DNA from: an uncultured Holdemania sp.
GTDB lineage: Bacteria > Bacillota_I > Bacilli_A > Erysipelotrichales > Erysipelotrichaceae
Assembly: GCA_947037125.1 (NCBI GenBank)
Contig: CAMQTJ010000022.1
Location: 1-34,697 of the forward strand
Length of the DNA stretch: 34,697 nucleotides
Direction: 5' to 3'
A model generated the notes under the pieces. The model worked only from the letters and a program-made list of their open reading frames with translations. It had not been told where the DNA came from and did no database searches. A program made the translations under genes and the position numbers. Positions within the stretch are counted from its first letter, which is position 1; every line of letters begins with the position of its first letter. Positions 1 to 34,697 of the stretch are shown here, in pieces.

Positions 1-399
1 ATTCCTAAAGATACTGCTAAAGTACTATTAAAGGCAATAGAACAAACAAAAAACAATAAATCGATGGTTCTTAATTTTGCAATGAATTATGGATCACAAA
101 GAGAAATTATTTTAGGTATTAAAGCATATACTGAAGATGTCATTAATAATAAACGTGATAATGATTTAAGTGAAGAATCATTTAATGAATATTTAATGAC
201 GTCAAATTTTCCAAGTGTTGATTTAATGATTAGGACATCAGGTGAATATCGTATTTCAAACTTTTTGCTTTACCAACTTGCTTATGCAGAGTTAAAGTTT
301 ATTGATGTAGCATGGCCTGATTTTACACCGTTAATGTTGAATGAATGTTATGATGAATTTAATAAACGTGACCGTCGTTTTGGTGGTGCTAAATCATGA
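1..399 (+). CDS. uppS: Undecaprenyl diphosphate synthase, 3' part (5' end outside window)
   Basis: The frame is open from base 1, so the gene enters from the left edge and only about the last 132 codons are present. UppS is a cytosolic cis-prenyltransferase that builds the C55 carrier lipid of peptidoglycan synthesis by adding isopentenyl units to farnesyl diphosphate. Family signatures are clear: LNFAMNYGSQREI (usually YGGR), DLMIRTSGEYRISNFLLYQ, the AYAEL and WPDF blocks, and the closing RRFGG. An internal Met codon at base 64 is not the true start, because conserved sequence lies upstream of it. The TGA stop overlaps the cdsA start (ATGA), as expected for the standard uppS-cdsA-dxr-rseP order. 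Only the Gly-to-Ser change in YGSQR is slightly unusual. Confidence 0.95.
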   Translation: MPKDTAKVLLKAIEQTKNNKSMVLNFAMNYGSQREIILGIKAYTEDVINNKRDNDLSEESFNEYLMTSNFPSVDLMIRTSGEYRISNFLLYQLAYAELKFIDVAWPDFTPLMLNECYDEFNKRDRRFGGAKS

Positions 400-1169
400 T
401 GCAAAGAATGATAACGTCATTTGCAATTATGGCATTTGTTTTTCCACCGTTATTTTTTGGTGGATTAATGTTAGATGCATTAATTATTTTATTTGTATTG
501 TTTGGTATGTTTGAAATAATTAGTAGTTGTTTTAAAAAATTTGATTATCTTTTATATGCAACAACAGTGGGATACATCTTATCTAGTTTAATATTGTCAT
601 TTGATTTTGTAATTATAATGTTACCAATATTGTTGTTGATACTATTTATATTTGTTATATCAAATGAAGAAATGTCAGTAGATAAAATATCAATTGTTTT
701 TACGGTAATATGTTTAGTTTTATTTACTGTCTATGCAATTAAAGCAATTTATTTACTAGATAAAAATATTATGTTTTTTATTTTAATAGCGACATATATG
801 TGTGATACTGGTGCATATTTTACTGGAAGATTTTTTGGTAAACATAAACTTAATCCGCGTATATCACCTAAAAAAACAATTGAAGGTTCAATTGGCGGTT
901 GGGTACTTGGTGCTGTAATGTCATTATTATTTGCTTATTTTGTATTGCCTGATTTTAATACAATAATTATTGTAGTATCAGCAATATGTCTTCCGGTTGT
1001 TTCGCAAATTGGAGATTTAGCTTTTAGTGCTATTAAGCGTCATTTGGATGTAAAGGATTTTGGTAATTTATTACCCGGGCATGGTGGTGTTTTGGATCGT
1101 ATCGATTCATTGATATTTAATTTAATAATATTTATTTCAATTATGAATATTTATGCCTATTTTGGTTAG
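396..1169 (+). CDS. cdsA: Phosphatidate cytidylyltransferase
   Basis: CdsA is an integral membrane enzyme making CDP-diacylglycerol from phosphatidate and CTP, the branch point for phospholipids. The 257-residue protein is almost wholly hydrophobic with about seven or eight membrane segments. It carries the family signature near residues 211-238: SAIKRHLDVKDFG followed by LLPGHGGVLDRIDS, with the conserved K-D, HGG and D-R-x-D residues. A cytoplasmic-facing PKKTIEGS block lies around residue 155. The start overlaps the uppS stop by four bases (ATGA), implying translational coupling, and dxr follows after nine bases. A second in-frame ATG directly follows the first, so the exact start is uncertain by one codon. 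Confidence 0.95.
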   Translation: MMQRMITSFAIMAFVFPPLFFGGLMLDALIILFVLFGMFEIISSCFKKFDYLLYATTVGYILSSLILSFDFVIIMLPILLLILFIFVISNEEMSVDKISIVFTVICLVLFTVYAIKAIYLLDKNIMFFILIATYMCDTGAYFTGRFFGKHKLNPRISPKKTIEGSIGGWVLGAVMSLLFAYFVLPDFNTIIIVVSAICLPVVSQIGDLAFSAIKRHLDVKDFGNLLPGHGGVLDRIDSLIFNLIIFISIMNIYAYFG

Positions 1170-1178
1170 GAGCTTATT

Positions 1179-2333
1179 ATGAAAAAAATAGTTTTACTTG
1201 GTGCAAGTGGATCAATTGGATTACAGACAATTGATGTTTGTGCACAATATAATGATTTACTTGAAATTGTAGCGTTTAGTATTGGTAAAAATATTGAAAA
1301 ATGTGAAGAAATACTGAAAGTTGTGAAATGTGAATTAGTTTGTGTCATGAATAAACATGATTGTGAATATCTTCAATCTAAATATGCAAATATTAGATTT
1401 GTATATGGGGATGATGGATTGGTTGAACTTGCGAATTTAAGTAATTATGATATTTTAGTAAATGCACTTGTAGGATTTGCAGGACTTAGACCTACTGTTA
1501 GTGCTATTAAAAATAAAAAAGATATCGCATTAGCGAACAAAGAAACATTAGTTGTGGCTGGTAAATTTATCAATGAGTTAATTATTGAAAATAATGTTAA
1601 TATATTTCCGATTGATAGTGAACACTGTGCAATATTTCAAGCTTTACAAGGGAATAAGCTTTCTGAGGTTAATAAGTTAATTATAACAGCTTCAGGTGGC
1701 AGTTTTAGAAACAAGACAAGAGAAGAATTAAAAGATGTAACAGTACAACAAGCACTTAATCATCCGAACTGGAGTATGGGTGCAAAAATTACTATTGATA
1801 GTGCAACTATGATGAATAAAGGATTTGAAGTTATTGAAGCTTTTTGGTTGTTTAATATACCATTTAAAAACATTGAAGTTATTATGCATCCACAAAGTAT
1901 TATTCATTCTATGGTTGAATATCAAGATAATTCAATAATAGCTCAACTTTCAAATGCAGATATGCGTTTACCAATTCAGTATTGTTTATTATATCCACAA
2001 CATATTAATATTGCTAATAGTGAACAATTGGATTTTGCGAAAATTGGAAGTTTAACTTTTTTGCCAGCTGATTTTGAACGTTTTCCTTTATTAAAACTTG
2101 CTTATGAAGTAGGCGAGTTACAAGGGAATCTTCCGGCTTATTTAAATGCGGCAAATGAAGTTTGTAACCAAAAGTTTCTTGAAGGAAAAATTAAATTTTT
2201 AGATATAGAAACACTAGTTATCGATGCTGTTAAAAATTTGCCTTATGAAAAAGATATTAGTTTCGAAGATATCTTTAAATATGATTTAATAGCGCGTGAA
2301 TATGTTACTAGTAAAATACAAGGAGAGTTTTAA
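1179..2333 (+). CDS. dxr: 1-deoxy-D-xylulose 5-phosphate reductoisomerase
   Basis: Dxr (IspC) converts DXP to 2-C-methylerythritol 4-phosphate with NADPH, the committed step of the MEP isoprenoid route. The 384-residue length is normal. Visible motifs are the NADPH-binding GASGSIG (residues 8-14), ALANKETLV, the metal-binding IDSEH (D146, E148), ASGGSFRN, and the HPNWSMGAKITIDSATMMNKG block leading to the third metal ligand near E217. The ribosome site TTAGGAG sits just before the ATG. Its product feeds UppS two genes upstream, so the operon joins isoprenoid supply to lipid-carrier synthesis. The stop codon TAA overlaps the next start (TAATG). It also tells us the organism uses the MEP pathway. 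Confidence 0.97.
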   Translation: MKKIVLLGASGSIGLQTIDVCAQYNDLLEIVAFSIGKNIEKCEEILKVVKCELVCVMNKHDCEYLQSKYANIRFVYGDDGLVELANLSNYDILVNALVGFAGLRPTVSAIKNKKDIALANKETLVVAGKFINELIIENNVNIFPIDSEHCAIFQALQGNKLSEVNKLIITASGGSFRNKTREELKDVTVQQALNHPNWSMGAKITIDSATMMNKGFEVIEAFWLFNIPFKNIEVIMHPQSIIHSMVEYQDNSIIAQLSNADMRLPIQYCLLYPQHINIANSEQLDFAKIGSLTFLPADFERFPLLKLAYEVGELQGNLPAYLNAANEVCNQKFLEGKIKFLDIETLVIDAVKNLPYEKDISFEDIFKYDLIAREYVTSKIQGEF

Positions 2334-3397
2334 TGGGTATAATTTATTTTATTGTTTTACTAAGTGTTATTGTCTTCATTCATGAATTAGGTCATTTTCT
2401 TGCAGCTAAAGCATTTAATGTTTATGTTGGAGAATTTGCTATTGGTATGGGCCCAAAACTTTTAAAGTATCAGGGCAAAGAAACACTTTATACAATAAGA
2501 GCAATACCTCTTGGTGGATTTTGCCAAATGGCTGGTGAAGCAGAAACAGCTATTGAAGGAAAATGTGATGACAGTGAAATAGGATTTGAAAGAAGTATTA
2601 AGGGCGTTAATAAACTTAAGCAAATTATTATTATGTTAGCCGGTATTTTTATGAATTTCTTGTTTGCATGGATTTTATTTTCGTATGTATTTATATCAAC
2701 AGGATATGATCAAATGATTGATATACCACAAGTTGGTAGTATTGTAGAAAATTCACCTGCAGATATCGCCGGTTTAAAAGTTAATGATGAAATAATCAGT
2801 GTTGAATACAGTGATGGAACTATTTTATATCCTGAAACATTTACGGATTTATCTAAGTATGATAATATAAAAGATGAAGATTCACTTATTTATACAGTTA
2901 TGTCAGATGGAACTAGTAAAACAGTAAATATAGCACCAAAATATGATGAAGTATCTGGCCGTTTTTTAATTGGTATCTCACCTTCATATGAACATTTTAA
3001 AATGGGATTTATTGATGGTGTAAAAAGTGGAGCAAGTCAGTTAATTTATACAACTGAATTGATGTTTGATGCCTTTAAAGATTTATTTAAAGGTAAAAAC
3101 TTAGATCAATTATCAGGACCTGTGGGTATTTATACTATTACTAAGCAACAAGCAGAACAAGGTTTGGATGATTATATTTGGCTAATTGCTGTTTTATCAT
3201 TAAATATCGGTATATTCAATGCATTACCATTACCAATATTAGATGGTGGAAGAGTTGTATTAGTTTTATATGAAGTGATATTCAGAAGACCTGTTAATCA
3301 AAAGATTGAACAAGGATTAATGGTTGGTGCTATGGTTATGTTATTAGGACTTATGATTTTCGCAACAGGACAAGACATATTAAGGATGTTGGGGTAG
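2333..3397 (+). CDS. rseP: Site-2 intramembrane zinc protease, RseP/RasP family
   Basis: This polytopic S2P protease cuts membrane-embedded anti-sigma factors and signal-peptide remnants. The zinc motif HELGH (H17, E18, H21) lies in the first membrane helix, a PDZ domain spans roughly residues 125-200 (VGSIVENSPADIAGLKVNDEI), and the third ligand is in NALPLPILDGGR (D304). The length, 354 residues, is slightly below many homologues, which carry 400 or more. The start overlaps the dxr stop by one base. In this window it is a plausible partner for the membrane anti-sigma-like proteins at 25563-30441, since S2P proteases complete the release of ECF sigma factors. That link is inference only. Confidence 0.94.
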   Translation: MGIIYFIVLLSVIVFIHELGHFLAAKAFNVYVGEFAIGMGPKLLKYQGKETLYTIRAIPLGGFCQMAGEAETAIEGKCDDSEIGFERSIKGVNKLKQIIIMLAGIFMNFLFAWILFSYVFISTGYDQMIDIPQVGSIVENSPADIAGLKVNDEIISVEYSDGTILYPETFTDLSKYDNIKDEDSLIYTVMSDGTSKTVNIAPKYDEVSGRFLIGISPSYEHFKMGFIDGVKSGASQLIYTTELMFDAFKDLFKGKNLDQLSGPVGIYTITKQQAEQGLDDYIWLIAVLSLNIGIFNALPLPILDGGRVVLVLYEVIFRRPVNQKIEQGLMVGAMVMLLGLMIFATGQDILRMLG

Positions 3398-3401
3398 AAA
3401 A

Positions 3402-4256
3402 ATGGAAACTATAAAATTTATATTTTTTGGAATTATCATGGGAGTTGCGAATGTAATTCCAGGTGTTAGTGGTGGAACAATGGCATTAATACTAAATTTT
3501 TATGATCGTTTAATGGAATCAATTACTCTTGATTTAAAAGTTGTATTTAAAAATTTACCTTTTTTAATACCATTAGGAGTAGGTGTAATAATTGGAATTG
3601 TTGGTTTAAGTAGCGTGATGGATTTATTATTTACTGATTATCCACAACAAACATATTTTGGTTTTATTGGTATTGTTTTTGGTAGTTTACCATTAATTTA
3701 CTCTAAAGCTAAAAAAGAAGAAGAAATACAAGGTAAATCTTGGATTTTATTTGTTATTGCTCTTGTGTTAATGATTGCATTAACATTTGCAAATGGTGAT
3801 AAGGCAAGTGGTGAGGTATTATTTACGACACTTACTCCGCTTTCATTTATTGTTTGTGTAGTATCAATGGCAGTAGCTTCAATAACAATGTTGATTCCAG
3901 GAATTAGTGGATCATTAGTTTTAATTATTATTGGTATGTATCAAACAATCTATATTGAAGGTGTTGCGAATATGAATATTGGATTACTTATTCCAATCGT
4001 AATTGGTGCTGCTATTGGTATTTTAGGTGGTGCTAAATTAATTAGATTCTTAATGTCTAGATTTTATCAATTTACTTATATGGCAATTTTAGGGTTATTA
4101 GTTGGCTCTATAATTCAATTAATGTCTACTTGTGGCTTTACTGGTTTTAATGCAACATTTATGGTATCTATGGTTGTTGCAATTATTTGTTTTTCAATTG
4201 TTTATTGGTTTTCATTACAAGAAATTAATCGTGATAAAAAGGAGAAATTACAATGA
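3402..4256 (+). CDS. DUF368 membrane protein, probable undecaprenyl-phosphate translocase (PopT type)
   Basis: This 284-residue polytopic membrane protein has the DUF368 hallmark near its N-terminus (GVANVIPGVSGGTMALI) and a second, inverted-repeat-like copy near residues 160-180 (LIPGISGSLVLIIIGMY). DUF368 proteins have been shown in other bacteria to return undecaprenyl phosphate across the cytoplasmic membrane for reuse (PopT). Its place directly behind uppS, cdsA, dxr and rseP fits that role well: synthesis and recycling of the same carrier in one operon. Four bases separate it from rseP, and its TGA stop overlaps the galE ATG. The family is clear; the substrate here is inferred from family and context. 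Confidence 0.88.
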   Translation: METIKFIFFGIIMGVANVIPGVSGGTMALILNFYDRLMESITLDLKVVFKNLPFLIPLGVGVIIGIVGLSSVMDLLFTDYPQQTYFGFIGIVFGSLPLIYSKAKKEEEIQGKSWILFVIALVLMIALTFANGDKASGEVLFTTLTPLSFIVCVVSMAVASITMLIPGISGSLVLIIIGMYQTIYIEGVANMNIGLLIPIVIGAAIGILGGAKLIRFLMSRFYQFTYMAILGLLVGSIIQLMSTCGFTGFNATFMVSMVVAIICFSIVYWFSLQEINRDKKEKLQ

Positions 4257-5263
4257 GTATATTAGTAACTGGTGGTACAGGATATATAGGGTCACATACT
4301 TGTGTAGAATTAATTAAAGAGAATTACGATGTAATTATTGTTGATAATTTATATAATTCATCTAAAGAGGCTTTAAATCGTATCAATACAATTACAGGTG
4401 TTATGCCTAAGTTTTATGAAATTGATTTATTAGATAAAGATAAATTGAATATTATATTTGAAGAAAACAATATTGAGGCAGTTATTCATTTTGCAGGTTA
4501 TAAAGCAGTTGGTGAATCTTGTTCAATTCCATTAACTTATTATCAAAATAATATCACAACGACACTAAATTTATGCGAAGTTATGAAAAGCTATAATTGT
4601 AAGAAAATCGTATTTAGTTCAAGTGCTACAGTATATGGTGATCCTGCAAGTGTTCCTATTGATGAAAGTTTTCCATTAAGTACAACTAATCCTTATGGAA
4701 CTACTAAAATGTTTAATGAAAGAATTTTAGAAGATTTATATATTTCTGATAATGAATTTAGTGTTATCTTACTTCGTTACTTTAATCCTATTGGTGCCCA
4801 TAATAGTGGTTTAATTGGTGAAACTCCAAATGGTATACCAAATAATCTAGTTCCTTATATTGCGCAAGTAGCGACAGGGAAACGTGATTTTTTAAGAGTT
4901 TGGGGTAATGATTATAATACTGTAGATGGAACAGGTGTTAGGGATTATATCCACGTTGTGGATTTAGCTTTAGGACACATAAAGGCTGTAAAGTATGCAA
5001 TGAATCATTTAGGTGTTGAAAAAATTAATTTGGGTACTGGTAATGGATATTCTGTATTACAAGTTAAAGATGCTTATGCAAAAGCTAGTGGTAAAGATAT
5101 CGCTTTTGAAATCATGGACAGAAGACCTGGTGATATTGCAACATGTTATGCTGATACAAAAAAAGCTAAAGAATTACTTGGTTGGCAAGCAGAATTTGAT
5201 ATTGAAACAATGTGTAATGACTCTTGGAATTTTGAAGTTAAAAATCCTGATGGAGTAAAATAA
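4253..5263 (+). CDS. galE: UDP-glucose 4-epimerase
   Basis: GalE interconverts UDP-glucose and UDP-galactose using tightly bound NAD; some members also act on the N-acetylated sugars. The 336-residue protein opens with the Rossmann motif VTGGTGYIGSH, followed by the FAGYKAVGES block, FSSSATVYG, the catalytic Y148-x3-K152 in NPYGTTKMFNE, the RYFNPIGAH block and the C-terminal RRPGDIATCYAD segment. Ribosome site AAAGGAG lies inside the end of the DUF368 gene, with a four-base overlap, so it is the last gene of the operon. It supplies nucleotide sugars for surface glycans built on the lipid carrier. A strong terminator follows. Confidence 0.96.
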   Translation: MSILVTGGTGYIGSHTCVELIKENYDVIIVDNLYNSSKEALNRINTITGVMPKFYEIDLLDKDKLNIIFEENNIEAVIHFAGYKAVGESCSIPLTYYQNNITTTLNLCEVMKSYNCKKIVFSSSATVYGDPASVPIDESFPLSTTNPYGTTKMFNERILEDLYISDNEFSVILLRYFNPIGAHNSGLIGETPNGIPNNLVPYIAQVATGKRDFLRVWGNDYNTVDGTGVRDYIHVVDLALGHIKAVKYAMNHLGVEKINLGTGNGYSVLQVKDAYAKASGKDIAFEIMDRRPGDIATCYADTKKAKELLGWQAEFDIETMCNDSWNFEVKNPDGVK

Positions 5264-5285
5264 ATAAATTAATCAAGAAATAATT

Positions 5286-5317
5286 AATTACCTATCATAA
5301 TGATAGGTAATTTTTTT
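5286..5317 (+). terminator. Rho-independent terminator after galE
   Basis: A perfect 12-bp stem (AATTACCTATCA with TGATAGGTAATT) and a three-base loop run into a T tract. It closes the uppS-to-galE operon. Confidence 0.93.
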
Positions 5318-5402
5318 GATTATAATAAAATAAAAAATGGTAAATAATTGCATATTTATATTACAATGTAATTAATAAGATATTTATTTATATTAATAAT
5401 TG

Positions 5403-5411
5403 TGTTATACT
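5403..5411 (+). promoter_or_regulatory. Extended -10 promoter, TGTTATACT
   Basis: A TGn extension precedes TATACT, and exactly 20 bases separate it from the ATG at 5432, so the transcript would begin almost at the ribosome site AAAGGTGGG. No good -35 is visible. The same layout recurs before tex, degV and the lipoprotein gene. Confidence 0.6.
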
Positions 5412-5431
5412 TTAAAAAAGGTGGGATAAGA

Positions 5432-6418
5432 ATGCCTAAAATAAAAGATAAATTAAATAAAAAAACATTAGTATTAATTACAATTGCAATATTAATAATT
5501 CTTACTATAATATTTGTTGTTTTAAGTTACGATAATCAAAATGTAATTATAGACGATAGTCCAAATATAACATTACCTGATAGTGGTAATATGGATAAAC
5601 CTGATGAAAATGAAAATGTTGAAAAAATTACGGTGGATTTAGTTGAATATGATTATTATGAATTTGATGATGTTGAATTTGGATTTATTATTTCTAAATT
5701 TAGATTTAAATCAGATGAACCAATCAATATGAAATTAGATACATTTGTAACTAGTGAAGATATTGTACTATCTGATGTAGAAACGTTTGTAACTAAATTA
5801 GAAGAAAAAAGTTATTATTTAGGTAAGCAAAATGTATTTTTTGAAGTTATATCTCAAGAAGGTAGCACTTTTGTGAATGTCTTTATTCCAGTAATTGATA
5901 AAGCGAGCTCAGAAATTTCTTTGAAGATAAATAGTAAAGATTTTACATATGATTTAAGTAAATCAAGTGACAATAAAGACTTATTTATTTATGAAAGTGA
6001 TGATATTATAACTGATGGAAAAACCTATCAAATGGCTGTATCTAACGCTTTTGAGATAACAGGTGAGCAATTTGAACGAGTTTATGATGATGGTTTTAGT
6101 GAGGAATATGTTTTCTCATCTACCGCAAGACTTTATGCTTTTAAACTAGATGTCGTTTCTTTATGGGGTGATGAAGTTGAAATAGAAAGTGCAGTGTATA
6201 TTGTAGATGGAACAAATGATGGATTTGAAGCTTTAGGCGAAAATATAAAGCCACAAAAATATGATAACATTATTGGTTCAAAAATTTATGATAAGACAAC
6301 AGGAACAATCATTATACCAACATATTCAAATAATGAGGATGCATTAAGTTTTAAAGGTAAATTAAAATTAAAATTATCTAATAGTGACAATTATATTGAA
6401 ATACAAGTTGATTTGTAG
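5432..6418 (+). CDS. Membrane-anchored extracellular protein of unknown function
   Basis: I do not recognise a family. The predicted 328-residue protein starts at the ATG behind AAAGGTGGG; an upstream in-frame GTG at 5402 would start inside the promoter. A short basic cytoplasmic end (PKIKDKLNKK) precedes one membrane helix (about residues 11-33). Then comes an acidic, proline/aspartate-rich linker (to about residue 65) and an outside region of some 260 residues rich in beta-forming sequence, without cysteine pairs or known catalytic motifs. Ten bases separate it from the secreted glucosaminidase gene, so the two are probably co-transcribed. A role in presenting or regulating that hydrolase is possible but unproven. 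Confidence 0.85.
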   Translation: MPKIKDKLNKKTLVLITIAILIILTIIFVVLSYDNQNVIIDDSPNITLPDSGNMDKPDENENVEKITVDLVEYDYYEFDDVEFGFIISKFRFKSDEPINMKLDTFVTSEDIVLSDVETFVTKLEEKSYYLGKQNVFFEVISQEGSTFVNVFIPVIDKASSEISLKINSKDFTYDLSKSSDNKDLFIYESDDIITDGKTYQMAVSNAFEITGEQFERVYDDGFSEEYVFSSTARLYAFKLDVVSLWGDEVEIESAVYIVDGTNDGFEALGENIKPQKYDNIIGSKIYDKTTGTIIIPTYSNNEDALSFKGKLKLKLSNSDNYIEIQVDL

Positions 6419-6428
6419 GAGATAAATT

Positions 6429-9400
6429 ATGAAAAAATTAATTAAGACAGCACTAGTAGTGATGTTATTACTAACGACATATATTAACATACCTAATAAT
6501 GTTATTGAAGTAAGTGCTAATGGTTGTGAAGGAAACTATGAACTTGCAACTGCAAATTCTGATGGTTCTTTCACAACGGTTCAATGTTATAGTAATTTTA
6601 ATGAAGCTAATGATAATATGAGTAATTCCAATCATGTAGTAAGACATAACAGTTCACTTAGTCCATCTAAAATTATAGCGATTAAAGAAGGTGTTGCTTT
6701 TTCATATCCTCGAAGAAGTGGAAATACAACAACTCAAAATGTGTATCAATATGAAAATTATAATACAAGCAATGCAAAAAAAACATATGTAGTTCAACAT
6801 AGACAATTAGAAGTATTTGAAACTGTAAGTTATAATGGAAGTGGTAATGGAAAAGTTCATGTTAATATGAATGGATTTGATGGTTACACTGATTTAAATC
6901 AATTGGACTTAGTTCCTTTGGTTTTTTTGGAGAATAATGTTGTTATGTCATTAGGTGGAAATACAAAAGATGGTAATCCCGAGTACGCATTTAATGTGAA
7001 TGTGAAACAAAATCATTATAAAGTTGAACAAAATGGTAACTATGCAGATTTAGTTTATTATTACTACTCTGGGTGGGCAAATAATTCAAATACAACTCAG
7101 CCTGCAGAATATAAAATAGTAGTGGGACCTGCTCCAAGTTTTATGAGTGTTGGAAATACTTATTATAGTTATGATACAACAAATTATTATAGTGATAGAA
7201 ATTATAGTAATAAAGTGGGAGAATACTATAATTATTATATGTTTTTACCTTTTAGAAGTCAAAGTAATGTAAGTGCTAGTACTTATAATAAGTATTTAGC
7301 AGAAAAGGGATTCACGCAAAAGCCAGCTAGTAGTGATTATGGTGATTTAGGACGTCATGATAGTCTTTTATATGATGAAGGTCAATCATTTATTAATTCG
7401 CAAAATACGTATGGTACAAATGCTTTATTAACATTCGCAATGGCAATTAATGAATCAGGTAATGGTAGAAGTAAAATATCTATTGAGAAAAATAATCTGT
7501 TTGGATGGAATGCATATGATGCAAGTCCTGGTGATGCTTCTAAATATCCAAGTGCTGCTGCAAGTATTGAGGATCAAATGGCAATTAATCTTAGAGGGTA
7601 CATGGATGTTAATGATGGACGTTTTTATGGAACGCATGCAGGTAATAAAGGAAGTGGATTTAACGTTAAGTACGCTTCTGATCCATATTGGTCACAAAAA
7701 CTATCTGCTATTGCATATGATATAGACAAGTTAGATAACAATGATGACGGTAGTTTAACAGATCATAATGCTTATGATTTAGCAGTAATTCCTGAATATA
7801 AGACACCAATTAAAAAAAGTGCAAGCGATAGTAGTTCAAATTTATATACTAGTGAATATGGAAGTACTTATCAACAAGATCATATTGTCATTACTCATGG
7901 TAATGATGGTACTTATACAAAAATACAATCTACAAATATCGTGGATTCAAATGGAAACATAGTTAATCATAAAACTAATAATGCAGTTACACCAAAAACT
8001 GGTTATGATTTTAATCAAAGTATTGGTTATGTAAAAAATAGCCAATTGAAGATGATTGTTGGCGAAAATATTAGTACTGGTGGTACTGTTCCGACTGGCG
8101 CATTTGTATTTAATGTTGGATCAATGAGTGTTAATGAAAATGGATTGTCGTTATCAGGTAATGCATATAGACCAGGTATTTATGTTACTGATACAAATAC
8201 AATTACTCATAAATTATTTATGTATGATTCGAAATATGCAAAAACAGAAATTGCTTTAACTAGTAGTGTTAGTGAAAAAGAACAAGCTAGTTTTTCATTG
8301 ACAAATTATGATATTAATGGATTAAATGCAGGTATGTATTACTTTGAAATTGCAAGTAGTTACTCTACTTTTAGTGATTATAATCAAACAAGCAATGTAC
8401 TGCTATCAGAAGTTCCAAGTGAGTTTTCTACTAAAACAAAGAAATTTGTTTTTGAAAATATGGGAAGTAACACATGGATGACAGTTAGCGATATAGACCA
8501 AGTTGACGATGGTGATGATATCGAAAAGTTGGAAGATCGCGTGGTTAATGTTGTTAAACAATTTGGATATAAAGATGATACTAATATCCTACAAATTGGT
8601 GGTTATGCATTTATAACAAATTATGATGCAGTTATTGATTCAAATATTAAACATGAATTAATACTATATGATTTAGTTAATAAAACTGAAATTATATACA
8701 ATTATACACCTACTATTCATTCTAGTTCAGTGAATTTAGGAGATGGTAAAGATTATCAAAAAATGGATTATATATTCGAGGTTAATATGGAAGAAGTTCC
8801 ACCATCTGATTATTCTTTGAAATATAGAATAACTAATGGTGATGTTACTAAAATAGCATCAGTATTTAATAATAGAACTGTTAATACTACACCTACAAAA
8901 AATATTAATGATAATTTTGTTTCTATTAAACAAAATTCAATGTTTGGATATCGCTATGATATTTCTTTCAATTCATATGATCCATTTTATGAAGAATTAA
9001 TTAATAAACCTACAAAGAGAAATTCTAAATTTGTATTGAGGGAGTATGACTTCGAGGAAAATACTTTAAAATTACAAGGTGAATCATTTATTTTCAATAC
9101 TAATTTTAGTGATGAATCGCAACAAGAATATAAGTTTATCCTTGTTGATGAAAATGGGAATCAAACAGTAGTCGATGCAGGAAATAGTAAAAGTGATATT
9201 GATTATAGTGAAATACTTAATACTAAATATGATTACTCTATAGTTGACTTTGAGGCTTCAATAGATTTAACTGGTTTAAAACCTGGAAAATATGAAGTGT
9301 TTATAGATATAACAAATGGTGAATATAGAGATATTTTCCAAATTAATAAAACATTACGTTTTGAGCCGAAAACTCATGTTGTAGGTGATATTACGTATAC

Positions 9401-9635
9401 ATTAACTACTCCTACATCTGTTGGAAATATTATGTTTGATATTATTGATAAATCAAGTTCAACAGTTGACGTAGTACAGCCAGAAGAGGAGACGCAAGAT
9501 ACAGTTACGGATCCTAAATTACCAGAAAATGGTTCGACTGATATTGAAAATCCAGATGATGAATCACAAGAAAATGTTTCTGAGCCTGTATTACCTAAGG
9601 ATGATGAAAATATTGATATTGGAGAAAATAATTAG
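6429..9635 (+). CDS. Large secreted N-acetylglucosaminidase (autolysin), GH73-type
   Basis: This 1068-residue wall hydrolase is predicted to cut the glycan backbone of peptidoglycan. A Sec signal peptide (MKKLIKTALVVMLLLTTY, cut near SANG at about residue 31) leads to an N-terminal region with SH3-like character (residues 35-180). The glucosaminidase domain (about 300-415) shows AINESGNGRSK with the likely catalytic Glu at E342 and NNLFGWNAYD. Three related beta-rich repeats follow near residues 570-665, 720-815 and 880-980; each has a LxLxG block, then a HKLFMYD/HELILYD/YKFILVD strand, and two end with a GxY strand. The tail is acidic and Pro/Glu-rich. It contains LPENG but has no following membrane helix, so it is not a sortase signal. 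Ribosome site TAGGAG. Confidence 0.88.
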   Translation: MKKLIKTALVVMLLLTTYINIPNNVIEVSANGCEGNYELATANSDGSFTTVQCYSNFNEANDNMSNSNHVVRHNSSLSPSKIIAIKEGVAFSYPRRSGNTTTQNVYQYENYNTSNAKKTYVVQHRQLEVFETVSYNGSGNGKVHVNMNGFDGYTDLNQLDLVPLVFLENNVVMSLGGNTKDGNPEYAFNVNVKQNHYKVEQNGNYADLVYYYYSGWANNSNTTQPAEYKIVVGPAPSFMSVGNTYYSYDTTNYYSDRNYSNKVGEYYNYYMFLPFRSQSNVSASTYNKYLAEKGFTQKPASSDYGDLGRHDSLLYDEGQSFINSQNTYGTNALLTFAMAINESGNGRSKISIEKNNLFGWNAYDASPGDASKYPSAAASIEDQMAINLRGYMDVNDGRFYGTHAGNKGSGFNVKYASDPYWSQKLSAIAYDIDKLDNNDDGSLTDHNAYDLAVIPEYKTPIKKSASDSSSNLYTSEYGSTYQQDHIVITHGNDGTYTKIQSTNIVDSNGNIVNHKTNNAVTPKTGYDFNQSIGYVKNSQLKMIVGENISTGGTVPTGAFVFNVGSMSVNENGLSLSGNAYRPGIYVTDTNTITHKLFMYDSKYAKTEIALTSSVSEKEQASFSLTNYDINGLNAGMYYFEIASSYSTFSDYNQTSNVLLSEVPSEFSTKTKKFVFENMGSNTWMTVSDIDQVDDGDDIEKLEDRVVNVVKQFGYKDDTNILQIGGYAFITNYDAVIDSNIKHELILYDLVNKTEIIYNYTPTIHSSSVNLGDGKDYQKMDYIFEVNMEEVPPSDYSLKYRITNGDVTKIASVFNNRTVNTTPTKNINDNFVSIKQNSMFGYRYDISFNSYDPFYEELINKPTKRNSKFVLREYDFEENTLKLQGESFIFNTNFSDESQQEYKFILVDENGNQTVVDAGNSKSDIDYSEILNTKYDYSIVDFEASIDLTGLKPGKYEVFIDITNGEYRDIFQINKTLRFEPKTHVVGDITYTLTTPTSVGNIMFDIIDKSSSTVDVVQPEEETQDTVTDPKLPENGSTDIENPDDESQENVSEPVLPKDDENIDIGENN

Positions 9636-9693
9636 TATATAAATGATAGAGGTGATAATCAATAATCATTCGTTAAAGTAAATTATAATATTG

Positions 9694-9720
9694 CAGACCA
9701 TTAATTTGGTCTGTTTTTTT
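9694..9720 (+). terminator. Terminator after the glucosaminidase gene
   Basis: A 7-bp stem (CAGACCA/TGGTCTG) with a six-base loop is followed by a run of eight or more T. The rest of the 296-base gap up to 9931 is AT-rich, and I see no gene in it. Confidence 0.88.
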
Positions 9721-9852
9721 TGGATTCTTACTATCTGTAATTAGTAAAATATCTTTCTAAGCTTTTTTTAAAGATACAATTTATATACATTGCTCGTTAT
9801 AGTTAATTAAATTAATAATATTATATTTTTAATCTTATTTATAAAATAAGGT

Positions 9853-9900
9853 AAAAAAAAGAATATCAAACCAATATTTAAATGGTAATAATATTCTTTT
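9853..9900 (-). terminator. Terminator for the PASTA gene (minus strand)
   Basis: An outer stem AAAAGAATAT/ATATTCTTTT encloses an inner CCA...TGG hairpin. On the minus strand it ends in a T tract just past the stop of the PASTA gene. Confidence 0.75.
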
Positions 9901-9931
9901 ACTAACTAATTATATTTTTAAATAGTAATAT

Positions 9932-11941
9932 TTATTTACAAGAACCAGCTTTTGCGGAAGTATCGTTTGTATAGATCTCAAATGTGATTCTTTTATTGAT
10001 TGGAATTACAGCACCTTCACTTTCAGATATAGATTTAATCCCCATCATATCATCAGGGTTTTGATCAGGTCCAAATAATGGGACACAGTATAAATCGGTA
10101 AAACTAGTAAATACATTGGAGATATTACTCTTTATTGTTCCAAAAGTTTCTCCATCATAAATTTCAAAATCAAATGCAGGAACAGTAGCCGTTTCTACAG
10201 GTTTAGCACCTAATGATACAGTTACTTTGATTTCAGTTCCAACAGTTACAAATTCTCCTGCTTTACTATTACCAATTACTTTTCCAGCTGCTACGTTATC
10301 GTCATATGCTTCAACTATTACTATATTAAGATCAGAAACACTACAAGCTTTATCTGCACCACATGGAGAAGCTTGCCCAGCATAATTAGGAACTTCAATT
10401 TTTTTCACTCCTGTTGAAATATTACAAGTAACTACACTACTAGAGAAAGAACACCCATATGTTTTATCTTTAGCAACTGTATCACTAACTTGAGGATTGT
10501 AATTGACTGTCGTATTAATTGATGCACCTTTGTTGTTTAAATCTTTGATTGTAGAATTAATTTCATTTTTAGTTTTATTATTATATGCACTACCATCAGA
10601 TGCGTAGGCACCCATAGAAGTTACGTAATTAATTTTTGTTGATGCTAAATATGATCCAGCATCACTAGAAATTAGTTTTCCTGAAGCAATTGAACTATAT
10701 TTACTAGAACTTGATCCTACACTCATTTTATTATCAGATAAGTATTTCTTAAATTCGTCAACAGTTATATTACTTTGAGACTTAATATCATATTTTGTAG
10801 CTTCTTTAAATGTTACTGTTATTGTTCCTTCTGGAGAAATAACTGACTTATTAGGTGATTGAGTAGCAATTACATCAGATGATTTAGGATTAGTACTTCC
10901 GTATGCAACTTTTAATTTTGCGCTACTAGAATGCTCTTTATTTACTTCTGTTAGCCATTTTTCAAATTCACCATATGTTTTTCCAGTAAAGTCTTTTACG
11001 TCAATCTTACCTTCTGAAATAAGTACATCTATAGTAGACCCTTCAATTACTTTAGTTGAGGCTTTAGGTTTTGATTCAATAAATACGTTTGTTAAAATTG
11101 TCTTATGATATTCACGATCAAATGTTACTTTTACATTATTATCAGTAGCCCACTTTTTAATGTCAGCTTCTTTCATTCCTTTAAAATCTTTAATGACAAC
11201 AGCTTCTCCATTTGAAACGGTCACTGTAATTTTTGAACCTGTTTCACTATCTTCGCCAGCTTTTATACTTTGTGCAATAACACCATCTTTTTTAATTTTG
11301 TCACTAAATTGACGAGTAAGAGTAAGTGTCATGTTATTTGTTGTTGCCCATGCTTGTATGTTTTTGATTGTATAATCAGAAAAATCAGGAATTACAATTG
11401 GAACACCAACTGATTTTACACCAACTGACATTTTAATCACAATAACTTCACTACGTTTTGCGGTAGGTGTTTCAATATTTATTTCAATGAATAAACCAGC
11501 TTTAATTTTTGGGTCTGCTGATAATTCGAATGTGACATCACTAAATTTATTTTCTTCAAACCACAGTTTAATAAATTCTTCTTCTTGACCAACAAAAGAA
11601 ACTAATTCAACTTCAAGGTCAGGATCAAATCCTTTTGAAACAGTAAATGTTATTACTGTATCTTTTTTTAATTTTTCTTCTGCTTTAATATCTTGCGATA
11701 AAATTACATCTTTTTCAATTGTCTCATCGTATTCATATTCGAAAACGATTTGTTCTTCAACTAACTTGTTTTCAGTTGCCCAAGCATTTACATCTTGCAA
11801 TGTTTTTGTATTAAAATCGATCATTACAACATTAAATGCAGATGACATAAAGTAATAGACTACAGCTAGAATTGTTATTATGGTAACTGTTGCTAAAGTT
11901 GCTAATAAAGCAAGTGTATTTTTATTTTTAAAATCAATCAT
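9932..11941 (-). CDS. Membrane-anchored multi-PASTA-repeat protein without kinase domain
   Basis: The 669-residue protein begins at the ATG behind TGGAGG; an in-frame TTG four codons upstream overlaps that ribosome site and is unlikely. A cytoplasmic end of only about seven residues precedes one membrane helix (about 8-33). The rest lies outside and reads as seven or eight PASTA-like units of about 65-75 residues. Each has an F/W-x3-W/F-type helix (DVNAWATENK, NIQAWATTNN, DIKKWATDNN, EFEKWLTEVN) and ends in a VTVSxG strand. PASTA domains bind muropeptides or beta-lactams and usually sit on PrkC/Stk kinases or PBP2x. Here there is no kinase or transpeptidase part, so it may be a wall sensor, spacer or partner for a separate protein. 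Six cysteines lie in the C-terminal third. Confidence 0.85.
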   Translation of the reverse strand: MIDFKNKNTLALLATLATVTIITILAVVYYFMSSAFNVVMIDFNTKTLQDVNAWATENKLVEEQIVFEYEYDETIEKDVILSQDIKAEEKLKKDTVITFTVSKGFDPDLEVELVSFVGQEEEFIKLWFEENKFSDVTFELSADPKIKAGLFIEINIETPTAKRSEVIVIKMSVGVKSVGVPIVIPDFSDYTIKNIQAWATTNNMTLTLTRQFSDKIKKDGVIAQSIKAGEDSETGSKITVTVSNGEAVVIKDFKGMKEADIKKWATDNNVKVTFDREYHKTILTNVFIESKPKASTKVIEGSTIDVLISEGKIDVKDFTGKTYGEFEKWLTEVNKEHSSSAKLKVAYGSTNPKSSDVIATQSPNKSVISPEGTITVTFKEATKYDIKSQSNITVDEFKKYLSDNKMSVGSSSSKYSSIASGKLISSDAGSYLASTKINYVTSMGAYASDGSAYNNKTKNEINSTIKDLNNKGASINTTVNYNPQVSDTVAKDKTYGCSFSSSVVTCNISTGVKKIEVPNYAGQASPCGADKACSVSDLNIVIVEAYDDNVAAGKVIGNSKAGEFVTVGTEIKVTVSLGAKPVETATVPAFDFEIYDGETFGTIKSNISNVFTSFTDLYCVPLFGPDQNPDDMMGIKSISESEGAVIPINKRITFEIYTNDTSAKAGSCK

Positions 11942-11976
11942 GTTATCCTCCAATGGAATAAATATACCATGTCTTA

Positions 11977-11985
11977 ATTATAACA
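11977..11985 (-). promoter_or_regulatory. Extended -10 promoter of the PASTA gene, TGTTATAAT
   Basis: Read on the minus strand, TGT precedes a perfect TATAAT, 35 bases before the start codon. No clear -35 is visible. It lies back to back with the tex promoter. Confidence 0.55.
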
Positions 11986-12046
11986 TATTTTAAATGTATA
12001 TAATAAATCAAATATTTATAAATTATTAAATAATGGAGCAATATTG

Positions 12047-12055
12047 TGTTAAAAT
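12047..12055 (+). promoter_or_regulatory. Extended -10 promoter of tex, TGTTAAAAT
   Basis: TGT precedes TAAAAT, and 20 bases separate it from the ATG at 12076. This predicts a very short leader starting at the AGTAGGAG ribosome site. Confidence 0.5.
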
Positions 12056-12075
12056 ACATAAGTAGGAGAACAAAT

Positions 12076-14211
12076 ATGGAAAAAATATATCAAAAGATCG
12101 CTAAAACATTAAATATAGGAATGGATCAAGTCGTTAACACGATGAATTTATTAAATGAGGGTAATACAGTTCCGTTTATTGCTCGTTATCGTAAGGAAAT
12201 GACAAAGGGCTTAGATGAAGAAGAAATTCTATTTATATCACAAGAATTTGTTTATCAACAAAACCTTGCTAAAAGAAAAGAAGATGTTATTCGTTTAATT
12301 GAAGTTCAAGGAAAAATTACACCGGAAATTATTGCAAGTGTAAATGCATGCGCTAAATTAAGTTTAATCGAAGATATTTATCGTCCTTACCAACAAAAAC
12401 GTAAGACAAGAGCAACTGATGCTGTTGCTAAAGGATTAAAGCCACTTGCTGATTTTATAATGGAACTAAAACAAACAGGTGATGTAAATGTTGAAGCATT
12501 AAAATATATTAATGATCAAGTATTAACTATAGAAGAAGCAATAAATGGTGCTAAAGATATTGTTGCTGAAAGAGTTAGTGATGATCCTAAATTTCGTTGG
12601 CAAGTTAAAGATCGTATTGAAAAGACGGCTTTTATTAGTACAAAAGAAAAGAAAAAACATGAAGATGAGAAAAAAGTTTATAAGATGTATTATGAACATA
12701 AAGAAAAACTATTATATACAGCTTCTCATCGTATAATGGCAATGGATCGTGGAGAAAAAGAAAAAGTTATTACAGTTAATTTTGAATATGATGAAAACTT
12801 TATTATTAATTATGCTATTCGTAAAGTTACAAATGGCTTTGATACTAGTTGTTTAAAATTAATTGAAGAAAGTGTGAAAGATGGATGTAAGCGTCTGTTA
12901 TTACCAAGTGTTGAACGTGAGATACGTTCAGATAAAAGTGAAATTGCTCATGGTAAATCAATTGAAGTGTTTTCAATGAATGTTGAAAGATTATTACTTC
13001 AACCACCATTAGAGTCAAAAATGATTTTAGGATTTGACCCAGCATTTAGAACTGGTTGTAAACTTGCGGTAATTGATCACACAGGAAAAATGATTGAAAT
13101 TAGTGTTATTTATCCTCATCAACCTGTTAATAAGATTAAAGAATCAAAAGATAAATTACTGGTATTATTAAAAAAATATCCAATTGAAATTATTGCTATC
13201 GGTAATGGTACAGCATCTCGTGAATCTGAAAGTTTTGTTGCGGAATTAATTAGTGAAAATCAATTAAGCTGTTCTTATACAATAGTATCAGAGGCAGGCG
13301 CTTCAGTATATTCGGCAAGTGAGCTTGCGCGTAATGAATTTCCAGATCTTGCAGTTGAACAAAGATCAGCTATTTCAATTGCTCGTCGTATACTAGATCC
13401 TTTGTCAGAGCTTATTAAAATTGATCCTAAAAGCATTGGTGTTGGACAGTATCAACATGACTTACCTAATAAAAAATTAACTGAGCGCCTTGATTTCGCT
13501 ATTTTAAAAGCGGTTAATCGCGTAGGTGTTGATTTAAATACGGCAAGTGTTGAATTATTATCGCATATCTCAGGATTAAATAAATCAATAGCTAAAGAAA
13601 TTGTTAACTATCGTAATGAATTTGGTGAATTTAATAATCGAAAAACATTATTAGATGTTCCAAAACTTGGAAAAAAAGCATATACGCAAGCTGCAGGTTT
13701 TTTAAGAGTTAGAGTTGGTGATGAAGCTCTTGATAAAACACCAATTCACCCTGAAAGTTATGTTGTAGCTAAAAAAATTATTAAATTATATAAAATTGAT
13801 AGTTTAGGTAGTGAAATATGTCAAAATATAATTAATGAAATTGATGTAGAGAAGTTAAGTGTAGATTTAGATATCGACATGTTCACATTAAATGATATTT
13901 TAGATGCTATTAAAACACCATTACGCGATTATCGTGAACAGTATAGTGGTCCATTGTTACGTAAAGATATCCTAACAATAAATGATTTACATGTTGGAGA
14001 TACTTTAGAAGGTGTTGTTAGAAATGTTGTTGATTTTGGTGCATTTGTAGACATTGGTTTAAAAGAAGATGGATTAATTCATATTTCTAAAATTACAAAA
14101 GAAAAAATTACTCACCCATCACAATTTTTATCAGTTTCAGATATAATAAATGTAGTGGTATATAAAATTGATATGGAAAGACACAAGGTTCAATTGTCAT
14201 TAATTGACTAA
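12076..14211 (+). CDS. tex: Tex family RNA-binding transcription accessory protein
   Basis: This 711-residue protein starts at the ATG behind TAGGAG; a reading frame from 12046 would begin inside the promoter. Domains in order: the Tex N-terminal helical region (NEGNTVPFIARYRKEMT near residue 30), a YqgF/RNase H-like domain (ILGFDPAFRTGCKLAVID near residue 317), two helix-hairpin-helix units (DLNTASVELLSHISGL and the LLDVPKLGKKA block), and a C-terminal S1 domain (GVVRNVVDFGAFVDIGL, HISKI). Tex proteins bind nucleic acid and influence transcription and its coupling to other processes; their exact role is unsettled. The amidohydrolase gene follows nine bases later and is probably co-transcribed. 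Confidence 0.95.
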   Translation: MEKIYQKIAKTLNIGMDQVVNTMNLLNEGNTVPFIARYRKEMTKGLDEEEILFISQEFVYQQNLAKRKEDVIRLIEVQGKITPEIIASVNACAKLSLIEDIYRPYQQKRKTRATDAVAKGLKPLADFIMELKQTGDVNVEALKYINDQVLTIEEAINGAKDIVAERVSDDPKFRWQVKDRIEKTAFISTKEKKKHEDEKKVYKMYYEHKEKLLYTASHRIMAMDRGEKEKVITVNFEYDENFIINYAIRKVTNGFDTSCLKLIEESVKDGCKRLLLPSVEREIRSDKSEIAHGKSIEVFSMNVERLLLQPPLESKMILGFDPAFRTGCKLAVIDHTGKMIEISVIYPHQPVNKIKESKDKLLVLLKKYPIEIIAIGNGTASRESESFVAELISENQLSCSYTIVSEAGASVYSASELARNEFPDLAVEQRSAISIARRILDPLSELIKIDPKSIGVGQYQHDLPNKKLTERLDFAILKAVNRVGVDLNTASVELLSHISGLNKSIAKEIVNYRNEFGEFNNRKTLLDVPKLGKKAYTQAAGFLRVRVGDEALDKTPIHPESYVVAKKIIKLYKIDSLGSEICQNIINEIDVEKLSVDLDIDMFTLNDILDAIKTPLRDYREQYSGPLLRKDILTINDLHVGDTLEGVVRNVVDFGAFVDIGLKEDGLIHISKITKEKITHPSQFLSVSDIINVVVYKIDMERHKVQLSLID

Positions 14212-14220
14212 GGAGAAAAT

Positions 14221-15366
14221 ATGAAATTACTTAAAAATGGTAATGTATTTGATGTTGTAAATAATATTCAAACTATTTGTGATGTTTTAATTGATAAGAA
14301 TAAAATAGTTGAAATTGGAAAAGACATAAAAGTAGACAATGAATGTGAAATATTTGATTGTACTAATTTAAATGTTTATCCAGGATTTATTGATTGTCAT
14401 TCACATTTAGGACTTATTGGTAGTGCAATGGGATTTGAAGGTAATGATGTTAATGAAATGTGCGATATTTTAACACCACATCTTCGTGGAGTTGACGCTA
14501 TTGAACCTAATGATGTTGAGTTTGCTAATGCATATAAAGCAGGTGTAACATGTGTTTGTACAGGTCCTGGTTCTGCAAATGTTGTAGGTGGACAATTTGT
14601 TGCTATTAAGACATGTGGAAATCGTGTTGATGATATGATTGTTAAGGCAAATGTTGCGATGAAATGTGCATTTGGAGAGAATCCTAAAAGATGTTATAAG
14701 GATAAAAATAATTATTCTAGAATGTCTACTGCTGCAAAACTTAGAGAAATATTATTTAAAACAATTGAATATTCTAATAAAAAAGATTTAGCTAAAGATG
14801 ATTTAAATATAATGCCAGCCTTTGATATGAAACTTGAAGCTATGATACCCGTTATTAAAAAACAAATTCCTTTAAAAGCTCATGCACATAGAAGTGATGA
14901 TATCTTTACTGCAATTAGAATTGCGAAAGAATTTGATTTGTTATTAACACTTGAACATGTTACTGATGGTAGTTTGATAGCTGATCAGTTAGCTAAAGAA
15001 AATTATATGCTAGCAGTTGGACCTACTTTAGGTGCTGCTTCTAAAATTGAACTTGTAAATAAATCATTTAAAACACCAGGAGATCTTGCTAATGCTGGAT
15101 GTCATGTATCAATTATTACTGATGCTCCAATTATTCCCCAGGAATTTTTACCAATGTGTGCAGCCCTTGCAATTAAAGATGGAATGAGTGAGGCTGATGG
15201 ATTAAGAGCTATTACAATTAATCCTGCTCAACATATTGGCCTTGGTGATCAAATTGGTTCTATTGAAGTTGGAAAAGATGCTGATATCGCAATTTATGAT
15301 GGTTCATGCTTTGAAATGTTTACAAGAGCAAAATACGTGTTTATCGATGGAATACGTGTTGCTTAA
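14221..15366 (+). CDS. Metal-dependent amidohydrolase (imidazolonepropionase-like)
   Basis: The 381-residue protein has the amidohydrolase fold: an N-terminal beta-sandwich (LLKNGNVFDVVNNI), then VYPGFIDCHSHLG with the metal pair H60/H62, later AHAH (H221/H223), LEHVTD (H246) and ITDAP (D301). It closes with the returning GSIEVGKDADIAIYDG sandwich. This is the ligand set of the binuclear or mononuclear hydrolase superfamily that includes imidazolonepropionases, dihydroorotases and prolidase-like enzymes. The substrate cannot be read from sequence; no histidine-degradation genes are nearby. Ribosome site AAGGAG; nine bases from tex, a pairing with no obvious metabolic meaning. A terminator follows. 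Confidence 0.88.
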   Translation: MKLLKNGNVFDVVNNIQTICDVLIDKNKIVEIGKDIKVDNECEIFDCTNLNVYPGFIDCHSHLGLIGSAMGFEGNDVNEMCDILTPHLRGVDAIEPNDVEFANAYKAGVTCVCTGPGSANVVGGQFVAIKTCGNRVDDMIVKANVAMKCAFGENPKRCYKDKNNYSRMSTAAKLREILFKTIEYSNKKDLAKDDLNIMPAFDMKLEAMIPVIKKQIPLKAHAHRSDDIFTAIRIAKEFDLLLTLEHVTDGSLIADQLAKENYMLAVGPTLGAASKIELVNKSFKTPGDLANAGCHVSIITDAPIIPQEFLPMCAALAIKDGMSEADGLRAITINPAQHIGLGDQIGSIEVGKDADIAIYDGSCFEMFTRAKYVFIDGIRVA

Positions 15367-15390
15367 ACTAAGAAGTAATATAATATAGTA

Positions 15391-15430
15391 AAAAAAATGC
15401 AGATAACTTTATAGTTATTTGCATTTTTTT
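15391..15430. terminator. Probably bidirectional terminator
   Basis: ATGCAGATAACT pairs with AGTTATTTGCAT (one G-T pair) around a four-base loop. A tract lies upstream and T tract downstream, so it can serve the amidohydrolase gene and the opposing XRE gene. Confidence 0.88.
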
Positions 15431-15476
15431 AATGCTTTAAAATGGTTGTTGACCACTAAATAAGTTTAATATACAC

Positions 15477-16079
15477 TTATTTAATTATTTTTTTAATATA
15501 TTTATAACTAAGAATTGAAAATATAAAATAGAAAACTAAAAATGATATCATATGGATAGGGTAATAGTGACTTGGATAAGGTGATGCCCCATGATTAAAA
15601 ATCTCCCCGGTTAATACCGAAATAGGCATAAAAGCACAAATAATAGTATTCAACCACATCACTTTTAGCGATAATCTTTCATTAGATACTAATTTAGAAA
15701 TATAATATGTTGCAACTCCTAATAATTGAATAATCATACCACCATATATATCACTAACTAATTTTGTGTCATACCAATTACCAAATGTTGCAAGTAAGCC
15801 AATTACAATAAGTGATGTTGATGTTATGAACAAAATTTTACTTATAAGTCCTCTGTTTGTATTATTTGAATTGTCATTGGGTTTAATTCCCATAATAAGG
15901 TAATCAGTTGTGCAATTAAAGTATTCGCATATTAATACTATCTTATCAATATCTGGTATACTTTGTCCACTTTCCCACTTTGATACTGCTTGTCTTGAAA
16001 CATTTATTTCATCAGCTAAATGACTTTGTGATATACCTTTTTGCTTTCTTAGTTCTTGAATTCTATAATCTATATTCAT
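15477..16079 (-). CDS. XRE-family regulator with C-terminal membrane domain
   Basis: The 200-residue protein has an N-terminal helix-turn-helix of the Cro/CI type (residues 5-60: ISQSHLADEINVSRQAVSKWESGQS, then a YFNCTTDYLIMG helix). A short linker leads to about four hydrophobic segments (residues 80-196). Such membrane-tethered XRE regulators are common in Firmicutes; the signal they sense is mostly unknown. An excellent ribosome site, AAAGGAGG, precedes the ATG. The promoter and a repeated decamer upstream suggest autoregulation. The gene stands alone, with the MerR gene starting further right on the same strand. Confidence 0.9.
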   Translation of the reverse strand: MNIDYRIQELRKQKGISQSHLADEINVSRQAVSKWESGQSIPDIDKIVLICEYFNCTTDYLIMGIKPNDNSNNTNRGLISKILFITSTSLIVIGLLATFGNWYDTKLVSDIYGGMIIQLLGVATYYISKLVSNERLSLKVMWLNTIICAFMPISVLTGEIFNHGASPYPSHYYPIHMISFLVFYFIFSILSYKYIKKIIK

Positions 16080-16104
16080 AATTTGTACCTCCTTTAACCA
16101 CCAT

Positions 16105-16170
16105 ATTATACATTTAATAACAGTTGCCTATCAATATATGGAACATTGAATATTGACAAGTAACAGTTGC
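16105..16170 (-). promoter_or_regulatory. Promoter and repeated operator candidate of the XRE gene
   Basis: On the minus strand TTGATA (16129-16134) and TATAAT (16105-16110) are 18 bases apart. The decamer GCAACTGTTA occurs twice, inside the spacer (16118-16127) and upstream (16161-16170). The copies are 43 bases apart, close to four helical turns, as expected for cooperative repressor binding. Confidence 0.6.
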
Positions 16171-16235
16171 ACTGAATATTTATCTTTATAATTTTAATAA
16201 ATTACTGACATTTAAATAAAATTTTATAATAATGG

Positions 16236-17066
16236 TTATGAACCAAACTTGTTACATAGTATAGTGATTTCAACTATATACTCTGATTCATCCTTAATTA
16301 CAAATTCATTCATGCCTCTTTCAAAACTATAACCTGTTAATTTTAAATTATTTACATTGGCATAGTCTATTATTTTTTTATATAGTTGTGGAATTTTATT
16401 ACAATCACCAATATTATATGCTCTTAGATATAATCCTTTTTCTTTTATAAATAAATTTTTTTTATGATTATTAATTACAGTAAATAAACCATCATAATTA
16501 GTAAAATCATTATTTTTAATTTTGTCTAAATTTATATAACTACCACATCCAAGTTTAAAACTACTCATACTCCAAGCAACTTTTAGATGATTCAATATTT
16601 CACTCATTTCTTTTTTAGATATATTATCATTAATTTCGCTGTAATTTGTATTACTCATAAATAAATTTTCTTGTTCACATATAAAAGTATCAATCTTACC
16701 ATCATATATATTATTACAAATTTCAAGCATTTCATTTTTCTTTTTTAATATACTTTTCATGATATTTAATTTTTTTATAGTTTCATCAATCTCTGTGATT
16801 TTAGTTGTTGTTAAATTCATGAAATCTGAACTATTAGGATTATCTATATATTGTTTAACTTCCTCAATAGACATACCTAATTCTCTTAATGATAGAATAT
16901 TTTCAAATGTAGCACTTTGATAAGGGGTATAGTAGCGATAGCCATTTTCAGCTTTGTGAAGTGGGGAAAATAGTCCAACTTTATCATAATAATGAAGTGT
17001 TCGCTTATTAACATTGTGTAGTTTTGAAAATTCGCCCGTTGTAAATAGTAAATTTTCTTTATTCAT
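16236..17066 (-). CDS. MerR-family regulator with GyrI-like ligand domain (BmrR type)
   Basis: The 276-residue protein starts at the ATG behind AAGGAGA. An upstream in-frame GTG at 17087 lies within the operator and is unlikely to be used. The MerR DNA-binding domain is at residues 1-75 (FTTGEFSKLHNVNKRTLHYYDKVG, ENGYRYYTPYQ, LRELGMSIEEV), a coiled-coil follows, and the C-terminal 150 residues resemble the GyrI-like effector domain of multidrug-binding regulators (IVEITI ending). It is transcribed away from a MATE exporter whose promoter carries a MerR operator, so it very likely activates that pump in response to a toxic compound. Confidence 0.88.
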   Translation of the reverse strand: MNKENLLFTTGEFSKLHNVNKRTLHYYDKVGLFSPLHKAENGYRYYTPYQSATFENILSLRELGMSIEEVKQYIDNPNSSDFMNLTTTKITEIDETIKKLNIMKSILKKKNEMLEICNNIYDGKIDTFICEQENLFMSNTNYSEINDNISKKEMSEILNHLKVAWSMSSFKLGCGSYINLDKIKNNDFTNYDGLFTVINNHKKNLFIKEKGLYLRAYNIGDCNKIPQLYKKIIDYANVNNLKLTGYSFERGMNEFVIKDESEYIVEITILCNKFGS

Positions 17067-17075
17067 AATTTCTCC

Positions 17076-17106
17076 TTGACTGTACACTAACTGTACAGTT
17101 TACACT
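17076..17106 (+). promoter_or_regulatory. MerR-type operator/promoter of the MATE gene
   Basis: TTGACT (17076-17081) and TACACT (17101-17106) are separated by 19 bases, the long spacer typical of MerR-activated promoters. Between and overlapping them lies a perfect inverted repeat, ACTGTACA-CTAAC-TGTACAGT (17079-17099). The same region is the upstream DNA of the divergent merR-like gene. Confidence 0.85.
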
Positions 17107-17141
17107 TTTATTGTAACATAAAAAAATACAAGGAGAAAAGT

Positions 17142-18473
17142 ATGATAGAAAAAAATATTTATAAAAAAGAAATAACATTTAAGGTATTACTAGCTTTTAC
17201 AATTCCAACAATACTAATGACTTTAATTCAAGCATCTTATTCAATGATTGATGGTATATTTATTGCGAATATACTTGGGGATAAAGCTTTATCTTCACTG
17301 ACTTTAATCTCACCATTTTTCAACTTATTTATGGCAATTGCGACAATGTTTTCATCAGGTGGATGTGCTATTATCATGAAAAAAATGGGTGAAAAAAAAG
17401 ATGTTGAAGCAAAACAAGATTTTACAATGTTGATTATTATTAATATTATAATTGGAATAATATTATCAGTATTAACTCTATTATTTTCAAATAATCTTGT
17501 TTCAATGTTTGATGCAAGCCAAATTGTTTTAGATAATTCAAATAGTTATTTATATGCTTATAGCTTTTTTATTATCTTTCAATTACTTTTATCTAATCTT
17601 TTGGTATATACAATAGCATCAGGTAAAACAAAACTGGCGATGTCTAGTTCAATATTTGGAGGTGTGTTTAATATTGTTTTTGATTATATTTTAATAAAGC
17701 AGTTTTCAATGGGTATGGCAGGTGCTGCTATTGCTAGTGGTTTTGGTATGTTGATACCATGTTTAATACTTTGTACACAATTTTTTAAAAAATCTAATAT
17801 GCTTTACTTTGTTATGCCAAAATTTAGATTTAATGTATTGTTTAAAACAATAACTAATGGCTTTTCTGAGTTTTCTTCATATCTTGTTAGTGGCGTTGTT
17901 ATGATGCTATTTAATACACGCATGTTATCTATAGGTGGTGTAAGTGGTGTTGCGGCAAGTACTATTACTTTTTATGTATTTGGTTTAATGAGCGCACTTT
18001 ATATGGGGTATATGTTTGGAGTATCACCATTAATAAGTTATTTTTATGGCTCAAAAGAAATATATAAATTCAAAAAAATTAGGGTAATTAGTTTGAAGTT
18101 GATATTTTATATTGCAATCACAACAACAATTATTTCTGTTTTAGGATCAGAATTTTTAGTTGGTATATTTACTAATGAAAGTAGTGAAAGTTATATGCTT
18201 GCAATTGATGGAAATAAATTATTCTCTATTGCATTATTGTTTGTTGGATTTAATACTTTTTCAAGTATGTTATTCACTTCGTTATCTAATGGGAAAATAT
18301 CAGCTATTATTTCATTCTATAGAACATTTATCTTTTTAATAGCTACAATATTAATATTACCTATTATATTTGGAATTAATGGTTTATGGTTAGCTGTTCC
18401 AATATCAGAACTGTGTGCCCTAATTCTTTCACTATATTTCTTTAGAAAATATAAAAAGCAATATCAATATTAG
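17142..18473 (+). CDS. MATE-family multidrug efflux transporter
   Basis: The 443-residue protein has about twelve membrane helices and the MATE layout: the N-terminal block FTIPTILMTLIQASYSMIDGIFIANILG, a GGAxIMKKMG loop, and FGGVFNIVFDYILI and GAAIASGFGM in the first half, with an analogous second half. MATE pumps export cationic drugs in exchange for Na+ or H+. Ribosome site AAGGAG. The divergent BmrR-like regulator and the 19-base-spaced promoter indicate drug-induced expression. The pumped compound cannot be told from the sequence. Confidence 0.93.
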   Translation: MIEKNIYKKEITFKVLLAFTIPTILMTLIQASYSMIDGIFIANILGDKALSSLTLISPFFNLFMAIATMFSSGGCAIIMKKMGEKKDVEAKQDFTMLIIINIIIGIILSVLTLLFSNNLVSMFDASQIVLDNSNSYLYAYSFFIIFQLLLSNLLVYTIASGKTKLAMSSSIFGGVFNIVFDYILIKQFSMGMAGAAIASGFGMLIPCLILCTQFFKKSNMLYFVMPKFRFNVLFKTITNGFSEFSSYLVSGVVMMLFNTRMLSIGGVSGVAASTITFYVFGLMSALYMGYMFGVSPLISYFYGSKEIYKFKKIRVISLKLIFYIAITTTIISVLGSEFLVGIFTNESSESYMLAIDGNKLFSIALLFVGFNTFSSMLFTSLSNGKISAIISFYRTFIFLIATILILPIIFGINGLWLAVPISELCALILSLYFFRKYKKQYQY

Positions 18474-18533
18474 ATAAAAAAAATAAGCTAATAATTAATC
18501 TTATGATAATTCAATTATTTTATTAATAATATA

Positions 18534-18586
18534 AAAAACCTGTAGGATATCCACATTTAATTTTCGTTTCTATCGTACAGGTTTTT
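18534..18586. terminator. Bidirectional terminator between MATE and nitroreductase genes
   Basis: AAAAACCTGTA pairs perfectly with TACAGGTTTTT around a 31-base loop. A tract and T tract flank it on the respective strands, serving both convergent genes. Confidence 0.8.
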
Positions 18587-18609
18587 AATTAAAGATAAAC
18601 TAAAGTAAT

Positions 18610-19377
18610 TTAATCTTTTTTAATATTATATTTCGCATTCCTTATTTTATCTTCAATATCTAGTGCTTGTTCATGTGTATTTATCGTATCATAATATAAT
18701 TTTCTATCAAAATTTATATTATGATAATTAAGGAATACTTCTATAAAGCATTGCATAATACCAATATCAATACGATTAATATAACACATTTTATTTTGAG
18801 GCATAATTGATTTTTTACCAACTATTCGATAAAGAGTTATTGTGTCATTTTCATATTCTATAAACCATGGTTGACTATTACAAGCACTTGGGGCATAGCG
18901 AACTATATTTTCAATATTATTAATTGATTCACCAACATATATATCAATAGCATGTTTACGTCGTGCTTTAGTATAATCCTTTCTAAAATACTTTGGCAAA
19001 GTTTTTCCTATAGCTAGCATAATAACATAATCTAATCCGTCACATTTTTGATCTTTTACTTTTCCAAGCCCATACCAACAGACACCGATATCTTTATAAG
19101 CAAGCCATAAATCAAGTTGTTCAACAAGATAGCCAACATTTTGTAGATATGATTCTTTTATCTCGCTATAGATTAAAATGCAATACTCACCACGTTTACA
19201 GTTTGTTTCCTCTTTTTTTACAATTTTAAACTTTACATTGATATCACTGATTAAGGGGTGTAATTTAGTTAATTGAGTAGAAATTTCATTTAGTTCAAAA
19301 TCAGTTAATGGTATAACTTCTTTAAACATATGAAATGATTTTCTTTTGAAAAGCATATTATAATAAATTTTATTCAT
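18610..19377 (-). CDS. Nitroreductase-like protein (TM1586-type)
   Basis: The 255-residue protein resembles the putative TM nitroreductase family, in which two nitroreductase-like halves sit in one chain. Seen here: an N-terminal MLFKRKSFHMF in the position of the usual RRSxRxF, a central LAYKDIGVCWYGLGK, an IGKTLP segment, and in the second half APSACNSQPWFIEY, a match to the FMN-binding APSA.NxQPW motif. It should bind FMN and reduce an unknown acceptor with NAD(P)H. Ribosome site TAGGAGG precedes the ATG. It is monocistronic, followed by a terminator shared with the MATE gene. Substrate unknown. Confidence 0.82.
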   Translation of the reverse strand: MNKIYYNMLFKRKSFHMFKEVIPLTDFELNEISTQLTKLHPLISDINVKFKIVKKEETNCKRGEYCILIYSEIKESYLQNVGYLVEQLDLWLAYKDIGVCWYGLGKVKDQKCDGLDYVIMLAIGKTLPKYFRKDYTKARRKHAIDIYVGESINNIENIVRYAPSACNSQPWFIEYENDTITLYRIVGKKSIMPQNKMCYINRIDIGIMQCFIEVFLNYHNINFDRKLYYDTINTHEQALDIEDKIRNAKYNIKKD

Positions 19378-19762
19378 GTTTATACCTCCTAAGATATATC
19401 TTAAATGTATTTAAAATTTATATCAACAAAAAATTTATAATATAATTGTATTTAAATGTGTTATTTTATAATAGATATTTCATCTTAAGTTTTCTTATAA
19501 AAAATACTGTAATATTGTTTATAAGTTAGATAATCTATAAATTGATTATTTAAATATTATCGTTAAAATGTGATAAGTTTTAAAACTTATGGTTATAATA
19601 AATGGAATTAAGCTTGCAGATTTATTTGTTAGTATAGTATTTCAATTAAATTATATTAATAAGTTGATAAAGTTAATTTAATCATTAACTTTAAGCTAAT
19701 TTGTGTATTATAAAGAATATTATGTATTTTAAATTTATTACTAAAAATTACAATAAGACATA
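19378..19762. other. Intergenic region without recognisable gene
   Basis: About 385 bases of very AT-rich DNA with no open frame of note. It contains a perfect 18-bp palindrome (ATAAGTTTT/AAAACTTAT, 19573-19590) and an inverted repeat AAAGTTAAT-N6-ATTAACTTT (19669-19692). In DNA this AT-rich, neither can be given a function. Confidence 0.5.
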
Positions 19763-19790
19763 AAAAAAAGTCCAATTAAGGACTTAACTT
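19763..19790 (-). terminator. Terminator of the tRNA-His transcript
   Basis: On the minus strand AAGTCC-TTAATT-GGACTT is followed by a run of T, directly downstream of the tRNA. Confidence 0.88.
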
Positions 19791-19796
19791 TTTTAA

Positions 19797-19875
19797 TGGG
19801 GCGATCGACGGGACTCGAACCCGCGCAATGCTAGGACCACAACCTAGTGTGTTAACCAACTTCACCACGACCGCC
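19797..19875 (-). tRNA. tRNA-His (anticodon GTG), CCA encoded
   Basis: On the minus strand the 79 bases fold into a cloverleaf: acceptor GCGGTCG/CGATCGC with one G-T pair, anticodon stem CTAGG/CCTAG with loop TTGTGGT (anticodon GTG at 19840-19838), and T arm GCGGG-TTCGAGT-CCCGT. The extra 5' G (G-1) opposite C73 is the identity mark of tRNA-His. The 3' CCA is written in the DNA. Confidence 0.97.
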
Positions 19876-19897
19876 ATTTGCTACATAAGCAATATCT

Positions 19898-19926
19898 ATA
19901 ATACAGTATAAATTAATGTTTGTAAA
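19898..19926 (-). promoter_or_regulatory. Promoter of tRNA-His
   Basis: On the minus strand TTTACA and TATTAT are spaced 17 bases apart, ending 22 bases before the tRNA 5' end. This is a near-consensus housekeeping promoter. Confidence 0.8.
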
Positions 19927-19968
19927 GATAAAAATGAATTTTTTTATTTTTTTTTTTAATAAGCAGTT

Positions 19969-20018
19969 CATCTAGTCATCATGATTAGATGGCTTTTATA
20001 TTAAATGACTGTTATAAT
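19969..20018 (+). promoter_or_regulatory. degV promoter (extended -10) with upstream inverted repeat
   Basis: TGTTATAAT (20010-20018) sits 21 bases before the ATG. A 10-bp inverted repeat, CATCTAGTCA-TCA-TGATTAGATG (19969-19991, one G-T), covers the -35 region where no -35 hexamer is seen. It may be an operator. A weak terminator (TTTT follows) is the alternative. Confidence 0.5.
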
Positions 20019-20039
20019 AAGCAACGAGGTGCTTATATT

Positions 20040-20879
20040 ATGAAAAAAATTGCAATAGTAACAGACTCTTCAGCTGATATCTCAATTAAAAAAGCTTTAG
20101 AAGAGAATATATATGTAGTGAGATTACCAATCAATATTGATGGTGTTGAATATGAAGAAGAAGTAGATATTGAATTAGCGGAAGTTTTAGAAAAAATGAA
20201 AAGTGGAAAAGTTTGTAAAACAAGTCAAGCATCTGCTGGTTATATTTGTGCATTATGGGATGAAATCTTAAAAACACATGATGAAATTATCTATTTGCCA
20301 ATTTCATCAGGTTTAAGTGGTGCTTATCAAACAGGTTTAATGTGTGCTAAGGATTATAATGGTAAAGTAATTGTTGTTGATGGTAAACATGCGTGTTATC
20401 CACAACAATTATTAATTAAACAAATTAAACTTGGAATTGAAAAAGGAATGACATCTTTAGAAATTAAAGAAGTAATTGAAAAAAATGGTGAATTATGGGC
20501 TGTATTAATTCCAAGTGATTTAGTATATTTAAAACGTGGTGGAAGAATTTCAGCAGCAGCATCTGTTTTAGGGAATTTATTGAAAATTGTTCCTTTATTA
20601 AAAGTTGAACATGGTAAAATTGATGTATTAGCTAAAGTTAGAACACATCAAAAAGCCTATAATCACGGTATGGATGAATGTTTAAATGTAGAGAACTTAG
20701 ATGATTATACATTTGCTGTATTACATGCAGGAGCTCCTGAAAAGGCACTAGAACTTAAAGCAATATTAGAAGCTAGAATTAATCGTCCTGTTGAATTTGA
20801 TCAAATATATCCAGTTATTGCTTCACATACAGGTCCTGGTACTATTGCATTTGGTCGTATTAAAAAAGTAATAAGATAA
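20040..20879 (+). CDS. DegV family fatty-acid-binding protein (FakB-like)
   Basis: The 279-residue protein starts at the ATG behind CGAGGTG; upstream in-frame codons fall in the promoter. It shows the DegV two-domain pattern: IVTDSSADIS at the N-terminus, TSQASAGYICALWDEIL, the lipid-binding PISSGLSGAYQTG, the RGGRISAAASVLGNLLKIVPLL block and the closing TGPGTIAFG. DegV proteins bind one fatty acid and, in FakB members, present it to the kinase FakA for phosphorylation and entry into phospholipid synthesis. No fakA is nearby. The metallopeptidase gene starts three bases after the stop, so the two are probably one transcript. Confidence 0.93.
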   Translation: MKKIAIVTDSSADISIKKALEENIYVVRLPINIDGVEYEEEVDIELAEVLEKMKSGKVCKTSQASAGYICALWDEILKTHDEIIYLPISSGLSGAYQTGLMCAKDYNGKVIVVDGKHACYPQQLLIKQIKLGIEKGMTSLEIKEVIEKNGELWAVLIPSDLVYLKRGGRISAAASVLGNLLKIVPLLKVEHGKIDVLAKVRTHQKAYNHGMDECLNVENLDDYTFAVLHAGAPEKALELKAILEARINRPVEFDQIYPVIASHTGPGTIAFGRIKKVIR

Positions 20880-20882
20880 ATT

Positions 20883-21575
20883 ATGAACACTATTATTTTA
20901 GATGGTCATGAATTTAAAATTGTTGTTGAATATAAAAATAATAAAAATATGTATATGCGACTTAAAATAGATAATATTATTTTAATTACTTGTGGTTACA
21001 ATGTTCCTATTGAAAATATTCATTCATTTATTAATTCTAAAAAAGAGTGGATATTAAAAGCAAGATTAAGACTTATAGAGAAAAAAGAAAATCAAAATAC
21101 ACCAACAATTAATGAGAGTAGTGTAAAACTTTTAGGTAAAAAATATCAACTTATAATTAAGGATTATAAGTATGATAGCTTTGAAATAGTTAATAATCAA
21201 ATTTTAATTAGTAGTAAAAGTGGTACAAGTGATTCACTTAATGAAGTTTTTTATAGTGAGACTAGTAAGATGTTACTTAGTATATTAAAACAACAAAGAG
21301 TTAGATGGGATAAAATGCTTGATAATTATAACCTAGCATACCCTAATATTACACTTAAAAGTATGCGTGGTAAATGGGGGAGTTGTACTCCATCAAAAAA
21401 TAAAATTAATATGAATCATAGTTTAATTACAACACCTATTGAATGTATTGATTATGTTTTATTACATGAATATGTTCACTTGATTGTACCAAATCATTCT
21501 AAACGATTTTATGATGTAGTGCTTTATCATTTGCCTAATTATAAAGAGTTGAAAAAGACTTTAAATGAAATGTAA
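20883..21575 (+). CDS. YgjP-type (SprT-like) zinc metallopeptidase domain protein
   Basis: The 230-residue protein matches the YgjP/DUF45 family: MRGKWGSCTPSKNKINMNHSLITTP, then IDYVLLHEYVHL with zinc motif HEYVH, and NHSKRFYDVVLYHLPNY giving the further ligand region. The N-terminal half is the beta-rich part typical of the family (KNMYMRLKIDN). These are thought to be cytosolic zinc peptidases; E. coli YgjP has no settled substrate. Only three bases separate it from degV and I see no strong ribosome site, suggesting translational coupling. A terminator follows. Confidence 0.9.
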   Translation: MNTIILDGHEFKIVVEYKNNKNMYMRLKIDNIILITCGYNVPIENIHSFINSKKEWILKARLRLIEKKENQNTPTINESSVKLLGKKYQLIIKDYKYDSFEIVNNQILISSKSGTSDSLNEVFYSETSKMLLSILKQQRVRWDKMLDNYNLAYPNITLKSMRGKWGSCTPSKNKINMNHSLITTPIECIDYVLLHEYVHLIVPNHSKRFYDVVLYHLPNYKELKKTLNEM

Positions 21576-21581
21576 TAATTA

Positions 21582-21610
21582 AACAAATCATTAATTTGGT
21601 TTGTTTTTTT
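21582..21610 (+). terminator. Terminator after the YgjP-type gene
   Basis: ACAAATCA pairs with TGGTTTGT (one T-G pair), six-base loop, then seven T. Confidence 0.8.
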
Positions 21611-21704
21611 AGTTAAATATAATCGTTTATGTAAAAAAAATGCGATTAACATTAAAATATTTTTAGATTACTTGAGAAATAAATAATATAAGACAATTAT
21701 ATTG

Positions 21705-21713
21705 TGCTATAAT
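21705..21713 (+). promoter_or_regulatory. Extended -10 promoter, TGCTATAAT
   Basis: TGC precedes a perfect TATAAT, 20 bases before the ATG at 21734. The ribosome site AGAGGTG begins about where the transcript would start. Confidence 0.65.
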
Positions 21714-21733
21714 GCTTTTAAGAGGTGAATAAT

Positions 21734-22504
21734 ATGAAAAAAATTATGAAGTTAATTATTTTAACACTGCTACTATTAACAACAGTAGCTTGCCAAAAGA
21801 CAAATGAAAATGGTGAAGTATTAAGTGCAACACAAGTTATTGAAAAGGTGAATAGTGCAAAACTTGCAAGTTCAATGACAAAAAATTCAATAATAAAAGT
21901 AGAACAGATTGAAAATGGTGAAGCTACAACTTCAATTTGTAAACAAGAATACCAATATAGTGGTAATAATGAGCAAGATGATTTTAGTTTTTATTCACAA
22001 ATTTCAATAAGCAATAGTGAATTTTTAGAGCAAAATACTGTAGCTAAAATGAGCTACTTAGATGGTGTTACTTATGTTGATATGCAAATAGGATCACAAA
22101 ATAGTGTAAAGACTAAAATGTTAGACGGTGATATTATAGCAAGTGATATTGTTAGTGTAGATATAATAAATAGTGAAGATGATAAAGTAGCTTTAACAAT
22201 GGATAATGATAATTATGTAATAACTACAACATTATCTAAAGATACAGCATTATGGAGATCGTATGATATCCTTTATAATGATTTAGCAAGTTTTGATGAT
22301 TATGAAGTTATAGGTAGTGTAGTCTATGTTATTAATAAGGATTTTCAAATAATTAATAGTGAAGCTAAATATGAAGTATCATCAATGATTGATGGTCATG
22401 ATGATAAAATAACTATAATAGAAACTGAGTCTATAAGTGATTTAAATAATACTGTAGTACCAACAATTGAAAATGTTGATGATTATATTCTTGAAAGTTA
22501 TTAG
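21734..22504 (+). CDS. Putative lipoprotein of unknown function
   Basis: The 256-residue protein starts at the ATG behind AGAGGTG. A signal peptide with a hydrophobic core (LIILTLLLL) ends in TTVAC, so C20 is the probable lipidated residue; the -3 Thr is a weaker lipobox than Leu. The mature part is hydrophilic, rich in Ser, Asp and Asn, with beta-type sequence (VAKMSYLDGVTYVDMQIG). It looks like the DUF-type lipoproteins with a LolA/LppX-like beta fold, but I cannot assign it. The next gene (small membrane protein) begins 77 bases downstream with no clear terminator between, so the three genes may form one unit. Confidence 0.8.
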   Translation: MKKIMKLIILTLLLLTTVACQKTNENGEVLSATQVIEKVNSAKLASSMTKNSIIKVEQIENGEATTSICKQEYQYSGNNEQDDFSFYSQISISNSEFLEQNTVAKMSYLDGVTYVDMQIGSQNSVKTKMLDGDIIASDIVSVDIINSEDDKVALTMDNDNYVITTTLSKDTALWRSYDILYNDLASFDDYEVIGSVVYVINKDFQIINSEAKYEVSSMIDGHDDKITIIETESISDLNNTVVPTIENVDDYILESY

Positions 22505-22581
22505 TCACAAATTATAAGGTAAATATGGAGTATAGCTTGATATTAAATAATGTTTCTAAAGTCAGAAAGGAAGTGAAATTA

Positions 22582-22896
22582 ATGAAAAAAATAATCTATT
22601 ATATTCCACTAATTATTACAGCTATATTATATGGGATACTTGTTTTGATAGGTGCAAGAGTAACCCTTAATTATTTTGGTGTTTTGACATATGCTATAGC
22701 AGGATATTGTCTTAGTAAAAATAAATGGTGGGGGGGATTTTTTGGAATGTATCCAGGATTTGTTTCAATTCATAAAAGTACCATTGATACGGGTCAGTTA
22801 TTTTCTGAAAAGCCAATAGGTATTGTTATAATTTTGTTTTATTTATTATGTGGAATATTTGTATATTTTAAAAATAGAAAACAAGTGAATGTGTAA
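22582..22896 (+). CDS. Small membrane protein, first of a paralogous pair
   Basis: The 104-residue protein starts at the ATG behind AAAGGAAGTG rather than the in-frame ATG at 22525. There are three hydrophobic segments (about 4-24, 32-48 and 76-96). The loop motif HKSTIDTGQ and the preceding WWGGFFGM recur in the neighbour as HMSTIDTGQ and FWGCLFGM, so the two arose by tandem duplication. I do not recognise the family. The next gene follows after 22 bases. Confidence 0.75.
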   Translation: MKKIIYYIPLIITAILYGILVLIGARVTLNYFGVLTYAIAGYCLSKNKWWGGFFGMYPGFVSIHKSTIDTGQLFSEKPIGIVIILFYLLCGIFVYFKNRKQVNV

Positions 22897-22918
22897 CATT
22901 AAAAAAAGGGGAAAAATC

Positions 22919-23230
22919 ATGAAAAAAATAATCTATTTCATACCAGCAATAATCTTTACAATATTTTATGGTGGACTGATGTTAGCTTTCGAACCTATTG
23001 GTTTAATACCTGCTGCGATAATGACTATTTTGTTTTATGTTGCAGGATATTTTTTATGCAAAGATAAATTTTGGGGATGTTTATTTGGAATGTCAGTAGG
23101 TCCTGTGTTTATTCATATGAGTACTATTGATACTGGACAAATAATACCTATAGAATTTCCAGTGGGTGTTATAATCATTGTGTTCTATTTAGTTTGTGGC
23201 GCATATGTATTTCAGAAAAACAAAAAATAA
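22919..23230 (+). CDS. Small membrane protein, second of a paralogous pair
   Basis: The 103-residue protein starts at the ATG behind AAAAGGGG. Its layout is the same as the gene before: MKKIIYFIPAII start, three membrane segments, the HMSTIDTGQ loop and a short basic end. Identity to its partner is clear by eye over the whole length, strongest at both ends and at the STIDTGQ loop. Function unknown. A terminator follows. Confidence 0.75.
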   Translation: MKKIIYFIPAIIFTIFYGGLMLAFEPIGLIPAAIMTILFYVAGYFLCKDKFWGCLFGMSVGPVFIHMSTIDTGQIIPIEFPVGVIIIVFYLVCGAYVFQKNKK

Positions 23231-23249
23231 TTATAATATAATATATATA

Positions 23250-23285
23250 AAAAGACATGGTTTTTTATTCCATGTCCTTTTTATT
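23250..23285. terminator. Bidirectional terminator
   Basis: GACATGG pairs with CCATGTC around a nine-base loop, with A tract before and T tract after. It serves the small membrane genes and the opposing peptidoglycan-binding gene. Confidence 0.88.
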
Positions 23286-23287
23286 GC

Positions 23288-23764
23288 TTAGATTGCGTTG
23301 ATTATTGCATCAAAAGTTTTTGTACCAATTTTACCATCAGCTGTTAAGCCATTACGACTTTGAAACTTAACTACTGCTTCTTCAGTTTTAGAACCAAAAG
23401 CACCATCAGTTGTAAGTGGTACACCTACAATGGTTTGATTTAAATAACCTTGCATCTTTTCAACTTCTAACCCCTGCATACCAACCATGATTGGTCCTTG
23501 TAAACTTCCTGCATTAGGAGTTGGTGTAATTGTATATTTTTTTACATTCGCTACAATTTTATCCCATGTTAAAGTACCAATAATTCCATCATATTCTAAT
23601 TTGTTTTGATATTGGAAAAATTGTACAGCTAATTTTGTATTAGCCCCAAAAATACCGTCAACTTTTAATTGAGGTAAATCCCCCTCATTTTTATTGATAA
23701 TATTTAAATAATGTTGCATTTTTAATACTGCCATACTTGAAGCACCTTGTTGGATTGTATACAT
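23288..23764 (-). CDS. Protein of two peptidoglycan-binding (PG_binding_1) domains
   Basis: The 158-residue protein starts at the ATG behind AAAGGAG; longer in-frame versions lack a ribosome site. It consists of two PG_binding_1 modules (about residues 5-70 and 88-157), each with a MQxYLN helix and a DGxFGxxT..AVxxFQ..N.L..DGxIGxxTWD pattern, joined by a TPTPNAGS linker. There is no signal peptide and no catalytic domain. Similar modules occur in wall hydrolases and spore-associated proteins. It is transcribed away from a second PG-binding protein 148 bases away. How it reaches the wall, if it does, is unclear. Confidence 0.88.
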   Translation of the reverse strand: MYTIQQGASSMAVLKMQHYLNIINKNEGDLPQLKVDGIFGANTKLAVQFFQYQNKLEYDGIIGTLTWDKIVANVKKYTITPTPNAGSLQGPIMVGMQGLEVEKMQGYLNQTIVGVPLTTDGAFGSKTEEAVVKFQSRNGLTADGKIGTKTFDAIINAI

Positions 23765-23912
23765 ATATAATCTCCTTTCCCTACATATTATGAACGATAA
23801 AATTAATACCATAGTTAAATGCCCGATATTAGTTAATATTTATTTATAATATATATAGGAAGGGAATTTCAATTTATGTTTTATATGTAAGATATTGAAA
23901 GAAGGTAAGAAA

Positions 23913-24584
23913 ATGTTAGTATTAATTTATAATAATGATACACATTCCATGGAACAATATGAACTAGGTTTAGATGAAAATATGCCATATACACAAAATA
24001 TGAAAATTACTGTTGGAGCTTTTTCGGTTAATAGTTTTACTAAAATATTATGGGCAGAAAGAAATTTTTTAAAAAATATTAGTGATTTATTAAATCTGAT
24101 CGACTGTGATTTTGATATTACTTCAGGATTTTCACGAATTTTTGAAGTATTCACTAATGAAAGATTGCATAATAAAAGAGGAAATGCAATTGATGGAGGT
24201 ACTAACTTTAGTTATCAACAAGATCTTAAATTTAGAAAACTTGTAGAGCAATGTAATAATTTTACCTACGTGAATCAAAAAGACAATGAGTATAGTTTTT
24301 CGCATATCAATGCACATCGTAATTTCACATCAGAGTATGTACCATTTGAAATGATCAAACTTAATGATGTTGGAGTTGATGTATGTATATTACAAGATAC
24401 ACTTTGGTATTTAGGATATGATGTGAAAGCAATAAATGGTAATTTTGATATTGAATTAGAAGCTGAACTTAAATTATTTCAAGTGGCAAACAATCTTACA
24501 CCTACGGGTATATGTGATTCTGATACTTGGTTTATGTTAATGCATTATGTAAGAGAAGACGATTTAACTTTTCAATTGAATTAA
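23913..24584 (+). CDS. Divergent M15-like protein with C-terminal PG-binding domain
   Basis: The 223-residue protein starts at the ATG behind GAAGGTAAG. The N-terminus (MLVLIYNNDT, MPYTQNMKITVGAF, ILWAERNF) recalls a clostridial family that pairs a VanY/M15-like domain with peptidoglycan binding. In that family the metal residues lie in SQHYAGxAFD and WVHFD. Here the matching places read LHNKRGNAIDGG (H86, D94) and SHINAHR (H131/H135), with one extra residue between H and D, so activity is doubtful. The C-terminal PG_binding_1 domain (about 150-212) has VCILQDTLWYLGYD and GICDSDTW. No signal peptide. Assignment of the N-terminal part is from remembered family patterns. Confidence 0.72.
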   Translation: MLVLIYNNDTHSMEQYELGLDENMPYTQNMKITVGAFSVNSFTKILWAERNFLKNISDLLNLIDCDFDITSGFSRIFEVFTNERLHNKRGNAIDGGTNFSYQQDLKFRKLVEQCNNFTYVNQKDNEYSFSHINAHRNFTSEYVPFEMIKLNDVGVDVCILQDTLWYLGYDVKAINGNFDIELEAELKLFQVANNLTPTGICDSDTWFMLMHYVREDDLTFQLN

Positions 24585-24625
24585 ATGTAAAAATAGTGTA
24601 AAGTATAGTCGGAAGTGGTGATTAT

Positions 24626-25471
24626 ATGAATATAGAAGCAATGTTTAATTTTGGAAAAGAATATACAAATGATGGTATTTTAATAACTGTTATTTTAGGA
24701 ATTATTTTTTTTCTTATAACAAGATTTAGTATTAAATTTATACAAAAAATGATGAATAAACATTTAAAAACGAAGGATAAATCAACTGCAACAACATATA
24801 ATTTTATATTTAAAATATTTAAAGTAGCTTTATATGGATTTTGCTTATACGCAATCTTAATTCAGTTTACAGCTTTAAAAAGTATTGGTAATATCTTATT
24901 AGGTGCATCAAGTGTTGCGGCAATGGCATTTGCTTTAGCAGCACAAGAATCAATGTCTAATATTGTTGGTGGGTTTTTCTTGGCTTTTTTCCAACCTTTT
25001 AAAGTTGGTGATTTAATTAAGTTAACTGATCGTAATATTGGGGGACGTGTTAAAGATATAGGCCTAAGACATACAACTATTACAACAATAGAAAATAGTG
25101 ATATTATTATTCCTAATGGAATTATGAATTCTTGTGTAATTGAAAATCGTGATACAACAGTAAATTATTGCAATTATTTAGTATTTAATATTAGTTATGA
25201 TAGTGATGTTGATAAGGCAATGGCAATAATACAAAAATGTGCAATACAACATAAAGATTGTGTTGATAAAAAACTATGTAAAGTTGTAGTTATCAATTTA
25301 GGTGATTATTCAGTTGATTTAAGATTAGCTGTCAATAGTGTTGATGCTATAGTTGGTTTTAATCTTTTATGTGATCTTAGAAAAAGTGTTAAAAAAGCCT
25401 TTGATGAAAATGGTATTGATATACCTTTTCCTGTTTATACAATTATGAAGCAAAAGAATCAAGACCTTTAA
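24626..25471 (+). CDS. Small-conductance mechanosensitive channel, MscS family
   Basis: The 281-residue protein has the MscS core: two or three N-terminal membrane helices (about 15-35, 65-82, 88-115), with the pore-lining stretch GASSVAAMAFALAAQESMSNIVGGF, followed by the cytosolic beta domain (PFKVGDLIKL, GRVKDIGLRHTTI, IIIPNGIM) and the alpha/beta vestibule. It opens under membrane tension to release solutes during osmotic down-shock. The ATG follows GGAAGTGGTG. It is about the length of E. coli MscS. A terminator follows directly, isolating it from the sigma-factor array. Confidence 0.94.
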   Translation: MNIEAMFNFGKEYTNDGILITVILGIIFFLITRFSIKFIQKMMNKHLKTKDKSTATTYNFIFKIFKVALYGFCLYAILIQFTALKSIGNILLGASSVAAMAFALAAQESMSNIVGGFFLAFFQPFKVGDLIKLTDRNIGGRVKDIGLRHTTITTIENSDIIIPNGIMNSCVIENRDTTVNYCNYLVFNISYDSDVDKAMAIIQKCAIQHKDCVDKKLCKVVVINLGDYSVDLRLAVNSVDAIVGFNLLCDLRKSVKKAFDENGIDIPFPVYTIMKQKNQDL

Positions 25472-25492
25472 TTAATTTTAAAGGTTTTTTTT
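25463..25492 (+). terminator. Terminator after mscS
   Basis: ACCTTTAA pairs with the TTAAAGGT side of AATTTTAAAGGT, followed by a run of T. The next promoter motif begins at the end of the T run. Confidence 0.82.
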
Positions 25493-25528
25493 GTCACAAA
25501 GTCTGTTTTGTATTGTTTACTTTATGAA
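25493..25528 (+). promoter_or_regulatory. Candidate ECF-sigma promoter, copy A
   Basis: Pattern GTCACAAA-N5-TTTTG-N3-TGTTT-N-CT-N-TATGAA. The identical spacing recurs at 28838-28873 before the second sigma gene, while bases at the N positions differ. Its place 34 bases before the first regulator gene, and its repetition only at the two units, fit an autoregulated sigma promoter. Confidence 0.6.
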
Positions 25529-25562
25529 CAGCAATAAATATTTATATTAAAAGGAGAATAAT

Positions 25563-26600
25563 ATGAGTGATAAATGGGATGAAATACAAAAAGATATAAG
25601 TGAATTAGATGATGGAATATTTGATGATAGTCAAGTTTTAGAACTTAGTAGAATTATTGATAATGAATTAAATAAGAAAGCAAAAAAAGCAAGTAGAAAA
25701 ACTATTATATATCTAATAGCTATAGTAGTAATTTTATATTTTATTATAAGTCCAATTGTTAAATTAGGGTATCCTAATCCAAAAAAATTCGAAAAAGAAA
25801 TGATTGGTGAATATTGGTCTAAAATGGATATGATTTTAGAGGCTGAATTTAATTTGTCTAAACCATATTTTCGTTATAGAGATTCACAGGTAAAAGATTT
25901 AGGTTTTGGGAATTATGAAATAAATCTAATGACACATGATAAAACAGCGGGTGCTATGAGGAATCCTGATGTTTGTGCTGTTGATATTAGTAGAGGTGGT
26001 AATGGATATTGTGATACTGCAGATTCATTAGCAATTAATGCATTTCAATATCATAATCACGATGTAATTGTGAATACAGAAAATATTAATAGAACATTAG
26101 ATATTGTCAATGGACTTCCTGATTCTGCAGCAATTTTTTCAGAAACAGCATTTATTGACTTACAAAAACTTTATGATGTTTTCAAAATGTTTGAAGATAA
26201 TGAAGATGATTTAATGTATGTGAATGTTTATGGTAAACACTGTAATAATATACTAGGAATAACGATGGAAAGAATGCAAGGTTATGTAATCGAAGATGAG
26301 AAAACAAATTTAAAGTATCCAAATTTGTCTCAAGGATTAAATAATGGTGATTACCTTAATAGAGTTGATGAATATACTCAGCATTTTAAATCAACTGTAA
26401 ATTATTTATATAATAATAAGCTGTATAGTGTGGATGATCTTAATTTAAGAAATATGCGTAAATATGTAAATAAAAAAGATTTTGAAGTCGAGTCAAAAGG
26501 TGTTATTTCAAAAATGTCAAAAAAAGAATTTTTGGATTTTTATGAAAACAATAAAGAATTAATTTCAGATATTCATATTGAGGACATTAATTTATACTAG
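25563..26600 (+). CDS. Single-pass membrane anti-sigma-like regulator 1
   Basis: The 345-residue protein has an acidic cytoplasmic end of about 45 residues (SDKWDEIQKDISELDD), one membrane helix (47-66) and a large outside domain. It aligns along its length with the products of 27105-28160 and 29404-30441: shared blocks are DLGFGNYEI, LPDSAxIxxxxxF, DVFxMFxDNExxL..VN, and a YxQHFKSxxNYLY block near the C-terminus. The layout matches the Firmicute sigma-factor-regulator type (Sigma_reg_N/Sigma_reg_C), in which the short inner end holds an ECF sigma factor. There is no zinc-finger HxxxCxxC motif. Ribosome site AAAGGAG. It comes first in its unit, before its presumed sigma partner. The anti-sigma role is inferred. 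Confidence 0.8.
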   Translation: MSDKWDEIQKDISELDDGIFDDSQVLELSRIIDNELNKKAKKASRKTIIYLIAIVVILYFIISPIVKLGYPNPKKFEKEMIGEYWSKMDMILEAEFNLSKPYFRYRDSQVKDLGFGNYEINLMTHDKTAGAMRNPDVCAVDISRGGNGYCDTADSLAINAFQYHNHDVIVNTENINRTLDIVNGLPDSAAIFSETAFIDLQKLYDVFKMFEDNEDDLMYVNVYGKHCNNILGITMERMQGYVIEDEKTNLKYPNLSQGLNNGDYLNRVDEYTQHFKSTVNYLYNNKLYSVDDLNLRNMRKYVNKKDFEVESKGVISKMSKKEFLDFYENNKELISDIHIEDINLY

Positions 26601-26617
26601 TAAAGGGGGAGTAATAA

Positions 26618-27112
26618 ATGAATAACACTGAATTAGAAAAAGTTTATCGCTTATATTACAACTCTTTATACATTTATGCTTTATCTTTATGTAAAAGTGA
26701 GGCTAAGGCAAAAGATTTAGTTCAAGAGACCTTTTTAAAGGCACTGCTAAGTTTAAATAGTGCAGATGGTAATGTAAAGTATTGGTTAGTTAAAGTTTGT
26801 AGGAATATTTATTTTAATGAAGTTAAATATCAAAAACGATTTATATATGTAGAAGAAGATATAATTAATACAATTAAAAGTGATGAAGATGTATTTAAAA
26901 ATGTTATCAAAAAAGATCAAAAAAGAGAACTAATGAATAATATTTTGAAATTACCATGTATTCAAAAAGATATTTTATTATATTGGATATATTTTGAACT
27001 ATCAGATAATGAAATTAGTAAAATAATGAATATTAGTAATCAAAATATAAGACAAATAAAATCAAGAGCAAAAAAGAATCTGATGCAGATAATGGAGGTA
27101 GATTATGAGTGA
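26618..27112 (+). CDS. ECF-type RNA polymerase sigma factor 1
   Basis: The 164-residue protein has sigma region 2 (about residues 5-75, with YRLYYNSLYIYALSLC and KDLVQETFLKAL) and region 4 (about 105-155, with LPCIQKDILLYWIYFELSDNEISKIM and NIRQIKSRAKKNL). That is the minimal make-up and normal length of group IV sigma factors. It is 17 bases behind regulator 1 with ribosome site AAGGGGG. Its last eight bases overlap the start of regulator 2 (ATGAGTGA), the usual sign of a coupled sigma/anti-sigma pair. It is close to the product of 28917-29414 (NSADGNVKYWLVKV versus PSADGNVKYWLVKV), so the pair duplicated. Confidence 0.93.
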   Translation: MNNTELEKVYRLYYNSLYIYALSLCKSEAKAKDLVQETFLKALLSLNSADGNVKYWLVKVCRNIYFNEVKYQKRFIYVEEDIINTIKSDEDVFKNVIKKDQKRELMNNILKLPCIQKDILLYWIYFELSDNEISKIMNISNQNIRQIKSRAKKNLMQIMEVDYE

Positions 27113-28160
27113 AAAATGGGATGAAATCAAAAATGATATTAAAGATTTAAGTGATGAAAATTTAGATGAAATAGTAAGAAATGATAATCAATTTGATGAA
27201 CTTAGTAAACTTATTAATATAGAAATAAATAAGAAAGTTAAAAAAGCTTCTTTCAAATTAGTTAAAATGTTTTTAATTGGATTTATTGCTTTATTTTTAA
27301 TCTTGAATCCATTGTTTAAATTAGGATTTGTTAATCTAAAAAAATTAGATAACAGTAATGCATTTGGGGATTTTGATAAAATGGATATTCTATTAATGAG
27401 TTATTTTAATGTAGTTCAGCCTTATTTATTCACAGATGATACTGAAGTTGAAGATTTAGGATTTGGTAAGTATCGAATACATTATAATAGTTTTGATATA
27501 AGAGAATCAATTAATGGTAGTCCAATTTTTAATAATTATGTTGATGTAGATAAGAACAAGCTTAAAGATCAGTATATCCCTAATGATGATTTTATGATTT
27601 ATATGGGACGATATCAAGGCAATGACGATCCATACAAGCAAGAATCTCTTGACTGGGGTGTCGAAAAGATTAGTAATCTTCCTGATAGTGTTAATATTTA
27701 TGCAACAATAAGTTTTAAAGAAGCCGTATTATTAGAAGATGTATTTGCAATGTTTGATGATAATGAATCTAATTTATTACATGTAAATATTAAAAATGGC
27801 AATCAGGCTCATCATAATCTTGGAATTAGTACGTATGATTATGTTTATGTAGATGATGATGTAGAATATGATTTGGAATATCCCAATATTTTATTAAAAT
27901 CAAATGTCGAAACTAGTATTGATGATTATAAACAACATTTTAAATCAAGTATTAATTATTTATATGATTCTGAATTTAATTTTAACATTAATATTAGTGG
28001 TCAGCTTCAATCAATGCATAAGTTAGTTAACAGTGATGATTTTATTTACGAATCAATGGGGTTTGTTGTTAATGCGAGTAGAGAGGAATTGCTTGAGCTT
28101 TATGAAGAAAATAGTGATTTGTTCGCTTATATTGAACTTGATGAAGTTAAGTTACACTAG
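27105..28160 (+). CDS. Single-pass membrane anti-sigma-like regulator 2
   Basis: The 351-residue protein overlaps the sigma gene by eight bases, so it is the likely direct partner of sigma 1. An acidic cytoplasmic end (SEKWDEIKNDIKDLSDE) of about 50 residues precedes one membrane helix (52-72) and an outside domain. The outside domain carries the same conserved blocks as regulators 1 and 3: DLGFGKYRI, LPDSVNIYATISF, EDVFAMFDDNESNL, and YKQHFKSSINYLY. Trp85 of regulator 1 has no counterpart here (Phe/Asp in that region). The ribosome site GGAGG lies within the sigma gene. No terminator is obvious at its end. Confidence 0.8.
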   Translation: MSEKWDEIKNDIKDLSDENLDEIVRNDNQFDELSKLINIEINKKVKKASFKLVKMFLIGFIALFLILNPLFKLGFVNLKKLDNSNAFGDFDKMDILLMSYFNVVQPYLFTDDTEVEDLGFGKYRIHYNSFDIRESINGSPIFNNYVDVDKNKLKDQYIPNDDFMIYMGRYQGNDDPYKQESLDWGVEKISNLPDSVNIYATISFKEAVLLEDVFAMFDDNESNLLHVNIKNGNQAHHNLGISTYDYVYVDDDVEYDLEYPNILLKSNVETSIDDYKQHFKSSINYLYDSEFNFNINISGQLQSMHKLVNSDDFIYESMGFVVNASREELLELYEENSDLFAYIELDEVKLH

Positions 28161-28837
28161 TGATAATTTAAGGGGTCTGTATCCTACAAGATACATTACA
28201 GTATTTATGATATGATATATATTTATACAAAAATATCATAAAATGATAGAAATTAATATTATGAAATATGTATTAAAGAATTATGTATTATAGAATTATC
28301 AATGTATCAAAGAATGTCTTAAGGATTTTATAAGAAATTTGAAGTATATAATAGTAGCAGAACCTTGTAACAATGTTGAAAATGATAATAGCTGCTCATG
28401 ATTTATTTTGTGTATTAAAAATAAATAAATTATTAGGTAATCTTTCACCTTCAAAAGAAGATAGAGAGCAATTGAAAGATAAAACTGCATTTTAAAATAT
28501 GGAATATAATTTGAAATTTGTAGAATTCATTTGTGGATTTAGTAGATTCTATTCCAAGAATGCTTCCTAATATCACTATGGAAAGTATACAAAATTTATT
28601 AAAGAAACAAAATATATTTATGAACAAAGAAAAGAATATTATTTAAAGAGTATCAATTTAAGATGTTAAAAATTATTTTAGCTACGTATAAAAAAATACG
28701 AATATGCAAAATGAAATAGATGATTTTTATATAGATATTAAAGAGCTGAAAGGCTCTTTTTTTCTTTAGGTCAACATAACAAGTTAATACCATAAAAAAT
28801 AAAAAACTATTATATATTAGATTATTAGCTATATTAT
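28161..28837. other. Long intergenic region with decayed coding-like sequence
   Basis: No intact gene. Short frames read like protein but are cut by stops: one at 28384-28494 (including INKLLGNLSPSKEDREQLKD), a QCIKECLKDF fragment near 28305, and DSIPRMLPNITMESIQ near 28545. They lie in different frames, as expected of a degraded gene or genes. I cannot name the ancestor; it does not look like the neighbouring sigma or regulator genes. A good terminator at 28740-28766 still closes the stretch. Confidence 0.45.
28740..28766 (+). terminator. Terminator closing the decayed region
   Basis: AAAGAGC-TGAAAG-GCTCTTT followed by a T-rich tract. It may also end the regulator 2 transcript. Confidence 0.88.
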
Positions 28838-28884
28838 GTCACAAATATTATTTTGATGTGTTTTCTATATGAAGTTGTTATAAT
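28838..28884 (+). promoter_or_regulatory. Candidate ECF-sigma promoter, copy B, plus extended -10
   Basis: 28838-28873 repeats the spaced motif of copy A. Directly after it, TGTTATAAT (28876-28884) is a housekeeping extended -10. The unit may therefore have a basal and a sigma-dependent start. Confidence 0.6.
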
Positions 28885-28916
28885 TATAATAATAAATGTG
28901 ATTAAGGGGTGATGTT

Positions 28917-29414
28917 TTGAATAACAAGCAATTAGATGATGTATATAAATTGTACTATAATTTTCTTTACATCTATTCTTTATCGTTATGTAATGATGTT
29001 AACGATGCAAAAGATTTAGTGCAAGAAACCTTTTTAAAGGCATTTATTTCATTACCCAGTGCTGATGGAAATGTTAAGTATTGGTTAGTTAAAGTATTAA
29101 GAAATTTATATTATAATGAAAAAAAATACAAAAAGAAATTTGTTGAGTTAAGTGAACAACATTTAAATTCAATTAAAAGTGATGAGGATCTCTTTAAAAG
29201 TATTGTTATGCAAGATGATAAAAGAAGGTTACTTAAAATGGTACAAAACTTACCAATAAATCAAAGGGATGTTTTAATGTATTCAATTTATTTTCAATTA
29301 AATGATGATGAAATATCTAAAATATTGAATTTAAGTTGTATCAACATTAGAAAAATACGATCAAGAGCAAAAGAAAAGTTAGTAAAACTTATGGAGGATC
29401 AATATGAGCGATAA
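28917..29414 (+). CDS. ECF-type RNA polymerase sigma factor 2 (TTG start)
   Basis: The 165-residue protein is closely similar to sigma 1 along its length: region 2 with YKLYYNFLYIYSLSLC and KDLVQETFLKAF, region 4 with LPINQRDVLMYSIYFQLNDDEISKIL and NIRKIRSRAKEKL. The start is TTG, supported by the ribosome site AAGGGGTG and by exact alignment of the first codons with MNN of sigma 1; the nearby ATG at 28912 is out of frame. Its end overlaps the start of regulator 3 (ATGAGCGATAA). A rare start codon may lower its expression. Confidence 0.92.
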   Translation: MNNKQLDDVYKLYYNFLYIYSLSLCNDVNDAKDLVQETFLKAFISLPSADGNVKYWLVKVLRNLYYNEKKYKKKFVELSEQHLNSIKSDEDLFKSIVMQDDKRRLLKMVQNLPINQRDVLMYSIYFQLNDDEISKILNLSCINIRKIRSRAKEKLVKLMEDQYER

Positions 29415-30441
29415 ATTAAATAAAATAGAGGATGATATTAGAGCATTGAATGATATTGAAATTAATGATAATGAAGTAAGGGACATAACTAAATTAATCA
29501 ATAAGGCAGTTAATAAGCGTATCAAAGTTATATGCTTAAAAACAATTGCAAGTGTTGTTATTGTTGTGGGAATAATCTTTTTATTAATTAGTCCATTAAT
29601 GAAAGCCACTAACGTTAATGTGAAAGAATATTCTGAAAATATGGTAGGTGAAAATTGATCACAACTTGATTTGCTTTTAAAAGTCAGGATGAATTTATTG
29701 TCTCCATTTAGTCATTTATATCATGCTGAAGTAGAAGATTTAGGTTTTGGTAATTATGAAATTAAAATGAAATTACATAATCATTTAATGAGTTTTCATT
29801 CAGCTGAATATCAAGTAGTTGCTAATGTTAATAGAGGTGATTTTGAAGTTGTTTCTGATATGTATAGAGAATTTATGCTTCTTTACAATCGCTATTGCTA
29901 TGAAATAGAAGGAGACTATTTTACTCCACAAATGGAAACTTTATATGATTTACCAAATAGTGCAAACATAGCTGCAAGAGTTGGGTTTAAAGATAAATTG
30001 TCATTGGAACAAGTATTTTCATTATTTAAAGATGATGATAGGATGCTTGAATATGTAAATATTTATGATAGTAGTGAACCGTATGAATTATTTGGTTTTA
30101 AGGTTGCTGGAAAATATAATCATAAAATTAATGATAACAATATTAATGAAAATTATCCTAATCTTTTATATCAACCAACAAAAGGAAGTTATCTTAGTCA
30201 AATTGATGAATATAAACAACACTTTATTTCAAGCTTGAATTATCTTAATGATAGTGAATTGCAATTGTATTCAGATGGTGGACATTTGAACAATTTTGTA
30301 GATATAGTAAATGATCCAAACTTTGAATTTATATCATCAGGAATTGAAATAACAGGAAGTAAAGAAGAAATGATTGAATTTTTAGAAACAAATAAAGAAC
30401 TAATTGATCATTTAGCATTTTATGATATAAGACTTTATTAA
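29404..30441 (+). pseudogene. Anti-sigma-like regulator 3, interrupted by in-frame TGA
   Basis: The frame codes for the same protein type as regulators 1 and 2: cytoplasmic end (SDKLNKIEDDIRALND), membrane helix (about 46-66), then the outside domain with DLGFGNYEI, LPNSANIAARVGF, EQVFSLFKDDD and YKQHFISSLNYLN. Codon 85 (29656-29658) is TGA. The frame then runs open to 30441, giving 345 residues in all, the length of regulator 1, whose residue 85 is Trp (TGG). A single G-to-A change explains it. As written, the product is an 84-residue piece keeping the inner sigma-binding end and membrane helix but no sensor domain. That piece could still hold sigma 2, so loss of function is not certain. Sequencing error is the main alternative. 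Confidence 0.82.
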
Positions 30442-30447
30442 TACAAA

Positions 30448-30477
30448 TAAAAAAGATGGGAATTTCCATCTTTTAAT
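30448..30477. terminator. Bidirectional terminator
   Basis: AAAAGATGG pairs with CCATCTTTT around a six-base loop. It lies between the convergent regulator 3 and ArsR-type genes and overlaps the last codons of the latter. Confidence 0.85.
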
Positions 30478-30763
30478 TACAATATAACTTTTTTAAAGTT
30501 GCCATTAATTCAATAATTCTTTCATCTTTTATACTGTAGGTAACATATTGACCATGTTTATCATAATCTAGTATCCCATTACTTTTTAAGATATTAAGAT
30601 GTTGAGACATACCTGATTGTGTAATAGTATTAATATTTTTTAATAGTTCATTCACAGTTAAAGGTTGTTTTGATAATTCACATAAAATTAATAAACGATT
30701 TTCATTAGAAATAACTTTTAAAAGCTTTGCGACATCCTTTGATTTTTCTTCAATTTGTGACAT
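30473..30763 (-). CDS. ArsR/SmtB-family repressor resembling persulfide sensors (YgaV/BigR/SqrR)
   Basis: The 96-residue winged-helix protein has LLKVISNENRLLILCELS, a recognition helix region SGMSQHLNILKSNGILD, the wing GQYVTYSIKD, and a C-terminal helix ending TLKKLYCN. It resembles E. coli YgaV closely by eye (LLILCMLS, TSQHLARM, YSIKNEA, TLKNVYC). C28 in helix 2 and C95 at the end sit where BigR/SqrR-type sensors form a di- or tetrasulfide bridge with reactive sulfur. Metal-binding ELCVCDL-type motifs are absent. It is the third gene of the ferredoxin operon, starting two bases after its neighbour's stop, and should feed back on the operator at 31552-31579. Confidence 0.88.
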   Translation of the reverse strand: MSQIEEKSKDVAKLLKVISNENRLLILCELSKQPLTVNELLKNINTITQSGMSQHLNILKSNGILDYDKHGQYVTYSIKDERIIELMATLKKLYCN

Positions 30764-30765
30764 GG

Positions 30766-31338
30766 CTAGATATCCTTTCGGTGTTTGATTTTACATATTG
30801 ATTGAGTCATTGTTCCCATTGGACAATAGACACAAAAGCTACGAGGTTTATATAAATACATCGTAATGCTACCAATAATTGTTGAAGTAATCATAACACT
30901 ATAAAAGCCATATGCATACTGAATAATCCATTTATCAACTATAATTGAACTGTTATAAGCCCAAGGAAGTTTAAAAGACCATAATATTGTTATGACTTGA
31001 TTTAAATCTTTTGTATTATTAAATACAAGGTAAGTGTAAAATATCATATTTAAAAACATAAACATGAAAAATGTTAAAAATGCATAACGGAAAAATGTTG
31101 ATTTTAAAAACTTTGGCATAGGTTTATTTCTAGATATTTTACTACCCATTTTCGCAAATAATTGACCTCTACCACAATATTTATGACAATAAGTTTTATT
31201 ACCTGTAACAATTGAGATTAGTAATGGCGTAATAAAACAGATCATACCAAGCCACGCAAATAGGATATTAAATAAACCTAATACTAAATAGGTGATAGAT
31301 AATAACCACATGTAATCAGTTAATTTTTTATTTTTCAT
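30766..31338 (-). CDS. Membrane 4Fe-4S-binding protein (NapH-like)
   Basis: The 190-residue protein starts at the ATG behind GAAAGGA; longer versions run back through the ferredoxin gene. Four or five membrane helices carry two cysteine motifs on the same face: YCHKYCGRGQLF (C51, C55) and FCVYCPMGTMTQ (C169, C172). These resemble the CxxxCP motifs of NapH/NosR/RdxA-type electron-transfer proteins. It probably passes electrons between a membrane carrier and the small ferredoxin encoded upstream, whose last 11 bases overlap this start. The final acceptor is not in the window. Sulfur-linked redox is suggested by the regulator. Confidence 0.85.
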   Translation of the reverse strand: MKNKKLTDYMWLLSITYLVLGLFNILFAWLGMICFITPLLISIVTGNKTYCHKYCGRGQLFAKMGSKISRNKPMPKFLKSTFFRYAFLTFFMFMFLNMIFYTYLVFNNTKDLNQVITILWSFKLPWAYNSSIIVDKWIIQYAYGFYSVMITSTIIGSITMYLYKPRSFCVYCPMGTMTQSICKIKHRKDI

Positions 31339-31540
31339 TGTTAGTATTCCTTTCAATAATATTAATAACTGATGCAGGACATACTTTTGCACATTTAGAA
31401 CATCCAACACATTTATCAATATTTACTTTTGCATATAATCCTTTGTAGATTTCAATTGCGTTAAGTGGACACGTATTTGCACAATGACCACAAGCTACAC
31501 ATAGGTCACCTACTTTTGCTATAAATTTACTTTTATTCAT
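31328..31540 (-). CDS. Two-cluster (2x[4Fe-4S]) ferredoxin
   Basis: The 70-residue protein has two classical cluster motifs: CVACGHCANTCP (C14, C17, C20, C24) and CVGCSKCAKVCP (C44, C47, C50, C54). It is the first gene of the minus-strand operon, with ribosome site GGAGG before the ATG and a regulated near-consensus promoter. It likely hands electrons to or from the membrane 4Fe-4S protein next to it. No signal peptide, so it is cytosolic. Confidence 0.95.
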   Translation of the reverse strand: MNKSKFIAKVGDLCVACGHCANTCPLNAIEIYKGLYAKVNIDKCVGCSKCAKVCPASVINIIERNTNNEK

Positions 31541-31551
31541 GTTATACCTCC

Positions 31552-31603
31552 ATATTAGTATATAAGACTATACTAATATACTTTAAATAATTATAAGTGT
31601 CAA
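31552..31603 (-). promoter_or_regulatory. Ferredoxin-operon promoter with ArsR-type operator
   Basis: On the minus strand TTGACA (31598-31603) and TATATT (31575-31580) are 17 bases apart. A perfect 11-bp inverted repeat, ATATTAGTATA-N6-TATACTAATAT (31552-31579), overlaps the -10 and start point. Bound ArsR-type repressor would block RNA polymerase. Confidence 0.88.
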
Positions 31604-31653
31604 GGTAATGTATTTATTTATCTAAAATAAGTAAAAATAATGTTAATAAACAC

Positions 31654-31682
31654 TTGATTTTTAAAATGATAGCGTTTACAAT
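31654..31682 (+). promoter_or_regulatory. Promoter of the leader-ankyrin-EF-G unit with cre-like site
   Basis: TTGATT (31654-31659) and TACAAT (31677-31682) are 17 bases apart. ATGATAGCGTTTACA (31666-31680) within it matches the CcpA cre consensus with one mismatch, suggesting carbon-catabolite repression. Confidence 0.6.
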
Positions 31683-31706
31683 ATAAGTAGATAAGAGGTG
31701 AGGAAT

Positions 31707-31802
31707 ATGAGGAACCTTGTAAGATTAAATCGTATTTGTATTGTAGATAATTATACAGGGGTTACTTGTGTTTTGAATATGACTTTTAAGGTGGCTAAAT
31801 AA
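31707..31802 (+). CDS. 31-residue leader peptide candidate
   Basis: A short frame, starting MRNLVRLNRI and ending MTFKVAK, follows a strong ribosome site (AAGAGGTGAGGA). It lies between the promoter at 31654-31682 and a terminator hairpin whose loop contains its TAA stop. That arrangement is what translation-dependent attenuation needs. It has no similarity I recognise, no membrane segment and no run of one amino-acid codon. It may act only through being translated. Confidence 0.55.
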   Translation: MRNLVRLNRICIVDNYTGVTCVLNMTFKVAK

Positions 31803-31816
31803 TGTCATCTTTTTTT
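31788..31816 (+). terminator. Leader terminator / attenuator hairpin
   Basis: AAGGTGGC pairs with GTCATCTT (two G-T pairs) around an eight-base loop holding the leader stop codon. Seven T follow the closing C-T. It lies 33 bases before the ankyrin-gene ATG. Confidence 0.65.
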
Positions 31817-31848
31817 GTCCTTACTCTTAAAATAAAGGAGAGATAATT

Positions 31849-32517
31849 ATGGATCAAGTTAGTAAAATGTTATGGGATGCTAGTGCATCTGGAGATTTTT
31901 CAAAAGTATGTTCAGCTTTTGCACAGGGTGCAAGTGTTGATACAGAAAGTGCTGATTCAAGAAGTGCATTAATGAGAAGTTCTAAACGAGGATTTGAAGA
32001 TATCGTACGTTTTTTACTTGATAATGGTGCAGATGTTAGAGCTAGAGACATTAATAATAAAACAGCTTTAATGGGTGCTTGTAAAAAGGGGCATTTAAAC
32101 ATCGCTAGAATGTTAGTTCATGCAGGATCAGATGTAAACTCACATGATGATAATGGTAGAACAGCATTAATGAGAGCAGCTTTTTTAGGTAGATTGGAAA
32201 TTTGTGAATATTTAATTAGTAAAAATGTAAAAGTTAATGCCAAAGATAATAGAGGACGTAGTGCACTATCAGAAGCTGTTTTATCATTAAATATGGATAT
32301 CATTAGATTATTAGTTGATAAGGGTGCTGATGTTAACATGAAAGATAATACTGGTTCTACAATATTAATGCGTGCTGCTTATGGTGGTTATTTTGTTTTA
32401 GTTGATTATTTATTAAAGCATGGTGCTGATAAGGAAGTTACTGATAACGAAGGAAATAAAGCTGTTCATTATATTAGATATGAGAATTTACATGAATTGA
32501 AAGGCATGTTGAAATAG
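31849..32517 (+). CDS. Ankyrin-repeat protein
   Basis: The 222-residue protein is built of about six ankyrin repeats of 33 residues from residue 3 to the end (typical units GRTALMRAAFLGRLEICEYLIS and GADVNMKD), with no signal peptide, membrane helix or enzyme domain. Ankyrin stacks bind other proteins. Ribosome site AAAGGAG before the ATG. The EF-G-like gene starts eight bases after its stop, so the two are co-transcribed; a role in binding or adjusting that translation factor is a reasonable guess. The repeats are well conserved in frame, so the gene is under selection. Confidence 0.93.
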   Translation: MDQVSKMLWDASASGDFSKVCSAFAQGASVDTESADSRSALMRSSKRGFEDIVRFLLDNGADVRARDINNKTALMGACKKGHLNIARMLVHAGSDVNSHDDNGRTALMRAAFLGRLEICEYLISKNVKVNAKDNRGRSALSEAVLSLNMDIIRLLVDKGADVNMKDNTGSTILMRAAYGGYFVLVDYLLKHGADKEVTDNEGNKAVHYIRYENLHELKGMLK

Positions 32518-32525
32518 GTGATTTT

Positions 32526-34592
32526 ATGAAAGATTATTTAGGGAGTGAAGTTAGAAATATTGTCTTATTAGGTCATAGTGGTACAGGTAAAACTGACATA
32601 TGTGAAGCATGTTTACTATATACAAAATCTATTGATCGTTTTGGTAAAACTGAAGATGGTAATAGTGTATCAGATTATGATCCTGAAGAAATCAAACGTG
32701 GTCAATCTATTTATACATCGGTTGTGCCTATTGAATTTAAAAATTGTAAATTAAACTTTATCGATACTCCAGGTTATTTAGATTATGATGGTGAATTAAA
32801 AAGTGGACTTGCAGTTGCAGATAATGCTTTAATTGTTATTAGTGCAAAAGATAAAGTACAATCCTCAACGGCTAAAGCATTTAAATTATCAAGAGATAAA
32901 AATTTACCTACAATCTTTTTTGTGAATAAAATAGATGAAGAAAATGCTTCTTTTGATGATGCTTATTCTGATTTAAGAGATAAATTTGGAAAAATAGTAA
33001 TTGCATTTGAAATGCCAATAGTTGAAAATAATGAAGTTGTTGGTAGTGTTAATATTTTAAGAAAAAAAGCATGGTATTATAATGATAATGAAAATTCGAA
33101 AGCAGTTCCTGAAAACTTAGTTGCGAAAACTGATGAATATTATGATCAAATAGTTGAAGCTATTGCTATGGGTGATGATGATTTAATGGAAAAATTCTTT
33201 AATGGAGAAATTTTTGATGAACATGATATCGCTAAAGGATTAAGAATTGGTGTACGAAGTGGCGAAATTTGTCCTGTTTATTGTGGTTCAGCACGTAAAG
33301 GTACAGGTATTGAGCGTCTACTAGATTTAATTATTGAATATTTCCCAACATATGGTGAAATTGGAACTGTAAGTTGTGTTAATGATCGTGGTGTTAATAT
33401 AACATTACAAACTAATGAACAAGAAGCCTTATCAGTATTTGTTTATAAAACAATTGTAGATCCTTTTGTTGGAAAGATATCTTTTGTTAAAGTAATGTCT
33501 GGTGTATTATCAGCTGATTCTAGTGTTTATAATGCTGATAAAGATGAAATGGAAAAAATCAATTCAATCTATGTTATGAGAGGTAAATATCAAGTTGCAG
33601 TAGGTAAATTATTTACAGGAGATATTGGAGCTATAGTTAAGTTACAACATACTCATACTAATGATACTTTATCTACAAAAATGAAACCTGTATTATTTGA
33701 AAGAGTTGACTATACAAAACCTATGTTAGGTGTTGCAGTTTGGCCTAAAACTAAAAATGATGAAGATAAAATGAGTTTTGCTATTGCGAAAATCTTAGAA
33801 GAAGATTTAAGTGTAAAATTTGTAAAAAATAAAGAAACAAAGGAACAAGTATTATATGGTTTAGGTGATCAACAATTAGATGTTATTATTAATAAACTTA
33901 AAAATAAATATAAAGTAGAGATTTTAACAACAGTTCCAACAGTACAATATCGTGAAACAATCATGAAATGTGTTGAAGCTGAAGGTAAACATAAGAAACA
34001 ATCAGGTGGTGCAGGTCAATATGGTCATGTTAAGATTAAATTTGAGCCATGTGAATGTGAAGAAATGGAATTTGTTGAAGATGTATTTGGTGGTTCTGTT
34101 CCGCGTCAATATTTCCCAGCAGTTGAACAAGGCTTAAGAGAAGCCATGGAAAAAGGTGTTCTTGCAGGATTTAAAGTAGTTGGAGTAAAGGCTACACTTT
34201 ATGATGGATCATATCATGATGTTGACTCAAAAGAAATTGCATTTAAAGCAGCAGCTCGCCTTGCTTATAAAGATGGAATGCTTAAAGCTAAGCCTATTTT
34301 ATTAGAGCCAATTGGCAAGGTGGAAGTTTTAATTCCTGAAGAATATTTAGGTGTTATTATTGGTGACTTTAATAAGCGTCGTGGTATTATTATGGGAATG
34401 GATGTAGTTGAAAATAATCAAAAAATCAGTGCTGAAGTACCAATGGCAGAAATGCAAAAATATGCTACTGAACTTCGCTCAATGACTCAAGGGCGTGGTG
34501 AATATTTTATTGAATTTGATCATTATGACAATTGTCCAGAACTAATTGCTCAACGTGTTGTTAAAGAAACAAAAGCTAAGTTAGAAGAATAA
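32526..34592 (+). CDS. EF-G paralogue (translational GTPase, SxDYDPEE type)
   Basis: The 688-residue protein has all EF-G domains: G1 GHSGTGKT (16-23), switch region SVSDYDPEEIKRGQS, G3 DTPGYLD (80-86), G4 NKID (134-137), domain II with VYKTIVDPFVGKISF, and domains III-V including QSGGAGQYGHVKIKFEP and PIGKVEVLIPEEYLGVIIGDFNKRRG. The DYDPEE form and the Tyr (Y84) in place of the catalytic His of the DTPGH motif mark the secondary EF-G-2 group rather than the main fusA, which usually sits in the str operon. It may act in special translocation, ribosome rescue or recycling; the precise role is unknown. Ribosome site AGGTGA. Confidence 0.93.
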   Translation: MKDYLGSEVRNIVLLGHSGTGKTDICEACLLYTKSIDRFGKTEDGNSVSDYDPEEIKRGQSIYTSVVPIEFKNCKLNFIDTPGYLDYDGELKSGLAVADNALIVISAKDKVQSSTAKAFKLSRDKNLPTIFFVNKIDEENASFDDAYSDLRDKFGKIVIAFEMPIVENNEVVGSVNILRKKAWYYNDNENSKAVPENLVAKTDEYYDQIVEAIAMGDDDLMEKFFNGEIFDEHDIAKGLRIGVRSGEICPVYCGSARKGTGIERLLDLIIEYFPTYGEIGTVSCVNDRGVNITLQTNEQEALSVFVYKTIVDPFVGKISFVKVMSGVLSADSSVYNADKDEMEKINSIYVMRGKYQVAVGKLFTGDIGAIVKLQHTHTNDTLSTKMKPVLFERVDYTKPMLGVAVWPKTKNDEDKMSFAIAKILEEDLSVKFVKNKETKEQVLYGLGDQQLDVIINKLKNKYKVEILTTVPTVQYRETIMKCVEAEGKHKKQSGGAGQYGHVKIKFEPCECEEMEFVEDVFGGSVPRQYFPAVEQGLREAMEKGVLAGFKVVGVKATLYDGSYHDVDSKEIAFKAAARLAYKDGMLKAKPILLEPIGKVEVLIPEEYLGVIIGDFNKRRGIIMGMDVVENNQKISAEVPMAEMQKYATELRSMTQGRGEYFIEFDHYDNCPELIAQRVVKETKAKLEE

Positions 34593-34614
34593 AAATTATT
34601 AAAAATGATAAAAT

Positions 34615-34642
34615 AAAAGACGTTAATTTAACGTCTTTTTAT
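34615..34642 (+). terminator. Terminator after the EF-G paralogue
   Basis: AAAAGACGTTAA pairs with TTAACGTCTTTT, followed by T. Confidence 0.9.
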
Positions 34643-34646
34643 TGGT

Positions 34647-34697
34647 GCCCCAAACTTAACTGGGGTTTCTACTAATTAAGCAACAAACTAACTTGGG
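34647..34697. repeat. Start of an unidentified repeat at the right edge
   Basis: CCCCA-AACTTAAC-TGGGG can form a hairpin (34648-34665). CAAACTTAACTGGGG (34651) is echoed as CAAACTAACTTGGG (34684) 33 bases later. This G/C-containing sequence differs from the surrounding DNA and may be the edge of a repeat or insertion element that continues outside the window. Confidence 0.3.

Follow-up and report, generated by a model that had tools for sequence, protein, structure and literature searches.

A conserved spaced element, very probably a self-transcribed promoter, before two ECF sigma factor operons of an uncultured Holdemania

Genes at the locus

The window analysed here is the whole stretch of 34,697 nt, + strand, of contig CAMQTJ010000022.1 from an uncultured Holdemania sp. 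(assembly GCA_947037125.1), whose genome is available as a 2.49 Mb draft of 135 contigs. It carries two neighbouring units of ECF sigma factors and putative membrane regulators, each behind one copy of a spaced element:

25563..26600, + strand: regulator 1, 345 aa, membrane-anchored putative anti-sigma factor, first in operon 1 (alignment with regulator 2)
26618..27112, + strand: ECF sigma factor 1, 164 aa (Pfam Sigma70_r2, 7.9e-10)
27105..28160, + strand: regulator 2, 351 aa, with a Sigma_reg_C domain (PF13791, 1.1e-05)
28740..28759, + strand: terminator-like hairpin upstream of predicted promoter 2 (terminator scan, 1 found and 0.4 expected)
28917..29414, + strand: ECF sigma factor 2, 165 aa, TTG start (Sigma70_r2, 6.8e-10; Sigma70_r4_2, 2.2e-08)
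29404..30441, + strand: regulator 3, frame interrupted by TGA (two same-frame ORFs of 84 and 256 aa)

As described in the original prediction, operon 1 behind the first copy reads regulator 1, sigma 1, regulator 2, and operon 2 behind the second copy reads sigma 2, regulator 3; regulators 2 and 3 overlap the sigma genes that precede them. The units are paralogous, with 60% identity between the two sigmas. Both sigmas score above the cut-off of the sigma70-ECF superfamily (NCBIfam) and possess the make-up of ECF (group 4) factors, namely regions 2 and 4 only, joined by a short linker, and their sequences stop directly after region 4, which in sigma 1 scores just below the Pfam cut-off. At least two further ECF genes (C25:718 and C16:36147) are present in the genome.

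In regulator 2 the PF13791 match (26.1 bits, cut-off 25) lies downstream of a membrane helix, in the arrangement of Sigma_reg_N/Sigma_reg_C proteins; its structure model is of low confidence (mean pLDDT 69.8) and returned no PDB match at E <= 0.001. Regulator 1 gave no Pfam match when searched alone and can be aligned with regulator 2 over the full length at 36% identity. In regulator 3 an in-frame TGA at 29656-29658 breaks the frame at a codon that is TGG in regulator 1 (GEYWSKMD in regulator 1, GEN*SQLD in regulator 3), and the second ORF, of 256 aa, matches PF13791 just below the cut-off (9.2e-05). The TGA may be real or perhaps a sequencing error; if translated as it stands, the 84-residue front piece would retain its inner part and membrane helix but not the outer domain. 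The roughly 570 bases between the units (28161-28730) hold no convincing gene, only short fragments resembling a decayed one. An Rfam search of the region analysed returned no family.

The shared element

According to the original prediction, both units are preceded by a motif with identical spacing, GTCACAAA-N5-TTTTG-N3-TGTTT-N-CT-N-TATGAA. It is indeed present, exactly and with identical spacing, at 25493-25528 and 28838-28873 (+ strand). A scan with the spaced pattern argues against random occurrence: no third match within 3 mismatches was found in the window or in the whole 2.49 Mb genome, and the controls yielded 0 matches, both in 100 shuffles of the window and in the genome with the reversed pattern. 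A T precedes the initial G in both copies, so that the common element becomes TGTCACAAA-N13-TGTTT-N4-TATGAA. Counted from this T, copy 1 stands 71 bases before regulator 1 and copy 2 stands 80 bases before sigma 2. Since the TTTTG inside the 13-base spacer is not kept in relatives and the copies agree at just 6/13 spacer positions, this match is probably due to chance and was given no weight. The remaining parts, named according to the comparison described below, are the following:

25492..25500, + strand: predicted promoter 1, -35, TGTCACAAA (exact match; TGTNA there in 17/21 orthologous operon heads)
25514..25518, + strand: predicted promoter 1, -10, TGTTT (YGT[T/A] with an unchanged 22-nt offset to the -35, 17/21 heads)
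25523..25528, + strand: predicted promoter 1, start region, TATGAA (pyrimidine-purine step at this offset)
28837..28845, + strand: predicted promoter 2, -35, TGTCACAAA (basis as for promoter 1)
28859..28863, + strand: predicted promoter 2, -10, TGTTT (basis as for promoter 1)
28868..28873, + strand: predicted promoter 2, start region, TATGAA (pyrimidine-purine step at this offset)
25464..25491, + strand: hairpin ACCTTTAA/TTAAAGGT with a T tail (read by eye)

The last of these features is the probable terminator of the upstream MscS-type gene. It was not called by the terminator scan, for which it is too A+T-rich, and its T tail runs directly into the -35 of promoter 1.

Conservation before orthologous units

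Within the order Erysipelotrichales, only 17/316 genomes have orthologous sigma-regulator units (E <= 1e-22), and a class-level search with the limit E <= 1e-24 detected none beyond the order. They were found in Solobacterium and Traorella, both members of the Erysipelotrichaceae, and the same sequences are present in two genomes of the window's family. Named genomes were scanned for the sigma in two rounds; the first returned nothing and the second mostly unrelated ECF factors together with two useful units. The closest ortholog (L013) belongs to another genus of the family and has a sigma that is 42% identical. Directly before its sigma gene stands TTTTTTGTCACAAA-AGTCTTCTCTGTG-TGTTTTGATAGTAG, in which the core and the spacing are kept and TATGAA is not; TGTCACAAA-N13-TGTTT stands 50 bases before the sigma ATG, and upstream of it a T tail adjoins the -35 as in the window.

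Across the orthologous units, the pattern TGTNA-N17-YGT[T/A] is present in 17/21 operon heads. At every other gap from 8 to 27 the same words were seen in 0-2 heads, and dinucleotide shuffles gave a mean of 0.34 matches and a maximum of 2. Two of the four units without the pattern are near-identical copies. The pattern had been written by eye from the same regions in which it was counted, and for this reason the count was repeated blindly with all three-letter word pairs at gaps 8-30 in 21 upstream regions, the window's two being left out. TGT-20-GTT ranked first with 16/21, followed by a pair with 12, and the highest count for any word pair in 60 shuffled sets was 11. Of three further independent units, two agree with the pattern exactly (L102/G147 and L187) and one deviates by a single extra base (L091/G256, spacing 18); L185 also matches and is nearly a copy of L057. 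The pattern is absent upstream of 14 ECF genes outside the orthologous group.

Comparison of the upstream regions shows that the element exists, is tied to these operons and is conserved along with its spacing: core and spacing recur before most orthologous units, and a -35/-10 pair with constant spacing stands before the sigma operon, as is expected of an autoregulated promoter. A functionless remnant of an operon duplication could likewise explain why two paralogous units with 60% identical sigmas share a motif, the more so as identity outside the core is modest rather than nil; this is nevertheless highly improbable, as the same spaced elements precede orthologs that are only 28-42% identical in protein and have otherwise different flanks.

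By eye, TGTAA[C/G] followed 17-18 bases on by CGTC or CGAT was seen before the start codons of three unrelated ECF genes of the order (L189, L196 and L009), which may point to a TGTAA-type -35 as a common feature of these bacteria.

Promoter parts and predicted start

In the alignment of the upstream regions the -10 reads YGTT, once YGTA, in 19/19 sites. Seven bases after YGTT a pyrimidine-purine step is found in 18/18 readable sites, other offsets having 0 to 12, and the trinucleotide TGA occupies the start position in 12/19 aligned sites. Bacterial start sites usually have such a pyrimidine-purine pair at -1/+1, and the distance is that usually seen between an ECF -10 and the start; TATGAA was therefore assigned to the start region. 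The predicted +1, deduced from aligned sequences, would be G25526 in promoter 1 and G28871 in promoter 2, with leaders of 37 and 46 nt, respectively. In the sister clade of sigmas (L014, L015, L016, L007, L049 and others), the start codon follows the predicted start after only some 10-16 bases, leaving a leader with little beyond the ribosome-binding site. This purine-rich site follows closely and may add to the purines of the start signal, but not to the pyrimidine. Upstream T-richness is general among the 19 aligned sites.

The proposal of an autoregulated ECF promoter is well supported by the comparison, yet its division into parts had to be revised. What was viewed as a two-part element does show spaced constraint, but in three parts, namely -35, -10 and start region. 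Transcripts had been expected to begin just after TATGAA, which would make it the -10; the comparison instead makes TGTTT the -10 and places +1 at the G within TATGAA. The earlier assignment would fit an ordinary housekeeping (sigma-A) promoter whose -10 is TATGAA and in which the remainder is incidental. TATGAA does resemble TATAAT, but the closest ortholog keeps TGTCACAAA and TGTTT and not this part, a consensus scan of the + strand placed no sigma-70-type site over either motif, and such sites are no more frequent in the region than in shuffles (37 found, 37.5 expected), which makes a sigma-A promoter very improbable.

Sigma clades and -35 specificity

In a tree of 20 sigma sequences, those with TGTCAC promoters (sigma 1, sigma 2, L013 and L057) split off with support of 99/97; L057 forms a long branch and its exact placement is less sure. 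In the recognition helix of these four sigmas, position 146 is Q or K and position 149 is S; the 16 others have V, T or M at 146 and H, Y, N or F at 149, the -35 of the sister clade being mostly TGT[A/T]AT. Solved SigW has T and H at the aligned positions of its helix, and in E. coli sigma-E the corresponding positions are among those touching the -35. The tree shows a single origin of the TGTCAC trait, so that the correlation counts as one event and not as repeated covariation.

These data also bear on two alternatives. The element might be the binding site of a separate DNA-binding regulator rather than a promoter, since operators can be conserved spaced blocks. It tracks the sigma phylogeny, however, has no dyad symmetry obvious by eye, and agrees with an ECF promoter in block spacing, downstream pyrimidine-purine step and distance from the gene, so that an operator is barely conceivable. 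Alternatively, the element might be an ECF promoter whose main reader is a different ECF sigma of the cell, standing above sigma 1 and sigma 2 in a cascade. Candidates are at hand in the two or more further ECF genes, and cascades between ECF sigmas have been proposed (PMC3817407), but the motif is absent before C25:718 and C16:36147, it accompanies the sigma 1 and sigma 2 orthologs from genus to genus, and its -35 varies in step with their recognition helix; a cascade of this kind is accordingly improbable.

Search for a regulon

The motif had also been put forward as a search key for the regulon, an expectation that was disappointed: nothing was found outside the two operons. Scans of four genomes of the TGTCAC clade with the core at one mismatch, the three-part pattern and a looser form revealed no match in a non-coding position before a gene of convincing length, apart from those before the ECF units. 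Three core sites with 1 mismatch fall inside long ORFs, and two one-mismatch three-part sites were not placed relative to genes. In 196 family genomes the strict core gave 15 matches against 5 in controls, of which only the two window sites and that of the closest ortholog precede ECF units; the others are mostly located within genes, and three stand in front of unrelated ones. Two looser keys were discarded, namely the core with 2 mismatches (79 matches, 60 in the control, no useful excess) and the ECF41-type key TGTCACA-N13-17-YGTY (15 genome matches, 15 reversed). A regulon restricted to the sigma operons themselves, like that of ECF41, is the simplest reading, although such a search would overlook weaker sites and, for the window, covered a draft genome.

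Proposed mechanism

Most ECF sigmas transcribe their own operon (PMC3817407), and each of the two motifs is very likely the promoter of the operon behind it, used by RNA polymerase with the ECF sigmas of these same operons. Region 4 of the sigma would read TGTCACAAA as the -35 and region 2 would read TGTTT as the -10, with 15 bases between TGTCACA and TGTT, and RNA would begin at the G inside TATGAA. The membrane-anchored Sigma_reg_C-type regulators most likely keep the sigmas inactive, an anti-sigma action that is suggested for regulators 1 and 3 by analogy, until a signal outside the cell would free the sigma from its regulator. We infer that each freed sigma most likely starts RNA at both promoters. 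Sigma and regulator would then be raised together, resulting in a positive loop that is damped by the added regulator.

It is conceivable, though rather doubtful, that the locus forms a closed circuit in which the two sigmas, whose -35-reading helices are nearly the same, read each other's promoters and no other gene. The outer domains would then set the three regulators apart, and the membrane-anchored 84-residue stub of regulator 3 would perhaps bind a sigma but be unable to sense. The promoter specificity of the clade would, in this reading, have been switched from TGT[A/T]AT to TGTCAC by the paired change at 146 and 149.

Comparison with known systems

The element is real and, judged by comparison of sequences, functional; it is of an ordinary kind, very probably the promoter of a self-transcribing ECF sigma/anti-sigma operon. 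A literature search joining Erysipelotrichaceae with ECF sigma found no description of such a system.

The promoters closest in sequence are the targets of ECF41 sigmas, TGTCACA-N16-CGTC or TGTT, as described for B. licheniformis ydfG and R. sphaeroides RSP_0606, where the promoter is activated by its sigma and 5' RACE placed the start at a G (PMC3426412). The -35 TGTCACA is identical, the -10 is of the TGTT type, the start (here predicted) is a G, the window spacer falls within the published 16 +/- 1, and the regulon likewise looks limited to a single locus (PMC3426412). The window sigmas, in contrast, are 164-165 aa long, are devoid of the fused C-terminal regulatory domain that defines ECF41, and adjoin membrane regulators instead of carboxymuconolactone decarboxylase-type genes. 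They are thus not members of ECF41, and the common -35 looks convergent. No ECF41-type promoter was found in the named loci examined.

The autoregulated promoters of the Bacillus SigM, SigV and SigW type resemble the element in pairing a -35 with a -10 ahead of a sigma/anti-sigma operon. Among curated NCBIfam models SigM comes closest to the window sigmas, which with 98.3 and 86.2 bits remain far below the cut-off of 199 bits of the SigM equivalog (NF007226). The consensus given in a review has AAC at -35 and CGT at -10 (PMC8103513), whereas TGTCAC or TGT[A/T]AT is combined here with YGTT. For this ECF group in Erysipelotrichales the analysis provides a comparison-tested consensus: TGTCAC or TGT[A/T]AT, 16 bases, YGTT, 7 bases, and a start at a pyrimidine-purine step.

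The sister clade within Erysipelotrichales (L007, L014-L017, L049, L053-L056, L058-L060) has the same architecture, spacing and start signal, and in the units inspected the sigma is followed by a regulator gene. It differs in the recognition helix, R-[V/T/M]-x-[R/K]-[H/Y/N/F]-R as opposed to R-[Q/K]-I-[R/K]-S-R in the TGTCAC clade. The two clades constitute a natural pair that differs jointly in the -35 and in two residues of the recognition helix and offers a test of promoter choice by ECF sigmas.
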